Shown: one piece after another, positions 1-64,000 of the stretch
Layout: each line of letters begins with the position of its first letter
How positions within the stretch are numbered: position 1 is the first letter of the stretch
Origin: Bifidobacterium pullorum subsp. gallinarum
GTDB taxonomy: Bacteria > Actinomycetota > Actinomycetes > Actinomycetales > Bifidobacteriaceae
NCBI RefSeq assembly: GCF_000741215.1
Contig: NZ_JGYX01000002.1
Coordinates: 1-64,000 of the forward strand
Direction: 5' to 3'
Length of the DNA: 64,000 nt
Translations under genes and position numbers: made by a program
The notes under the pieces: generated by a model
Databases searched by the model: none
The model's input: only the letters and a program-made list of their open reading frames with translations
What the model was told of the DNA's origin: nothing

Positions 1-313
1 GCTGCACGATCTGGTACGAACCATCGAACCCCTGCTCCTCGACCAGCCTGTCATACACGCGCCTGGCCGTATGCCGCTGCTTGCGCGGCATGAACCGGTC
101 CGCCTCCAACCACTTGCCGATCAACGGCTTGTACGGGTCGAGCTTCGAGACCGCCGCAGGACGGGCCGGGGGCTCCGGCGAGCAGTCCTCCAACTGCGCG
201 TACTTGCGCACCGTCTGTCTGGACACCCCGACCTCCCTCGATATGCGACGCCAGGACACACCCCTCGCGTCGAGAATCCTGATACGTTGTTGTATGGGCG
301 TTGGCACAGTCAT
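1..313 (-). CDS. IS21-family transposase IstA, N-terminal part (runs off left edge)
   Basis: Reading the reverse strand from an ATG at 313 gives 104 codons open to the window edge. The translation starts MTVPTPIQQRIRILDARG and continues with a helix-turn-helix (VSWRRISREVGVSRQTVRKY, about residues 19-38), the usual N-terminus of IstA transposases. A further stretch (LDPYKPLIGKWLEADRFMPR) is also typical of IS21 IstA. A ribosome site (GGAAAGG) lies just upstream of the ATG. The catalytic DDE domain and the IstB partner would lie left of the window. The element end seems to lie near 484, where it abuts a truncated IS30-type gene. Confidence 0.8.
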   Translation of the reverse strand, partial: MTVPTPIQQRIRILDARGVSWRRISREVGVSRQTVRKYAQLEDCSPEPPARPAAVSKLDPYKPLIGKWLEADRFMPRKQRHTARRVYDRLVEEQGFDGSYQIVQ

Positions 314-486
314 GTCCTTTCCTTCCCGAGATACCTGCGAATGGTTGCCTCAACTCGGGAATCTAACAAGACCGGACGGGCCAACGCCTCTCCACGCCGA
401 CAACACGATCACATGGTCAACTTTTCACCGGTAACACGGCCAACAAACCCGCGATAAACCGGCACACAAACCATTAAACAAATACA
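314..486. other. Non-coding end of the IS21-type element
   Basis: This stretch upstream of istA has no convincing gene. It probably holds the terminal repeats of the IS21-type element; around 415-440 is a GGTCAACTTTTCACCGGTAAC segment that looks like such an end sequence. The exact end was inferred from where IS30-type coding similarity begins (about 487), not from a proven inverted repeat. Confidence 0.4.
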
Positions 487-974
487 CCGTGATAGGCGCG
501 GCCCCCTCGCGCGTGTGCATCGACACGCAGGTCGAGCGCAAAAGCCGCGGACCGTTCGCGCGCCTGGTCCCCGACAAGAGCGCCATGGCCACCGCGCGCG
601 CCGAATACGAGATCCACGGGGACCTGCCGCCCCGGGCGCGCATCGACCGGACCTGGGACAACGGGACCGAGGCCTCCTGCCACCAGCTGGTCGACGAGGC
701 CCTGGGCATGCCCGCCTACTTCGCCGACCCCTACTCCAGCTGGCAGCGCGGCACCAACGAGAACAGGAACGGCAGGATCCGCCGGTACCTGCCCAAGAAA
801 ACCCCGTTCGACGACCTGACCCAGGCCGAGCTCGACGCGATCGTCAAGGAGACCGACGACACCCCCATGAAACAGCTCGAATACAAAACACCCAACGAGG
901 CATGGGACGAGGAGACCAGCAGACTACAATCTAAAACCACCAACCCAAGCACAAGCGTTGCACTTACAAGTTGA
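487..974 (+). pseudogene. IS30-family transposase, C-terminal remnant
   Basis: The translation has IS30 hallmarks: the second catalytic aspartate in TWDNGTE, the block YFADPYSSWQRGTNENRNG with the catalytic glutamate, then IRRYLPKKTPFDDLTQAEL and a C-terminal KTPNEAW. The first catalytic Asp and the N-terminal HTH are missing because similarity starts abruptly at about 487, beside the IS21-type element. The simplest reading is that the IS21-type element inserted in the gene or deleted its front. The remnant ends near a GTTGCACTTACAAGTTGAATCC sequence (954-975) that resembles an IS30-type terminal repeat. It cannot encode a working transposase. Confidence 0.85.
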
Positions 975-978
975 ATCC
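951..978. repeat. Probable right terminal repeat of the IS30-type element
   Basis: The sequence GCGTTGCACTTACAAGTTGA with its flanks has the look of IS30-family terminal inverted repeats and lies just past the transposase remnant. It ends only about 15 bases before the start codon of the next gene, so any native promoter of that gene has been replaced by element sequence. Confidence 0.45.
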
Positions 979-994
979 GGGCGGAGAAGGAAGC

Positions 995-2839
995 ATGAAG
1001 AAGATCAACGGAACACCGAAGAACCTCAAGGAGCTACTTCAAAACACGAAGTATTCCATCCACTATTACCAGCGCGAGTACGCCTGGCAACTCAAGCAGA
1101 TTCAAGAGCTCGTCGACGACCTGACCGACGAGTTCCTGATCTACTACGACCCCACCCACGAGCGCAAGGACGTCGCGCAGTACGGCGTGTACTTCATGGG
1201 CAGCGTCGTCCTCGCTGGGCGCGAGAACGCCATCATCGACGGACAGCAGCGCCTCTCTTCGCTGTCGCTCCTGCTCATCTACCTGCGCAGGCGCCTGCTC
1301 GAGGTGGGCATGACAATCGCGACCGTGGACCAGATGATCTATTCGGAGAGCTTCGGCACCGCATCGTTCAACATCTCGGTCGAGGACCGCGAGCCGTGCC
1401 TGCAGGCGCTCAACGACGGCAAGAACTTCGACCCGGAGGGCTACGGCGAGAGTGTCAAGAACCTGTACGCCCGCTACCAGGACATCTGCGACCTGTTCCC
1501 CGAAGAGATAGACGATGCGGCGCTTCCGTACTTCGCCGACTGGCTGACCGAGAAGGTCTACTTCATCGAGATCGTGACCGAGACCGAGCAGGACGCCCAC
1601 AAAGTGTTCGTGTCGATGAACGACCGCGGATTAAGCCTCACTTCCGCCGAGATGCTCAAGGGCTACCTTCTCTCCGAAGTGGCCGACGACAAGCGGCGCG
1701 AAAAGCTCAACGACGCCTGGAAGGCCAAGATGCTCTCCTTGAAGGAGCTCGGCAAGGGCGAAGAGGAGGACTGCATCAAGGCGTGGCTGCGCGCCAAATA
1801 TGCCGAGAGCATCCGCGAGAACAAGAAGGGAGCGACGCCCGAGGACTTCGACCTCATTGGCGGCAGCTTCCACAAATGGGTGCGCGACGAGCATGCGCGG
1901 CTGGGCCTCAACTCGTCAGACGAGTTCGAGCAGTTCATCGAGGAGTTCTGCAAGTTCGCGGACATCTACATACGCCTCAAGCACTGGGAATGGACGTTCG
2001 ACGAGAAGCAGCCGTACCTCTACTACAACGCGGCGCTCAGCTTCACCCTGCAGTCGCAGCTCTGCCTCGCGCCCATTCGAGCCGAAGATTTGGGCGAGAC
2101 AATCGACCGGAAGATCCTGCTCGTATCTCGCTTCATCGACATCCTCATCTACACGAGGGCCATCAACTACCGGAGCATGGACTACTCGACCATAAAGTAC
2201 GCGATGTTCCAGTTGACGAAGCGCATCCGCAACCTTGACGTGCCCGAGCTGGCAACCCAGCTCGGCAAGGAGGTCGCCGACCTCGGCATGAGCATCGAAA
2301 ACGCCTGGGACGACTTTAGGCTTAACTTCTACACCAAGAAGTACATCCGCCACATGCTCGCGCGCATCACCGACTACGTGGAGCGCGGGTGCGACCAGCC
2401 CGGCCACTATCTGGAGTATGTAGCCGTGAAGAGCAAGCGGCCCTTCGAGGTGGAGCACATCATCACTGACCACTTCGAATGGTATCAGGACGAGTACGGC
2501 AGCCGTGAGGAGTTCGAAGCAACGAGGAACAGGCCTGGCAACCTGCTCCTGCTCGATAAATCGACGAACGCATCGATCAACGACGACCGCTACCCGGACA
2601 AGTTGCCCGTCTACGGCAGCGAGAAGGGCAACGTGCTCTCGGCGGCGCTCGTGGCTGCCTCGTACCAGCACAACCCGCGTTTCCTCAAGTTCATGGGCGA
2701 GACGGGCTTCGAGTTCAAGGCTTACGAGACCTTCGGGCGCAACGAGATCGCCGAGCGATCCGGGCTCGTGGGGTCGCTCGTGCTCGCGCTCTGGACGCCA
2801 GACTTCAACCAGATCGCGGCCAACGGACTTTCCAGCTAG
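995..2839 (+). CDS. DUF262/DUF1524 (GmrSD-like) nuclease-type defence protein
   Basis: 614 aa from the ATG at 995, chosen because GGAGAAGGA lies just before it; an in-frame upstream start at 971 would be inside IS30 sequence. The N-terminal DUF262 domain (about 10-230) has YSIHYYQREYAW, the NTP-binding IIDGQQRLSSL motif near residue 80 and SMNDRGLSLTSAEMLKGYLL. The C-terminal DUF1524 HNH-like nuclease domain (about 480-600) has FEVEHIITDHF and RNRPGNLLLLDKSTNAS. This domain pair is known from GmrSD type IV restriction of modified DNA and from proteins carried in type I restriction loci. Its position 26 bases before hsdR suggests an operon. The exact target is unknown. Confidence 0.8.
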   Translation: MKKINGTPKNLKELLQNTKYSIHYYQREYAWQLKQIQELVDDLTDEFLIYYDPTHERKDVAQYGVYFMGSVVLAGRENAIIDGQQRLSSLSLLLIYLRRRLLEVGMTIATVDQMIYSESFGTASFNISVEDREPCLQALNDGKNFDPEGYGESVKNLYARYQDICDLFPEEIDDAALPYFADWLTEKVYFIEIVTETEQDAHKVFVSMNDRGLSLTSAEMLKGYLLSEVADDKRREKLNDAWKAKMLSLKELGKGEEEDCIKAWLRAKYAESIRENKKGATPEDFDLIGGSFHKWVRDEHARLGLNSSDEFEQFIEEFCKFADIYIRLKHWEWTFDEKQPYLYYNAALSFTLQSQLCLAPIRAEDLGETIDRKILLVSRFIDILIYTRAINYRSMDYSTIKYAMFQLTKRIRNLDVPELATQLGKEVADLGMSIENAWDDFRLNFYTKKYIRHMLARITDYVERGCDQPGHYLEYVAVKSKRPFEVEHIITDHFEWYQDEYGSREEFEATRNRPGNLLLLDKSTNASINDDRYPDKLPVYGSEKGNVLSAALVAASYQHNPRFLKFMGETGFEFKAYETFGRNEIAERSGLVGSLVLALWTPDFNQIAANGLSS

Positions 2840-2865
2840 TTGACAGCTACACCAGGAGATGCGTC

Positions 2866-5800
2866 ATGGAAGACACCTTCGACAAAACGCCCCAAGTGAC
2901 GGTCGAGTATTACTCCACCTCCATGCCGAAGACGGCGGAGAAGAACTTCGAGGGCGACGTGGAGTCAATACTCGGCCTTGCCGGATGGAGGACATTCGAC
3001 AGCAACGCGACGGCGCAAGCCGACTACGACCGCAAACTCGCGTTCAAGGTGGAATCCCTCGTCGGCTTCGTTCGCGAGACACAGCCTGAGGAATGGGCCA
3101 AGATCGTAAGCCTGTACGGCTCTCACACGCAAGAGCGTTTCATCAAGCGCCTGTGCGACGAGCTGGAGCCCCATGACGAGCGCGGCGGCGTGGTCAACGT
3201 GCTGCGACACGGCATCCGCATGGCACCGGGAGCGCAATTCCGCCTGTGTTATTTCCGGCCAGTGACGGAGAAGAACCCCGACGCCTGGAAGCGCTACCGC
3301 GCCAACCGCTTCGAGGTGGTGCGGCAGCTGCGCTACGGCACGATGCCCGACGATCTCAACAACTCCGTGGACATCGTGCTCTTCCTGAACGGCATACCGG
3401 TCGTGACCATGGAGCTGAAGAACAACCTCACCGGACAGCGCATCGAGCACGCCGTGAAGCAGTACAAGACCGACAGAAGCCCCAAGGAGCTGCTGTTCAA
3501 GGCGAACCGGCGGGCGATCGTGCACTTCGCGCTGGACTCCGAGACCGTGGAAATGTGCACCTGGCTCGCGAACGGGAAGTCGTTCTTCCTGCCCTTCAAC
3601 CGGGGCAACGGCAAGAACGGCGCGGGCAACCCACCCAACCCGCACGGCTACCGCACCGAGTACCTGTACCGCGAGATCCTGGCGCCCGACAGCTTGCTCG
3701 ACATCATCCAGCGGTTCGTTCGCGTGGAATACGACCCCGACACGCCCGCGATGAAGAAGATCATCTTCCCGCGCTTCCACCAGCTCGACGCCGTGCGCAA
3801 GCTGGTGGCGGACGCCAAGGCGAGCGGAGCCGGCAAGAGCTACCTGATCCAGCACTCGGCGGGCAGCGGCAAGTCGAACTCCATCGCGTGGCTGGCGCAC
3901 CATCTGCAGTCGCTGCATGACGCCGATGACAATCCCGTCTTCGACACCGTGGTTATTCTCACCGACCGGCGCAACCTCGACGCACAGCTCTCGGAGACGA
4001 TCGACGCCGTGGAGCACAAGCGCGTCGTGGTCGTGCGCATCCGCGAGGAAGACGGCTCGGCCGGCCTTCGCGAGGCTCTGAACTCAGGCGCGCAGATCAT
4101 CACCTCGACCATCCAGAAGTTCCCCTACATCTGCTCCGAGACGAAAGTCTCCGGCAGGAAGTTCGCCGTCATCATCGACGAGGCGCACAGCTCGCAGTCC
4201 GGCAAGGCCAACGCAAAGATGAAGCTGGCGCTCATAGACCGCGACCTGGACCCGGACGAGCCGTGGGACGACGAGGACGAGCTCGCCAAGGAGATGAAGG
4301 CGCAGGGGACGATACCGAACCTGAGCTTCTTCGCGTTCACGGCCACGCCGAAGGCGGCCACCCTCGAGGTGTTCGGCACGCGCGACGAGCTTTGCAAGCG
4401 TGATGAGAGCGGCATCCTCATCCCGCGACCCTTCCACCTATACAGCATGAAGCAGGCCATCGACGAGGGCTTCATCCTGGACGTGCTGGAGAACTACACC
4501 TGCTTCGAGAGCTACTTCAAACTGGTGAAGACCATCGCAGACGACCCCAAGTACAAGGAGATGAAGGCAAACCGCGCACTTATGGGGATTGTCGACTGGA
4601 ACCCAACCATGATCGGACAGAAGGCGCAGATCATCGTTGAGCACTTCATGAACGACGTGGAGGGCGTGCTGGACGGCAAGGCCAAGGCCATGGTCGTCAC
4701 TTGGAGCCGGCCTATGGCCTACCGGCTCTACCTTGCGATGGCCGAATACGTAAAGCAGCAGAAGTACGCCTGCCAGATCATGGTGGCGTTCTCCGGCAAG
4801 CTCGACGTGGACGGCGAGGAGGTCACCGAGACGAAGGTGAACGGCGTGCCCGAGACCCGCACCGCCGAGCTCTTCGACTCGGACGAGAAGCGCATCATCG
4901 TGTGCGCCAACAAGTTCCAGACCGGTTTCGATCAGCCCAAGCTCTGCGCGATGTACGTAGACAAGATGCTCACCGGCGTAGCAGCCGTACAAACCTTGAG
5001 CCGCCTGAACCGCACATGCTCCATACCCGGCAAGCGCACCTTCGTAGTTGACTTCGCCAACACGTGGGACACCATACGGGCGAGCTTCTCTGATTATTAC
5101 GAGGCAACCCAGCTCGACGCCGCGACCGACCCCGACGTCATCTACAACCTGCAGGAGCGGCTGGACGGCTACCACGTGTACGAATACTCGAAGGTAGAGG
5201 CCATCGCCTCCGTCTACTTCGACGAGCCCGACCCGAGCGCGGTGCTGCGCAAGATCGAGCCAAAGCTGCAGCCAGCGGTGGACCGCTGGCAGGCGCTCGA
5301 CGACACGCCCAAGCGCGAGTTCAAGGCGCTGCTGCGCAAGTTCCTGCGCTCGTACTCGTTCATCACGCAGATGATCAGCCTGGGCGACGAGGACCTGCAC
5401 CGGCTGTTCGTCTACGCCGGGTTCCTGGTTAAGAAGCTCTTCCTGGACACCGGCAGCACGCCCGACCTGCGCGACAAGGTGGAGCTGGAGTACCTTCGCA
5501 TCGAGGACAAGGGCACCCAGGCCATAAAGCTGGAGAGCACCGAACTGCACAACGGCGGGGCGAACGCGGGCGTCTCAAAGGAGGAGGAAGAGGAGCGCCT
5601 GAGCGTGCTCATCGACCACCTGAACGAGGCGTTCGGCGCAGAGTGGACCGAGGCGGACAAGATCATCAAGGCTTGCGCCGACAAGATCTGCGAGGACGAG
5701 GAGTTCGTCGCCAAGGCACGCACCAACAGCATGGGCGACCTGCGGGCGATCTTCGGCGACGTGATGATGAGGGCGCTCGCCGCCATCCTCGCCGACAGCG

Positions 5801-5907
5801 CCGACATGTACGAGAAGTTCAGCGAGAACCCTGACGCCTACATGAGAATCATGGATAACGACTTGCTGCCCATCGTGTACCGGCGCTGCAACTCGGATGA
5901 GGAATAG
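2866..5907 (+). CDS. hsdR: Type I restriction endonuclease subunit R (HsdR), orphan
   Basis: 1013 aa, normal HsdR length. The PD-(D/E)XK nuclease is visible as D169 (SVDIVLFLNG) and E183-LK (VVTMELKN). The SF2 translocase follows: Walker A HSAGSGKS (330-337), DEAH box at 438-441, motif III FTATPK near 491, and QTLSRLNRT for motif VI. HsdR cleaves DNA after ATP-driven translocation but in known systems needs HsdM and HsdS for recognition and methylation. Neither is seen anywhere in the window; IS elements close the left side of the locus, so they may have been deleted or lie further left. An AGGAGATG ribosome site precedes the ATG. Confidence 0.9.
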   Translation: MEDTFDKTPQVTVEYYSTSMPKTAEKNFEGDVESILGLAGWRTFDSNATAQADYDRKLAFKVESLVGFVRETQPEEWAKIVSLYGSHTQERFIKRLCDELEPHDERGGVVNVLRHGIRMAPGAQFRLCYFRPVTEKNPDAWKRYRANRFEVVRQLRYGTMPDDLNNSVDIVLFLNGIPVVTMELKNNLTGQRIEHAVKQYKTDRSPKELLFKANRRAIVHFALDSETVEMCTWLANGKSFFLPFNRGNGKNGAGNPPNPHGYRTEYLYREILAPDSLLDIIQRFVRVEYDPDTPAMKKIIFPRFHQLDAVRKLVADAKASGAGKSYLIQHSAGSGKSNSIAWLAHHLQSLHDADDNPVFDTVVILTDRRNLDAQLSETIDAVEHKRVVVVRIREEDGSAGLREALNSGAQIITSTIQKFPYICSETKVSGRKFAVIIDEAHSSQSGKANAKMKLALIDRDLDPDEPWDDEDELAKEMKAQGTIPNLSFFAFTATPKAATLEVFGTRDELCKRDESGILIPRPFHLYSMKQAIDEGFILDVLENYTCFESYFKLVKTIADDPKYKEMKANRALMGIVDWNPTMIGQKAQIIVEHFMNDVEGVLDGKAKAMVVTWSRPMAYRLYLAMAEYVKQQKYACQIMVAFSGKLDVDGEEVTETKVNGVPETRTAELFDSDEKRIIVCANKFQTGFDQPKLCAMYVDKMLTGVAAVQTLSRLNRTCSIPGKRTFVVDFANTWDTIRASFSDYYEATQLDAATDPDVIYNLQERLDGYHVYEYSKVEAIASVYFDEPDPSAVLRKIEPKLQPAVDRWQALDDTPKREFKALLRKFLRSYSFITQMISLGDEDLHRLFVYAGFLVKKLFLDTGSTPDLRDKVELEYLRIEDKGTQAIKLESTELHNGGANAGVSKEEEEERLSVLIDHLNEAFGAEWTEADKIIKACADKICEDEEFVAKARTNSMGDLRAIFGDVMMRALAAILADSADMYEKFSENPDAYMRIMDNDLLPIVYRRCNSDEE

Positions 5908-5914
5908 GAGCCGA

Positions 5915-7105
5915 ATGAACTGCTTCAACGGCGCATACGCTTTCCAAGCTTTCCCCGCCCATCTCAAGGCCATGAAGAAGAAGATCGCTGAGCTGAGTGC
6001 CAAAGAAATGGACAGCACAGACAGGGATGCTTGGGTTGACTACTTCTGCTCGGAATACGAGATTGACCTCGTGGTCATGTATCCCGAATCAAAGGACATC
6101 GACATCTCAGAGAAGACTGTGCAGGAATACAACACTTGGTATCAAATCAGCAGGGACGAGCCAAAGTTCTTCGACAGACCGGGTTATAAGGTCACGTGCA
6201 AAGTCCCGTTCTCCGGCGACCCAGGTCTCTTCGAGCTGCAGCCAAACCCGCACACCATGGGCGCCTACGAGGTTGACCGCATCATAAAACCGGGCAAGGA
6301 CGGCATCGGATACCTCGTATTGTCATACGAGCTGTTGGAGAGGGATGCAAGCGCGGAAGGCATCGAAGCCCATTTCTCGCAAGAGATCGGTGCGATACAC
6401 ACAGAGGTGGAGAAAGTCAACACCGAGGCCCGCCGATTCAACGAGACGATACGCGGCGAAGTGGAGAAGGCAATTGACGAGCGCATACGACAAGTTGATA
6501 AGTTTGCCAGGATACGTCAAGGCCTGAACATACCCCTCAACAGGGTTGAAGGAGCGCCGATGGCCCGCCCCGTTCCACTGCCCAAGAGGAAGCTGTGCTT
6601 TAGCAAGCCGGTACCGAACACAAGAGGCGAAGTAAGCTGCAGTATCACCGATGTGGACTACGAGGCCATTAATGCAGTGATCAGCGACTGCGGGGCCCTC
6701 ATGGAGCAGGCACCCTCTTCTTTCTCGAGCCTCGACGAAGAGCAGCTGCGTGACTACCTAAGAGGAATGCTTGGGACGCATTACGACAACGTGACGGGAG
6801 AAACCTTCCGCAACAGGGGCAAGACGGACATCCATATCCCCTTTGGCGACCACGTCGCGTACATCGCCGAATGCAAGATATGGCATGGGAAGAAGGCATT
6901 CCTATCGGCCATCGAACAGCTCTTCTCCTATTCCACCTGGCGAGACACGAAGGTCAGCGTCATCATCTTCAACAAGGAGAACAAGAGCTTCGAGAACGTG
7001 TTGGAAAGCATTCAGGGTGCTCTCGACGAGCATGCCATTCGAGCCAGGAGCATTAAGCGGGGCAATGGTATTGCGAGATACAGAACGCCGAGGATGAACG
7101 CGTGA
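5915..7105 (+). CDS. PD-(D/E)XK nuclease-like protein of unknown function
   Basis: 396 aa from the ATG at 5915, which has AGGAG four bases upstream; an alternative ATG at 5897 overlaps the hsdR end. The first half is not recognised; residues about 150-210 are charged and helical (coiled-coil-like). The C-terminal third has a likely nuclease core: RGKTDIHI (D305), 13 residues, then AECKIW (E319, K321), a D-(E)xK arrangement as in Mrr-type and related enzymes. Its coupling to hsdR suggests a shared defence role, but it has no evident methylase or specificity partner. The nuclease assignment is inference from a short motif. Confidence 0.6.
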   Translation: MNCFNGAYAFQAFPAHLKAMKKKIAELSAKEMDSTDRDAWVDYFCSEYEIDLVVMYPESKDIDISEKTVQEYNTWYQISRDEPKFFDRPGYKVTCKVPFSGDPGLFELQPNPHTMGAYEVDRIIKPGKDGIGYLVLSYELLERDASAEGIEAHFSQEIGAIHTEVEKVNTEARRFNETIRGEVEKAIDERIRQVDKFARIRQGLNIPLNRVEGAPMARPVPLPKRKLCFSKPVPNTRGEVSCSITDVDYEAINAVISDCGALMEQAPSSFSSLDEEQLRDYLRGMLGTHYDNVTGETFRNRGKTDIHIPFGDHVAYIAECKIWHGKKAFLSAIEQLFSYSTWRDTKVSVIIFNKENKSFENVLESIQGALDEHAIRARSIKRGNGIARYRTPRMNA

Positions 7106-7165
7106 TGCATGTGACCGTACAGGCGTTCAACCTGCACGTTTAGCAAAGAGTCGAGGTACATCACA

Positions 7166-7519
7166 GTGGACAAGGCACAGGAACTTAGTAGCATTATCGG
7201 CGAGATTTACGAACTCACTAACAGACTCGAGGCGATGTATCCGGGAAGACACTTCACGCCAGATGGGCGGCTCGTTCAGATAAAGACGACGCAAAGGAAC
7301 TCGGTCGGTATCAGCGAAAAGCCTGACTATCTCATAGTCCTGCATATTGATGAAAACGGCAGGTTGGAGGAGATCTACAACGGTCCTGGCGAACGAGTAT
7401 GGAGCCTGTTCGAGGGCCGAAAACCACCCAAGAATGGGCAGTACCAGATTTCGCTTTCAAAGCTCAAGGAATTCGACAAGGGCGTACTCCCAGACGAAAA
7501 GATACCTGCTCTAAGCTAG
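7166..7519 (+). CDS. Small DUF6998-like protein, probably internally deleted
   Basis: 117 aa from a GTG at 7166 with a GAGGT ribosome site. The N-terminus (IGEIYELTNRLEAMYPGRHFTPDG) and C-terminus (RLVQIKTTQRNSVGIS, then VLHIDENGRLEEIYNGPG and KNGQYQISLSKL) both resemble DUF6998-type proteins as I remember them. Those relatives have about 35-45 residues between the two parts, with an IGE and a KGHDA-like motif; here the parts are joined directly at TPDG-RLVQIK. Such relatives contain a second DG(R/K)LV-type motif, so a deletion between short repeats could explain the join. Function unknown; it follows the nuclease genes on the same strand. Confidence 0.55.
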   Translation: MDKAQELSSIIGEIYELTNRLEAMYPGRHFTPDGRLVQIKTTQRNSVGISEKPDYLIVLHIDENGRLEEIYNGPGERVWSLFEGRKPPKNGQYQISLSKLKEFDKGVLPDEKIPALS

Positions 7520-7570
7520 GCAAACCCGCAACTTGTGACACGCTGCGACGATGTCCGTACCGGTAAAGGT

Positions 7571-7595
7571 GCGGGCATTGTTCGTCTCTGCCCGC
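7571..7595 (+). terminator. Hairpin between the defence genes and the phage genes
   Basis: Arms GCGGGCA (7571-7577) and TGCCCGC (7589-7595) with an 11-base loop form a 7-bp stem. There is no T-tract, so it may be a weak terminator or a leader structure of the phage scaffold gene. Confidence 0.35.
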
Positions 7596-7622
7596 CTGGA
7601 CCAACGAAAGGCAGGCAGGAAC

Positions 7623-8150
7623 ATGAACGGTGAGACCAATGGCGGCCAGAAAGCCGCGCAGGGTGCGCAGGACGCGTCGCAACAACAGGGCCAGGAGCAG
7701 CAGGAAACGCAGCAGGGCCAGTCGCAAGTAGGCGGCGAGACCCCCGACTACGAGAAGCAGATTGCCGAGCGCGACGAGAAGATCGCCTCGCTCGAGGCAC
7801 AGGTGGCCGAGGCGGCGAAGAACGCCGAGACGGCCGAGCAGCTGCGCGGCGAAATCGCCGAGCTCAAGGCCCAGGGCGAGAGCGACCGCATCGACTTTAA
7901 GTTGCAGCTCGCGGGCGTGCGCAACGTGAAGGCGGCACGCGCACTCCTCTCCGACCACGACAACGACGTGGACAAGCTGAAAGAGGCCGAGCCCTGGCTC
8001 TTCGAGGCCACAGGCAAGCACGCCAAGGACGGAAGCGCCGGCTCCGGCACGACCGGGCTTCCCAACGCGGGCGCGGCTTCCGACGAGGGCAAGACGCTCA
8101 AGCACTGGCGCGAGATCGCGGGCCTCACCGACGACGACAAGAAGGAGTAA
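7623..8150 (+). CDS. Phage capsid scaffold protein (GP20-like)
   Basis: 175 aa from the ATG at 7623 (MNGETNGGQ), preceded by AGGCAGGAAC. It has a Gln/Gly-rich N-terminus, a long coiled coil (about 40-85: KQIAERDEKIASLEAQVAEAA), and RIDFKLQLAGVRNVKAARALL, typical of phage minor structural GP20/scaffold proteins. It lies three bases before the major capsid gene, the standard scaffold-capsid order. A scaffold guides procapsid assembly and is then lost. No portal or terminase gene precedes it, so it is part of a remnant. Confidence 0.75.
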   Translation: MNGETNGGQKAAQGAQDASQQQGQEQQETQQGQSQVGGETPDYEKQIAERDEKIASLEAQVAEAAKNAETAEQLRGEIAELKAQGESDRIDFKLQLAGVRNVKAARALLSDHDNDVDKLKEAEPWLFEATGKHAKDGSAGSGTTGLPNAGAASDEGKTLKHWREIAGLTDDDKKE

Positions 8151-8153
8151 GAC

Positions 8154-9194
8154 ATGCCTAGCAACAACATCGCATTCGCACGTAACTACACCTCGGTGAT
8201 CGACGAGGTGTACCAGAGGGCGTCCGTCTCGGGCGTGCTCAACTCCGGCCGCCGCATGGTCCGTGCCGGGCACAACGCCAAGGAGATCCTCATCCCGAAG
8301 ATCTCCGTCACGGGTCTCGGCGACTACACCCGCAACGTCGGCTACAAGACCGGCGCCATCACCTACGAGTTCGAGACCAAGACCTTCAACTACAATCGCG
8401 GCATCCGCCTGTTCGCCGACGTCATGGACGTGGAGGAGGCTGGCGTGAACGACTGCTTCGTGGAGGCAGGCGCCGAGCTGCAGCGCACGCAGGTGGCCCC
8501 GGAGGCAGACGCCTTTACCTTCGCGCAGATCGCCGGGCACACGGGCGTGACCACAGTCACCGAAAGCTACGCGAGCGCAGACGCCGAGGACATCCTGGAG
8601 GACCTGCGCACCGTGACCTCCGCCATGGACGAGAACCAGGTGACTCTGGGCAGCCGCATCCTGTTCATCACGCCCACGCTCAAGGGCGTCCTGGACGACT
8701 TCTCCTACGCGAACCCGAACCGCTCCAACCGCGTGCTCGAGCGCTTCTCGCGCATCGTGGAGGTGCCGCAGGTGCGCTTCTACACGGCCATCGACCTGCT
8801 CTCCGGCGACGATGACCAGTTCGGCTACCAGAAGCGCGCGGCTACCTACGAGCTGACCACGGACACCGAGGTCGACTCCGGCAAGACCTACTACACGCGC
8901 AGCGGCAGCGGCACCTCCGCGAGCCCCTACGTGTACACCGAGGTCGCGAGCCCGCAGAAGGCGAGCCTGGGCAGCTACTACGAGATGACCACCACGCCCG
9001 GTCTGGACATCAACTTCATGGTCGTGGAGCGCAGCGCGGTCATCAAGTTCGACAAGCACGTGGCGAGCCGCGTGTTCTCCCCGGACGAGCTCGAGGCGCT
9101 GGACAGCTACATGATGAAGTATCGCAAGTACGGCATCGTGGAGCTCTTCGACAACAAGCTCGACGGCGTGTACGTCTCGGCCTCCACGGAGTAA
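8154..9194 (+). CDS. Phage major capsid protein
   Basis: 346 aa. The start (ATG 8154) has AAGGAG upstream and follows the scaffold gene at once. The N-terminus (NNIAFARNYTSVIDEVYQRASVSGVL) and the central part (TKTFNYNRGIRLFADVMDVEEA) match the general pattern of tailed-phage coat proteins. About residues 220-270 form a Ser/Thr/Tyr-rich insertion (YELTTDTEVDSGKTYYTRSG) that looks like a surface-exposed domain. The frame is intact. With only a connector fragment behind it and no tail genes, it is unlikely to yield particles alone. Confidence 0.8.
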   Translation: MPSNNIAFARNYTSVIDEVYQRASVSGVLNSGRRMVRAGHNAKEILIPKISVTGLGDYTRNVGYKTGAITYEFETKTFNYNRGIRLFADVMDVEEAGVNDCFVEAGAELQRTQVAPEADAFTFAQIAGHTGVTTVTESYASADAEDILEDLRTVTSAMDENQVTLGSRILFITPTLKGVLDDFSYANPNRSNRVLERFSRIVEVPQVRFYTAIDLLSGDDDQFGYQKRAATYELTTDTEVDSGKTYYTRSGSGTSASPYVYTEVASPQKASLGSYYEMTTTPGLDINFMVVERSAVIKFDKHVASRVFSPDELEALDSYMMKYRKYGIVELFDNKLDGVYVSASTE

Positions 9195-9196
9195 CC

Positions 9197-10138
9197 GTGG
9201 CGTCCACCGTGACATACGAGTTCTACTCGCAGACCTACGGGGGCGGTCTCTCTGAGGCCGCCTTCGCGGCATCTCTTCCCATCGCGGACAGCCACGTGAA
9301 GTGGCTCTGCGCCGTGAAGGGAGCGACGACCACCTGCAACGTGTTCAAGCGGGCGGTGTGCGCGGCCGTGGACGCCTTCGCCGAGTACGGCGCGGGCGAG
9401 GTCGGCGGCTTCCAGATCGGCGAGTTCTCGGTCAAGAACTACGCGAGCCAGCAGACGACCGGCGAGGAGCTGGCGACGGCCGCCGCGCTGCGCGAGCTCG
9501 GGCTCTCGGGCATGGCGTTCACGGGGGGTGTGCTGACGAACCCCAACGCGGACAGCCGCACGTGGTTCTACGGGCACTTCTACGCGGACGGGCAGGCCGT
9601 GCTCACGGCCACCGCGACGCCGGACGCCACGCGCGAGCTTCTGGCCACGGGGCGGATCTGTGCCATCGGCAAGTACACGGGCATGGGCTTCACGCCCTGG
9701 GACAGCACGAACCGCCCGCAGCTCACGAGCGTGCACTTCGCGAGCGACATGGGCTCCTTCGCCGCCCTGAACCTGATCTACCTGTTCTACAGCTGCACGA
9801 ACCTGGCGACCGTCACGGGCCTCGGCAACCTGGCGAACGTATCCTCGATGCGCTACACGTTCAGCTCCTGCGCGGTGACGGTGCTGGACTTCCGGGGGTT
9901 CGACCCGTCCACGCTGACGGACCTGTTCTACTGCTTCTCTGGATGCAGCTCGCTCACGACGATCTACGCGGACAGCACGTGGGCGCTGCCGAGCTCTGGC
10001 ATCAGCGGCATGCAGTGCTTCTACAACTGCCGCTCGCTTGTCGGCGGCAACGGGACCGCATGGTCTAGCTCGAACACTGGATACACGTACATGAGGACCG
10101 ACCGGGCCGGGCAAGCAGGGTATCTGATTGCGGCCTAG
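9197..10138 (+). CDS. Chimeric phage protein: head-tail connector N-terminus fused to BspA-type repeats
   Basis: 313 aa from a GTG two bases after the capsid gene. Residues 1 to about 110 resemble a small head-tail connector (LSEAAFAASLPIADSHVKWL, CNVFKRAVCAAVDAFAEYG, GGFQIGEFSVKNY) that normally ends near MAFTG. From about 112 on the protein is of another kind: KYTGMGFTPWDS, TSVHFASDMGS, then repeats such as MRYTFSSC and LDFRGFDPSTLTDLFYCFSGC, which are DUF285/BspA-like 26-residue repeats found in surface and phage tail-tip proteins. The join lies at a run of six G (about 9524-9529). I infer an in-frame deletion that removed the whole tail module. Confidence 0.65.
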   Translation: MASTVTYEFYSQTYGGGLSEAAFAASLPIADSHVKWLCAVKGATTTCNVFKRAVCAAVDAFAEYGAGEVGGFQIGEFSVKNYASQQTTGEELATAAALRELGLSGMAFTGGVLTNPNADSRTWFYGHFYADGQAVLTATATPDATRELLATGRICAIGKYTGMGFTPWDSTNRPQLTSVHFASDMGSFAALNLIYLFYSCTNLATVTGLGNLANVSSMRYTFSSCAVTVLDFRGFDPSTLTDLFYCFSGCSSLTTIYADSTWALPSSGISGMQCFYNCRSLVGGNGTAWSSSNTGYTYMRTDRAGQAGYLIAA

Positions 10139-10602
10139 TGGATCTCATCACCTGCGGTCGTGGGGTGCTCATTCGCCTCTTTGCAGAGGCGAATGCCCTC
10201 GACCACATCTCGCGCGAATGCTTCTGGGATGTTCGAATCGTCATTCTCTGACCAGATCTTATGCCAACCCGTAAGATGCCCGAAGTCGTTGAAGTCGATG
10301 GTGGCTTCCCAAATGGATATACCGCTCTGCGACTTGACCTCAATGCCTACAACGAATCCATCGATGGAGGCCGACTTGATACGCGGGATACCCTTCTTGG
10401 CTTTGAGGACAATCTGCTCGAACTCCGCCTCTGACACGCCGTCATCGTATGAGGGTGGTGTTGAGCGCCGTTCCTCTTCAAGCTTGCGACGACGCTCCAT
10501 CTCCTCGCGGTACTCGGCCATTTTGCCAGGAATGGAGATAATGGTCTTCGGGATAAAGGTCACTACATCAAGGGCGACTTTCAGCGGGTTGAATCCTGGC
10601 AT
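10135..10602 (-). CDS. Hypothetical prophage cargo protein 1
   Basis: 155 aa from the ATG at 10602, chosen for the AAGGAG six bases upstream; a longer frame to 10647 would overlap its upstream neighbour. The N-terminus (MPGFNPLKVALDVVTFIPKTI) is hydrophobic and could be a short membrane anchor, followed by a charged helix (MAEYREEMERRRKLEEERR). The rest is not recognised. Its stop codon shares the CTAG with the stop of the converging chimeric phage gene. Being on the opposite strand within a prophage, it may be a cargo (moron) gene. Confidence 0.6.
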   Translation of the reverse strand: MPGFNPLKVALDVVTFIPKTIISIPGKMAEYREEMERRRKLEEERRSTPPSYDDGVSEAEFEQIVLKAKKGIPRIKSASIDGFVVGIEVKSQSGISIWEATIDFNDFGHLTGWHKIWSENDDSNIPEAFARDVVEGIRLCKEANEHPTTAGDEIH

Positions 10603-10612
10603 GGGTAACTCC

Positions 10613-11248
10613 TTAAGCAGCCTGCAGGATTCTCTGCTGCTCGCCAAGATAGTGTCTGAGGAGAATTACGTTGCCATACTCGCCAGCGTCTTCAACGGAA
10701 GGTGCCTCGCGCAGGGAAGCGCCATTGGCCGCCGCGAGTTTCTCGGTATAAGTGCGGAGCATGTCCGCCAACGTCTCAAGTTGTCCGCCGTCGAGATCGA
10801 GCGTGACGGTTTTTCCGTCTAGCCCCTCACGCAATCCGTCTACCTGCCGGATAATGCCCTCGAGGTCACCTTCGTTCAGGTTGCCGGCCTTGATGCTGTC
10901 CAAATACCTAGTCATAGCTTCATTGAACGCAACTGCATCTTCCGAAAGCTTCTTATCTGCGTCGTTCTTTTGCTTAGTGGTGAGCTTATATGCGACGACA
11001 CCGCCGATTGCCGCTACCGCCGCAATACCGATGCCTATGAGGGGATACTTGTACTGTTTGGCCATGGCGAGCGCCTTCTGGGCCATCTCTGCGCCCTCAG
11101 CTGCGTCAGGGAGATCGACCTCCTTGAGATGCTTTACTATGTGCCCCGAAGCATCCCTGACTACACCGCCGCGACGGATGAGCTCACCCGCATCGATCAA
11201 CAGCGCGATATCGTCTGGAACCTCCATAGCGACCTGTATCAATGCCAT
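10613..11248 (-). CDS. Hypothetical membrane-anchored prophage cargo protein 2
   Basis: 211 aa. One membrane segment is visible at about residues 70-88 (YPLIGIGIAAVAAIGGVVAYKL), followed by a charged, helical C-terminal part (KNDADKKLSEDAVAFNEAMTRY). The N-terminus (MALIQVAMEVPDDIALLIDAGELIRRGG) is not recognised. It lies 10 bases upstream of the next reverse-strand gene, so the two probably form a two-gene transcript. A lysogenic-conversion or exclusion role is possible but only inferred from position. Confidence 0.6.
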   Translation of the reverse strand: MALIQVAMEVPDDIALLIDAGELIRRGGVVRDASGHIVKHLKEVDLPDAAEGAEMAQKALAMAKQYKYPLIGIGIAAVAAIGGVVAYKLTTKQKNDADKKLSEDAVAFNEAMTRYLDSIKAGNLNEGDLEGIIRQVDGLREGLDGKTVTLDLDGGQLETLADMLRTYTEKLAAANGASLREAPSVEDAGEYGNVILLRHYLGEQQRILQAA

Positions 11249-11402
11249 GACGTGCTCTCCTCAATAAACAGACAACGTAATGCATCAATTCTACTAGAAA
11301 CAAGGCGAAACCGGATTAGCTGCCAGCTAACCCAGCTGACTTTGTGACGTGACACGACACTGCCTCTCGAGGACAACAGTCGATCCCGGGAGGCAGTTCT
11401 TT

Positions 11403-11620
11403 ATGGAGTCAATCATCGTCGCTTGCATCACGGGGGTGGTGACCCTCGTCGGGGTGATCCTCTCCAACTCGAAGAGCAGGGCCGTCATGGAGGTCAAGCT
11501 GGACGCCCTCACGGCAAAGGTCGAGAAGCACAACCAGGTCCTGGAGCGAACCTACCGGCTCGAACAGGACATGGCCGTCGCGAAGCACGACATCGAGGAG
11601 ATCAAGGGAAGGTGGCATGA
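11403..11620 (+). pseudogene. XhlA/holin-accessory-like phage protein, frameshifted end
   Basis: ATG 11403 has GGGAGG upstream. The product starts MESIIVACITGVVTLVGVIL, a membrane segment, then a coiled-coil tail (KLDALTAKVEKHNQVLERTYRLEQDMAVAKHDIEEI), the usual shape of small phage haemolysin XhlA-like or holin-associated proteins. In the observed frame it reads through into the next gene. One extra base near 11606 would restore an ending IKGKVA-stop at 11618-11620, just before the ATG of the holin at 11622. I therefore treat it as frameshifted. Confidence 0.55.
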
Positions 11621-11621
11621 G

Positions 11622-11860
11622 ATGAGCGAGTTCCTGGCAAGCAACGAGTGGCAGTGGAGGCTCCTGCGCACGATCGTGCAGGGCGTCTTGGGCGTGGTGA
11701 TCACCAACCTGGATTTGATCCTGGGCTGGTGCGTGCTCGACCCGAGCATGAGGGCACTCGTCGTAGCGCTGGTGATGGCAGTGCTGAGCCCATCATGGCG
11801 GCTCTCGGCGGAGGCGACGAGGAGATCGTCATCCCGAAGGGCGGCAGCCATGGGGCTTAA
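11622..11860 (+). pseudogene. Phage holin, frameshifted
   Basis: From ATG 11622 the product reads MSEFLASNEWQWRLLRTIVQ, then two membrane segments (GVLGVVITNLDLILGWCVL and ALVVALVMAVLSP). At about 11788-11793 (GAGCCCATC) the frame changes: the other frame continues PIMAALGGGDEEIVIPKGG to a TAA at 11858-11860, the natural holin end. In the actual frame the sequence runs on through nonsense (SWRLSAEATRRSSSRR) into the lysin. One missing C is the simplest cause. Holins form the membrane lesion that lets the endolysin out. Confidence 0.6.
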
Positions 11861-13492
11861 CGGCATCGACATCAGCTCCTGGCAGGAGGACCTGGTCGTC
11901 TCTGCGATGACCACGTGCGACTTCGTCATCGTGAAGGCGACCGGCGGCGCGGGCTACACCAACGAGTGCTTCCGCCGACATTGCGACGAGACCCTGGCGA
12001 CCGGCAAGCTGCTGGGCTGCTACCACTACGCGCGCGACCGGGGCTACGAGGGCTCAGCCGAGGCCGAGGCGGATCACTTCATCGCGGCGTTCAAGCCGTA
12101 CGTCGGCAAGGCGATCCCGTTCCTGGACTGGGAGGCGGACGCGCTGAACCTAGGTGTGGCGTGGGCCAAGAAGTGGTTTGACCGCGTCAGGGACAAGACC
12201 GGCGTGACGCCCGGCATCTACACGAGCAAGAGCGTGCTCTTCTCCTACGACTGGTCGAGCGTGGCCAAGACTTACCCGCTGTGGGTGGCGCAGTACCCCA
12301 ACTACGAGGAGACGGGCTTCTTATCCGAGCCATGGACCGACGGCTGGGACTTCGGGGCTTGGAAGGATCCTCTCATCTTCCAGTACACCGGCACGGGTCG
12401 CATCCCCGGATACGGCGGGCACCTGGACCTCGACCTCTTCTACGGCACCAAGGACGACTGGCGGGGGCGCTGCGCGGTTGTCGGCGCCTCCGCTGGCACG
12501 AGGGAGGCGGACACCGTGAGCATATCGAGGGCGAACGTGGCGGCGCAGATCATGGAACACCTCTGCACGTGCTCGGAGCATGGGTACTCGCAGCCAGGAC
12601 GGCATGGTACCTCTGGGCACTGCAACGTGAAGACCGACGCGGGCACGATCAAGGTGACCAAGGGCGACCGCGATTGCTCCAGTGCGGTGTGCGAGGCCTG
12701 GGAGCTGGCGCTGGCCGGCTCGGCATACGACGGCCTCATCACGCGCTACAACTGGACCGGCGGCATGAGAGAGATGTTCGTGGGCTCGGGGCTCTTCTCG
12801 TGGAAACCTGTATCGTTCATCGCGTCGCGCGGAGACATCTACCTCGACGAGGAGCACCACACGGCCATGTGCATCCGCAACGACGGGACGGCCGACCTCC
12901 TGGGCGAGTTCAGCATCAGCGAGACCGGCGGCATCGATGGCGAGCCGGGCGACCAGACCGGGCGCGAGAGCTGGGTCCACGACTACTATTCCGGCAGCTG
13001 GGACGGCATCCTCCACTACAACGGCAAGGCCGACGTGGGCAGCGAGTCAACCCCTACCGGCTCTGGTGCGCCCTCCGGCGACGTGTCAGAGCTTGCGGCG
13101 AGGGTCATCGCAGGCGATTTCGGCAATGGCGATGCTCGCAGGGCCGCGCTGGGCAGCCGGTACGACGAGGTCCAGGCGGAGGTCAATCGGATCCTGTCCG
13201 GCGGCTCTTCCTCTTCCTCCTACGACGTGGACGCCCTCGCGCGCCGCGTCATCGCCGGTGAGTTCGGGAACGGCGACGCCCGAAGCAGGCTCTGGGGTCG
13301 AAGTACTCGGCCGTGCAGAAGCGCGTGAACGAGATCCTCGGGGCCTCCGGCGCGAGCTCGACATCCATGGACGTCGACGAAATGGCCCGCGCCGTGATTC
13401 GTGGCGACTACGGCAACGGCGAGGAGCGGAAGCGGCGCCTGGGGTCGTACTATTCGATCGTGCAGCGGCGCGTGAACGAGATGCTGTCATGA
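11850..13492 (+). pseudogene. Phage endolysin: GH25 muramidase, second Cys/His domain and CW_7 repeats, frameshifted
   Basis: ATG 11850 overlaps the natural holin stop. Residues 1-200 are a GH25 muramidase (MGLNGIDISSWQ, DFVIVKATGG, CYHYARD, FLDWEAD, YTGTGRIPGYGGHLDLDLF). A second domain (about 225-390) has DCSSAVCEAW, a later HTAMC and a WxHDYY block, suggesting an NlpC/P60- or CHAP-like peptidase. Three CW_7-type wall-binding repeats follow (ARVIAGDFGNGDARR, RRVIAGEFGNGDAR, RAVIRGDYGNGEERK). The frame breaks inside the second repeat near 13281-13286; the other frame restores KQALGSKYSAVQKRVNEIL and the third repeat, ending at 13492. Only the last repeats would be lost from the protein. Confidence 0.75.
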
Positions 13493-13636
13493 GGTCGAGG
13501 CTTCGGTGGCTCGGCGAGCAGGTCGGGTGGCTCCTGGGGATCGCGGCCAGCCTGCTGCTGATGCTGGTCCTGCTGCCGCTCGTCCCGCTCTTCGAAGATG
13601 TACGAAGACATCCGAAGGGCTTACGAGGACAAGTAA
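13489..13636 (+). pseudogene. Short phage membrane protein after the lysin, frameshifted
   Basis: ATG 13489 overlaps the lysin stop (ATGA). The product starts MRSRLRWLGEQVGWLLGIAA and has one strong membrane segment (LLLMLVLLPLVPLF). Near 13591-13597 the other frame gives KMYEDIRRAYEDK and a stop at 13634-13636, a more natural ending than the observed read-through to 13698. It resembles small membrane proteins found at the end of phage lysis cassettes. Confidence 0.45.
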
Positions 13637-13640
13637 CGCG

Positions 13641-13675
13641 GAAGGCCGCCTATCGCATGATAGACGGCCTTCTTG
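13641..13675 (+). terminator. Terminator after the phage lysis cassette
   Basis: Arms GAAGGCCGCCTATC (13641-13654) and GATAGACGGCCTTC (13659-13672) pair with one mismatch around a GCAT loop and are followed by TTGCTTGCT. A good rho-independent terminator candidate. Confidence 0.75.
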
Positions 13676-13694
13676 CTTGCTATGTGGGTTCTGA

Positions 13695-14005
13695 CTAGCT
13701 GAGCGGTTCGAGCTCGCGGTACAGCGGGTCTCCGTCGCCCACAAGCACATCCCACCACCAGTCTGCTGTCTCAACTCCGGACTGGCAAAGCATGTCCAGA
13801 AGCTTGGCACGGGCCTCGGGCGGGAGCTGCTGGAAATCCTCGCGCATGGCGTCGAGCACCGCCTTGCTCGTGGCCATCATGTCGTTGCAGATTTCCTTCT
13901 TCTCATCCATGCTGTAGCTCTCCGGCGAGTAGAGGCAAAGATCCGCCCTAAGTAGGCCATGTCCTCGGCCTGGGTGAGTTCGGTCATCTTCGCTTCGTTG
14001 ATCAT
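13695..14005 (-). pseudogene. Small hypothetical phage protein, frameshifted
   Basis: ATG 14005 (MINEAKMTELTQAEDMAYLG) has GGAG upstream. The frame is lost near 13947-13952, after which the other frame continues LCLYSPESYSMDEKKEICNDMM and runs to a stop at 13695 (ending RELEPLS). One missing base would join both into a protein of about 103 aa. Alone, the second part can start at Met 13910 and give 71 aa. No known domain was recognised. Confidence 0.5.
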
Positions 14006-14052
14006 CTTTCTAATCTCCTCTCAGTGCCCAGCATCGCGAATGGTGGCGCTGG

Positions 14053-14072
14053 GGTGGTACGAATTCCGGTAC
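14053..14072. repeat. Short direct repeat near the island end
   Basis: GGTACGAAT occurs twice with three bases between (GGTACGAATTCCGGTACGAAT). It lies about 130 bases from the guaA 3' end. It could be a binding site for the recombination machinery of the element; this is only a position-based guess. Confidence 0.3.
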
Positions 14073-14106
14073 GAATAATCCCGAAAGGAGTGCCTTCTTT
14101 CGAAGC

Positions 14107-14141
14107 GAAGTGGTGCGCCGATTTCTCGAACGCACCACTTC
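14107..14141 (-). terminator. Hairpin downstream of guaA
   Basis: A perfect 11-bp inverted repeat, GAAGTGGTGCG (14107-14117) and CGCACCACTTC (14131-14141), with a 13-base loop, 60 bases past the guaA stop. There is no clear T-tract. It may end guaA transcription or belong to the integrated element. Confidence 0.5.
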
Positions 14142-14200
14142 TGACCTGCGGTTTTGTTGTGTTTCGGGGTGGAGTGTGAAATACCGTTTTGTCCCGAATT

Positions 14201-15763
<1,563 letters not shown>

Positions 15764-16209
15764 GAAGCTCTCCTCTTTCATCGGGGTGGAGTGAATAGGT
15801 CTATTGTGGCGGTTCAAGGGGACATCCGCGGCGGCGCGGCACACGCGATAAACCGGTTCGAGAATGTCACAACACGCACCATTGCAACCTCCAACACGCC
15901 GCATCCGAGCCCGCGAAACGAACGCGCCGAGCGAATCGCAAATCCGTTTTTGCTTGACTTTCCGCCGTTTTCCGGCATATTCCGGCGAGTCTCGGTGTTC
16001 ACAATCCGGCCACAAAACATGAACAATACGGTAAATTTTTCTAACAATTTCGAACGCTCCCGCAAAAAATCACCACAAAGTCGCACGTTCCTCGTAGGAT
16101 TAAGAACGATTGGACGTGGGCTAACCGCGGAATCGCAAGGTTTCCGGCAGGTCCGCGACCGACGATAAGTATCAATCGCACAACACCGTGCAGGAGTACA
16201 GGAGTACAT
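15764..16209. promoter_or_regulatory. Divergent promoter region guaA/xfp
   Basis: 446 bases between two divergent genes, with no convincing coding sequence. It is AT-richer around 16010-16080 (AACAATACGGTAAATTTTTC and AAAAAATCACCACAAAG) and must carry the promoters of guaA and the highly expressed xfp. I could not place -35/-10 boxes with certainty. xfp has a duplicated ribosome-site-like CAGGAGTACAGGAGTACAT directly before its ATG. Confidence 0.5.
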
Positions 16210-18687
16210 ATGACGAGTCCTGTTATTGGCACCCCTTGGAAGAAGCTGGACGCTCCGGTTTCCGAGGAAGCTCTCGAAGGCGTCGACAAGTACTGGCGCG
16301 CTTCGAACTATCTGTCCATCGGCCAGATTTATCTGCGCAGCAATCCGCTGATGAAGGAACCGTTCACTCGCAATGATGTGAAGCACCGTCTGGTGGGTCA
16401 CTGGGGCACCACCCCTGGCCTGAACTTCCTCATCGGCCACATCAACCGACTCATCGCCGATCACCAGCAGAACACCGTGATCATCATGGGTCCGGGCCAC
16501 GGCGGCCCCGCCGGCACCTCGCAGTCCTACCTGGACGGCACCTACACGGAGTACTTCCCGAACATCACCAAGGATGAGGCTGGCCTGCAGAAGTTCTTCC
16601 GCCAGTTCTCCTACCCGGGCGGCATTCCGTCCCACTACGCGCCGGAGACCCCGGGCTCGATCCACGAGGGTGGCGAGCTGGGCTACGCCCTGTCCCACGC
16701 CTACGGCGCCGTGATGAACAACCCGAGCCTGTTCGTGCCGGCCATCGTCGGCGACGGCGAGGCCGAGACCGGCCCGCTGGCCACCGGTTGGCAGTCCAAC
16801 AAGCTCATCAACCCGCGCACCGACGGCATCGTCCTGCCGATCCTGCACCTCAACGGCTACAAGATCGCCAACCCGACGATCCTGGCCCGCATCTCCGACG
16901 AAGAGCTGCACGAGTTCTTCCACGGCATGGGCTACCAGCCGTACGAGTTCGTCGCCGGCTTCGACGATGAGGATCACATGTCGATCCACCGCCGCTTCGC
17001 CGACCTGTTCGAGACCGTCTTCGACGAGATCTGCGACATCAAGGCCGCGGCCCAGACCGACGACATGACCCGTCCGTTCTACCCGATGATCATCTTCCGC
17101 ACCCCGAAGGGCTGGACCTGCCCGAAGTACATCGACGGCAAGAAGACCGAGGGTTCGTGGCGCTCCCATCAGGTGCCGCTGGCTTCCGCCCGCGATACCG
17201 AGGAGCACTTCCAGGTCCTCAAGAACTGGCTCGAGTCCTACAAGCCGGAGGAGCTGTTCGACGAGAACGGCGCCGTCAAGCCCGAGGTCACCGCGTTCAT
17301 GCCGACCGGCGAGCTGCGCATCGGCGAGAACCCGAACGCCAACGGCGGCCGCATCCGTGAGGATCTGGTCCTCCCGCCGCTGGACAACTACGAGGTCAAG
17401 GAAGTCGCCAAGTTCGGCCATGGCTGGGGCCAGCTCGAGGCCACCCGTCGCCTCGGCGTCTACACCCGCGACATCATCAAGCTGAACCCGGATTCGTTCC
17501 GTATCTTCGGACCGGACGAGACCGCTTCCAACCGTCTGCAGGCCGCCTACGAGGTGACCAACAAGCAGTGGGATGCCGGCTACCTGTCCGAGCTGACCGA
17601 CGAGCACATGGCCGTCACCGGCCAGGTCACCGAGCAGCTTTCCGAGCATCAGATGGAAGGCTTCATCGAGGGCTACCTGCTCACCGGCCGTCACGGCATC
17701 TGGAGCTCCTACGAGTCCTTCGTGCACGTGATCGACTCCATGCTGAACCAGCACGCGAAGTGGCTGGAGGCCACCGTCCGTGAGATCCCGTGGCGCAAGC
17801 CGATCTCCTCGATGAACCTCCTGGTCTCCTCGCACGTCTGGCGTCAGGATCACAACGGCTTCTCGCACCAGGATCCGGGTGTCACCTCCGTCCTGCTGAA
17901 CAAGACGTTCAACAACGACCATGTGGTGAACATCTACTTCCCGTGCGACTCCAACATGCTGCTGGCCGTCGCCGAGAAGTGCTACAAGTCCACCAACCAG
18001 ATCAACGCGATCATCGCCGGCAAGCAGCCGGCCGCCACCTGGATGACCCTGGACGAGGCTCGTGCCGAGCTCGAGAAGGGTGCCGCCGAGTGGAAGTGGG
18101 CCTCCACCGCCGCTTCGAACGACGAGGCTCAGATCGTGCTGGCCTGCGCCGGTGATGTCCCGACCCAGGAGATCATGGCCGCCGCCGACAAGCTGAACGA
18201 GATGGGCATCAAGTTCAAGGTCGTCAACGTGGTGGATCTCATCAAGCTGCAGTCCGCCAAGGAGAACGACGAGGCCCTGACCGACGAGGAGTTCGCTGAG
18301 ATCTTCACCGCCGACAAGCCGGTCCTGTTCGCCTACCACTCCTATGCGCACGACGTGCGTGGCCTGATCTTCGACCGTCCGAACCACGATAACTTCAACG
18401 TTCACGGCTACAAGGAGCAGGGCTCGACCACCACGCCGTTCGATATGGTCCGCGTCAACGACATCGATCGCTACGAGCTCGTCGCCGAGGCTCTGCGCAT
18501 GATCGACGCCGACAAGTACGCCGAGAAGATCGACGAGCTCGAGGCCTTCCGCACCGAAGCCTTCCAGTTCGCGGTCGACAACGGCTACGATCATCCGGAC
18601 TACACCGACTGGGTGTACTCGGATGTCAAGACCGACGTGCAGGGTGCCGTCACCGCCACCGCCGCCACCGCTGGCGACAACGAGTGA
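16210..18687 (+). CDS. xfp: Xylulose-5-phosphate/fructose-6-phosphate phosphoketolase
   Basis: 825 aa, the standard length in bifidobacteria. This thiamine-diphosphate enzyme is the key step of the bifid shunt: it splits xylulose-5-P or fructose-6-P with phosphate into acetyl-phosphate and glyceraldehyde-3-P or erythrose-4-P. Visible motifs are [21 protein letters not shown], the ThDP-binding [18 protein letters not shown], and [16 protein letters not shown] precedes the ATG. The start of the bifid shunt and both acetate-forming enzymes (pta, ackA) sit side by side here. A strong terminator follows, so xfp is probably transcribed alone. Confidence 0.98.
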
Positions 18688-18721
18688 TGACCACCTGACC
18701 GTCACGGTCGCGTAGTCCCTT

Positions 18722-18750
18722 GAGGGCCCGGGATTTCCCGGGCCCTCTTT
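18722..18750 (+). terminator. Terminator of xfp
   Basis: A perfect 12-bp stem, GAGGGCCCGGGA (18722-18733) and TCCCGGGCCCTC (18736-18747), with a TT loop and a short T run. A very GC-rich rho-independent terminator. Confidence 0.9.
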
Positions 18751-18834
18751 CGTATGCCCGAGCGTCGGCCTCCGCACGGAAAACATGCGGCACATGTCGG
18801 CATAAGAGAACAGGCATGGTTAGAATGACTGTGT

Positions 18835-18857
18835 AGTGTGAACGTAGTGGTCACACT
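18835..18857. promoter_or_regulatory. Inverted repeat upstream of pta
   Basis: AGTGTGA (18835-18841) and TCACACT (18851-18857) form a 7-bp inverted repeat with a 9-base spacer, ending 22 bases before the pta start. It lies in the leader or promoter region and could be an operator or a small leader hairpin. Confidence 0.4.
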
Positions 18858-18879
18858 GAAACATGAACAAGGAGACATC

Positions 18880-20547
18880 GTGAGTCTTACCACCATCAGC
18901 ATCCTCAGCCCCGAAGCCGCCAACGGCCGTAACGTCGTGGCATACGGCGTCGTCCGCGCTCTGGCCACCGCCAAGAAGACCGGCGTGTTCCGCCCGTCGG
19001 TCTGCAAGCGCGAGACCTTCACCGACGTGTTGCTTGGGGCAGCGACCTCCGGCATCACCCGCGAACAGGCCACCGGCGTGTGCCCGCGCCGCGCACGCGA
19101 GGACAAGGAGGGGGCCCGCCCCGACATCGTGGCCGCATACTCCGAGGCCGTGGCCGCCACCGCGCCCGAAGCGATGGTGATCGTCGGCACCGATCATTCC
19201 GCGGTCAATGATCCCGATAGCTTCTCGTTCAACGCCGATGTGGCCGCCGATCTGGCCTCCCCCGTGTTCCTGGCCGTGTGCGCCATCGACCGCACTCCCG
19301 AGCAGGTCAAGGCCACCGTCGACGCCTGCACCGCGATTGTGGCCAAGGCATGCACCACCGTGCTCGGCGTGTTCGTCACCGGCTGCCCGGACGACCAGGC
19401 CGATGCGGTCAAGGCCGCCGTGGCCGGCGACGTGCCGGTGTGGACCGTGCCCGCCGTGGAGTTCTCCGACGCCTCAGGCGCACAGGCCGCGGCCGCCGTC
19501 TTCGACGAGCATGTGCCCGCGGATGAGGTGCTGGCCGCACTTGAGGCCCCGTTCACCGCCCCGGTTACGCCGTACGCCTTCCAGTACAGCCTGCTGGGCA
19601 AGGCCAAGGCCGATAAGAAGACCATCGTGCTGCCCGAGGGTGAGGAGGACCGCATCATCAAGGCGGCCGACTATCTGCTCGAACGTGACATCGTAAACCT
19701 GATCATCGTCGGAGACAAGGACGCGATCCTGGCCCGTGGCAAGGAGCTCGGCCTCAACTCGCTGGAGAAGGCCTCCTTCCAGGCCATGGACGACGAGGAG
19801 GTGCTCGCCCCGATGGTCGCCAAGCTGTGCGAGCTGCGCGCCAAGAAGGGCATGACCGAGGAGCAGGCCCGCAAGACGCTGACCGACGCCAGCTACTTCG
19901 GCACGATGCTGGTGGTGCTCGGCAAGGCCGACGGTCTGGTTTCCGGTTCCATCAACTCGACCGCCAACACCGTGCGCCCGGCGCTGCAGGTCATCAAGAC
20001 CAAGCCCGGCCAGTCGCTGGTCTCCGGCGCGTTCCTCATGTGCTTCAAGGATCATGTGGCCGTGTTCGCCGACTGCGCGATCAACCTGAATCCGAACGCC
20101 GAGCAGCTGGCCGACATCGCCATCCAGTCCGCCGAAACCGCCAAGGCCTTCGGCATCGACCCGAAGGTCGGCATGCTCTCCTACTCCACGCTGGGTTCGG
20201 GCAAGGGGCCGGATGTGGATCTGGTCGAGGAAGCCACCGCCATCGTCAAGGAGAAGGCACCTGATCTGGCCGTGGTCGGCTCGATTCAGTTCGACGCCGC
20301 CTGGTCGCCCACCGTGGCCGCTACCAAGGCCAAGGGCAACGATGTGGCCGGTCACGTCAACGTGTTCGTGTTCCCGAACCTGTGCGCCGGCAACATCGGG
20401 TACAAGGCCGTGCAGCGTTCCTCCGGCGCCATCGCCGTCGGCCCGGTGCTGCAGGGTCTGAACCGACCGGTCAACGACCTGTCCCGCGGCGCGCTGGTGC
20501 AGGACATCATCAACACCGTGGCCCTGACCGCCATCGAGGCGCAGTGA
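18880..20547 (+). CDS. pta: Phosphate acetyltransferase
   Basis: 555 aa from a GTG at 18880, six bases after AAGGAG; an in-frame ATG at 18838 lies in the promoter region and lacks a ribosome site. Pta interconverts acetyl-phosphate and acetyl-CoA, linking Xfp product to acetyl-CoA pools. The N-terminal half is a DRTGG/P-loop-like regulatory domain; the C-terminal catalytic PTA_PTB domain starts around 235 (KTIVLPEGEEDRIIKAADYL) and has GMLSYSTLGSGKGPD and VFPNLCAGNIGYKAVQR. It has its own terminator and is followed by ackA after 190 bases. Confidence 0.97.
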   Translation: MSLTTISILSPEAANGRNVVAYGVVRALATAKKTGVFRPSVCKRETFTDVLLGAATSGITREQATGVCPRRAREDKEGARPDIVAAYSEAVAATAPEAMVIVGTDHSAVNDPDSFSFNADVAADLASPVFLAVCAIDRTPEQVKATVDACTAIVAKACTTVLGVFVTGCPDDQADAVKAAVAGDVPVWTVPAVEFSDASGAQAAAAVFDEHVPADEVLAALEAPFTAPVTPYAFQYSLLGKAKADKKTIVLPEGEEDRIIKAADYLLERDIVNLIIVGDKDAILARGKELGLNSLEKASFQAMDDEEVLAPMVAKLCELRAKKGMTEEQARKTLTDASYFGTMLVVLGKADGLVSGSINSTANTVRPALQVIKTKPGQSLVSGAFLMCFKDHVAVFADCAINLNPNAEQLADIAIQSAETAKAFGIDPKVGMLSYSTLGSGKGPDVDLVEEATAIVKEKAPDLAVVGSIQFDAAWSPTVAATKAKGNDVAGHVNVFVFPNLCAGNIGYKAVQRSSGAIAVGPVLQGLNRPVNDLSRGALVQDIINTVALTAIEAQ

Positions 20548-20600
20548 GCGCCGGTTCGTCAACGCGGCGGAACGTCTAGGCTCGGTACCGGCTGACCGTT

Positions 20601-20629
20601 GAAAGCCTCCCCATGATGGGGAGGCTTTC
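20601..20629 (+). terminator. Terminator of pta
   Basis: A perfect 12-bp stem, GAAAGCCTCCCC (20601-20612) and GGGGAGGCTTTC (20618-20629), with a 5-base loop. Confidence 0.88.
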
Positions 20630-20738
20630 GCATAGTTCGTGCGCGCTGTTACGCGGTTTGTAGCATCAGGCGAGTACTCTAGGTAGAGGAAACCCCGTGT
20701 CCGCGGGATCAATGTAGACACACATGGAGGATGCCCCA

Positions 20739-21968
20739 ATGGCGAAAACCGTCCTTGTTATCAACTCCGGCTCCAGCTCGATCAAGTACCAGCTGGTCGA
20801 CCTGGAATCCGGCGAAGGTATTGCCTCCGGTCTCGTCGAGAAGATCGGCGAGCCGGTTGACGGCCATTACAAGCATGAGTACAACGGCGAGAAGCATGAG
20901 CTCGAGGAGCCCATCCACGACCACGAGCAGGGCCTGAAGCGCGTGCTCGGCTTCTTCGACGAGTACGGTCCGAAGCTCGCCGACGCCGGCATCGTGGCCG
21001 TTGGCCACCGCGTGGTCCAGGGCGGCTCGATCTTCCCGAACCCGGCGCTCGTGACCGACAAGACCATCAACCAGGTCAAGGATCTGGCCGTGCTCGCGCC
21101 GCTGCACAACGGCCCCGAGGCCGTCGGCGCCGAGGTCATGCGCGCCCTCCTGCCGGATGTCCCGCAGGTGTTCGTGTTCGATTCCTCCTTCTTCTTCCAG
21201 CTGCCGAAGGCATCCAGCACCTACGCGCTGAACAAGGAGATCGCCGACCAGTACCATATCCGCCGTTACGGCGCCCACGGCACCAGCCACGAGTTCATCT
21301 CCTCCGTGGTTCCGGACGTCGTCGGCAAGCCGGCCGAAGGCCTCAAGCAGATCGTGCTGCACATCGGCAACGGCGCCTCCGCCTCCGCCGAAATCTCCGG
21401 CAAGCCGGTTGAGACCTCGATGGGCCTGACCCCGCTCGAGGGCCTGATGATGGGCGGCCGTACCGGCGACATCGATCCGGCTGTGGTCTTCCACCTGATC
21501 CGCAACGCCCACATGAACGTGGATGAGCTGGACGCCCTGTTCAACAAGCGTTCCGGCATGATGGGCATGACCGGCCACGGCGATCTGCGCGAGGTCCACA
21601 AGCTGGTCGAGGCCGGCGACGAGAACGCCAAGCTGGCCCTAGACGTCTATGTGCACCGCATCGTCGGCTACATCGGCAACTACACCGCCCAGATGGGTGG
21701 CGTGGATGTCATCACCTTCACCGCCGGCGTCGGCGAGAACGATGACATCGTCCGCAAGATGGTGTGCGAGAAGCTCGCCCCGTTCGGCGTCAAGCTGGAT
21801 CTGGAGAAGAACGCGACCCGTTCCAAGGAACCGCGCATCATCTCCACCCCGGATTCCTCCGTCATCATCGCCGTCATCCCGACGAACGAGGAGCTTGCGA
21901 TCGCCCGCAAGTCCGCCGCCATCGCCGAGGAAGGCAAGGATTCCTACGGCAACGTCTTCGCCAAGTGA
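20739..21968 (+). CDS. ackA: Acetate kinase
   Basis: 409 aa from ATG 20739, which has GGAGG eight bases upstream. AckA turns acetyl-phosphate and ADP into acetate and ATP, the energy-yielding last step of the bifid shunt. Motifs of the acetate kinase/sugar kinase fold are all present: NSGSSSIKYQL, VGHRVVQGG, YGAHGTSHEF, HIGNGAS, MGGRTGDIDPA and ITFTAGVGEN. The gene is intact and ends at a long terminator. Confidence 0.98.
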   Translation: MAKTVLVINSGSSSIKYQLVDLESGEGIASGLVEKIGEPVDGHYKHEYNGEKHELEEPIHDHEQGLKRVLGFFDEYGPKLADAGIVAVGHRVVQGGSIFPNPALVTDKTINQVKDLAVLAPLHNGPEAVGAEVMRALLPDVPQVFVFDSSFFFQLPKASSTYALNKEIADQYHIRRYGAHGTSHEFISSVVPDVVGKPAEGLKQIVLHIGNGASASAEISGKPVETSMGLTPLEGLMMGGRTGDIDPAVVFHLIRNAHMNVDELDALFNKRSGMMGMTGHGDLREVHKLVEAGDENAKLALDVYVHRIVGYIGNYTAQMGGVDVITFTAGVGENDDIVRKMVCEKLAPFGVKLDLEKNATRSKEPRIISTPDSSVIIAVIPTNEELAIARKSAAIAEEGKDSYGNVFAK

Positions 21969-21991
21969 GTGAAGGGCTGATTGCCTGAGCC

Positions 21992-22040
21992 TACGAAAGA
22001 AGGGGCTTCACGATTCGTTCGTGAAGCCCCTTCTTTCGTA
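21992..22040. terminator. Bidirectional terminator between ackA and aroA
   Basis: A perfect 22-bp stem (arms 21992-22013 and 22019-22040) with a 5-base loop. The outer ends carry A-rich and T-rich stretches (CGAAAGAAG / CTTCTTTCG), so it can stop transcription from both sides. The converging gene aroA ends at 22185. Confidence 0.9.
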
Positions 22041-22184
22041 GCCGGCTCAGTCGACCGTATGTCTGTCCCCGGTTAGCGACACCTTTTCAACCGTTCACTT
22101 CCACGGCGCCATCTGGGTACTGTTGAATACCCTGCGACAACCGACCCGGTTCCGCGGCATACTCAACAGCAGTCCCGAAATGAC

Positions 22185-23558
22185 TCAGTCCAACATCGCG
22201 GACCACAGACCCACGAAATCGGGAATGGTCTTGCGCGTAGTGGCCACATCGACCACCGCGATATCCGGCACGGTCAGACCAATCATCGCAGCGAACGTGG
22301 CCATACGGTGATCCGCATAGGTCTCCATCACCGCGCCGTGCAACCGTTCGCGCGGCACCGGACGGATCTCGATGCCATCCTCCAGTTCCTCAGCCTCGGC
22401 GCCGATTCTGCGAATCTCCGTCACCAACGCGGCCAAACGATTCGTTTCATGCCCTCGCAGATGGGCGATGCCGACCAGTTGGGTCGGTGCATCGGCCAAC
22501 GCGGCCAGCGCGGCGATACTCGGGGCGATCTCCCCCGCCGCAGACATATCGAAACGTCCCAAACCGCGGATCATGCCATCGCCCCGCACCGTCAACGTCG
22601 CCGCGGCAGGAGCGTCTTCTCCTGTAGTGGCCTCGCTCCATGGCTTGCCATCCCACGTAATCTCGGCGCCCATGGCCTGCAGGATTCCCGGCAGCAGGCC
22701 TCCCGGCTGCGTCGTCTCACGCGGCCAGTACGGCACCGACACCGTTCCGCCCGCAATCAACGCCGCCCCCAGGAACGGCGCGGCATTCGACAGATCCGGT
22801 TCCACCATCACACGGTCCGGCAACTGGACCGGCCCCGGATGCACACGCCAGCGATGATGCTCCTCATCCACATCCACAGCGACGCCAGCCGACTGCAGAT
22901 CGGCGACCGTCATACGGATATGCGGAAGGCTCGGCAGATGGTCGCCGGTGTGTTGCAGTTCCAATCCGCCGGGCAGGCGCGCGCCGATCAGCAGCAGACC
23001 GGAGATGAACTGGGAGGATCCGGACGCGTCGATGGACACCGTATGCGCCGGCGCGTGCATTCCGTCGGACGCCACCGGTGGGGTCAGCGTGAACGGCAGT
23101 CGTCCCGGCTCCCCGTGGTATTCGATGTGCGCGCCCAGCTGCTCCAACCCGTCCAATACCGGCTTCATCGGGCGAGCGTAGGCCTGTGCGTCGCCGTCGA
23201 ACCGCACCGGCCCGTCGGCGAACATCGCCAGTCCGGGGACGAACCGCATCACCGTGCCGGCCAGACCGCAATACACGTCCACGTCGCCGGTGAACCGCCC
23301 GGATGCCGGCGGTATGACGCGCACCGTCGTCTCGTCATCCGAATCGACCTGGAACTCCACGCCCAGCGACCGCAGCGCACCCATCATCAGATCCGTATCG
23401 CGCGAACGCAGCAAGCCGACCAGCGTAACCGGACGCCGCCCCATCGCGGCCAAGATCAGATACCGGTTCGACAGCGACTTGCTGCCGGGAATCGTAACGG
23501 TGGCGGACAACGGTCGGGTGGCCAGCGGTGCGGGCCAAGGGTTCTGGAATTCACTCAT
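22185..23558 (-). CDS. aroA: 3-phosphoshikimate 1-carboxyvinyltransferase (EPSP synthase)
   Basis: 457 aa from ATG 23558; an ATG three codons earlier (23567) is equally possible, and no strong ribosome site is seen. AroA joins phosphoenolpyruvate to shikimate-3-phosphate in aromatic amino acid synthesis. It has the substrate-binding IPGSKSLSNRYLILAA near the start, GLAGTVMRF in the LAGTAMR region, and ETYADHRMATFAAMIGL near the end. Usual length. It runs toward ackA and shares the terminator between them. Confidence 0.95.
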   Translation of the reverse strand: MSEFQNPWPAPLATRPLSATVTIPGSKSLSNRYLILAAMGRRPVTLVGLLRSRDTDLMMGALRSLGVEFQVDSDDETTVRVIPPASGRFTGDVDVYCGLAGTVMRFVPGLAMFADGPVRFDGDAQAYARPMKPVLDGLEQLGAHIEYHGEPGRLPFTLTPPVASDGMHAPAHTVSIDASGSSQFISGLLLIGARLPGGLELQHTGDHLPSLPHIRMTVADLQSAGVAVDVDEEHHRWRVHPGPVQLPDRVMVEPDLSNAAPFLGAALIAGGTVSVPYWPRETTQPGGLLPGILQAMGAEITWDGKPWSEATTGEDAPAAATLTVRGDGMIRGLGRFDMSAAGEIAPSIAALAALADAPTQLVGIAHLRGHETNRLAALVTEIRRIGAEAEELEDGIEIRPVPRERLHGAVMETYADHRMATFAAMIGLTVPDIAVVDVATTRKTIPDFVGLWSAMLD

Positions 23559-23644
23559 AGTGTCCATCGTATCGGGAAACGGCGCCGATTCAGGGAAAAT
23601 GCTTACCATGCGGAGCGAAGCCTGGTCGACCATCGGGCCGATCG

Positions 23645-24799
23645 TCAACGGTCGGATGCCACGCGGGATTCCAACGGTTCGTCCACGGCGTCCGCGCCTT
23701 CCGCAGCCAACTGCAGGTGAACGACCTGCTCCTGGATGCGGTCGGCCTCCAACGCGGCGATCTGCCGGCAGAACACGATGAACCATCCGAAGAACAGCAT
23801 GCCCAGTAGCAGTTCCAGATTGGTCATCGAGGTTATGTCATACCGCCAGACAACCACCGCCGCCGTGCCGACGACCACAATCAGATCGGAGACCACATAC
23901 ATGGCTTTGGAGAACAGGGGCGCCAGCCATGGCAGTGCGAGCAGCAACACTGCAGTGATGCCCGGCAGGCTGAATGCGAACGCGTTATGCGCAATCGGGT
24001 GCGGCGTCTGCCGGAAGCTGCCGATGCCGATGAAGCAGCAGCCGCACGCCGCCAGCAGCATCGACAGTATCGCCATACGCACCCGGAAGTGAGGCAGATC
24101 TCTACCGGGCCGGTCGAACCGCCGACGATGCCACAGTTCGCGCTGCCGGTACGTGGTGACCAGCTCGGACACGGAGAAGTAGCTGATGACGATCACGCAC
24201 AGCCCCGCCAGAATCAGCGTGGTGTTGAACATGGAGGCGGCGAACGTGGTGCGGTCGCCGAGTCGGGAGAAGTTGTTGACGAACCACCACGGGTCATCGG
24301 TGGTCATGCCCGCTCCCCCGACGCCCGCGATGACGAAGAACGGTAGCAGCGCGGCGAGGGTTTTGGCGCGCATGGCCTGCGCCTGCACGAAGGTCAGGTA
24401 GCCGACGACGCCGGACAGTCCCGCGCATGCGCCGACCAGATAGCCCACGAACATCTGCGTGCCGATGATGCCGTTGGCGATGTTGAGGATCAGGAAGGAG
24501 GTCAGGAACGCGGTGGCCGCGTACACCACCGAGAGCGCAAGCGTCTCCCCGGCGCGGCGGATGGGGGCGAACCAGCCGTTGCGCAGCGTGAACGAGCTGG
24601 AGCCTTTGATGTATCCGCAACAGAACGAGACGACGCCGCAGGCTGCGACGATGCCGGCGCAGACGGTGAACAGTCGCTGGCTGATCTGCCAGATCGCAGG
24701 TGCCAGCGTCATGTACAGCGACATGGCCGTGCCGCCCAGAACCGCGCAGATCAGGCACGACACCAATCCCGCGGTCTCCGCTCTCTGGTGTCGTCCCAT
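23645..24799 (-). CDS. Polytopic membrane protein of unknown function
   Basis: 384 aa with about ten hydrophobic segments (for example LVSCLICAVLGGTAMSLY, LFTVCAGIVAACGVVSFCCGY and LILAGLCVIVISYFSV) and a charged, soluble C-terminal tail. The overall shape resembles DUF998/Frag1-like actinobacterial membrane proteins, but I do not recognise a diagnostic motif. It lies upstream of aroA on the same strand with an 86-base gap. Function unknown; a transporter or sensor role would be speculation. Confidence 0.7.
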   Translation of the reverse strand: MGRHQRAETAGLVSCLICAVLGGTAMSLYMTLAPAIWQISQRLFTVCAGIVAACGVVSFCCGYIKGSSSFTLRNGWFAPIRRAGETLALSVVYAATAFLTSFLILNIANGIIGTQMFVGYLVGACAGLSGVVGYLTFVQAQAMRAKTLAALLPFFVIAGVGGAGMTTDDPWWFVNNFSRLGDRTTFAASMFNTTLILAGLCVIVISYFSVSELVTTYRQRELWHRRRFDRPGRDLPHFRVRMAILSMLLAACGCCFIGIGSFRQTPHPIAHNAFAFSLPGITAVLLLALPWLAPLFSKAMYVVSDLIVVVGTAAVVVWRYDITSMTNLELLLGMLFFGWFIVFCRQIAALEADRIQEQVVHLQLAAEGADAVDEPLESRVASDR

Positions 24800-24985
24800 A
24801 CCCGTGTGCTCCGTTTTCCGTACATCCGCAGTTCATCTCGAGCGAGTGCACCGGTTACGCCAGGCACCCGCCAACTTGCACCATGATAGCCCATGCCCGA
24901 CATTCCCGACAGGACCCCCGATGTGCCACCACACGCTGAAGGATTCGGCCCGGCTTGTCGGGGATCCGCTCCGCCCGTTGGTTTT

Positions 24986-25741
24986 CTAGATGGTGCCGCC
25001 GATCGCGGCCTTGACGAGTGCGAGGCATTCGCGCAGGAGATTGTTGGGCAGGTACCACGGTGTGGAATGGGCCGGGATGCCCCAGACATGCTCGATACCA
25101 AGCCGCTTGGCCATGCGCATCGCGCGGAAGAGGTGGAAGTTGTTGGTCACGATTCCTATGCGCGCGTCATCGTCATCAATGAGAGCACGAGAGTTCTGCA
25201 GATTCTCGACGGTGGTCTTCGACGCGGATTCGACGATGATGCGGTCGGCATCCACCCCGGCGCGTTCAAGCCAGCGTGCCATCGCCTCACCTTCGGGGCA
25301 TGGTTCGTTGGGGCCTTGTCCGCCGGACACCACCACGCGGGTGCGCGGGTTCTCGTCCAGATAATCCTGTGCGGCGGCGAGTCTGTACCGCAGGACTTCG
25401 GACGGTTTGCCGGAGGGCCGCACCTGCGCGCCGAGCACGATCAGATAGTCAAGATCGCGTGGCGGCGTACGATACGCTTCGCGCATGATGACGGCGCTCA
25501 TGATGGAGACGACGGCGATGCCGCAGATCGTCAGGCAGCACACCGCGGTGCGGATGCCGCGCACCAGGGTGGAGTCGGGCAATGCGAGCGCGAACGCGCC
25601 CGTGACTCCGCAGACGACACCGAGGGCGTACCACACCAGGAAGAACGCCGTTCCCGACCAGGTGAGCATGATGGTGGCCCCATAGACGATGCAGATGATG
25701 CCCACCACCAGCAGAAAGACTCCCATGACGCCGCCCCGCAT
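24986..25741 (-). CDS. YdcF/SanA-type membrane protein (DUF218)
   Basis: 251 aa with a membrane N-terminal third (four hydrophobic segments: VFLLVVGIICIVYGATIML, FFLVWYALGVVCGVTGAFAL, TAVCCLTICGIAVVSIMSAVIM) and a C-terminal DUF218 domain. The domain shows the typical YLIVLGAQV, RYRLAAAQDYL, VVSGGQGPNE, VESASKTTVENLQNS and NNFHLFRAM motifs. Such proteins are linked to envelope functions, with biochemical role unsettled. The start at 25741 is preceded by AAGGGAAG; Met 25726 is an alternative. Confidence 0.85.
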   Translation of the reverse strand: MRGGVMGVFLLVVGIICIVYGATIMLTWSGTAFFLVWYALGVVCGVTGAFALALPDSTLVRGIRTAVCCLTICGIAVVSIMSAVIMREAYRTPPRDLDYLIVLGAQVRPSGKPSEVLRYRLAAAQDYLDENPRTRVVVSGGQGPNEPCPEGEAMARWLERAGVDADRIIVESASKTTVENLQNSRALIDDDDARIGIVTNNFHLFRAMRMAKRLGIEHVWGIPAHSTPWYLPNNLLRECLALVKAAIGGTI

Positions 25742-25888
25742 GATTCAGCACTTCCCTTCATATTCGCGCTTCGTAAAGCCCATTATCGCATAGGGCAACG
25801 TGGCTGTCATCGTCGCCTTGCCATCAGCTATATGGCAACGGTACTCTGATAAATACCCGGGTAGGTTCCGTCCTACCTGTAATCTCAG

Positions 25889-25910
25889 CGTCCCCTCGCA
25901 AGAGGGGACG
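25889..25910. terminator. Hairpin near the left island boundary
   Basis: A perfect 9-bp stem, CGTCCCCTC (25889-25897) and GAGGGGACG (25902-25910), with a GCAA tetraloop (GNRA type) and TAGCTTTCTG downstream. Confidence 0.6.
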
Positions 25911-25995
25911 GTAGCTTTCTGTGTTACCGAGTATTAGCGAAATTCGGGAAAGCTCATTATTGAGCGGCTGAGATCGTTGATTTTCCGCCCTTCTT

Positions 25996-26030
25996 GTCGG
26001 GCTGACAGGATTTGAACCTGCGGTATCCTG
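25996..26030. repeat. Attachment-site repeat, left copy: displaced 3' end of tRNA-Pro
   Basis: The first 27 bases (25996-26022) are identical to 32888-32914, the 3' end (T-arm and acceptor strand) of the intact tRNA-Pro gene. The next eight bases match except two. The rest of a tRNA does not follow, so this is a fragment. Direct repeats of a tRNA 3' end on both sides of foreign DNA are the usual mark of site-specific integration. Confidence 0.85.
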
Positions 26031-26367
26031 TATTCGCGAGATGCTGCTTTATTGAAACCAGCGGTCTTTGCCGAGCTCAATATCGCTGGAAACAGCGCTT
26101 TCCGATTTTATGTTTGTTTATGCTGCGTCAACTGGGATTGACTCACCGTGACGGTCTTTGTTAACGAATTATATTCATCTCGGATCCTTATGACAGTTGA
26201 CCTTACTGGCGTGTCAAAATGACTTTTAGAACTGCGAATAATCTCGATAGGAAACATTCCAGTGAAGAGCAGTCGTTGCACTTGCTACCAAACAACTTTC
26301 TCTTGGAGATTTTCGCATAGACGCTGCAAGCACTAATGTGGTAGGCATACGGCTTTAGGAGGACAAA

Positions 26368-27525
26368 TTGAATCCGCAACTACAACTGAAAGAGTTCTTA
26401 CATGAATTCGACGACAAAGAAATTAGCCAAGCGTATCTGAACCTGTACGATGATCAACAAGATTTTCAGCGTGTGCTTGCTTGGATGCATGAGTGTTACA
26501 ACAATGCGTTCGATTTTATGAATTATAAAGCGCCTCATGGATCCGGAGGGCATTTCAACGCAGATGACAGCCGTCAACTGATAGAAACAAACGAAAGACT
26601 CACAGATTTGCAAAGACTAACCGCTAAGTCAGGGAAGGTTCTTCATATCGACGCCGACTATCAAAGAGTCATTGATAGTTCCATTGAATGGCTCATGCCC
26701 AGCTATGGCAGTGAAATACCTAAAGACATCACGCCTATACGTATTGAGAAGTACGACTCAATATTCAATGTCGAAGATACGAGCATCAACATCGGCAGCA
26801 CCAAAAACGCCAAGCTCCATCTCATAGGATCAGGATCATATGCCACGGTACACAAGTTCACCGACCCTGAATATGGAATTACCTTTGCTCGAAAGAAACT
26901 AAAGAAAACGGCTGATGAAAAAGAGAAACAACGTTTTCGTCGAGAATACTCCCTTATGAAACAATTCGACTATCCCTATGTCTTGAAAGTGTATGCGATT
27001 GATGAATCGAATAATAGCTACATTATGGAGTACTGTGAACATACGCTCAAAGACTTCATTGCTCACAATAATGCAAAACTTCGCTTCGAGTGGCGGCGCA
27101 AGCTTGCCATGCAATTCCTATATGCGATGAAATTTCTCCATAGCAACGGCATCATGCACCGGGATCTCAGCTACAAGAATGTCCTTGTACACACCTACAA
27201 GAGTGGTGGTGCGTTTGCCGTCAAAGTGTCTGATTTCGGACTAGCCAAAACAGAAAACTCCGAGCTAACCAGCACAGGTTCCGTAATGAAAGGATCGATC
27301 AAAGATCCCGCTCTCGGTTCATTCAGAGAATTTCGAGCCATCAATGATATATATGCAATTGGTTTTATCCTTAACTACATATTCACCGGTAGGGAGAATC
27401 TTCCTGAAGATGATTCTCCAGTAAGTAAAGTCGTGCAAAAATGCTCAGATAGCCATCCCAGCCGCCGTTACCAGAACGTGAGTGAAATCATTGCTGCGGT
27501 CAAAAAATTACCCAATCAATCCTAG
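26368..27525 (+). CDS. Eukaryotic-type serine/threonine protein kinase
   Basis: 385 aa from a TTG at 26368 with AGGAGG five bases upstream. Residues 1-140 are an unrecognised helical domain. The kinase domain (about 150-380) has a glycine loop IGSGSYATVHKF, an ARKKLK lysine, the catalytic loop HRDLSYKNVL (HRD-x-x-x-x-N) and DFGLA. No membrane segment or PASTA repeats, so it differs from PknB-type housekeeping kinases. It is AT-rich relative to the core genes and sits in the tRNA-Pro island, converging with the restriction-modification operon. A defence or phage-related role is possible but unproven. Confidence 0.85.
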   Translation: MNPQLQLKEFLHEFDDKEISQAYLNLYDDQQDFQRVLAWMHECYNNAFDFMNYKAPHGSGGHFNADDSRQLIETNERLTDLQRLTAKSGKVLHIDADYQRVIDSSIEWLMPSYGSEIPKDITPIRIEKYDSIFNVEDTSINIGSTKNAKLHLIGSGSYATVHKFTDPEYGITFARKKLKKTADEKEKQRFRREYSLMKQFDYPYVLKVYAIDESNNSYIMEYCEHTLKDFIAHNNAKLRFEWRRKLAMQFLYAMKFLHSNGIMHRDLSYKNVLVHTYKSGGAFAVKVSDFGLAKTENSELTSTGSVMKGSIKDPALGSFREFRAINDIYAIGFILNYIFTGRENLPEDDSPVSKVVQKCSDSHPSRRYQNVSEIIAAVKKLPNQS

Positions 27526-27555
27526 TGAGGTAAACTTATGACACTGAAAAGCCAT

Positions 27556-27891
27556 TTAGCTATTCTTCTTTACGGCATTGGCCGCCGCAGAAACGACTTT
27601 CTTGGCATATGGGGCAACTTTCGGGATAACCACTTTTGCTAGTCCAATAGCAGCAGCAATAGCTGCTCCTTTCTGGACGTTATTCTGTAACCGTTCCATC
27701 TCGCACGCTTCGCACAGATCGGATTTTCGCGTACTTTCCAATTCGCTATCGCAATCTTCGCAACACTTGATTCTCTTGCGTGTGGAAGCATGAAGATAGA
27801 ATCCATCAGCATCATGCGCATCGCGAATAATACCATCTTCGTTTTCTGTTTCCTCGTTTTGAGATGGATTATTCTTCTTCTTGCAAAACAT
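27556..27891 (-). CDS. Small double-CxxC protein with C-terminal hydrophobic region
   Basis: 111 aa from ATG 27891 (MFCKKKNNPSQN). It carries CCEDCDSELESTRKSDLCEAC, a four-cysteine zinc-ribbon-like pair of CxxC motifs, then an Ala-rich segment (GAAIAAAIGLAKVVIPKVAPYAKKVVSAAANAV) that is membrane-like or amphipathic. It overlaps the end of the preceding gene and is the last gene of the reverse-strand restriction-modification operon. Function unknown. An upstream Met at 27924 would lie further inside the neighbour. Confidence 0.6.
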   Translation of the reverse strand: MFCKKKNNPSQNEETENEDGIIRDAHDADGFYLHASTRKRIKCCEDCDSELESTRKSDLCEACEMERLQNNVQKGAAIAAAIGLAKVVIPKVAPYAKKVVSAAANAVKKNS

Positions 27892-29068
27892 TGCGGCCAA
27901 TCTCCTCTGCATTATTAGATTCACCTATCTCTGGTTCAGGTCTAAACGGTTCAAGTAGTTTTTCAGGGATGCGGTTCAACCGCAATACACCGTCCAGCGC
28001 TGTTATTCTTAACGCAAGATCTTCAAATCGTTCGACCATGTCAGGCATCTTCGACCCAGCCGGCAAATGCGAGTTAATTGACAACAAGGTATCACGTTCA
28101 TTTAGCTTGTTTGCATCTATGAATTCGCGGAACTGCTCTAGGCAAACTATGCTTGCACCATTTTGATTGAGCATGGCATAGCCCACACCTTCAACACGAA
28201 CCGCATTGGTGATCTGTGCTAAATCGTTAAAGGCATCTGCCGCTCTGACCTGATTTTGCTGAGTGACGGCAGAAATAAGTTTCTTGTCCAGACGCTCATT
28301 GGAGTGGGCTTTCAAGTATTTGACGTTCTCGGCGAAGTTACGCATCAGCGTTCGTTTGGCTTCGGTTGCGGACGATATGGCTTGCACTATCAGTGCATCG
28401 CGCAGACGCGAATCTTCAATGGCACGGGCTTGCATGAGTTTGTCCCATGCCCCTTCGGCCAATGCCAAGCGATCATTCTGCAGATCTACCCGGATACCTT
28501 CGATTTGATCTCTCAGACTATGCACTTCGGCCAATACCATGGCGATGGCTATCTGAGTCTGCAAATGCCGCATGGTATCCATGACATCGGATGGCATCTT
28601 CTCCCAGTCAAGCCGAACCTGCTTATAGAACTTTCCCCTCGCATCGAACACCTGTGGCAGAATCCTCCCATTGGAATCCTCCTTAAAGAATAACTTGCCT
28701 TCTTCAACCATCTTCATGATTTCTTCGGGCAAATGTGCCACCAGCGTTGCCTCATCTTTGTTGGAGAACGCCTTAATGAGCTGGAAGAGTCCGGGCGCTA
28801 ATGTCTGGAGCTGTTCCAGATTGCCAAGGAAGCCAAAGATCTTGCGTCGCATCTCAAGAGGAATATCCACTGGCTCGGTCACCAATGCTTGCGATTGCGG
28901 ATCCCACCGATCAATCTCAACCTGGAGTCTGGGCACCATTTCATAAATCGCTTGCTGGGAGATTGGGCGGCTTGGATCATCACCGACGAAACCGCACTGA
29001 GGGCAAGACAATGCCCTGTCAGAAATACTTGTACCACAATTTGGACACATTATCATCGCCATTGTCAT
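27869..29068 (-). CDS. Zinc-ribbon protein of the restriction-modification operon, unknown function
   Basis: 399 aa. The N-terminus has CPNCG and CPQCG, a classical zinc ribbon. The rest is mainly helical and charged (LRDQIEGIRVDLQNDRLALAEGAW, ATEAKRTLMRNFAENVKYL) with no recognised catalytic motif. The start ATG at 29068 overlaps the stop of the restriction endonuclease gene (ATGA), so translation is coupled; Met 29062 is an alternative. The coupling suggests a product needed together with the nuclease, but no function can be assigned. Confidence 0.65.
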   Translation of the reverse strand: MTMAMIMCPNCGTSISDRALSCPQCGFVGDDPSRPISQQAIYEMVPRLQVEIDRWDPQSQALVTEPVDIPLEMRRKIFGFLGNLEQLQTLAPGLFQLIKAFSNKDEATLVAHLPEEIMKMVEEGKLFFKEDSNGRILPQVFDARGKFYKQVRLDWEKMPSDVMDTMRHLQTQIAIAMVLAEVHSLRDQIEGIRVDLQNDRLALAEGAWDKLMQARAIEDSRLRDALIVQAISSATEAKRTLMRNFAENVKYLKAHSNERLDKKLISAVTQQNQVRAADAFNDLAQITNAVRVEGVGYAMLNQNGASIVCLEQFREFIDANKLNERDTLLSINSHLPAGSKMPDMVERFEDLALRITALDGVLRLNRIPEKLLEPFRPEPEIGESNNAEEIGRNVLQEEE

Positions 29069-30495
29069 TCCTCTCCTTGCGGAGTATCCGGATTCCGCAA
29101 ATCCACTTCCTTCACCTCTTGGTAAATGGCGGTGATGTCCTTGAGGTTGATGCGGAACTGGCTTCGCGAATGGGGTGTCCACTTGCCGTCCTTGAGCGTG
29201 ATCTTGTCGCCTGGATCGTAGACGGCTTTGCCGTCTTGGAAGGCTTGGAGGAACAATCCGAAGCTGGTGGAGATGCCGAGGGTGACGAGTGGACCGAACT
29301 CCACCGTGATCTTCCCGTCCTCTTTCTCCCTGAGATACGGCACGTAGGCGGCACGGTTGTGCTTGCGCTGCCAGTGTTCGAGCAGCTTGAGGTACGACCA
29401 TCCGGCGGCGAGGTCACCGGTTTGCTTGTCATACAGTGCGATCATTCCATTGGGATTGAAATGCTTGGCATCCGTAAATCCAACGAGCCGGAGGTTGAGT
29501 TTCGCGCCGTCCTTGTCTTCGCCGGGACGGTTGATGTCGCCCGAGGTGAAGTAGTACTCGTTAGGATCGCCGTTTTCGTCGGTGCCGCTGATATGTCCGT
29601 ATCGCAGCACGAAATCGGCTTGGGATTGGCCCGTGATCCAACCCATGTCGGGTTGAGGAGTGAACAGCGTGACCCGGTGGTTGCTGCGGCGCTCAAGCGA
29701 GGGCTGCTTGATGGCCTTAAGCTCCCAAATGTCGAAGTCAGGACCCGGAATGGCGTTCTCGCCCACGCCAAGCTCCGCCTCCAAGGTCAGGCCGGGAGCG
29801 TTGGGAGCGACATATGGCTTGTCGATGGAACCATCGTTGCGTAAACGCCATGGAATGATCTTCTTGCCAATGATGCCGAGGAGCGCATTCTCAAGAACGG
29901 AGAACTCGCCGGGTTTCCTCTGCCCTTGAAACACCACCGGACAGACATGTCCTTTCTCGAAAGTAGGCATGTTAAGGACGTATCTGGCCGCTGGGGACGG
30001 AGCGCCGACGACCAAGGCGACGACGTGTTTCTTTCCGCCATCCGCTTCCCTCACCGTTCCGAAGAACAGGCACCGTCCTTCTTCATGCCCACGTTTTGAC
30101 TCGCTCAACAACTCGGATGGTGCTTCCTCACATCCCTTCAGAAAACCGGAGAACCGCACTTCGGGATATTGCGGATAGAAGCACATGTTGGCGTTCGGAG
30201 CACCGAACTCACCGTCAGGCGTGACCCACCGCCATGGCACGGGGATGCGAATGAGCAGTGGCCCGGCTTTCTTCTTCTGTGATTTCGGATCGGTGTACCA
30301 CGGCGTGCCGAGGGGAAGGAAAGCCAAGTCAGAAGGATCGTTACCCAAGAAAATCTGTTGCTTCGAGTTGTTGTTGGGCACCAATCGCTTGACCCAGATG
30401 CTTTCAGCGCCAGCTCGGGTTAACAGATCATAGACCTGCTGGATATCGGCCGTGTCGTACCATTGCCGATCGTCGTTGATATGGGTATCACGCAT
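29065..30495 (-). CDS. Type II restriction endonuclease, MvaI/BcnI family
   Basis: 476 aa. The C-terminal half shows the MvaI/BcnI-type catalytic pattern: LTLEAELGV (E239), then GPDFDIWELKAIK with the PD-(D/E)xK residues near 253-260. Known members cut CCWGG or CCSGG and are related to MutH. The gene follows the C5 methyltransferase by 62 bases on the same strand, forming a complete type II pair. The N-terminal 200 residues are longer than in MvaI and may hold an additional domain. The recognition site here is not visible from the sequence. Confidence 0.8.
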   Translation of the reverse strand: MRDTHINDDRQWYDTADIQQVYDLLTRAGAESIWVKRLVPNNNSKQQIFLGNDPSDLAFLPLGTPWYTDPKSQKKKAGPLLIRIPVPWRWVTPDGEFGAPNANMCFYPQYPEVRFSGFLKGCEEAPSELLSESKRGHEEGRCLFFGTVREADGGKKHVVALVVGAPSPAARYVLNMPTFEKGHVCPVVFQGQRKPGEFSVLENALLGIIGKKIIPWRLRNDGSIDKPYVAPNAPGLTLEAELGVGENAIPGPDFDIWELKAIKQPSLERRSNHRVTLFTPQPDMGWITGQSQADFVLRYGHISGTDENGDPNEYYFTSGDINRPGEDKDGAKLNLRLVGFTDAKHFNPNGMIALYDKQTGDLAAGWSYLKLLEHWQRKHNRAAYVPYLREKEDGKITVEFGPLVTLGISTSFGLFLQAFQDGKAVYDPGDKITLKDGKWTPHSRSQFRINLKDITAIYQEVKEVDLRNPDTPQGEE

Positions 30496-30557
30496 AACTC
30501 AACAATACCCATGCCGACGGCAACACCAAAGTGGCAACGGTTTGGCGGCGTGCCGTT

Positions 30558-31904
30558 TCAGTCGCGGCTTGCGCCGGCGACGGCCAAACGGCGAGCCTTC
30601 TGAATCGCCTCCTCGGTCATTTCGGAATCGGAGATCAGTTCGAGGGTCTCGTCTTCCTGCATGACCTTGAGAATATGTGGTCGCATAATGCGGGCGATCT
30701 CCGCGACCGCCGGCACAACCACGGAGTTGCCAAACTGGCGATAAGCCTGCGTATCCGAGACGGGAATGCGCAGATCATCTGGGTATCCCATAAGACGGGC
30801 GCATTCGCGCGGCGTGAGCCGACGGGGGCGTTTGCCTTTCTGCGCGACCAATATCTCGGAACCGTCTTTGTGGTAGCGGGCGGACAAGGTGCGGGACACC
30901 ATGTCAGGCGTCACTAAACCGTAGCCGAAACCATGCCCCATAGCCTCGTGCTTGGCTTTGTAATCCTGCAGGTACTGCCACAGACGCGGCGTGAGCGTGT
31001 ACTTGTCCTGCACTTTGTTGTGCTCGTGGTCGAAGTATCGGTCGCCATCCCAAGGCAGCACAGGCTCCGTTCCATCGGTCTTATGCAGGATATCGGCGAG
31101 AACTGGCTTATGCTCAGGGAATTTGAGATCGTCCCACGTGAAGTCGGTCTTCGAGCGGAAACCCACGATGTAGATGCGCTCGCGGTGCTGCGGTACGAAA
31201 TGCTGTCCATCAATGACCTTCCAATGCACCTCGTAGCCCAATTCGTTCTGCAGGGCATCGAGAATGACTTGGAATGTGCGGCCACGGTCGTGAGAGGTCA
31301 GATTCTTCACGTTCTCCAACAGGAATGCCGCCGGGCGTTTCGCGGCGATGATGCGTGCCACGTCGAAGAACAGTGTGCCCTGCGTCTTGTCGCGGAATCC
31401 TGTTTCACGGCCCAAACTGCGCTTCTTCGATACACCGGCTACACTGAACGGCTGGCATGGGAAACCAGCGAGCACCACATCGCAGTCGGGGATGTCATTC
31501 ACGTCTACCTTGGTGATATCTCCGGCCATCTGTTCGGCAAACCCATAGTTCGTGCGATATGTGCGGGTCGAGAATTCATTCCATTCCGACGAAAACACCG
31601 CATACCCGCCAGCCGAAGCAAAACCGCGGCGGATGCCGCCGATACCAGCGAACAGGTCGATGGTACGGAAATCAGTGCCGTCCTCACGCGTGGTGCCGAA
31701 ATACAACTCGCGCAACGCAGGAACGATGGCCGGCTTGCACTTCACCTTGCCGGATTCCCAACGCTCCACCGTCGAGGTGGACACTTGCAGCGATTCGGCA
31801 AGCTGCCGGCACGTCATGGAACCGCGCAGCAACGCGATAAGCTCTGTTGCTTCGTCAAAATGGCCATCGGTCTGAGTGTCGTGCGATGCGGTTGCGGTGC
31901 TCAT
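30558..31904 (-). CDS. DNA (cytosine-5) methyltransferase with N-terminal HTH
   Basis: 448 aa. N-terminal residues 20-70 form an HTH ([32 protein letters not shown]). The methylase motifs follow in order: [24 protein letters not shown] with the catalytic Cys, [22 protein letters not shown], and [13 protein letters not shown]. An N-terminal HTH that represses its own gene is known in M.EcoRII and M.SsoII, which act on CCWGG and CCNGG. No ribosome site precedes the ATG; a TATATT box lies seven bases upstream, so the mRNA is probably leaderless. It protects DNA from the nuclease encoded next. Confidence 0.92.
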
Positions 31905-31911
31905 AGGGAAG

Positions 31912-31930
31912 AATATACATCATTATGATG
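31912..31930 (-). promoter_or_regulatory. Leaderless promoter and palindromic operator of the methyltransferase
   Basis: On the reverse strand, TATATT (31917-31912) lies seven bases before the ATG at 31904. Directly next to it is a perfect palindrome CATCATTATGATG (31918-31930), placed in the -35/-10 spacer. This fits an autorepressor site for the HTH at the methyltransferase N-terminus. Confidence 0.6.
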
Positions 31931-32078
31931 ACAAAAATTCCCAGAGAATCGCTAACGTCAACCAAACTAGAACAAGCGTTCGATCCACAGCTTACTATGC
32001 GAACCATATATGGACATATGACCCAGCATATTTCATTGAAAGATATTTGACGATCACGAAAATGAACTGCCGGGGGCG

Positions 32079-32124
32079 GACGAAATGTTGAACTCCTTGG
32101 GTGAGAGGAGTCCAACATTTCGTC
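32079..32124. repeat. Long imperfect inverted repeat
   Basis: Arms GACGAAATGTTG-A-ACTCCT (32079-32097) and AGGAGT-C-CAACATTTCGTC (32106-32124) pair over 18 bases with one symmetric mismatch and an 8-base loop. Transcribed it would give a stable hairpin; it may be a terminator for the decayed phage gene next to it or a small mobile-element relic. Confidence 0.6.
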
Positions 32125-32171
32125 ACCACCTCGAACGGACTACCACAGCTTGACAAAAGATACGCAACCTT

Positions 32172-32290
32172 TCAGGCTTGACCGTTGCCGTAGTCACCAC
32201 GGAACACGTTGAGGTCCAATGGCCCGGTGTATCCGGGCAGCCGTCCGTTGAACGCGTATGGCGCATCGTCTCGCCATACGCGCCGTATCA
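32172..32290 (-). pseudogene. 3' fragment of a GH25-type phage endolysin gene
   Basis: The reverse strand reads VWRDDAPYAFNGRLPGY, then TGPLDLNVFRGDYGNGQA and a stop at 32172-32174. The part GRLPGYTGPLDLNVF matches the conserved C-terminal end of GH25 muramidases (compare GRIPGYGGHLDLDLF in the lysin at 12396-12440). Upstream coding sequence is missing. It indicates that the tRNA-Pro island was once a prophage. Confidence 0.55.
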
Positions 32291-32401
32291 CCAGAGATCA
32301 ATGATTAGCCCCATATTCCCAAATTAACTTTAACGAGCAGTTATTCAGTTACCAGCAATGACCTGTCATTATCGACAAGAATTGACGGCAGATATGAATC
32401 T

Positions 32402-32791
32402 CTACCACAAGTGGCGCTCAGTCTGTCCAAACATGGATTCCCACAGGTCAATGGATTGCTTTGTCTGTTCACCCCAGTCATATTCGTTGTTGTCGATAAT
32501 CTCGTCCATTCCGTCCGCAAGTTTATTAATGATTTCCGGGCGATCGTATGACCCATCAGTTTTAATCGGTACGCTTACCGTTACCAAACGGTACTCGTCG
32601 ATATTCAATATGGGATGTCCATCAGGTTCTGCAACCATGAAATTATCGCAGTATCCGTAACCCTCGGAGTCTTTGCGAAAAAGACCGACCCCGGGTGACC
32701 CATCAAGTAGATAGAAGCAAATCTGTACATCAACCATCGACGTTTTAATCATATCCTTCTTCAAAATATCCATTAGTGTCATACACGTCAT
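32402..32791 (-). CDS. Small hypothetical island protein
   Basis: About 129 aa if started at ATG 32791; Met 32782, 32773, 32752 or 32737 are alternatives and none has a clearly better ribosome site. A longer open frame extends into the tRNA gene and is not credible there. The product (MVDVQICFYLLDGSPGVGLF, GYGYCDNFMVAEPDGHP, RLVTVSVPIKTDGSYDRPEI, EYDWGEQTKQSIDLW) looks like a compact soluble protein similar in style to small phage or immunity proteins, but I do not recognise the family. It is AT-rich, like the rest of the island. Confidence 0.55.
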   Translation of the reverse strand: MTCMTLMDILKKDMIKTSMVDVQICFYLLDGSPGVGLFRKDSEGYGYCDNFMVAEPDGHPILNIDEYRLVTVSVPIKTDGSYDRPEIINKLADGMDEIIDNNEYDWGEQTKQSIDLWESMFGQTERHLW

Positions 32792-32887
32792 ATGACACGA
32801 TGCTTCTTCACATCGTCTCCGCAAGCACTGCAAAGGCTCATTCATGTAGAAGGCCTTTGGCGCCAAGCGAAAAACAAGATTTTCAAA

Positions 32888-32922
32888 GTCGGGCTGACAG
32901 GATTTGAACCTGCGACATCCTG
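32888..32922. repeat. Attachment-site repeat, right copy (within tRNA-Pro)
   Basis: Bases 32888-32914 are identical to 25996-26022; similarity continues to 32922 with two mismatches. It covers the discriminator, acceptor and T-arm of the tRNA, the part most often used as crossover site by tyrosine integrases. Confidence 0.85.
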
Positions 32923-32962
32923 CTCCCAAAGCAGGCGCGCTACCAAACTGCGCTACAGCCCG
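32889..32962 (-). tRNA. tRNA-Pro(TGG)
   Basis: The reverse strand gives a complete cloverleaf: acceptor CGGGCTG/CAGCCCG, D-arm with AGTTTGGTAGC, anticodon arm CCTGCTTTGGGAGCAGG with anticodon TGG, and T-arm GCAGGTTCAAATCCTGT, with discriminator A. The 3' end points into the island, so the gene was restored by the attachment-site sequence on integration. Confidence 0.93.
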
Positions 32963-33049
32963 TTGCATCGGTTCCGGTCGTCACCGGTCACGACACAATG
33001 AATCAGTATATCGCACCCGCAGACCTTGCCGACTGCGCAACACACAACA

Positions 33050-33087
33050 CGGGTGGTAGCCCGCTCCACGAAGCGGGCCGCCACCCG
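33050..33087 (-). terminator. Terminator of glgX
   Basis: Arms CGGGTGG-TA-GCCCGCT (33050-33066) and AGCGGGC-CG-CCACCCG (33071-33087) form a long stem with a small internal mismatch, 25 bases past the glgX stop. Confidence 0.75.
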
Positions 33088-33111
33088 TCTGCGACCAAGA
33101 CGGCATAAGTC

Positions 33112-35253
33112 CTAGAATTTGCGTTGCGCTTCCGGTTTCCGGTCGCTCATCAGCAGCAGGAAGCTGCGTGATTGCGCGGTGATGGCGAATCCGGCCTCGT
33201 AGTTGAGTTCCGGCCCGTCGGGGTTGTGCGTGTCGACCACCAGCTTCCACTTCTTGCCGTACCGTTCGTCCGGCAGCGTGAACTGGATCGGCTCGTAGTG
33301 GGCGTTGAAGATCAGGATGAAGTCGTTGTCCACCATCTGGTTGCCGAACCAATCGGCTTCGGGAATGTCCGATCCGTTGAGGTAGATCATCACCGAGAAC
33401 GCGTGGGTGTTCTGCCAGTCGGCCATATCCATAATCGAACCGGTGTGGTCGAACCATTCGGCCTGCGGGATCTTGTCCACCGGGTCGCCCGGCATGCGGC
33501 CGGAGAAGAAGCGGCGCCGGTGCAGCACCGGATGGTTGAGGCGCAGGTGGATCATCTTGGAGACGAACGCCAGCATCTCCTGCTGCGAATCGTCGAGGTC
33601 CCAATTCGTCCACGAGATCTCGTTGTCCTGGCAGTACGCGTTGTTGTTGCCGCCCTGCGTGCGCATGACCTCGTCGCCGCCGCAGATCATCGGGATGCCC
33701 TGGCTGACGAGCAGCGTGGCGAACATGTTGCGCATCTGCCGCTGGCGCAGTTCGTTGACGTCACGGATGTTGGTCGGCCCTTCCACACCGCAGTTCCAGG
33801 AACGGTTGTTGCTTTCGCCGTCGCGGTTGCCTTCGCCGTTCGCCTCGTTGTGCTTGTTGTTGTAGCTGACCAAGTCGTTCATCGTGAAGCCGTCGTGCGC
33901 GGTGATGAAGTTCACCGAGGCGACCGGTCGACGCCCGTTCATCTGGTACAGGTCCGAACTGCCCATCAGACGGCTGGCGAACTCCGGCAGCGTGGACGGC
34001 TGCGAGCGCCAGAAATCGCGCACGCAGTCGCGGTACCGGCCGTTCCATTCCGACCAGCTGGAGGGGAAGCCGCCGACCTGGTAGCCGCCGGAGCCGATAT
34101 CCCACGGTTCGGCGATGAGCTTGACCTGGGAGATGACCGGATCCTGTTCGACGATGTCGAAGAAGGCGGAGAGCTTGTCCACGTCATGGAACTGGCGGGC
34201 CAGGGTGGCCGCCAGGTCGAAGCGGAAGCCGTCGACATGCATCTCGGTGACCCAGTAGCGCAGGCTGTCGGTGATGACCTGCAGCGCGCGCGGCGAGCGC
34301 ATCAGCAGGGAGTTGCCGGTGCCGGTGGTGTCGAAGTAGTGCTGCGGGTCGCCGTCGACGAGCCGGTAGTAGGCCTGGTTGTCGATGCCTTTGAAGCTCA
34401 GCGTGGGGCCGCGGTCGTTGCCTTCGGCGGTGTGGTTGTACACCACGTCGAGGATGACCTCCATGCCGGCGTTATGGTAGGCCTTGACCATCGATTTGAA
34501 CTCGTTGACCTGTTCGCCGCGCTGTCCGGAGCTCGAGTAGGCGTTGTGCGGGGCGAAGAAGCCGATGGTGTTGTATCCCCAGTAGTTGCTCAGCCCCTTC
34601 TCCTGCAGGAAGGTGTCGTTGACGTACTGGTGGATCGGCATCAGCTCGATGGTGGTGACGCCCAGCTTCTTCAGGTATTCGATCACCGACGGGTAGGCCA
34701 GGCCGGCGTAGGTGCCGCGGATGTCCGGGGGCACGTCCACGTTGAGGTTGGTCATGCCGCGCACATGAGCCTCGTAAATGACCGAATCATGGTAGGGGAT
34801 GTTCGGGTGCCGGTCGGCGCCCCAGTCGAAGTAGGGGTTGACCACCACCGATTTCATCGTGTGCCCGGCCGAGTCCAACGTGTTCATCGCCGAATTGTCG
34901 TTCGGGCTTTTGAACCAGTAGGAGAACAGACTTTCATCGCTGTCGATGTTGCCTTCGATGGCATAGGCGTAGGGGTCGAGCAGCAGCTTGTTCGGGTTGC
35001 AGCGCAGTCCCCGGTTCGGGTCGTAGGGGCCGTAGACACGGTATCCGTACCGCTGACCGGGTTGGATGCCCGGCAGATAGTTATGCCAGACATACGAGTT
35101 CTGCTCGGTCATCTCGATGCGGGTTTCGCGGTCCTGATCATCGAACAGGCACAGCTCAACCTTGTCGGCGACTTGCGAGTAGATGGAGAAATTCACGCCG
35201 GCCCCGTCGTAATGGGCGCCGAGCGGATACATCGAACCTGGTCTGATCTGCAT
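33112..35253 (-). CDS. glgX: Glycogen debranching enzyme (GlgX, GH13)
   Basis: 713 aa from ATG 35253 (MQIRPGSMYPLG); Met 35283 is an alternative. GlgX cleaves alpha-1,6 branch points of glycogen limit dextrin. It has an N-terminal CBM48-like domain, then the GH13 barrel with the four regions: VILDVVYNHT, VDGFRFDLA with the nucleophile Asp, LIAEPWD with the acid Glu, and FITAHDGF with the third acid. Full length. It works with GlgB, also in this window. Confidence 0.96.
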   Translation of the reverse strand: MQIRPGSMYPLGAHYDGAGVNFSIYSQVADKVELCLFDDQDRETRIEMTEQNSYVWHNYLPGIQPGQRYGYRVYGPYDPNRGLRCNPNKLLLDPYAYAIEGNIDSDESLFSYWFKSPNDNSAMNTLDSAGHTMKSVVVNPYFDWGADRHPNIPYHDSVIYEAHVRGMTNLNVDVPPDIRGTYAGLAYPSVIEYLKKLGVTTIELMPIHQYVNDTFLQEKGLSNYWGYNTIGFFAPHNAYSSSGQRGEQVNEFKSMVKAYHNAGMEVILDVVYNHTAEGNDRGPTLSFKGIDNQAYYRLVDGDPQHYFDTTGTGNSLLMRSPRALQVITDSLRYWVTEMHVDGFRFDLAATLARQFHDVDKLSAFFDIVEQDPVISQVKLIAEPWDIGSGGYQVGGFPSSWSEWNGRYRDCVRDFWRSQPSTLPEFASRLMGSSDLYQMNGRRPVASVNFITAHDGFTMNDLVSYNNKHNEANGEGNRDGESNNRSWNCGVEGPTNIRDVNELRQRQMRNMFATLLVSQGIPMICGGDEVMRTQGGNNNAYCQDNEISWTNWDLDDSQQEMLAFVSKMIHLRLNHPVLHRRRFFSGRMPGDPVDKIPQAEWFDHTGSIMDMADWQNTHAFSVMIYLNGSDIPEADWFGNQMVDNDFILIFNAHYEPIQFTLPDERYGKKWKLVVDTHNPDGPELNYEAGFAITAQSRSFLLLMSDRKPEAQRKF

Positions 35254-35342
35254 AGTTCCAGTATCGCACATGGCGTCCGGCACGACGCGGTATTCCGTCT
35301 AACCGGTTCGGTATCCGCACGAATGGGAACCGTGTGCGCCGG

Positions 35343-35942
35343 TTACGCCGTTGCGCGTGACAGACGGCGTATCGCCTCATGCTGGATGGCGATCATCGAG
35401 TTGGATGAGGTGACCCCGGCCTGGATCAGCTCGTCCCAGGTCACCCAGGCGGACCATACGTGTTCGTCGGCGTCCAGGTGACGCGGCACGGTGTGCCAGC
35501 GGTCCAGATGCAGCACCATGATGTGCGCCAGTTCGTCGGACATGCCCTCCGAGGAATAGAAGGCACCAGCATGGTCCACGTGCACGGCGTCGGCATCATC
35601 CGGAACCACGCCGGTCTCCTCGCGCAGTTCGCGCAGGGCGGCGGCCATCACCTCCTCGCCGGCGTCCATCAGACCGGCCGGCAAGCCGTACGCGAACAGG
35701 TCGGATCCGGCCCGGTACTCACGTTCCATCAGGTACCGGTCGTTCGCCGTGTCGTGCACGAGCATGACCACGCACGGCGCGTGGCGCATGACCTGGCGTC
35801 GGACCACGATGTCGCCGCCGTCCCGGGCGTGCAGGGCCAGACGCATGTCCTCCACCGAGAACACCGCCCCCTGGTACACCGTGTCGCGTTCCAGCACGGT
35901 GACCGGCCGGTTCATGTCGATGATGTCGCCGTTTTGCTCCAT
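35343..35942 (-). CDS. NUDIX hydrolase (ADP-ribose pyrophosphatase type)
   Basis: 199 aa from ATG 35942. A perfect NUDIX box is present (GLMDAGEEVMAAALRELREETGVV, Gx5Ex7REUxEExGU), together with the upstream ER-type pattern REYRAGSDLFAYGLPAG seen in ADP-ribose pyrophosphatases. It probably hydrolyses ADP-ribose or related nucleoside diphosphates linked to a moiety. It lies 17 bases after the Nif3-like gene on the same strand; the two are likely cotranscribed. Confidence 0.88.
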   Translation of the reverse strand: MEQNGDIIDMNRPVTVLERDTVYQGAVFSVEDMRLALHARDGGDIVVRRQVMRHAPCVVMLVHDTANDRYLMEREYRAGSDLFAYGLPAGLMDAGEEVMAAALRELREETGVVPDDADAVHVDHAGAFYSSEGMSDELAHIMVLHLDRWHTVPRHLDADEHVWSAWVTWDELIQAGVTSSNSMIAIQHEAIRRLSRATA

Positions 35943-35959
35943 GTCACACCCCGTACCGT

Positions 35960-36847
35960 TCACCTGATCGACAACGTCCACGGATCCGTGTTCATCCGGT
36001 TCCAGTACACCTGCGGCCGCTCCCCCGTGGCCTGCTCCACGGCCTGCGGCACATCCTCCAGCGCGTAGTGGAACCACAGCGATTCGATGGCGCTGTGGGG
36101 CGTGTTGATCAGCAGCGGCCGGATGGCCGTATCCCCGCTGCCCAGTCCGATGCCGCGGCCGCGCATCGCGGCCTCGTAGCGCGCCTGTTCGATGGCGTCC
36201 GTGGCCGGGTGATGCCGCAGGTCGCTGGTCACGTACACGTCGACGCCTGCGGCGCGCACCTCGTCGAACAGAGAGTCCCCCGACCCCGGCAGCACCGCGA
36301 CGGTGCGCACCGTCGCGTCCAGCGGCCCACACACCTGCACGCCCAGTTCGGTGTGCGGCAGCACATCCGCCACGCGTCGGGCGAACGCCTCCAGCGTCAT
36401 CGGCTCCGGCAGCGAACCGACGCGTCCCAATCCCACCGGATGCACGGCCGTCGGGTCGTCGATGGGCACCAGCGGCCGCTGGCCGACGAGTCCGAACAGG
36501 TCGGCGGCAGCCATGCCGGTGCCGCGATATGCGGCGTCGGCGTTGGTATGGCCCACCCACAGCGCGCATCCCGCCTGGCTGAGCCTGCGGACGATGTCGC
36601 CGTGCACGCCCAGACCCGACACCTCATGCACCGATCGGAACAGCAGCGGGTGATGGCAGACCAGCAGGTCTGTTCCCCGCTCGATGGCCTGACGCACGAC
36701 CTCCATGGTGGGATCCGCCGCGAACTCGATGCGCCGCACCGGGGCGGACAGGTCTCCCACGATCAATCCGGGATGGTCCCACGATTCGGCGTATCGCAGC
36801 GGATACAGCGTCTCCAGGACATCCACCACCTGTTTGAGCATCGGCAT
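35960..36847 (-). CDS. Nif3-like dinuclear metal center protein (YbgI/DUF34)
   Basis: 295 aa. It has the family features: ESWDHPGLIVGD near the start, DLLVCHHPLLFR with the metal-binding histidines, VGHTNADAA, and near the end RHHPATDAI and an INTPHSAIE segment replacing the common HxxxE motif. The family is widespread; a role as GTP cyclohydrolase-like or metal-dependent hydrolase has been suggested but is not settled. It lies between polA and the NUDIX gene in a reverse-strand run. Confidence 0.88.
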   Translation of the reverse strand: MPMLKQVVDVLETLYPLRYAESWDHPGLIVGDLSAPVRRIEFAADPTMEVVRQAIERGTDLLVCHHPLLFRSVHEVSGLGVHGDIVRRLSQAGCALWVGHTNADAAYRGTGMAAADLFGLVGQRPLVPIDDPTAVHPVGLGRVGSLPEPMTLEAFARRVADVLPHTELGVQVCGPLDATVRTVAVLPGSGDSLFDEVRAAGVDVYVTSDLRHHPATDAIEQARYEAAMRGRGIGLGSGDTAIRPLLINTPHSAIESLWFHYALEDVPQAVEQATGERPQVYWNRMNTDPWTLSIR

Positions 36848-36878
36848 AGCGTGACTCCCTCCGATTCTGTGACGTCCG

Positions 36879-39698
36879 TCAGTGCGCGGCCAGCTGCCAA
36901 TCGGCGCCCAGGCCGGTCGACACGTCCAACGGCACCGCGATCTCGACGGCGTGTTCCATCGCGTCCTTAACCAATGCGGTGACCTGTTCGCTCTCGCCGG
37001 GAGCTACCTCCACCACGAGTTCGTCATGGATCTGCATGATGATGCGGCTGTGCACGCCGGCGTCCTGCAGCGCCTGCTCGGCGCGGATCATGGCGATCTT
37101 CATGATGTCCGCCGCAGAGCCCTGGATGGGCGCGTTCAGCGCGGCGCGTTCGGCGGCGTCGCGCGCGGCGCGGTTGGAGGATTTCAGGGCCGGGAAATAC
37201 CGGCGCCTGCCGAACATCGTTTCGGTGTAACCGTTGATTCGCGCCCCCGACACCAATGACTCAAGATAGTCGTGGACCTTGCCGAACGTAGCGAAATACT
37301 GGTCCTTCAGCACGTCGGCGGCAGCCGGGGAGATCTTGAGCTGCTGGGCCAGGCCATAGGTACTCAACCCGTAGGCCAGGCCGTAGCTCATCGCCTTGAC
37401 GTGGCTGCGCTGGTCCGGGGTGATCTGGTCGATCGGGATCCGGTAGACCAGGCAGGCCACGTACTTGTGGAAGTCGGTGCCGGACCGGAACGCCTCGATC
37501 AGGGCCTCGTCGCCGGACAGGTGCGCCATGATGCGCAGCTCGACCTGGGAATAGTCGGCGCTGAGCAGCGCCTCATACCCCTCGCCGGGAACGAAGGCGG
37601 AACGAATCTCGCGTCCGGCGGCGTTCCGGTTGGGGATGTTCTGCAGATTGGGGTCCACGGAACTCAGCCGCCCCGTGGCGGCCACCGTCTGCTCGTAGGT
37701 CGTGTGGATGCGGCCGTCCTGCTGGCTGGTGGCCTCGATCAGGGTCTGGACGATCTGCTTGAGCTTGTTCGTCTCCCGGTGACGTAGCAGCGCGCCGAGG
37801 AATCCGTTGGCGCGTTCGTTGTTCACCGATTTGACGTACAGATCCTGCAATGCGGCCGCACTGGTGGTGTACGACCCCGACTTGGTGCGCTTGGTGGGTT
37901 TGAGCCCCATGTCCTCGAAGAGCACCGCTTGCAGCTGCTTCGGGCTTTGCAGGTTGACCCGTGTGCCGGCATGCTCCCAGGCGATCTCCTGTGCCTGCCG
38001 CGCCTCCGAGGCGAACTGGTCCCGCATGTCGGTCAGCCGCTGGATGTCCACCTGCGCGCCCGCGGCCTCCATGCGTTGCAATACGCGGGATGTCGGCAAT
38101 TCGATGGCATGCAGCAGCGAGAACTGCCGGCGTTCGTCGATGCGCGACGCCAACGCGTCCGCCAAAGCGCGGACGATGGCCGCGTGCATGACGGCGCCGT
38201 GTTCGCGCGCCTGTTCCTCGGGCTGTTCCGATTCGCCGAAGTCCAGCTGCCCCTGCGTGGCCTCCTGTTCCTGTTCGAAGTGCAGATCCAGGAAATGGCC
38301 GGCGGCCTGTTCCAGCGTCTCGGCATGGAAGTCCGGGTGCACCAGATAGCCGGCCAGCTTGGTGTCGAACAACGGGGTCCCCACGGCGATTCCCGCCGCC
38401 GAGAGCATGTGCAGGTGCTCCTTGAACCCGTGCAGGACCATGGTGGCGTGATGCTGTTCGATCAGCTCGCGCACCGCCTCCGCAATCCTGGGGGCCATCG
38501 GCGCCTCGATGACCGCGGCCTGGCCGCCGCCAAGCATGACCAGCGCGGTCAGCGCCACGTCGCCCGGCTTGGGTCGTCCCTCCACATGCAACACCCACGA
38601 ACGGCCGATATCGTCGCGGATGCCGCGGTCAGACTCGGTACCTGCCGCGGAATCCGTCGGCGCCTCGGGCGCCGGCAGATTCCGCCCGCCCCATTCGAGC
38701 AGTTGCTCGGCGTCTTCGATCAGGGTGACCTCGGGCATATCCAGTCCGGCGGATGCCGTTTCGTCGGGCAACGGGGCATCCCCGTTCAGCTGCGGGCGCT
38801 CCCCGCCGTTGAATGTCTTCAGGACACGGTTCTTGGTACGCACGCCGAACTCCAGGCGGGTGAACAGCGCGCTGACCTCGTCGACATCCAACGTGCCGAA
38901 GGTCAGGTCGTCCACGGTGATGCCCAGATCGACGTCGCGGACCAGTGCGTTGACCTTGCGGTTGAGCTTGACCTGTTCGAGGTTCTCGCGCAGCGCCTCG
39001 CCCTTCTTGCCGCCGATCTCGTCGGCGTGTTCGATGATCTGGTCGAGCCCGCCGAACTGGTTGATCCACTTGGCGGCGAATCCGTCACCCACCCCCGGCA
39101 CGCCGGGGATGTTGTCCGCGGTCTCGCCGCGCAACGCGGCCAGATCGGGGTACTGCGCAGGCGTCACATGGTACTTCTCCTCGACCGCCTGCGGCGTCAT
39201 GTGCTTGAGGTCTTTGAAGTGGTGGCCGGGGTACAGCACGGTGATATGTTCGTCAACCAGCTGGAAGGCGTCACGGTCGCCGGAAAGCACCAGCGTGCGG
39301 TATCCGGCGCGCTCCCCCATGGTGGCCAAGGTGCCGATGACGTCGTCGCCCTCGTAGCCGGGTTTCTCGATGTAGGTGACGCCCAGGGCCTTGAGCATCT
39401 GCTGGATCATCGGCAGCTGGCTGAGCAGTTCCTCGGGCGCGGCCTCGCGCGTCCCCTTGTACTGCGGCAGCAGGTCGTTGCGGAACGTGCCGCCCTTGAC
39501 GTCGAACGCCACGGCGAGGTGGTCGGGCCTCTCCGATTCGATGACCTGCGAGAGCATGGTGGCGAAGCCCCAGACCGCGTTCGTCGGCTGTCCGGCGGAC
39601 GTGCTGAAGTTCTCGACAGGTAAGGCAAAAAAAGCGCGGAACGCCAGGGAATGGCCGTCTACGACCAGCAGCGTTCCGCGATAGGTACGTTCATCCAT
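36879..39698 (-). CDS. polA: DNA polymerase I
   Basis: 939 aa from ATG 39698 (MDERTYRGTLLVVDGHS); an in-frame ATG at 39719 overlaps the preceding regulator gene. The 5'-3' exonuclease domain (1-310) has LVVDGHSLAFRAF and YEGDDVIGTLA. The middle 3'-5' exonuclease-like domain seems to lack the acidic metal ligands, as in many actinobacterial enzymes. The polymerase domain has SADYSQVELRIMAHLSGD (motif A), the KAMSYGLAYGLS region (motif B) and MQIHDELVVE (motif C). It fills gaps and removes RNA primers. Confidence 0.96.
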   Translation of the reverse strand: MDERTYRGTLLVVDGHSLAFRAFFALPVENFSTSAGQPTNAVWGFATMLSQVIESERPDHLAVAFDVKGGTFRNDLLPQYKGTREAAPEELLSQLPMIQQMLKALGVTYIEKPGYEGDDVIGTLATMGERAGYRTLVLSGDRDAFQLVDEHITVLYPGHHFKDLKHMTPQAVEEKYHVTPAQYPDLAALRGETADNIPGVPGVGDGFAAKWINQFGGLDQIIEHADEIGGKKGEALRENLEQVKLNRKVNALVRDVDLGITVDDLTFGTLDVDEVSALFTRLEFGVRTKNRVLKTFNGGERPQLNGDAPLPDETASAGLDMPEVTLIEDAEQLLEWGGRNLPAPEAPTDSAAGTESDRGIRDDIGRSWVLHVEGRPKPGDVALTALVMLGGGQAAVIEAPMAPRIAEAVRELIEQHHATMVLHGFKEHLHMLSAAGIAVGTPLFDTKLAGYLVHPDFHAETLEQAAGHFLDLHFEQEQEATQGQLDFGESEQPEEQAREHGAVMHAAIVRALADALASRIDERRQFSLLHAIELPTSRVLQRMEAAGAQVDIQRLTDMRDQFASEARQAQEIAWEHAGTRVNLQSPKQLQAVLFEDMGLKPTKRTKSGSYTTSAAALQDLYVKSVNNERANGFLGALLRHRETNKLKQIVQTLIEATSQQDGRIHTTYEQTVAATGRLSSVDPNLQNIPNRNAAGREIRSAFVPGEGYEALLSADYSQVELRIMAHLSGDEALIEAFRSGTDFHKYVACLVYRIPIDQITPDQRSHVKAMSYGLAYGLSTYGLAQQLKISPAAADVLKDQYFATFGKVHDYLESLVSGARINGYTETMFGRRRYFPALKSSNRAARDAAERAALNAPIQGSAADIMKIAMIRAEQALQDAGVHSRIIMQIHDELVVEVAPGESEQVTALVKDAMEHAVEIAVPLDVSTGLGADWQLAAH

Positions 39699-39708
39699 CG
39701 GTTCGCAA

Positions 39709-40503
39709 TCAGCGCTCATCACCGGGTTCCGGCTTGGCATCGCCGTACTTGGCGATGATGGCCAGGGCCAGGCGCTTCTTCGGGATGCGCTGATCCATGG
39801 AGGTCTTCTGGATCCAGCGGAAGGCGCCCTGCTCGGAGAAGTCGGCCTTGTCCATCAGCAGGCCCTTGGCGCGGTCGACCAGCTTGCGCTCCTCCAGCAT
39901 CTCCTCGGTCTTCTTGAGCTTCTCCTCGGCCTTCCTCAGCTGCTCCTCGGTCTCGCGCAGCTTGTTCTCGCTGCGTTCCACATTATCCAGCAGGTCGTTG
40001 ATCTCGGCGAAACGCCCCATGGCCACTTCCAGCGCCGGCATCAGCTTGGATTCCTCATAGGGCTTGGTCACATACGCCATGGCGCCGGCGCCGGTGGCCT
40101 TCTTGACCAGATCGGACTGGGAGAACGCGGTGAGCATAACCACCGGCGCGATGTTCTCGTCGCAGATGATGCCGGCGGCGGCGATGCCGTCCATACGCGG
40201 CATCTTGACGTCCATGCACACCACATCAGGGCGGTACTTGCGGGTGAGTTCAACCGCCTCCTCGCCGTTGGCGGCCTCACCGACCACCTCATAGCCGTTA
40301 TCCTCAAGCATGGCCACCAGATCCATGCGATTGACGGACTCGTCCTCCGCCACCACAACGGTGCGCTTACGGGGGGCCTCATTCTCCCGGGACTTGGCTA
40401 CAGCTTCAATATCCCCCTCGGCCGCGGCCTTGATCTCCTCGTCGGTGAGCACGACCCCGTTCATCTCATCCTCGGATTCCGTGGTCTTCTTCCTTGCAGC
40501 CAT
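39709..40503 (-). CDS. Response regulator with ANTAR RNA-binding domain
   Basis: 264 aa. After a 45-residue charged N-terminal extension comes a receiver domain (VVVAEDESVNRMD; phospho-acceptor in VVCMDVKMPRMDG; TAFS; YVTKPYEE), a long coiled coil (about 180-215), and an ANTAR domain (KLVDRAKGLLMDKADFSEQGAFRWIQKTSMDQRIPK). ANTAR proteins bind RNA hairpins and prevent termination; mycobacterial PdtaR is the best-known relative. No histidine kinase lies next to it. Its end overlaps or abuts the start of polA. Confidence 0.92.
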   Translation of the reverse strand: MAARKKTTESEDEMNGVVLTDEEIKAAAEGDIEAVAKSRENEAPRKRTVVVAEDESVNRMDLVAMLEDNGYEVVGEAANGEEAVELTRKYRPDVVCMDVKMPRMDGIAAAGIICDENIAPVVMLTAFSQSDLVKKATGAGAMAYVTKPYEESKLMPALEVAMGRFAEINDLLDNVERSENKLRETEEQLRKAEEKLKKTEEMLEERKLVDRAKGLLMDKADFSEQGAFRWIQKTSMDQRIPKKRLALAIIAKYGDAKPEPGDER

Positions 40504-40584
40504 GCCGACCTCTTTCCATTCGATATCGTCGGGGTCGGGCGAAGATACCCGACCTCGGGTATTTCATACAGCGAAGCAATACCG

Positions 40585-40660
40585 TGCCCCCCGGTGGGAC
40601 TCGAACCCACACTGCGCAGATTTTGAGGCTGCTTCCTCTACCAATTGGGATACAGGGGCA
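40585..40660 (-). tRNA. tRNA-Leu(CAA)-like gene, atypical
   Basis: Reverse strand: acceptor TGCCCCTG.., D-loop CCAATTGGTAGAGG, anticodon loop CTCAAAA (anticodon CAA), variable loop GCAGT of only five bases, T-arm GTGGGTTCGAGTCCCAC and 3' end CGGGGGGCA. The anticodon CAA means leucine, but a bacterial tRNA-Leu should have a long variable arm, which is missing. The first and last strands pair imperfectly (an extra base on the 3' side), and the anticodon stem has a C-T mismatch. It may be a degenerate or unusual tRNA. Confidence 0.65.
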
Positions 40661-40745
40661 TATATCAACCTACGGAAATATACCACATCGGCCCGATATT
40701 GCCAACCGGCGCGCCGACGTGTCCTCCCGATACGGCAACCCGTAC

Positions 40746-40782
40746 AACGATCGGGGCCTCCATGGCGGAGGCCCCGATCGTT
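40746..40782 (-). terminator. Terminator of pyk
   Basis: A perfect 16-bp stem (arms 40746-40761 and 40767-40782) with loop ATGGC lies about 35 bases past the pyk stop. It also could end transcription toward pyk from the other side. Confidence 0.88.
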
Positions 40783-40818
40783 TGGAGGGATGTCAACGCC
40801 GTCTATGCGGCGTCACGC

Positions 40819-42261
40819 TCACTCGTTGGCACCGACGGTGTGCACGTAGATGGTGTCGGTGCTGCCGGCCTTGTGCTCACCCTGCGCGGAGCTCAGGACC
40901 ACGATCTTGTCGCCATCGGCCACCTTGCCGGCGCCCTTGAGCACCGAATCGGTGAAGACCATGAGTTCCTTGCGGGACTTGTCGTGATAGTCCTCGTCGA
41001 GCAGGAACGCCTCGGTGCCCCAGCTCAGAGCCAGCCAGTGGTAGGTGTGCTCGTTGTTGGTCAGGCCGTAGATCGGGGTGGCCGGGCGCTCGCGGGAGAC
41101 GCGATGCACGGTGGAACCGGTCTGCGTGTAGGCCACGATGGCCTTGGCGTTGAGCTTGTCGGCCAGATCCACCGCGGCGGACGACACGGCGCCGGTGGAC
41201 GACATGTCGAGGTTCTTCAGCTGCGGGATGCGGTCGTAGCCGTGCTCGGTGGCGTAGCCGGAGATGCGGCTCATCGTGTCCACGGTGACGGCCGGGTACT
41301 TGCCGACGGCGGTCTCGTTGGAGGTCATCGTGGCGTCGGCGCCATCCAGGATGGCGTTGGCGCAGTCGGAGGCCTCGGCGCGGGTCGGGACCGGGGAGTT
41401 GACCATGGAGCCCAGCACCTCGGTGGCAACGATCACCGGCTTGGCGTACTGGCGGGCCAGCTCGATGCAGCGCTTGGTGGCCAGCGGGACCTCCTCGAGC
41501 GGGCACTCGACGGCCATATCGCCACGGGCGACCATGATGCCGTCGAAGGCCTTGACGATATCCTCAAGGTTCTCCAGGGCCTGCGGCTTCTCGATCTTGG
41601 CCACGACCGGGATGCGACGGCCTTCCTCGTCCATGATCTCATGGGCGCGATCGATGTCGGAGGCGAAGCGCACGAAGGACATGGCGATGATGTCGGCGCC
41701 GGTCTGGATGGCCCAGCGCAGATCCTCCTCGTCCTTCTCGGTCAGCGCGGGCAGGGACACGGCCACGCCCGGCAGGTTGATGCCCTTGTGCGAGGAGACG
41801 GGGCCGGCCACGATGACCTTGGTGTGCACGTTGTTGCCCTCGACCTTGGTGACCTCCAGACGGACCTTGCCGTCGTCGATCAGGATCGGGTCGCCGGCGT
41901 GGCAATCGCCCGGCAGGCCCTTGAACGTGGTGGAGGTGATGTGCTCGTCACCCTCGATGTCGTCGGTGGTGATGATGAACTCCTGGCCCTCGGTCAGCTG
42001 GACCTTGTCCTCGCCCTCGGCGTTCTTCTTGAACCAGCCGCAACGGATCTTCGGGCCCTGCAGGTCGACCAGAACCGCCACGTTGCGGCCCGCGGTCTTG
42101 GAAGCCTCACGCACGTTGTTGTACACGCGCAGGTGATCTTCAGGGGTGCCGTGGGAGCGGTTCAGACGGGCGACGTCCATACCCGCTTCGACGAGCTTGG
42201 TGAGGTTCTCGAGCGATTCGGTGGCGGGACCGATGGTATCTACGATCTTGGCTTTACGCAT
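40819..42261 (-). CDS. pyk: Pyruvate kinase
   Basis: 480 aa from ATG 42261 with AGGA upstream. Pyk makes pyruvate and ATP from phosphoenolpyruvate, the last step of the lower pathway fed by the bifid shunt. Motifs: KAKIVDTIGPA, VARLNRSHG, the active-site block VVAKIEKPQALENLEDIV, MVARGDMAVECP and ANAILDGADATMTSNETAVGKYP. The C-terminal regulatory domain is present. A LacI-family operator lies about 105 bases upstream of the start, suggesting control by a global sugar regulator. Confidence 0.97.
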   Translation of the reverse strand: MRKAKIVDTIGPATESLENLTKLVEAGMDVARLNRSHGTPEDHLRVYNNVREASKTAGRNVAVLVDLQGPKIRCGWFKKNAEGEDKVQLTEGQEFIITTDDIEGDEHITSTTFKGLPGDCHAGDPILIDDGKVRLEVTKVEGNNVHTKVIVAGPVSSHKGINLPGVAVSLPALTEKDEEDLRWAIQTGADIIAMSFVRFASDIDRAHEIMDEEGRRIPVVAKIEKPQALENLEDIVKAFDGIMVARGDMAVECPLEEVPLATKRCIELARQYAKPVIVATEVLGSMVNSPVPTRAEASDCANAILDGADATMTSNETAVGKYPAVTVDTMSRISGYATEHGYDRIPQLKNLDMSSTGAVSSAAVDLADKLNAKAIVAYTQTGSTVHRVSRERPATPIYGLTNNEHTYHWLALSWGTEAFLLDEDYHDKSRKELMVFTDSVLKGAGKVADGDKIVVLSSAQGEHKAGSTDTIYVHTVGANE

Positions 42262-42365
42262 ATGGCTGCCTATCCTTCTTGACGTGTGGGGGTCTGACGA
42301 CCCAGTTGCCACACGACAGTTTACTAGGAAAACCTGAACGGAGCCACTTTTCCGCACGGTGTGTT

Positions 42366-42379
42366 TGTTAGCGCTCACA
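42366..42379. promoter_or_regulatory. LacI-family operator upstream of pyk
   Basis: TGTTAGCGCTCACA is an almost perfect 14-bp palindrome (TGTnAGCGCTnACA) with the central CG expected for LacI-family regulators. It fits the motif of bifidobacterial global regulators such as AraQ that act on central carbon genes. Its position suits repression or activation at the pyk promoter. Confidence 0.65.
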
Positions 42380-42404
42380 TTCCGGTGGACACAATCACGG
42401 ACAC

Positions 42405-42441
42405 GCCTTGCCCGCAGGGATACGCCGCCCGCGGGCAAGGC
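42405..42441 (-). terminator. Hairpin downstream of uvrB
   Basis: Arms GCCTTGCCCGC (42405-42415) and GCGGGCAAGGC (42431-42441) pair over 11 bases with a 15-base loop. There is no clear T-tract. Likely ends uvrB transcription before the pyk promoter. Confidence 0.6.
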
Positions 42442-42467
42442 ATCCGGGGGTCGGCCCCGCCGGAACA

Positions 42468-44582
42468 TCAGCGCTTGGCCTCGGTGATCTGCCTCAGTTC
42501 CTTCTTCAGGTCACGGATCTCGTCGCGAAGCCGGGCCGCCAGCTCGAACTGGAGCTGTTCGGCCGCCGTATGCATCTGCTCGCTCAACTGGCGGATCAGG
42601 TCGGCCAGGTCTTGGGCCGGCAGCCCCGCCTTGAGCAGCTCCTCATGGCGGCGCTGCGCCTCCTGCCGGTCGGCCGCGGGCGGCACGCCCAGATGGCTGT
42701 TCCCCGCCTTGCCGGCGTTGCGGTACCCGCCGGCCAGCAGCGTCTGCGTGTCGACGTCCTCCTTGGCCAGCATGTCGTTGACGTCGCTGATCTTCTTGAT
42801 CAGCGGCTTGGGGTCGATGCCGTGCTCCTTGTTATAGGCGATCTGCCGGTCACGGCGGCGGTTGGTCTCGTCGATGGCCTTGTGCATGGCCTCGGTGATC
42901 TCGTCGGCGTACATGATCACCGTGCCGGACACGTTGCGCGCCGCGCGGCCGATCGTCTGAATCAGCGAACGGTACGAGCGCAGGAACCCTTCCTTGTCGG
43001 CGTCGAGGATCGCCACCAGCGAGACCTCCGGCAGATCCAGGCCCTCCCGCAGCAGGTTGATGCCGACGATGACGTCGATCTTGCCCTCGCGCAGTTCGCG
43101 CAGCAGTTCGACACGCCGCAGCGTGTCGACGTCGGAGTGCAGGTACTCCACCTTGATGCCGCGCTCGAGCAGATAATCGGTCAGGTCCTCGGCCATCTTC
43201 TTGGTCAGCGTGGTCACCAGCGTGCGTTCGCCGCGCGCCACGCGATCCTTGATCTCGGCCAGCAGGTCGTCGATCTGCCCCTCCACCGGCCGCACCTCGA
43301 TCTTGGGATCGACCAGGCCGGTCGGGCGGATGATCTGTTCGACCACGCCGTCGGACAACCCCAGCTCGTAGTCGCCCGGCGTGGCGGACAGGTACACGGT
43401 CTGGCCGACGCGGTCCAGGAACTCCGGCCATTTGAGCGGCCTGTTGTCCATGGCGCTGGGCAGACGGAACCCGTGTTCGACCAACGTGCGCTTGCGGCTG
43501 GCGTCGCCCTCGTACATCGCGCCGATCTGCGGCACCGTGACATGCGATTCGTCGATGACCAGCAGGAAATCGTCCGGGAAGAAATCCAGCAGGGTGTGCG
43601 GCGGGGTGCCCGGGTCACGCCCGTCGAAATGCCGCGAGTAGTTCTCCACGCCCGAGCAGCTGCCGACCTGGGCGAGCATCTCCAGGTCGTAGTTCGTGCG
43701 CATCGTCAGGCGCTGCGCCTCCAGCTCCTTGTTCTGCTTGCGCAGCTCGGCCACGCGCTCGTCCAGCTCCTCGCGGATGGTCCTCAACGCGCGCTCCATG
43801 CGTTCGGGACCGGCCACATAGTGCGAGGCCGGGAAGATATGCGTCTCGGCCACGTGGTCGATGACGTCGCCGGTCAGCGGATGCAGCGTGGAGATGCGGT
43901 CGATCTCGTCGCCGAAGAACTCGATGCGCACGGCCAGCTCCTCGTACACCGGGATGATCTCCACCGTGTCGCCGCGCACGCGGAACGTGCCGCGGGTGAA
44001 CGCGATGTCGTTGCGCTTGTACTGCATGTCCACGAACTTGCGCAGCAGCTGGTCGCGGTCGATCTGCTGCCCCTCCTTGAGGAACAGCATGCGCCCGGCG
44101 TATTCCTCGGGCGTGCCCAGGCCATAGATGCAGGAGACCGTGGCCACCACCACGCAGTCGCGCCGGGTCAGCAGGTTGGCGGTGGCGGCGTGGCGCAGGC
44201 GCTCCACGTCGTCGTTGATGTTCGAATCCTTCTCGATGTAGGTGTCGGTCTGGGGGATGTAAGCCTCGGGCTGGTAGTAGTCGTAGTAGGAGACGAAGTA
44301 GCTGACCGCGTTGTCCGGCATCAGCTCGCGGAATTCGGCGCACAGCTGCGCGGCCAGCGTCTTGTTCGGCTCGATGATCAGCGTGGGACGCTGCAGACGC
44401 TCGATCAGCCAGGCCGTGGTGGCCGTCTTACCAGTGCCGGTAGCGCCCATGAGCACCGCGTCGTTCTCGCCGTTCTCGATGCGCGTGGCCAGTTCCTCGA
44501 TGGCCTGCGGCTGGTCGCCCGACGGCTTATACGGCGACTTGACGACGAACGGCTTGTCGATACGTTCGATATTGAACCCCAT
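42468..44582 (-). CDS. uvrB: Excinuclease ABC subunit B
   Basis: 704 aa from ATG 44582, with AGGAGG six bases upstream. UvrB verifies DNA damage in nucleotide excision repair with UvrA and UvrC. It has Walker [10 protein letters not shown], the beta-hairpin region [31 protein letters not shown] (motif II), helicase motifs (QTIGRAARN), and a C-terminal UVR domain ([19 protein letters not shown]) for UvrC contact. The start lies one base after the coaE stop, so both are in one operon. Confidence 0.97.
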
Positions 44583-44583
44583 A

Positions 44584-45270
44584 TCAGACCTCCTGTTCCA
44601 CCGCGCGACGGGACGTGTTCCCGCATTCGGACCGCCACTGTGCCACCAGCATATCAACAGCATCGAACATCTGTTCGAACGGTTGTTCGGAGTCGATGAC
44701 GGCGTCGGCGATCGCCTCGCGTTGCGCACGGCTCGACTGGTGGCGGATCCGGTCCTCGGCCTGCCGGCGCGTCATGCCGCGGGCCGTCATCATCCGCTCG
44801 ATGCGCGTGCGCTCGGACGCCTCCACCGTCACGATGTGGTCGAATCGGAACGGCATCGCGCCGATGACCTCCGCCAGCAGCGGCACATCGTGCACCACCA
44901 GCGCCGCATCCGGTGCACCGGCATCATCACCCTCCCCCGCCGGCAGGCGCCGTTCGATGCGGGCGGCCTCCTCGTAGATCAGCGGATGCTCGATGGCGTC
45001 GAGACGTTCCCTAGCCCCGGGGGCCGCATTCGCGCCGAACACATGCTCGGCCAGCCACGCCCGGTCAAGGGCGCCGTCCCGCCCCAGGGCCCGGACGCCG
45101 AACTCCTCGACGATTCGCCTCAGGCCCGCGCTGCCGGGGGCCACCACCACCCGCGCCAGCTCGTCGTAGTCGATCACCGGCACACCCAGCGCACGCATCC
45201 TTGCGGCCACCGTGCTCTTGCCCGCCGCTATGCCTCCGGTCAGCCCCACGCGGACCAACCGTTCGTTCAT
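44584..45270 (-). CDS. coaE: Dephospho-CoA kinase
   Basis: 228 aa from ATG 45270 ([13 protein letters not shown]); Met 45291 or 45282 are possible earlier starts. CoaE phosphorylates dephospho-CoA, the last step of coenzyme A synthesis, whose product is the partner of Pta. P-loop [21 protein letters not shown] and [10 protein letters not shown] are visible, and [20 protein letters not shown] is typical of the lid. It is immediately followed by uvrB. Confidence 0.95.
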
Positions 45271-45358
45271 CGTTCTCACCATGTACGCCATTGTGCCACG
45301 CCCGCCGCGGATGCGGACGGCAACGGAGCCGCGCACCCATGTGATATGCGGATAGCAG

Positions 45359-45386
45359 AACGGCCCCCGCCGTGGCGGGGGCCGTT
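45359..45386 (-). terminator. Terminator of rpsA
   Basis: A perfect 13-bp stem, AACGGCCCCCGCC (45359-45371) and GGCGGGGGCCGTT (45374-45386), with a GT loop, about 37 bases past the rpsA stop. It separates rpsA from coaE-uvrB. Confidence 0.88.
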
Positions 45387-45423
45387 CATCGAGCTATCGG
45401 TTCCTCAGCGGATGAAAGCCCGA

Positions 45424-46902
45424 TCAGTTGTTCTTGCCGAGCAGCTGGTCGCGCAGGGCGGCGAGCTGATCGGAGTCGGCCAGGGTGCCGGTGGAGGTGG
45501 ACTCGGACGAGTAGTTCGAGGTCTCCTCGACACGCTCCTGGCGCGGAGCCTGGCCATCGGCGGCGGCGGATTCGGCCGCGTTCTCGATCTCCTTGGCCAC
45601 GAACTCCTTGTGCTGCTCCCACAGGTCGTGGGCGGCCGCGTACTGGGACTCCCACTCCTCGCGCTGCTTCTCGAAGCCGGCGATCCACTCGTTGGTCTCC
45701 GGATCGAAGCCTTCAGGGTACTTGTAGTTGCCCTGCTCGTCATACTCGGCCGGCATGCCGTACAGCGCCGGATCGAAGTCCTCGGAAGCCGGGTCAACGG
45801 AGTCGTTGGCCTGCTTGAGCGACAGGGAGATGCGGCGGCGATCCAGGTCGACGTCGATGACCTTGACGAACACGATCTCGCCCGGCTTGACCACGGTCTC
45901 CGGGTTCTCGACGTGGCGGTTGGCCAGCTCGGAGATGTGCACCAGGCCCTCGATGCCGTCCTCGACGGAGATGAACACGCCGAACTGGACGATCTTGGTG
46001 ACCTTGCCCTTGACGATCTGGCCGGGGACGTGGGTGCGAGCGAAGCGCTGCCACGGATCCTCCTGGGTGGCCTTGAGCGACAGGGAGATGCGCTCGCGGT
46101 CCAGATCGACGTCGAGCACCTCGACGGTGACCTTGTCGCCGACCTTGACGACCTCGGACGGGTGGTCGATGTGCTTCCAGGACAGCTCGGAGACGTGGAT
46201 CAGGCCGTCAACACCGCCCAGATCGACGAACGCGCCGAAGTTGACGATGGAGGACACCACGCCCTCACGGATCTGGCCCTTCTTGAGCTGCGAGAGGAAG
46301 GTCTCGCGGACCTCGGACTGGGTCTCCTCGAGGTACTGGCGACGGGACAGGACTACGTTGTTGCGGTTCTTGTCCAGCTCGAGGATCTTGGCCTTGATGG
46401 TCTGGCCGATGTACGGGCTCAGGTCACGCACGCGACGCATCTCGACCAGGGAGGCCGGCAGGAAGCCACGCAGGCCGATGTCGACGATAAGGCCGCCCTT
46501 GACGGCTTCGATGACGGTGCCCTCGACAACGCCATCGGCTTCCTTGATCTTCTCGACATCGCCCCAGGCACGCTCGTACTGGGCGCGCTTCTTGGACAGG
46601 ATCAGACGGCCTTCCTTGTCCTCCTTGGTGACGACAAGGGCCTCAACGGTGTCGCCGACCTCGACGACCTCGTCCGGATCGACGTCCTTCTTGATGGAAA
46701 GCTCACGGGAGGGGATCACACCCTCGGTCTTGTAGCCGATGTCGAGCAGGACCTCGTCGTGATCGACCTTGACGACGGTACCCTCGACCAGATCACCATC
46801 ATCGAAGTTCTTGATGGTGGAATCGACTGCCTTGATGAAGTCCTCTTCGGTGCCGATATCGTTGATTGCGACCTTGGTGACTTCAGTGTTGTTCTGTGCC
46901 AT
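45424..46902 (-). CDS. rpsA: 30S ribosomal protein S1
   Basis: 492 aa with four S1 (OB-fold) RNA-binding domains, at about 35-105, 122-190, 207-277 and 294-363; the last two contain ISLSLK ends typical of S1. The C-terminal 110 residues are acidic and of low complexity (ending TGTLADSDQLAALRDQLLGKNN), as in actinobacterial S1. It brings mRNAs to the 30S subunit; the window also contains at least one probable leaderless mRNA that may not need it. Upstream 46903-47059 holds its promoter region. Confidence 0.97.
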   Translation of the reverse strand: MAQNNTEVTKVAINDIGTEEDFIKAVDSTIKNFDDGDLVEGTVVKVDHDEVLLDIGYKTEGVIPSRELSIKKDVDPDEVVEVGDTVEALVVTKEDKEGRLILSKKRAQYERAWGDVEKIKEADGVVEGTVIEAVKGGLIVDIGLRGFLPASLVEMRRVRDLSPYIGQTIKAKILELDKNRNNVVLSRRQYLEETQSEVRETFLSQLKKGQIREGVVSSIVNFGAFVDLGGVDGLIHVSELSWKHIDHPSEVVKVGDKVTVEVLDVDLDRERISLSLKATQEDPWQRFARTHVPGQIVKGKVTKIVQFGVFISVEDGIEGLVHISELANRHVENPETVVKPGEIVFVKVIDVDLDRRRISLSLKQANDSVDPASEDFDPALYGMPAEYDEQGNYKYPEGFDPETNEWIAGFEKQREEWESQYAAAHDLWEQHKEFVAKEIENAAESAAADGQAPRQERVEETSNYSSESTSTGTLADSDQLAALRDQLLGKNN

Positions 46903-47059
46903 TAACTGTGGTTTCTGTAACTAGTGGGTGGATAATATCGTTCTTCAGTTATCTGCGGGCGCCTCACGGCACACACGAGTATTCAGAATACCGGCAGCCA
47001 TGCCCAAAACACGGGTTCCCGCGAAAACGACACGCCCGGAATATTCGGTGGCGTACCGC

Positions 47060-47938
47060 TCAGCGCGCCGCGCGTTCGGCCATGTCCACGACGTTGGCGA
47101 GCAGCATGGCCCGCGTCATCGGCCCCACGCCTCCGGGATTGGGGGTGTAGGCCGAGGCGAGCTCGTAGCAGGCGGGGTCCACGTCACCCTTGATGCGGAA
47201 GCGTCCGGCCGTCTCGTCCCAGACGCGGGAGACGCCGACGTCCACGAGCACGGCGCCCGGTTTGACGCAGTCCGGACGGACGAACCCGGCCGAGCCGACA
47301 GCCGCGATGATGACGTCGGCCTGACGCATCCGCTCCTCGATGTCCGGCGTGCCGGTGTGGCACAGCGTCACCGTGGCGTTGACGTCGCGCCGGGTCAGCA
47401 GCAGCCCGATCGTACGTCCGATGGTGATGCCGCGCCCCAGCACGCACACGTGCTTGCCGTCCAGTCCGATGCCGTAGTGGTCGAGCAGGGTGAGCACCCC
47501 GCGGGGCGTGCAGGGCAGCGGGGTCGAGACCGCGCCGTTCACGTGCAGGACCAGTTCGCCGAGATTGTACGGGTGCATGCCGTCGGCATCCTTGGCCGGG
47601 TCGATCATGCCGATGATGGCGTTCTCGTCCACGCCGGAGGGCAACGGCAGCTGCACGATGAATCCGGTGCAGGCCGGGTCCTCGTTCAGATCCCTCACGG
47701 CGGCGGCGATATGCCCGAAGTCCGCGTCTGCCGGCAGGTCACGGCGAATTGACCGGATGCCGACCTCGGCGCAGTCCGCGTGCTTGCCCGCAACATACTT
47801 GAGCGAGCCGGGGTCCTCCCCCACCAGCAGGGTTCCCAGGCCGGGTTCGATCCCCCGCTCCCGCAGCGCCGCCACGCGATCGCGCAGTTCGTCCTTCAGT
47901 GCGGCGGCTACCGCCTTGCCGTCGAGTTTGGTGGGCAT
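47060..47938 (-). CDS. folD: Methylenetetrahydrofolate dehydrogenase/cyclohydrolase
   Basis: 292 aa from ATG 47938 with AAGGAG eight bases upstream. FolD interconverts 5,10-methylene-, methenyl- and 10-formyl-tetrahydrofolate. It has [18 protein letters not shown] with the catalytic Lys, [12 protein letters not shown], the NADP site [14 protein letters not shown] and [15 protein letters not shown] near the end. Full length, apparently a single-gene unit, divergent from the metal transporter genes. Confidence 0.96.
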
Positions 47939-48049
47939 GTGTACGCTCCTTGATCCGTTGAATCGTTGCTCTGCATCGTAGGCTATCGTGGAGTCAGGGC
48001 ATAATCGTCGGCCCGGATGACGGGCAGTGCGGCATGGCAAGGAGCACAT

Positions 48050-49120
48050 ATGCAGGGCGCAACACACCGGTGGAACAGGATCGCGGCCGTTCTCGCCGCA
48101 TGCGGACTCATCGCCTCCATGGGAGCCTGCGGGCAGAACAAGCAATCCGCCGAACCCGTGGAGCCCCCCGCCGAACCGGCGGGTCCGATCACCGTGGTCG
48201 CCTCGGTCAACCAATGGGGTTCCCTGGCGGCGCAGATCGGCGGGGACGACGTCGCCGTGACCTCCATCGTGGACACCACCGCGGTGGACGCGCACGACTT
48301 CGAGCCGCAACCCGCCGACATGGCCGCCCTGCAGGATGCGCAGGTTGTGGTCAGCAACGGCGCCGGATACGACGCCTGGGCCACGAAGAGCATGGGGCCG
48401 CAGACGGCGAGCGTGTCCGCCGCGGAGACCGTCGGCGCCTCGGAGGGCGACAACCCGCACCTCTGGTTCTCCAAGGACGCGCGCAACGGCATGGCCACCG
48501 AGCTTGCCGATGCCTTCTCCCGGATCCTGCCGGACAAGAAGGACGACTTCCAAAAGCGCCTGGACCAGTGGCAGGAGCGGGAGCAGCAGCTGGAGGACTC
48601 GATGGACGCGTTCCGTCAGGCGCACCCGGACGCCACCTACGCGGCCACGGAATCGGTGGCCTACTATCTGCTCAGCGATCTGGGCTTCGAGGATCTGACA
48701 CCCGAGGGGTACGCGCAGGCTTCGGCCAACGAATCCGAACCCGCCCCCGCCGATCTGCAGCAGTTCCAAGAGCTGATCGAATCGCAGGGGGTCGATCTGC
48801 TGGTCAACAATGTGCAGCAGGGCGGTGACGCCGCCAATATGATCACCGGCACCGCCGGGCGCGCCAACATTCCGGTGTTCGATGTCAGCGAGCAGATGCC
48901 CGAGGAATTCGACGATCCGACGGATTGGATCGCCTCGCTGGTGGAGACGATCAGCGGGCTGCTGCCCGCCGACGCCCCGTCCGATGCCGATGACGCCGAT
49001 GAAGCCGATAGCACCGCCGACGATGCCGCCGGGGAGGGAACCGGTTCCGCCGACGGCCAGGATACCGCCGGCGATACGTCCGCGCCCTCGAACGAGGGAC
49101 AGCAGGATCCCGGCCGCTGA
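48050..49120 (+). CDS. Zinc/manganese ABC transporter substrate-binding lipoprotein (ZnuA-like)
   Basis: 356 aa from ATG 48050 with AAGGAG upstream. A lipoprotein signal precedes Cys27 (GLIASMGAC; Cys18 after LAA is an alternative). The body has [21 protein letters not shown], metal-ligand candidates in DAHDFEP and NPHLWF, and [10 protein letters not shown], matching the cluster A-1 (ZnuA/TroA) fold. The C-terminal 50 residues are an Asp/Ala/Ser-rich low-complexity tail. It binds metal outside the membrane for the downstream ATPase and permease. Confidence 0.88.
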
Positions 49121-49141
49121 CCGTCTGCCGATCGACACTAA

Positions 49142-49156
49142 TGAGAATTATTGTCA
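49142..49156. promoter_or_regulatory. Zur/Fur-type box upstream of the ABC ATPase gene
   Basis: TGAGAATTATTGTCA is a 7-1-7 palindrome with one mismatch and agrees with the actinobacterial Zur pattern TGAnAATnATTnTCA. A TTGACA-like hexamer follows at about 49166. It suggests a metal-repressed promoter for the ATPase and permease genes, separate from that of the binding protein gene. Confidence 0.6.
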
Positions 49157-49211
49157 ATCTCGTTTGACATACTGATGCCGTCATCCATCCCCATTCCCAG
49201 GAGCGGTCAGT

Positions 49212-50087
49212 ATGCGCCAGCATCATACGCAATCCCAGCCGGACGAGCCTTGCGTGGTCTTCCGCGACGTGGCGGTGCGCCGAGGAGGGCATATTATCTG
49301 GCGGGACGGCAACTTCTCCATCCCGATGGGATCGGTCACCGCCATCGTCGGCACCAACGGCACCGGCAAAACCACCATGATGCAGGCCGAACTGGGCCTG
49401 CTGCCGCTGGAGAATGGCAGCATCCGCGTCCTGGGGCGGCCGGCCGGGGACGCCAACCACCTCATCGGCTACGTGCCGCAGAGCTACACCTCGGACATCG
49501 AATCAAACCTGACCGCGGAGCAGTCGGTGCTGCTGGGGCTGACCGGCACCCGCTTCGGCATCCACCGCGTCTCCCGTGAGGAGAAGGCCAAGGCATGCAA
49601 GGCCTTGGACTTCGTAGGCATCGCCGATCGGGCCGCGTACCGCCTCTCCGAACTGTCCGGCGGCCAACGGCAACGCGTGGCCATCGCACAGGCGCTGGTC
49701 GGCGACCCGCAGCTGCTCATGCTCGACGAACCGCTGGCCAACCTGGATCTGGCCAGCCAGCGCTCAGTGGTGGATGTGCTGGCCAAGCTCAACCGAGAAC
49801 TGGGCATGACGATCCAGGTGGTGGCCCACGACCTGAATATGCTGCTGCCGGTGTTGACCGGGGCGGTCTACCTGCTGGACGGACACCCCCACTACGCGGC
49901 GCTGGACGAGGTGCTCGACTCCAACCTGCTCACCCACCTGTACGGCACCAGCGTGCGCGTCGTCACCACCCCCCAGGGCGATATGTTCGTCACCCCCGGT
50001 CTCCGGACGGACGACGAGACGCCCCAGGACACCCACGACCCCATCGAGCTGGCGGCGCTGCACCGCCATGAGGGAGGATCCCGTTGA
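49212..50087 (+). CDS. Zinc/manganese ABC transporter ATP-binding protein (ZnuC-like)
   Basis: 291 aa. ABC ATPase motifs: Walker A VGTNGTGKTT, Q-loop VPQSYTSDI, signature LSGGQRQRVAIAQAL, Walker B LLMLDEPLANLD and the switch His in VVAHDLNML. It powers uptake together with the permease. The C-terminal 40 residues form a His/Asp-containing tail. Its end overlaps the start of the permease gene by four bases, so translation is coupled. Confidence 0.9.
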   Translation: MRQHHTQSQPDEPCVVFRDVAVRRGGHIIWRDGNFSIPMGSVTAIVGTNGTGKTTMMQAELGLLPLENGSIRVLGRPAGDANHLIGYVPQSYTSDIESNLTAEQSVLLGLTGTRFGIHRVSREEKAKACKALDFVGIADRAAYRLSELSGGQRQRVAIAQALVGDPQLLMLDEPLANLDLASQRSVVDVLAKLNRELGMTIQVVAHDLNMLLPVLTGAVYLLDGHPHYAALDEVLDSNLLTHLYGTSVRVVTTPQGDMFVTPGLRTDDETPQDTHDPIELAALHRHEGGSR

Positions 50088-50923
50088 ACGGCATTCAATT
50101 CGCATTCGACCCGAACTGGCTCGACACCCTGTCCGCCCCGTTCATGACCAACGCCTTCCTGGCGGGTCTGGCCATATCCCTGGCCGCCGGGGTGATGGGC
50201 TACTTCACCATCGCACGGCACTCCACCTTCGCCGCGCACGCCCTGGCCCATATCGGGCTGCCCGGGGCCACCGGGGCGGTGCTGCTCGGCCTGCCGGTCT
50301 CGTTGGGACTGGGCGTGTTCGCGTTGGGCGGCGCACTGGTCATCGGAGCGCTCGGCAAACGCGCCTCGCAGCGGGAGATCGCCACCGGCACCGTGCTGGC
50401 CTTCGCCACCGGTCTAGGCCTGTTCTTCGCCAGGTTGTCCAGCTCCGCCTCCCAGCAGATGCAATCGATCCTGTTCGGTTCGATCCTGACCATCACCACC
50501 GGGCAGATCATCGGATTCCTGGTGTTCGACGCCGTCCTGCTGGCGGTGCTGGCCGTCATCTACCGCCCGCTCCTGTTCAGCTCGCTGGACGAACAGGTGG
50601 CGCAGGCCAAGGGCGTGCCGATCGGCGTGATGAACATCGCGTTCATGGCCATCATGGCCGGCGTCATCACCATAGCCGTGCCCGCGGTCGGCACCCTGCT
50701 GATCTTCGCGCTGGTCATCACCCCGGCGGCCGCGGCCAACATCATCGCGCGCTCGCCGTTCCGGGCCATGGTCATGGCCACGGCGCTGTGCCTGACGGCC
50801 ATCTGGGGCGGTCTGGTGTTGTCCGCCATGTTCCCGGCGCCGCCGAGCTTCATCATCGTGGCGTTGTCCACGGCGTTCTGGGCCGTGTCACGAGGTGTGG
50901 CGGCACTGCGCAAACGTCATTGA
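50084..50923 (+). CDS. Zinc/manganese ABC transporter permease (ZnuB-like)
   Basis: 279 aa from a TTG at 50084, six bases after GGGAGG and overlapping the stop of the ATPase gene (TTGA). About eight membrane segments are visible, for example FLAGLAISLAAGVMGYFTIA, GAVLLGLPVSLGLGVFALG and GTLLIFALVITPAAAANII, the last being typical of ABC-3 family metal permeases. A hairpin follows between this gene and ispF. Confidence 0.9.
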   Translation: MNGIQFAFDPNWLDTLSAPFMTNAFLAGLAISLAAGVMGYFTIARHSTFAAHALAHIGLPGATGAVLLGLPVSLGLGVFALGGALVIGALGKRASQREIATGTVLAFATGLGLFFARLSSSASQQMQSILFGSILTITTGQIIGFLVFDAVLLAVLAVIYRPLLFSSLDEQVAQAKGVPIGVMNIAFMAIMAGVITIAVPAVGTLLIFALVITPAAAANIIARSPFRAMVMATALCLTAIWGGLVLSAMFPAPPSFIIVALSTAFWAVSRGVAALRKRH

Positions 50924-50925
50924 TT

Positions 50926-50944
50926 CGGCCCCAAACCGGGGCCG
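50926..50944. terminator. Hairpin between the converging permease and ispF genes
   Basis: A 7-bp stem, CGGCCCC (50926-50932) and GGGGCCG (50938-50944), with loop AAACC. Short, but its place between converging genes supports a two-way terminator. Confidence 0.6.
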
Positions 50945-50950
50945 TGCAGG

Positions 50951-51445
50951 TCATCGTCCGGTTTCCGCCACCAGTGCGTTGGCTATCGCGGCCACGCCCT
51001 GGCCGGCGCCGGTGAACCCCATGCCATCGGTGGTGGTGGCCGTCACCGATACCGGGCACCCCACCGCCGCGGACAAGGCCTGTTCGGCCTGCACGCGTCT
51101 GGAACCGATCTTAGGACGGTTGCCGATGATCACCACGCTGGCCGACACCGGTGCAAACCCGTGTTCCGCCAATACCGATGCGGTATGGCGCAACATGGCC
51201 CCACCATGCTGCCCGGCACCGGCGGAATCGGATCCCACACCGAACAGGGTGCCGATGTCGCCCAGCCCCGCGGCGGACAGCAGCGCATCGATCAGCGCGT
51301 GCGCGGCGACATCGCCATCCGAATCGCCCTCGATGCCGGTACCATCCCACGGCAGACAAGCCAGCCACAGCGGCCGGTCGGCATCGGGAGCGGCGAACCG
51401 GTGGGCATCGAACCCCTGGCCGATGCGCATGGCGGCGCCGATCAC
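50951..51445 (-). CDS. ispF: 2-C-methyl-D-erythritol 2,4-cyclodiphosphate synthase
   Basis: 164 aa from a GTG at 51445 coupled to the carD stop; the canonical family start would be ATG 51430 (MRIGQGFDAHRF), so the first five residues are uncertain. IspF closes the cyclic diphosphate in the non-mevalonate isoprenoid pathway. It has the metal ligands in GQGFDAHRF and a later H (AAHALIDAL), and the TATTTDGMGFTGAGQGVAAIANAL end. Usual length. Confidence 0.95.
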   Translation of the reverse strand: MIGAAMRIGQGFDAHRFAAPDADRPLWLACLPWDGTGIEGDSDGDVAAHALIDALLSAAGLGDIGTLFGVGSDSAGAGQHGGAMLRHTASVLAEHGFAPVSASVVIIGNRPKIGSRRVQAEQALSAAVGCPVSVTATTTDGMGFTGAGQGVAAIANALVAETGR

Positions 51446-52038
51446 TTCTTCTTCGACTTCTTGCCCTCGGCCTCCAGACGGGCCAGCGTATCCTGCGCCG
51501 CCTCCTCGGGAGCCTCGGTATGGTGGGCCTCGTCGCCGGGCTGCGGCTGCTCGTAGCCCAGGTTGACGTCGAGCAGACGCTGGGCCTCCGATTCCTCGAT
51601 CTTCTCCGACAGCGCGATCTCCGAGGTCAGGATGCTGCGGGCGCGGGTCAGCATGCGCTTCTCCCCCGCGGACAGCCCGTGCTCGTCCACGTCACGCTGG
51701 GCCAGGTCACGCACCACCTCGGCGATCTTGTTCACGTCACCGGTGGCGATCTTCTCCACGTTCAGCTTGTAGCGGCGCGACCAGTTCATCTCCTTCTCGA
51801 TAATCGGCGTGCGCAGGATCTCGAACACCTTGGAGACCTCGTTCGCGTCGACGATGTCACGCACCCCCACCTTCTTGACATTGTCGACCGGCACGTTGAT
51901 GACCAGACCATCCGACGACAGCACCGACAGCTGTAGGTACTCGCGGGAGACGCCCCGCACCGTCCGTTCGGTGATGGCCTCCACCTTCGCGGCGCCGTGA
52001 CGCGGATAGACGACCATATCGCCGACCTTGTAACCCAT
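51442..52038 (-). CDS. carD: CarD-family transcription regulator
   Basis: 198 aa. The N-terminal CarD/TRCF RNA-polymerase-interaction domain (MGYKVGDMVVYPRHGAAKV, YLQLSV, INVPVDNVKKVGVRDIV) and the helical DNA-binding C-terminal domain are present. CarD stabilises the open complex at actinobacterial promoters, notably rRNA. An Ala/Glu-rich tail with KKSKKK end follows. The stop overlaps the ispF start; a carD-ispF pair is common in Actinobacteria. Confidence 0.95.
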   Translation of the reverse strand: MGYKVGDMVVYPRHGAAKVEAITERTVRGVSREYLQLSVLSSDGLVINVPVDNVKKVGVRDIVDANEVSKVFEILRTPIIEKEMNWSRRYKLNVEKIATGDVNKIAEVVRDLAQRDVDEHGLSAGEKRMLTRARSILTSEIALSEKIEESEAQRLLDVNLGYEQPQPGDEAHHTEAPEEAAQDTLARLEAEGKKSKKK

Positions 52039-52151
52039 GAATCCTCCGTGAATAGGTACGCAAAACTCGAATAATTATGCCGTATGGCGTGGACTCACCC
52101 ATTTTCCCGATTTTTTTCGACATCTGTCGCCACAATGGACCATTCCATGCG

Positions 52152-52163
52152 TACACTTTTGCT
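52152..52163 (+). promoter_or_regulatory. Possible leaderless promoter of glgB
   Basis: TACACT (52152-52157), a good -10 box, ends six bases before the ATG of glgB, and no ribosome site is present. The transcript probably starts at or next to the ATG. A -35 box at a good distance is not obvious. Confidence 0.5.
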
Positions 52164-54410
52164 ATGACCAATAACATCAATGAAGATATTGTCGCTGTAC
52201 CTGTCAATCAGGGAGTGCTCGATTCGGTGAGCAACGCCGAATTCTACAACCCCCACGAAGTGCTCGGTGGCCACTTGGGCATCGGCGAGCATGAGGACTG
52301 CGTCACCGTGCGCGTCCTGCGCCCGCTGGCCAAAACCGTCACCATCGTCACCCAGGACGGCGAATACGAGGCATCCCACGAATACAACGGCGTGTTCATG
52401 GCCGTCATCCCGGCCGTGGCGACCGAAACGGGGCATGCCGTTCCCGACTACCGCGTGCGCACCTCCTACGAGGACGGCCCGACGATCGTGGAGGACGATC
52501 CGTACCGGTATCTGCCCACGCTCGGGGAGATGGACACCTACCTGTTCGGCGAGGGGCGCCATGAGCACCTGTGGGAGGCCCTGGGCGCCCATGTCCAGCG
52601 TTTCGACGACCCGATGGGCGGCGCGGACGGCACCCCCGGCGAGCAGCTGGTCGGCACCTCGTTCTCCGTCTGGGCGCCGAACGCCCATGCCGTGCGCGTG
52701 GTCGGCAACTTCAACAGCTGGGACGGCCGACGTCACGCCATGCGCGAACTGGGCTCCTCCGGCGTGTGGGAGCTGTTCATCCCGGGCGTGCAGGCCGGGG
52801 AGATCTACAAGTACCAGATCCTCAACGCCAGCGGCGAATGGGTGATGAAGGCCGATCCGATGGAGCGCTCGCACGAGGTGCCGCCGCGCACCGGCTCGAT
52901 CGTCGTCGAATCGACGCACGAGTGGGATGACGACGTCTGGATGGAGCACCGCCGCGCCACCAACCCGCACGACGGCCCGGTCAGCATCTACGAGGTGCAT
53001 GCCGGCAGCTGGCGTCAGGGGCTGGATTACCGCGGTCTGGCCGACGAGCTGGTCGAGTACGTGTCCAAGGAGGGCTTCACCCACGTGGAGTTCATGCCGT
53101 TGGCCGAACACCCGTTCGCCGGATCGTGGGGATACCAGGTCACCGGCTACTACGCGGTGGATTCGCGCCAGGGCGGCCCGGACGACTTCAAGTACCTGGT
53201 CGACAAGCTGCATCAGGCCGGCATCGGCGTGATCATGGACTGGGTCCCCGCCCACTTCCCGAAGGACGGCTTCGCGCTGGGCCGCTTCGACGGTACGCCG
53301 CTGTATGAGGATCCCGATCCGATGCGCGGCGAGCACCCGGATTGGGGCACCTACGTGTTCAACTTCGGACGCCGCGAGGTGCGCAACTTCCTGGTGGCCA
53401 ACGCCTGCTTCTGGCTGGACGAGTACCATGTCGACGCGCTGCGCGTGGACGCCGTCTCCTCGATGCTGTACCTGGATTACAGCCGCGAGCCCGGGCAGTG
53501 GCGTCCGAACATCTACGGCGGCCGCGAGAACCTGGAGGCCATCGACTTCCTCAAGGAGGCCTGCGCCACCGCGTACAAGAACAACCCCGGCATCATGATG
53601 ATCGCCGAGGAGTCCACGGCGTATCCGGGCATCACCGCCCCGACCGACGCCGGGGGCCTCGGATTCGGCCTGAAGTGGAACATGGGCTGGATGCATGACA
53701 CGCTGCAGTACCTGCACGAATCCCCGATCAACCGCAAGTGGCACCACGGCGAGATCACGTTCTCGATGGTCTACGCCTATTCGGAGCACTACGTGCTGCC
53801 AATCAGCCATGACGAGGTGGTCTACGGCAAGGGCTCCCTATTCGGCAAGATGCCGGGCGACGACTGGCAGCGCTACGCCGGCGTGCGCGCGCTGTTCGCC
53901 TACCAGTGGGCCCACCCGGGCAAGAACCTGACGTTCATGGGCAACGAGCTCGCCCAGTACGGCGAATGGAACCACAACGCCTCGGTGGACTGGGATTGCC
54001 TGAACTGGGAGGAGCACCGCGGCGTGCAGCGCCTGGTCGCCGATCTCAACGCCCTGTACAAGGCCTCCCCCGCCCTGTGGAGCCAGGACTTCGACCCGGC
54101 GGGCTTCCAGTGGCTGACCAGCGACGACGCCGACCACAACACGCTGAGTTTCATGCGTGTCGGCAAGGACGGCGAGCAGATGGTGGTCGTGGTCAACTTC
54201 TCCGGCAACGCCTGGCAGGATTACCAGGTGCCGCTGCCCAAGGGCGGCCGCTGGCGCGAGGCGCTGACCACCGACGACGCCAAGTACGGCGGCTCGGACA
54301 TCCACAATGGCACCTTTGAGGCAGTCGCCGGGGAGTACCATTCGCGCGACTGGTCCGCCAAGCTCACGATTCCGGCGCTGGGCGCTGTATTCTTGGTACC
54401 GGAGGACTGA
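52164..54410 (+). CDS. glgB: 1,4-alpha-glucan branching enzyme
   Basis: 748 aa from ATG 52164; an upstream in-frame ATG at 52077 lies in the promoter region. GlgB makes alpha-1,6 branches in glycogen. N-terminal domain and CBM48 (about 115-230: [22 protein letters not shown]), then the GH13 barrel with [24 protein letters not shown] with the nucleophile Asp, [12 protein letters not shown] with the acid Glu, and [14 protein letters not shown]. Full length. It pairs with glgX at 33112 for glycogen turnover. Confidence 0.96.
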
Positions 54411-54422
54411 AAGGCGGATTCC

Positions 54423-55148
54423 ATGATCAACACGGCACTACGGCAGGCAACACTACGCACGGTTCTGGTGGTGGAGGACGAACCGACGCTGGCGACGGCG
54501 ATTGCGCAACGCATCACGGCCGAAGGCTGGACGGCGCGCGTGGCGTCCGACGGGGCCAGTGCGGTGCAGGCCGCGGCCCAGCTCAAGCCGGATCTGGTGA
54601 TCATGGACATCATGCTGCCCGTTATGGACGGCCTGGAGGCGACCAAGCGAATCGTCGCCGCCAGGCCCGTCCCCGTGCTGATCCTGACCGCCCGTGACGA
54701 CGAGGCCGACAAGGTCACGGGGCTCGGCGCGGGCGCCGACGACTATATGACCAAACCGTTCTCGATGCGCGAACTCATCGCCCGCTGCAAGGCGCTGCTG
54801 CGCCGCGTCGAACGAGCCAAGGCCATCGCCAAGAACTCCGAGAACGAGAAGGTGCTGGATTTCGGTTCGCTGGTCATCGACCCCGCACAGCGCATCGTCA
54901 CGATGAACGGCGAGCCCGTTCACCTGACCCCCACGGAGTTCGATCTGCTCGCCACGCTGGCACGCAAGCCCAAGTCCGTGCTCACCCGGGAGAAGCTGCT
55001 CGAGGAGGTATGGGACTGGGTCGACGCCTCGGGCACGCGAACCGTGGACTCGCATGTCAAGGCGCTCCGTCATAAGCTCGGCTCCCAGACCATCCGCACC
55101 GTGCACGGTGTGGGGTATGCCTTCGAGCCGCCGGAGCAGCACGAGTGA
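54423..55148 (+). CDS. OmpR/PhoB-type response regulator
   Basis: 241 aa. Receiver domain (LVVEDEPTLATAIAQR; phospho-acceptor in LVIMDIMLPVMDG; LTARDD; DDYMTKPFS) and winged-helix DNA-binding domain (LTPTEFDLLATLARKPKSVLTREKLLEEVWDW, RTVDSHVKALRHKL, IRTVHGVGYAFEP). It is followed by its histidine kinase with a four-base overlap. Target genes are not visible here. It starts 12 bases after glgB and may be cotranscribed with it. Confidence 0.95.
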   Translation: MINTALRQATLRTVLVVEDEPTLATAIAQRITAEGWTARVASDGASAVQAAAQLKPDLVIMDIMLPVMDGLEATKRIVAARPVPVLILTARDDEADKVTGLGAGADDYMTKPFSMRELIARCKALLRRVERAKAIAKNSENEKVLDFGSLVIDPAQRIVTMNGEPVHLTPTEFDLLATLARKPKSVLTREKLLEEVWDWVDASGTRTVDSHVKALRHKLGSQTIRTVHGVGYAFEPPEQHE

Positions 55149-56230
55149 CCGTCAAACGCACTCCGTCCAGACGTTTCAGGGCCGTTCTGCATACGGAACG
55201 GCCCATTGGTGTATTGTCCTCGCTGAAGACGGAGCTGGCGGTCATCATCACCATCTCCACCGCCATAGCCTTCGTCATGGCCTGGTTCCTGCTGAAATTC
55301 GGCTGGAGCGGATGGATAGCCATGCCGTTGACGCTGATCGTGTCGCTCGGCATCACCTACTTCTTCTCCCGCGGACTGACCTCGCCGTTGCGTCAGATGC
55401 GCGATGCGGCGAAGGCCATGGCCGACGGCGACTACACCGTTCGCGTGCACACCGGCACCGACAGCAACGACGAGGTGGGCCAGCTGGCGCGCTCGTTCAA
55501 CGAGATGGCCGAGGAACTGGAACATGCCGACCAGATGCGGCGGGATATGGTGGCCAACGTCAGCCATGAGCTGCGCACGCCCGTCTCCGCCCTGCAGGCC
55601 ATGGTGGAGAACATGGCCGACGGCATCGTGGAGCCGACACCGGCGAATCTGGAGAGCATCCTCAACCAGACCCATCGCCTCTCCGATCTGATCGCCTTCC
55701 TGCTCGACCTGTCCAGGATGGAGGCGGGGGCCGCCAGCCTGCAGATCGAATGGTTCGACTTCCGCGAATTCATCGACGACACGGTCGAGCCGTTGGAGAT
55801 CGCCGACGGCGGGCACGGCCACACCATCCGGGTCCTCATTCCTGAGGATATCCGCATGGAAGGCGACCAGGACCGGCTGCGCCAGCTGTTCACGAACATC
55901 ATCGCCAACGCGCTCAAGCATTCGGAGGACGGCACCGAGGTGCTCATCGAGGCGCACGAGGACGAGGATGAGGGCATGATCGTCACCAACGTGGTGAATT
56001 ACGGCTCGCAGATCCCCCGGGAGGCGCGATCGGATATCTTCCGGCGCTTCGTCAAGGGCAAAACCGGTCCGGGCACGGAATCGGGCGGCACGGGGCTAGG
56101 GCTGTCCATCGCACGATGGGCGGCGCAGCTGCACGGCGGCACCGTCGCCGTGGTAGACGATTCCCGCGGCGCCGATTTCGAGATCAGGCTGCCGAAGTAT
56201 CATCTCGCGCAGCCGAATCCCGAACCGTAG
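55145..56230 (+). CDS. Sensor histidine kinase
   Basis: 361 aa from a GTG overlapping the regulator stop (GTGA). Two membrane segments (AVIITISTAIAFVMAWFLL and GWIAMPLTLIVSLGITYFF) with almost no extracellular loop, a HAMP domain (LTSPLRQMRDAAKAMADGDY), the HisKA box NVSHELRTPVSAL with the phosphorylated His, and an ATPase domain (NIIANALKHS, GTGLGLSIARW). The tiny outside loop suggests sensing in the membrane or by partners. Its last 47 bases overlap the converging comF-like gene. Confidence 0.93.
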   Translation: MTVKRTPSRRFRAVLHTERPIGVLSSLKTELAVIITISTAIAFVMAWFLLKFGWSGWIAMPLTLIVSLGITYFFSRGLTSPLRQMRDAAKAMADGDYTVRVHTGTDSNDEVGQLARSFNEMAEELEHADQMRRDMVANVSHELRTPVSALQAMVENMADGIVEPTPANLESILNQTHRLSDLIAFLLDLSRMEAGAASLQIEWFDFREFIDDTVEPLEIADGGHGHTIRVLIPEDIRMEGDQDRLRQLFTNIIANALKHSEDGTEVLIEAHEDEDEGMIVTNVVNYGSQIPREARSDIFRRFVKGKTGPGTESGGTGLGLSIARWAAQLHGGTVAVVDDSRGADFEIRLPKYHLAQPNPEP

Positions 56231-56921
56231 CGGCATCCGGTTGCGGCGTATAGGCCACGGACAGGCAGGTGACGACCTGTGCGCCGGAGGATCGGAGCGC
56301 GTCGACGCACTGCCGCATCGTGGCCCCGGTCGTCACGATATCATCCACGACGATGACATGCGCGTGCCGGCACAGTTCCGGCCGCCGCACGGCGATGCGC
56401 CCGCTGACGCGCCGGCTGCGCTGACCTCCGCCCATCTGCACGGACCGTCCGCGGACATGGTCCATCGTGAGCAGGGGAACCACACGCGCATCAATCCCCA
56501 TATCCCGACACGCCCGCGCCACGGCGGCCGCCAGCACGGCGGTATGCCGCCGTCCCCGCCGGTGCACCGACGCCGATGAGGACGGCGCCGGAACCACCAG
56601 GACAGTATGCATCCCGCTCACCGTCGCCTGCAGGCACCGGGCGGCCAGCACGGCCATCGCCTCGGACAACGGCCCGTCGCACTCCTCGTCGCGATGGTCC
56701 TTCCACCCCAGGATCACCTGGCGCACCGCGCCCCCATACCATGCGCACGCGTATCCCCGACCTATGGATGTGCCCGGCATATCGAACACCACCGTCCTGT
56801 CCAGCAGTTCCCGGCACTCGCCGCAGACCACGGCGTCGGGCGCATCGCACCCCGCGCAGCCGCGTGGCAGCACCACATCGCGAATCACGCCCAACCATGC
56901 CGAAATCCCCATGCATCTCAT
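56184..56921 (-). CDS. ComF-family phosphoribosyltransferase-like protein
   Basis: About 245 aa from ATG 56921 (MRCMGISAWLG); Met 56912 is an alternative. An N-terminal zinc-binding CAGCDAPDAVVCGEC is followed by the PRTase-like domain with VRQVILGWKDHRDEECDGPL and the PRPP motif VIVVDDIVTTGATMRQC. ComF proteins are linked to DNA uptake in competent bacteria; in bifidobacteria the role is unproven. The gene converges with and overlaps the histidine kinase gene by 47 bases. Confidence 0.85.
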   Translation of the reverse strand: MRCMGISAWLGVIRDVVLPRGCAGCDAPDAVVCGECRELLDRTVVFDMPGTSIGRGYACAWYGGAVRQVILGWKDHRDEECDGPLSEAMAVLAARCLQATVSGMHTVLVVPAPSSSASVHRRGRRHTAVLAAAVARACRDMGIDARVVPLLTMDHVRGRSVQMGGGQRSRRVSGRIAVRRPELCRHAHVIVVDDIVTTGATMRQCVDALRSSGAQVVTCLSVAYTPQPDAATVRDSAARDDTSAA

Positions 56922-56968
56922 CACAGCACCACGGCGGTGCAGCGGCAACCGACGGCGTGTCCCCTCCC

Positions 56969-57772
56969 CTACGACAGGCGGGCGATCAGCTCGTCGCACA
57001 GCCGCGCGGTATCCTCCGGGCCGGTGACGCGGACGGCCAGGCTCCCCGCCTCGGCCGCCGGATAATCGTTGCCGTCCGGCGACATCCGGTCGCCGACGAA
57101 CATGATCCTGTCCACCGGCAGGTCAAGCGACGCCGCCAGCTCGCGGATGGCGAACGCCTTGTCATAGCCGTGCAACGAGATATCGACGCTGGTGGTGCCG
57201 CCCGCGCGGACCTGCAGTTCGGGCAGATCGGCGGCAACGGCGCGCACGAGTGCGTCACGCTTAGTACCATCCGGATCCCACCGTTCGCGGATCTCGACCG
57301 GCGCCTGCTGCCCCAATGCCGAGAACGTGATCTGGCTGCCGCGGTCCTCGATGCGCGGCCCCCACGTGTCCTCCAGCCACAGCCCCAGTTCCTTGGCATG
57401 GTCGGTCAGCGACGCCACGGCGGCATCGCGCAGGTCGACGCCCAGATCATGCGCGTACACGCACCGCCAGTCATCACCGTCCCAGCGGTAGTATCGGGTT
57501 CCGCTGGTCGGCATCAGATGCAGATGAGAGCGATCGGCGTGGTCGTCCAGCACGTCGAGAATCTGGCTGATGACCAGCCCGTACCGGCCGCCGGTGATCA
57601 CCGCCACCGGCAGCAGCGTGGTGAGCGTGGAGAACCGTTCCGCCATCCAGGGCAGCATCGGTTTGCGGGAGCGGGCGAGCGTGTTGTCCAGATCGAACGC
57701 GACGGCGCGGATCCGCGCGCAGACGGCGTCCATATCCAGCTGGGTCCACGAGGGTACGTCAATAGGGGCCAC
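56969..57772 (-). CDS. HAD-superfamily (IIB) phosphatase, phosphomannomutase-like
   Basis: 267 aa from a GTG at 57772 with AAGGAAG upstream. HAD motifs: VAFDLDNTLA (motif I, with the nucleophile Asp), TSGTRYYRWDGDDW in the cap, GTKRDALVRAV, and VGDRMSPDGNDYPA (motifs III/IV). The pattern recalls eukaryotic-type phosphomannomutases and sucrose-phosphatase-like enzymes. The substrate is not clear. It lies 48 bases before comF on the same strand. Confidence 0.85.
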   Translation of the reverse strand: MAPIDVPSWTQLDMDAVCARIRAVAFDLDNTLARSRKPMLPWMAERFSTLTTLLPVAVITGGRYGLVISQILDVLDDHADRSHLHLMPTSGTRYYRWDGDDWRCVYAHDLGVDLRDAAVASLTDHAKELGLWLEDTWGPRIEDRGSQITFSALGQQAPVEIRERWDPDGTKRDALVRAVAADLPELQVRAGGTTSVDISLHGYDKAFAIRELAASLDLPVDRIMFVGDRMSPDGNDYPAAEAGSLAVRVTGPEDTARLCDELIARLS

Positions 57773-57845
57773 GTCGCTTCCTTTCTTACCACGTCATAGT
57801 CAGTATGGTAGCGCAATGGCCGTGTCTTGGCATAAGGTGGGAACC

Positions 57846-58274
57846 ATGTTCCAACCTCCATGGGAAGCGAAGGTCTATCGCAACAGGCACGGCCGCGGCA
57901 TCAGGACGCCGATGTTCGGCGCACGCCTGCCCCGGTACCGCACCCGCGGCGGTATGTTCGACGACATGGTCGCCGCGCAGATCCGACGGTTGAACGACGC
58001 TTGGCCGGAGCTGATCCGGCCGTTGCAGTTCGCCGTGGAGGATGTGCCGCCCTCCGACCCCGCCCCATGGGAGCCACGGCGCAGCAATTCCTCGCAGTGC
58101 TTCGCCGCCTCGCACGGCATCCCCGCCCGCGTGGTGCTGTACCGCATGCCGATACAATCCCGGTCCCGGACCAAGCTCGACATGCAGCTGATCATTCGGG
58201 ACGAACTGGTCGGACGTATCGGCGAACTCTACGGACGGCGTCCCGAGGAGATCGATCCGGACTGGGGTCTGTGA
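57846..58274 (+). CDS. Actinobacterial metallopeptidase-family protein
   Basis: 142 aa from ATG 57846 with AAGGTGG upstream; a longer frame starts in the shadow of the HAD gene. Features are RHGRGIRTPMFG near the start, FDDMVAAQIRRL, LQFAVEDVPPSDP and RVVLYRMPIQSRS. It resembles the actinobacterial branch of a minimal zincin-like family in which the HExxH motif is missing; here none is seen either. The neighbourhood (DUF5719, glycosyltransferase, whiB, LCP) is the conserved cluster seen in other Actinobacteria. Confidence 0.75.
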   Translation: MFQPPWEAKVYRNRHGRGIRTPMFGARLPRYRTRGGMFDDMVAAQIRRLNDAWPELIRPLQFAVEDVPPSDPAPWEPRRSNSSQCFAASHGIPARVVLYRMPIQSRSRTKLDMQLIIRDELVGRIGELYGRRPEEIDPDWGL

Positions 58275-58278
58275 CGCC

Positions 58279-59814
58279 TCAGCGAATCACCGCACGATCG
58301 GATTGGGACAGAACCGTCTCCTGGACCGGCGTCAACGCCGTGGTCTGCAGGTTAGCCAATCCCGCCAACCCGGACTCGTCCACATCGGGCTGGGACAATC
58401 GCACGCCCCACACCACGGATTCCGAAGGATCATCCACCATGATCACGGCCGCGTCCTCGCCGAGGTCCGTCACCGCCAGGTCGACGGCGGCGCCGTCTTC
58501 AAGATCGATCTGGTGCTCCCCCACATGACGGCCGTCGGCGTCATAGGCGTGCATCGTCACCGAGGTGCGTTCCCCGGAGACATTGGCCATCGTCAGCTCG
58601 CCACGGGTATCGGACGGCACGGCAACGGCCGAGGCCGCCGCGGCGGTTCCGGGGAGCGCCACGGTGAAGTCGGATTGTCCGTCGTCGCCGCCCCGTTCGG
58701 CAAGGGCCATGGCATTGACCGCCGCGTCGGATTCGATGACGACGCCCAGCGTATGCTCGGGAGCCTCGCCCAGGTCGAACATCGTCACGCGACCGGCGTC
58801 CAGTTGCCCCTCATCGGCCGCCGTCGTCCCCTGCGCCGTCAGCCATGACACGGTGACCGAGGCGGTTTCCTCCGCACGCACCGTCACCCGCACGGCATCC
58901 CCCTCGCGCACCGAGGGGATGACGGCATCGGACGACGACTGCGAGACGGGCGGGATATAGTCGATGCCCTGGGGGTTCAGCCCATCCATCCGCGTCATCC
59001 GCACCACCGCGGCCACCGGCGTCTCGTCGCTGTCGAGCGTGACGAACAGGCCGTCCTGTCCGGAGGCGGCCGCTGCCAGATCGACCGAGGATTCGCCATG
59101 GGCGTCGACGGTCAGCGTATTGCCCGTGGTCAACGATATCGCCTCGCCATCCGAGCTGCCCCATACCCGCATGGTGACGGCCGTGGCACGATCCGACGGG
59201 TTGGACACCACCAGCTCCTGTGTGGTGCCGGTGGCGGTCGCCGGCAGCATGAACGACTGGCTGAGCGATGGCACCACGCAGGTCGCCGCCGCCACACCAC
59301 GCAGGTCGCCGTCGGTGGCCCAGGACGCGACGCTGCCCGCCGCGCCGGTTCCGTCCTCGGAGGCCGTCAGACGGGTGTCGAACAGGGTCGGGCTGTCGTC
59401 CACGGCACCGGAGAGGACGGCTATGGCGTCCGCGTCATCGCCGTCGGACAGGCGTTCGGCCTCGGCGTCGGCGTTCGCCATCGGCGTCACCGAGGACATG
59501 TAGACGGATCCGAGCGCGGCATATCGGGCCGACGACGTGATATTGCCCGACGATGCCTGGAACTCGCTGTCTCCGTACGAATCCGAGTCCATCAGCGCCA
59601 TGCGCCCGGGGCAGTACTGTTCGATCCGTTCCGTGCTGACGTCATAGGCGCCCGCGGCCGAGCCGCCGGCGTCATCGACCAGTCCCGTCCACGGCCGATA
59701 GCATACGAATACCGTCATCAGCGCTATCAGCACCACCGCGGACACCACGGAAACCGACACCTTGCCCGCCAATCCCGCTGCGGACGAACGGGCATGTCGA
59801 CGAGAATCGGTCAT
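58279..59814 (-). CDS. DUF5719 membrane-anchored secreted protein
   Basis: 511 aa from ATG 59814 with GGGAGG upstream. One N-terminal membrane segment (VSVSVVSAVVLIALMTVFVCY), the rest outside and rich in Ala, Ser, Asp and Thr with repeated beta-type motifs (ELVVSNPSDRATAVTMRVWG, ELTMANVSGERTSVTMHAYD) and GVRLSQP near the end, the pattern of DUF5719. Its start overlaps the stop of the glycosyltransferase gene by four bases, so they are coupled. An envelope or polysaccharide-related role is inferred from this. Confidence 0.82.
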   Translation of the reverse strand: MTDSRRHARSSAAGLAGKVSVSVVSAVVLIALMTVFVCYRPWTGLVDDAGGSAAGAYDVSTERIEQYCPGRMALMDSDSYGDSEFQASSGNITSSARYAALGSVYMSSVTPMANADAEAERLSDGDDADAIAVLSGAVDDSPTLFDTRLTASEDGTGAAGSVASWATDGDLRGVAAATCVVPSLSQSFMLPATATGTTQELVVSNPSDRATAVTMRVWGSSDGEAISLTTGNTLTVDAHGESSVDLAAAASGQDGLFVTLDSDETPVAAVVRMTRMDGLNPQGIDYIPPVSQSSSDAVIPSVREGDAVRVTVRAEETASVTVSWLTAQGTTAADEGQLDAGRVTMFDLGEAPEHTLGVVIESDAAVNAMALAERGGDDGQSDFTVALPGTAAAASAVAVPSDTRGELTMANVSGERTSVTMHAYDADGRHVGEHQIDLEDGAAVDLAVTDLGEDAAVIMVDDPSESVVWGVRLSQPDVDESGLAGLANLQTTALTPVQETVLSQSDRAVIR

Positions 59815-62800
59815 GATTCCTCCCAATCATATCGATGCGACCGCGGCCACGCCACCACGCAGTACAGCACGATGACCACGCCCATACACCACAGCCAAGC
59901 CCTACGCCAGACGCTGGACTGAATCTCACGCTGATGCGCGGTGTCGATGCCTTGGTGCAGCGGATCGATCAGCGTGAATCGGAAGTACGTGCCGTCGGCG
60001 TTGCTCACCACGGATTGCACACCGTCCGAGGCGGTGATATTAGCGGACAACTGATCACCTGCCTCTTCGCTGTCCGCACTGCCGGTGGATACATAGATGC
60101 CCCCGAATCCCAGCGAGGCGATATCGGCGATCGCCTGGGCGTCGGCGTTCGCCATCAGGCGCGCCGCCGCGGACGCCAACAACTCGTCGGCCTCGTCGCG
60201 GATGCCGGAGACCTGCTGGGCGCGCTGCCCGACGGAATTGTCGATCACATCCCCCAGTCCCGTACGCATCACGGCGTATTCCACATGGTTGTTCGACCGT
60301 GCGGCAACGGCAAGGATGCGGTGCGCCGGATTCTGTTCCAGATAGTCCACGGCCACCATCGGCAGTCCGCCGCCGGAGGAGGACAGTTCCGCATCATGCC
60401 GCGTCAGACCATACCCCGACCATACGCAGACCCCCGCGGCCAAGACCACGGCCAGCAGCGCCCGCCCAGCTACGGTCAGACGCATACGGGCCCGCCGGTC
60501 CCCCCGGCCGGACAGCGGGTCGAACCGTTTCACGGCCATGCCCGCCACCATGCAGGCGCATGACATCAGTCCCAGCAGGCACATGACGACTCCGGGCAAC
60601 GCCGTTCCGGCGGCCGCGCCGTCATCGCCCGCCCCGGTGGCCACCCGCACGGACAGCAGCGCCGCCGCGGCGCCGGCGATCACGACCACCCACATCATGC
60701 GCGAGGCGCGCAGCACGAACGGCAGCGCCAACGACACGACGGCCAGCACCGCCACAACGGCGCACACGCCGAACACCGCCACCTGCAGCCACAGCTGGTC
60801 GCCGGACACGGTCAGCCCGAACGCGCGCATCAGCACGCCGGTCAGGGACAACGCCGCCGGCTCCCCGCCGGCCGCCGCATCCGGTACGGTGGCGTCGCCG
60901 AACAGCTGACGCCATGCCCCGTCGCCGAAGCGACGGACCACGTTGACCAACGTCGGGGCCAGCACCAGAGCGGCGGGCAACGGGATCAGCAGCAAGGTGG
61001 CACGGTGCCGACGCACGAAGACGAAGAACACCAGGAACGCCACCACCAGCGACAGCAGCAGCTGCGGTTCGGCCGCCACCACGGGGATGAAGCACAGCGC
61101 CGACGCCGCGGCGGCCTGCACCGACTTGTGCGGCCTGACCGGGTCCTCGGTCCGGTACATGCCCACGGCACGGAACGCGAAGGCGAACGCCGCAGGCAGG
61201 AACACCATCACCGTCAGCATCGGCAGATTGGCCGAATCGTACAATCCCAGTCCCAGGGACAGAGCGAACCACAGCAGCGACGCCGTGACGCGCACGGCAT
61301 CCGAACGGGTGAACACGCCGGCCAGGGCCCAGAACGACAGCACGCTCAACGGCGCCGCGGCGAACAGCAGCAGCGCCGTGGCCGCAGCCACATGGCCCAG
61401 CGTGCACACCGAGGCCACCATCAGCACCAGCAGCCACGGCGTGGGCGGCGCGGGTACGCCCGTGCCGGTGCCGAACGCCCATGAGGAGGTCGCGGCCTCC
61501 ACCAGCTGCGAGAACGTGGCATCCGTGGGAACCCACGCATCCGAGACGACGGCCGCCCCGCCGAACACCGCACGGAGCACCGTCCAATGCGTGCCGGCCA
61601 CAACGGCGAACGCCGCGATCGCGGCCAGGAGCACCGCGGTCCACCGGCATACCGAACGACGCAGCAGATGCTCGCGGGCCAACGGATTGAGCACCACGGT
61701 GTCGCGCTGGTCGGAGAACGCCTGGCTGCGGTCGTGCCACTGCCCGATCTGCTGGCGGGTCGCCGACAACACCGACAGGCGCGCCAACGGCACCGTGCCC
61801 TGACGCACCACCCGTTTCCTGGCCCGCACGGCCGCCGGCAGCGTGCCCAGCGCGCGCCATGGCAGCGCCAGCTCGCACAACGCCGCATACGGCTGCTTGC
61901 GTGACAGCCTCACTACCGCCATCACCACGGAACGCAGCAGTCGCCATATCCATAGGAACGGCCACCACACCGTACGGATATCCGTGTAGTAATACCGCTG
62001 CTGCGCCTCCAGCACCCCCATGGCGGTGTCATAGGCGTCCTCCTGGGCCACCGGTTCGCCCTCATGGGTGCGGATGCCCTCGAACCTGGCCCTCCGGTGC
62101 GCCACCTCGGCGGTGGGCACCACCACCACGCGGCCGCCGCCCAGGCAGATGCGCCGGCACAGGTCGTCGGCCTCGGTGAAGCTGCCGAACCACGGATCCG
62201 TTCCCCCGGTGGTCTGCAACGTGGACAGCGGCATCAACGCGCCGGCCAAGGACACGGCGAATACATCCTGCCGGCCGTCATACTGCTCCTGGTCCGGCTC
62301 GCCGTCCACCACCAGGGATTCCAGATGATGCCTGCCGGCATACGATCCCACGTTATGCAGGTTCTCCCCGCTCCAGTCCAGCTGTTTGGCACCGAGCAGC
62401 GATGCGGTGGGCGTATTGCGCCGCGCCTCCAGCAACGCCTCCAGACAGGCATCGGCCGGCTTCGAATCGTCATGCAGCGTCCACAGCGCGGACACGGCGC
62501 GTTCCAGCCGTGCGTATTTCAGCCCACGCATCACCGCGTCGAAGAACGAACGTGCGCCTGCGGCGCGGACGATCTGTACGCTCAGCGCCTGGTCGGGTTC
62601 CCCGTCCCGCAGCGGCACTTCGGAATGGACCGGCTGCCCCGTCAGCCCGGTGCAGTCCGCCACGATCACGGTTCCCGGCAGCACGGTCTGGTTCAGCACG
62701 GCGTGCATGGTGTCGCCAAGGAACCGGAGATCCCCCTCGACCGTGATCACGGCGGCCACCGTATGGTCCACGGCCCGCTTGTGCAAGGGCATGGCCGCCG

Positions 62801-62849
62801 CCTGCTCGGCGATAATCCGCTGAATGTCGCTGTTGCCTGTGGAATTCAT
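59811..62849 (-). CDS. Large membrane glycosyltransferase (GT2 N-terminus)
   Basis: 1012 aa from ATG 62849, with GGGAG upstream. The first 300 residues are a GT2-type domain (VAAVITVEGDLRFLGDTMHAVLNQT, LWTLHDDSKP, FGSFTEADDLCRRI), followed by about twelve membrane segments and a C-terminal extracytoplasmic domain ending in a final membrane helix (RRAWLWCMGVVIVLYCVVAW). It probably moves sugars for a cell-wall polymer. It lies between whiB and DUF5719, an arrangement found in other Actinobacteria including mycobacteria. Confidence 0.88.
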   Translation of the reverse strand: MNSTGNSDIQRIIAEQAAAMPLHKRAVDHTVAAVITVEGDLRFLGDTMHAVLNQTVLPGTVIVADCTGLTGQPVHSEVPLRDGEPDQALSVQIVRAAGARSFFDAVMRGLKYARLERAVSALWTLHDDSKPADACLEALLEARRNTPTASLLGAKQLDWSGENLHNVGSYAGRHHLESLVVDGEPDQEQYDGRQDVFAVSLAGALMPLSTLQTTGGTDPWFGSFTEADDLCRRICLGGGRVVVVPTAEVAHRRARFEGIRTHEGEPVAQEDAYDTAMGVLEAQQRYYYTDIRTVWWPFLWIWRLLRSVVMAVVRLSRKQPYAALCELALPWRALGTLPAAVRARKRVVRQGTVPLARLSVLSATRQQIGQWHDRSQAFSDQRDTVVLNPLAREHLLRRSVCRWTAVLLAAIAAFAVVAGTHWTVLRAVFGGAAVVSDAWVPTDATFSQLVEAATSSWAFGTGTGVPAPPTPWLLVLMVASVCTLGHVAAATALLLFAAAPLSVLSFWALAGVFTRSDAVRVTASLLWFALSLGLGLYDSANLPMLTVMVFLPAAFAFAFRAVGMYRTEDPVRPHKSVQAAAASALCFIPVVAAEPQLLLSLVVAFLVFFVFVRRHRATLLLIPLPAALVLAPTLVNVVRRFGDGAWRQLFGDATVPDAAAGGEPAALSLTGVLMRAFGLTVSGDQLWLQVAVFGVCAVVAVLAVVSLALPFVLRASRMMWVVVIAGAAAALLSVRVATGAGDDGAAAGTALPGVVMCLLGLMSCACMVAGMAVKRFDPLSGRGDRRARMRLTVAGRALLAVVLAAGVCVWSGYGLTRHDAELSSSGGGLPMVAVDYLEQNPAHRILAVAARSNNHVEYAVMRTGLGDVIDNSVGQRAQQVSGIRDEADELLASAAARLMANADAQAIADIASLGFGGIYVSTGSADSEEAGDQLSANITASDGVQSVVSNADGTYFRFTLIDPLHQGIDTAHQREIQSSVWRRAWLWCMGVVIVLYCVVAWPRSHRYDWEES

Positions 62850-62881
62850 AACTCCCAGTGTACGCAACGGGTGCCCGTGCG

Positions 62882-63181
62882 TTACGCCCGTCCCCTGCGC
62901 TCCTTCTTATACCGACGGCGTTCGCGTTCGCTCATGCCGCCCCAGATGCCGAATCGCTCGTCGTGTTCGATGGCCCAATCCAGACACTGTTCACGCACCT
63001 CGCACTGGGCGCACACGCGCTTGGCGTCCCGGGTGGATCCGCCCTTCTCCGGAAAGAACGCCTCCGGATCGGTCTGCGAGCACAACGCCTTATGCTGCCA
63101 TGACAGATCGTCGCCCGACTGGAACAACCCCCACAACTTGGATAGCGGCTCATCGGCGGATTCGTCCATGACCCCCCACAT
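62882..63181 (-). CDS. WhiB-family iron-sulfur transcription factor
   Basis: 99 aa from ATG 63181, chosen because AAGGAGG lies six bases upstream; longer frames start further out without such a site. Four cysteines are arranged as C-x22-CAQC-x5-C, the ligands of a [4Fe-4S] cluster, followed by the conserved GIWGGMSERERRRYKKERR turn and basic tail. Its cluster position beside the glycosyltransferase and LCP gene recalls WhiB2/WhmD of mycobacteria, which works in cell division. It acts through the sigma factor. Confidence 0.93.
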   Translation of the reverse strand: MWGVMDESADEPLSKLWGLFQSGDDLSWQHKALCSQTDPEAFFPEKGGSTRDAKRVCAQCEVREQCLDWAIEHDERFGIWGGMSERERRRYKKERRGRA

Positions 63182-63452
63182 GTTGTCCTCCTTGCCTAGG
63201 CCGTGTGCAATCGATTCGCTTAAATTACACACTTGTCACTTGGGATTTGTCAAATCAAAAGCCGTGTCAATACCGCCCTTTAAGGGGTGCAGATGCTATA
63301 TTGCCCCTTCCGTACATGCCGGCTCTGTTCCGATCCGGTGAACATCATGGCCCCGTATTCCCATTTTGGGGCATTGTTCAGGCCGGTGGCTTACAATCTA
63401 TTCCGTTCAACCGCGACGGGCGCTCATAACCCGCAACCAGGAAGGCGACGAC
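63182..63452. promoter_or_regulatory. Divergent promoter region whiB/LCP
   Basis: 271 bases with AT-rich parts (TTAAATTACACACTTGTCACTTGGGATTTGTCAAATCAAAAG). TTACACACTTG and TTGTCA-like elements could serve as promoter parts, but exact boxes were not fixed. Confidence 0.45.
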
Positions 63453-64000
63453 GTGACCTCACACCGCAGGACCAACCGCACAATCCCCAACATCGCGGGA
63501 AGCATCGCCTCGCATCCACGGCACAGCAGCCAATACCGCATCAGTCACGTTGTGCGCACCGTTCTGGTATCCATCCTATTGGCGGCCCTCACATTCGTCG
63601 GCACCGCAGCCGCGGCCGTGTGGGTGGATATCAACAGCACCATCGAGCAACGGTCGTTCACCCTGCCGGTGCAGGCGGACGATGCCGACAAGGACAACGA
63701 GCCCCAGCTGGTGGACGTGAACGCCGGCAAGCCGGTCAATGTGCTCCTCCTGGGTCAGGACACCCGCGAGGGCGACGGCAACGCCGCCGTGGGCGGCAGC
63801 GACGACTCGACCGCGAACCTCCATAATGCGGACACGACGATCGTGGCGCAGATCGCCGCCGACCGCTCCTACATCAACCTGGTCTCGATCCCCCGCGATT
63901 CCATGGTCGACGTCCCCAGCTGCTCCACGGCCAACGGCACCATCCCCGCGCAGTATTACGTGCAGTTCAACTCGATCTTCGCCAACGCCTACTCCTATGG
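63453..64000 (+). CDS. LCP (LytR-CpsA-Psr) family protein, N-terminal part (runs off right edge)
   Basis: A GTG at 63453, preceded by AGGAAGGCGAC, opens a frame to the window end (182 codons visible). It has a cytoplasmic basic start, one membrane segment (VLVSILLAALTFVGTAAAAVWV, about 35-57), and the LCP domain start: VNVLLLGQDTREG, NADTTIVAQIAA and LVSIPRDSMVDVP. LCP enzymes attach teichoic-acid-like or other polymers to peptidoglycan, using a polyprenyl-pyrophosphate donor. The arginine and aspartate of the active site (QDTR; SIPRD) are visible. Confidence 0.9.
   Translation, partial: MTSHRRTNRTIPNIAGSIASHPRHSSQYRISHVVRTVLVSILLAALTFVGTAAAAVWVDINSTIEQRSFTLPVQADDADKDNEPQLVDVNAGKPVNVLLLGQDTREGDGNAAVGGSDDSTANLHNADTTIVAQIAADRSYINLVSIPRDSMVDVPSCSTANGTIPAQYYVQFNSIFANAYSY

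Follow-up and report, generated by a model that had tools for sequence, protein, structure and literature searches.

Nuclease genes that stand together with a type I restriction gene, and with no methyltransferase or specificity gene, raise the question of whether they are what is left of a type I system or a set that works without methylation. We asked this question for a cluster of four genes near the start of a stretch of 64,000 nucleotides (the window), that is, bases 1-64000 of contig C2 in an assembly of 2.16 Mb that is 99.8% complete. Our reading, to which we give a probability of about 0.86, is that the cluster is the distal part of a phage-borne type I operon that has lost hsdM and hsdS at a nest of IS elements, and that its GmrSD enzyme perhaps acts alone. 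The cluster is real and nothing out of the ordinary, being a type I operon that lacks its modification half; its phage setting is more worth following.

The four genes (gmrSD, hsdR, a PD-(D/E)XK-like gene and a DUF6998 gene) are tightly packed directly after IS remnants (Table 1). The original prediction that they follow one another on one strand is confirmed by the gene calls, the domain matches and the same order in relatives.

Table 1. Features of the left edge of the window, the four-gene cluster and the phage remnant behind it (positions in the window)
Feature	Positions	Strand	Description	Basis
IS21-family element, terminal part	1..486	-	istA start and outer end	100% copy at C2:514362-514841, matching end on C8
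CCGTGAT	487..493	.	7-bp target-site duplication of the IS21 copy	also found beside the second IS21 end, where contig C1 begins
IS30-family element, 3' part	487..981	+	transposase C-terminus	94-95% to IS30 copy on C4
gmrSD ribosome-binding region	982..994	+	point where homology to the intact relative L025 begins	alignment starts at window 982 = L025 5086
gmrSD	995..2839	+	single-chain GmrSD (DUF262 + DUF1524), 614 aa, intact	Pfam, PADLOC HEC-06, 94% to L025 protein, motifs
hsdR	2866..5907	+	type I restriction subunit, 1013 aa, intact	Pfam HSDR_N/SWI2_SNF2, PADLOC REase_I, motifs
PD-(D/E)XK-like protein (PADLOC PDC-S54)	5897..7105	+	402 aa	PADLOC match, motif
DUF6998 gene	7166..7519	+	102-bp (34-codon) in-frame internal deletion near 7257-7266 versus L024/L025	Pfam 6e-32
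Phage head scaffolding protein	7551..8150	+		PF06810 (just below cut-off), phrog_194
Phage major capsid protein	8154..9194	+		phrog_422 E=5e-66; up to 98% in IMG/VR relatives
Chimaeric ORF	9197..10138	+	head-tail adaptor N-terminus fused to distal gene	alignment to L086
Phage endolysin	11349..13328	+		phrog_291 E=3e-60

Both halves of GmrSD are recognised by Pfam (GmrSD_N, E = 2e-29; GmrSD_C, E = 2e-10), with PF03235 (DUF262, GmrS) and PF07510 (DUF1524, GmrD) above the cut-off, and the GmrSD motifs are all present: QR at 26-27, DGQQR at 82-86, FxxxN at 205-209, H488, N516 and N525/N529. HsdR likewise has both its nuclease and its SF2 translocase parts, as seen from the Pfam domains (HSDR_N, 3e-15; SWI2_SNF2, 1e-27; T1R_D3-like) and from the motifs (nuclease D169 and E183-x-K185, Walker A at 333, DEAH at 438). 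The third protein has no match in Pfam, but it matches PADLOC PDC-S54 over nearly its full length (E = 2e-108, 361.8 bits), and its motif D311...E325-x-K327 is invariant across nine relatives; on these two grounds we would class it as PD-(D/E)XK-like. No mention of PDC-S54 was found in the literature that we searched. A 1-bp deletion in a G run near position 7058 has shifted the last 13 codons of this gene, and the native C-terminus (about 26 residues) is lost. The DUF6998 domain, which in the relative L024 is matched at 2-136 of 136, is incomplete here, with the 34 codons missing from its inside. These last two genes are accessory genes, and the distal end of the operon is decaying.

Close relatives were sought with the third protein as query in about 85,000 genomes, which gave three loci (L024, L025 and L026). 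Since close homologues stand in the same order in other genomes, with 92% DNA identity over the shared part in the closest relative L025, the four-gene cluster is not a product of chance. L025, from an Atopobiaceae MAG, has the order hsdM-hsdS-gmrSD-hsdR-PDDEXK-DUF6998. In L024 (Coriobacteriaceae MAG) an AbiJ_NTD4 gene (PADLOC PDC-S32, positions 6042-6956) is found at the hsdS-hsdR position instead of gmrSD, L026 has neither of the two, and in the viral contig L065 (hsdM-hsdS-hsdR-PDDEXK) the gmrSD slot is empty. All four of these loci carry hsdM and hsdS directly upstream. Furthermore, a strong HsdR match (35-46% identity) occurs in 61 other genomes of the 396 in the order, and hsdM and hsdS lie upstream in each of the 20 distant HsdR loci for which the flanks were fetched. 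The original prediction had proposed to look at intact relatives for constant partners; hsdM and hsdS are such partners, and gmrSD, PDDEXK and DUF6998 are variable. In the plasmid collection, the PD-(D/E)XK protein has only distant relatives (below 60%), and the phage collection gave nothing useful for the whole four-gene set.

Two further observations concern these relatives. AbiJ_NTD4 and gmrSD, being found at one position, look like interchangeable accessory genes within the operon. The hsdR gene of L025 has an in-frame stop at positions 8221-8223, and this copy may be modification-only plus GmrSD.

Could the four genes be a self-standing, modification-dependent set, in which GmrSD senses, HsdR translocates and the PD-(D/E)XK protein cuts, and which never needed hsdM and hsdS? 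In favour of such a set are the open frames of all four genes, the purifying selection on gmrSD and hsdR among the sequences sampled, and the listing of PDC-S54 as a candidate defence protein in PADLOC. However, the relatives always have hsdM and hsdS, their gmrSD slot is variable as described above, relatives of PDC-S54 are also found in quite different neighbourhoods (L027-L037, L044), and both PDC-S54 and DUF6998 are damaged here. We therefore regard a set of this kind as very improbable. The suggestion that all four genes work without methylation is not supported; only GmrSD would be expected to act alone.

We then have to ask where hsdM and hsdS went. The window starts at base 1 of C2, inside an IS21 copy, so its left side is an assembly break. 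The IS30 element in the window is 79% identical to IS30 copies of Bifidobacterium longum, and its 5' part is found on contig C1 (positions 1030-1476 and 3934-4181), split by a second IS21-family copy. Past the outer IS30 end, C1 carries an MFS transporter gene. From the 7-bp duplication and the complementary parts of the IS30 we infer that C1 and C2 join at this point. Homology to L025 begins at window position 982, only 13 bases before the start of gmrSD, and the IS30 ends at 981. The IS elements thus stand directly before the first gene, as had been noticed at the outset, with the refinement that the left side is also a contig end inside IS21. We looked for a target duplication at the outer ends of the IS30 and found no clear one, which would fit deletion or recombination.

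The type I operon might also be intact and merely interrupted, with hsdM and hsdS beyond the insertions, given that the window opens at a contig end inside IS21 and the left side is out of view. On the other hand, C1, once joined through the 7-bp duplication, gives the rest of the IS30 and then the MFS transporter; the test set beforehand was to look for hsdM and hsdS directly left of the IS elements, and they are absent there. Two complete type I systems occur in the genome, one on C7 and the other midway along C2, and each has an hsdR of its own. A third hsdM or hsdS did not turn up in a protein search of the assembly, and the only match in the genome to the hsdM-hsdS DNA of L025 was 46 bp at 83%; note that two small contigs (2.7 and 1.7 kb) appear as N and that the assembly lacks about 1 kb from the inside of the IS21. 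With the assembly 99.8% complete, we find a merely interrupted operon hardly credible. Of the type I subunits, HsdR is present, and HsdM and HsdS are absent here though present in the relatives: there are none in the window, and none in the assembled genome that belong to the operon, in agreement with the original prediction. As far as the assembled sequence goes, hsdM and hsdS are gone from the genome and not merely separated from the cluster by IS elements.

Least credible is that HsdR persists because one of the resident type I systems uses it as a shared subunit: it is intact, it gives no sign of relaxed selection, and HsdM-HsdS pairs exist on C7 and C2, but each resident pair has its own HsdR, and we rejected this model on the 21% identity of these two proteins to the HsdR of the window. 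Subunit exchange, a subject treated in PMC12707154, defines type I families, and the 21% identity of the HsdRs together with the 26% identity of the L025 HsdM to the resident HsdMs makes cross-complementation unlikely.

The codon changes in hsdR that are specific to the window comprise 67 synonymous and 17 replacement changes, compared with 62:19 in L025 and 115:37 in L024. We see no sign of relaxed selection in these counts, so hsdM and hsdS were lost only recently or HsdR has retained some function. The PD-(D/E)XK gene has 11 replacement and 7 synonymous changes in the window versus 17:56 in L025 (p = 0.004). We considered relaxed selection on this gene and rejected it; the excess of replacements probably comes mostly from the 13 frameshifted codons. 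As a separate observation, window positions 2866-7105 look like a recombination mosaic: hsdR has a dS of 0.28 to L025 versus 0.46 to L024, whereas the PD-(D/E)XK gene has the opposite affinity (0.07 to L024 versus 0.37 to L025).

Taken in this way, the first alternative of the original prediction, loss of the modification half of a type I system through IS activity, is supported: hsdM and hsdS are constant in the relatives, and the homology breaks off at the IS30 end, from which junction the role of the IS elements is read. The operon hsdM-hsdS-gmrSD-hsdR-PDDEXK-DUF6998 would have come in with the phage whose remnant still follows it. The likeliest route of loss would be that IS30 caused a deletion or that IS30 copies recombined, and two IS21-family elements would have inserted into the IS30; hsdM and hsdS would thereby have gone and an IS30 copy would have come to abut the ribosome-binding site of gmrSD. 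We infer the mode of loss, since the IS30 shows no clear target duplication, and a sister strain that has hsdMS at the same site was not seen either. A promoter of gmrSD was looked for and none was identified.

If anything of the operon works, GmrSD would remain as a stand-alone type IV enzyme. It would use NTP through its DUF262 part and cut modified phage DNA (e.g. with glucosylated hydroxymethylcytosine) with the His-Me nuclease of DUF1524, and it would leave unmodified host DNA alone. HsdR depends on HsdM and HsdS for its recruitment to DNA; with no M2S complex present, it should be inert. Since type I restriction requires R2M2S (PMC12707154) and GmrSD enzymes need no type I subunits to act on modified DNA (PMC11411939, PMC4619093), the surviving activity is most likely type IV restriction by GmrSD. 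With all its motifs present, GmrSD is probably a working type IV enzyme; HsdR is an orphan. The locus clearly exemplifies a composite type I/type IV operon that has lost its self-marking half and kept intact the part that needs no methylation for its safety. To annotate the cluster as a new defence system free of methylation would be a mistake, since an operon of a known kind has here been partly deleted.

GmrSD homologues are common in type I loci, and some of them act as type IV systems (PMC4619093, PMC11411939). The tgvAB genes of V. cholerae VPI-2 and RloF of C. jejuni share with our locus a GmrSD-family gene between hsdS and hsdR, an arrangement that is complete in L025. Unlike tgvAB, which is two genes, the protein here is a single chain; hsdM and hsdS are missing, and two more genes follow hsdR. 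Eco94GmrSD, BrxU and HEC-06 also have DUF262 and DUF1524 in one chain, with the QR, DGQQR, FxxxN and His-Me residues; HEC-06 is the best PADLOC match of our GmrSD. The likeness to PDC-S54 is nearly full-length, and the window copy differs in its C-terminal frameshift and in being part of a type I operon.

What follows the cluster are phage head genes, and the scaffold gene, or a piece of it, also follows the operon in L024, L025, L026 and L065. Window positions 7533-9537 match 9374-11383 of the phage locus L086, and 9521-10134 match 16504-17117, which amounts to a deletion of about 5.1 kb of tail genes with the junction at 9521-9537. The prophage is defective. Phage homology stops at 13957, some 240 bp short of the 3' end of guaA, which lies on the reverse strand (13957-14201), and the 3' end of guaA is a common integration site of mobile elements. 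The capsid gene is found in none of the 188 other genomes of the family Bifidobacteriaceae. In a sample of 396 genomes of the phylum it occurs in six others, five of them in one family and none in the order or class of the window. In the Atopobiaceae MAG that holds L025 the capsid is 97% identical, and the range is 97-98% when the viral contig is included. The operon and the phage remnant (982-13957) look alien to the family of the genome, and probably reflect a transfer between classes of Actinomycetota, from Coriobacteriia.

To see what else such phages carry at this place, we turn to 24 IMG/VR loci that share the capsid (L086-L109). Where the portal gene is in view, its distance upstream of the scaffold gene is 7-9 kb (L091, L092, L097, L101, L102); it is about 6 kb in L121, and L025 has a fragment of the portal gene at about 11 kb. 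A PADLOC scan, covering 17 loci and one or two upstream proteins in each, gave a family match upstream of the scaffold gene in 14. The matches belong to type I (L089, L093, L106), type III (L088, L103, L108) and type II or IIG systems (L086, L091, L095, L096, L097, L102), to GmrSD-like proteins (L091, L100) and to a PglX/HmaB-like methyltransferase (L107); in L094, L101 and L105 the scanned proteins have no PADLOC match. In Eggerthella phage PMBT5 the same interval, 6 kb long, has a Lar-like restriction alleviation gene among its contents. The cargo is not always defence: L120 has genes of surface-polysaccharide type in the slot, as read from its sequence.

We find, then, what is expected of a hotspot, namely the same flanking phage genes with different cargo in related phages, mostly of another class. 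The interval between portal and scaffold is a probable cargo slot inside the head-gene module of this capsid-defined prophage family (window 7551-9537; L086-L109, L119-L125), and its cargo may protect the lysogen. We lean towards the view that Coriobacteriia-type siphophages keep a portal-scaffold slot of 6-11 kb which is refilled with complete defence systems of many types, and that the cargo in the window passed into another class of Actinomycetota and then decayed to GmrSD, the single component able to act on its own. We found no paper describing this slot in a literature coverage that is incomplete. Prophage defence hotspots as such are already known: P2-like phages of E. coli and P4-like satellites also carry variable anti-phage genes at a fixed place in the phage genome (PMC9122126), whereas here the phages are Coriobacteriia-type siphophages and the place is between the portal and scaffold genes. 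New defence genes of gut actinobacteria may be sought in this phage family just before the scaffold gene, and slot genes that match no known family are included among the candidates. One observation by eye from L119 (G772) may be added, in which an AAA/OLD-like ATPase and a UvrD-like helicase form a Gabija-like pair (7487-10614) directly upstream of the scaffold gene.
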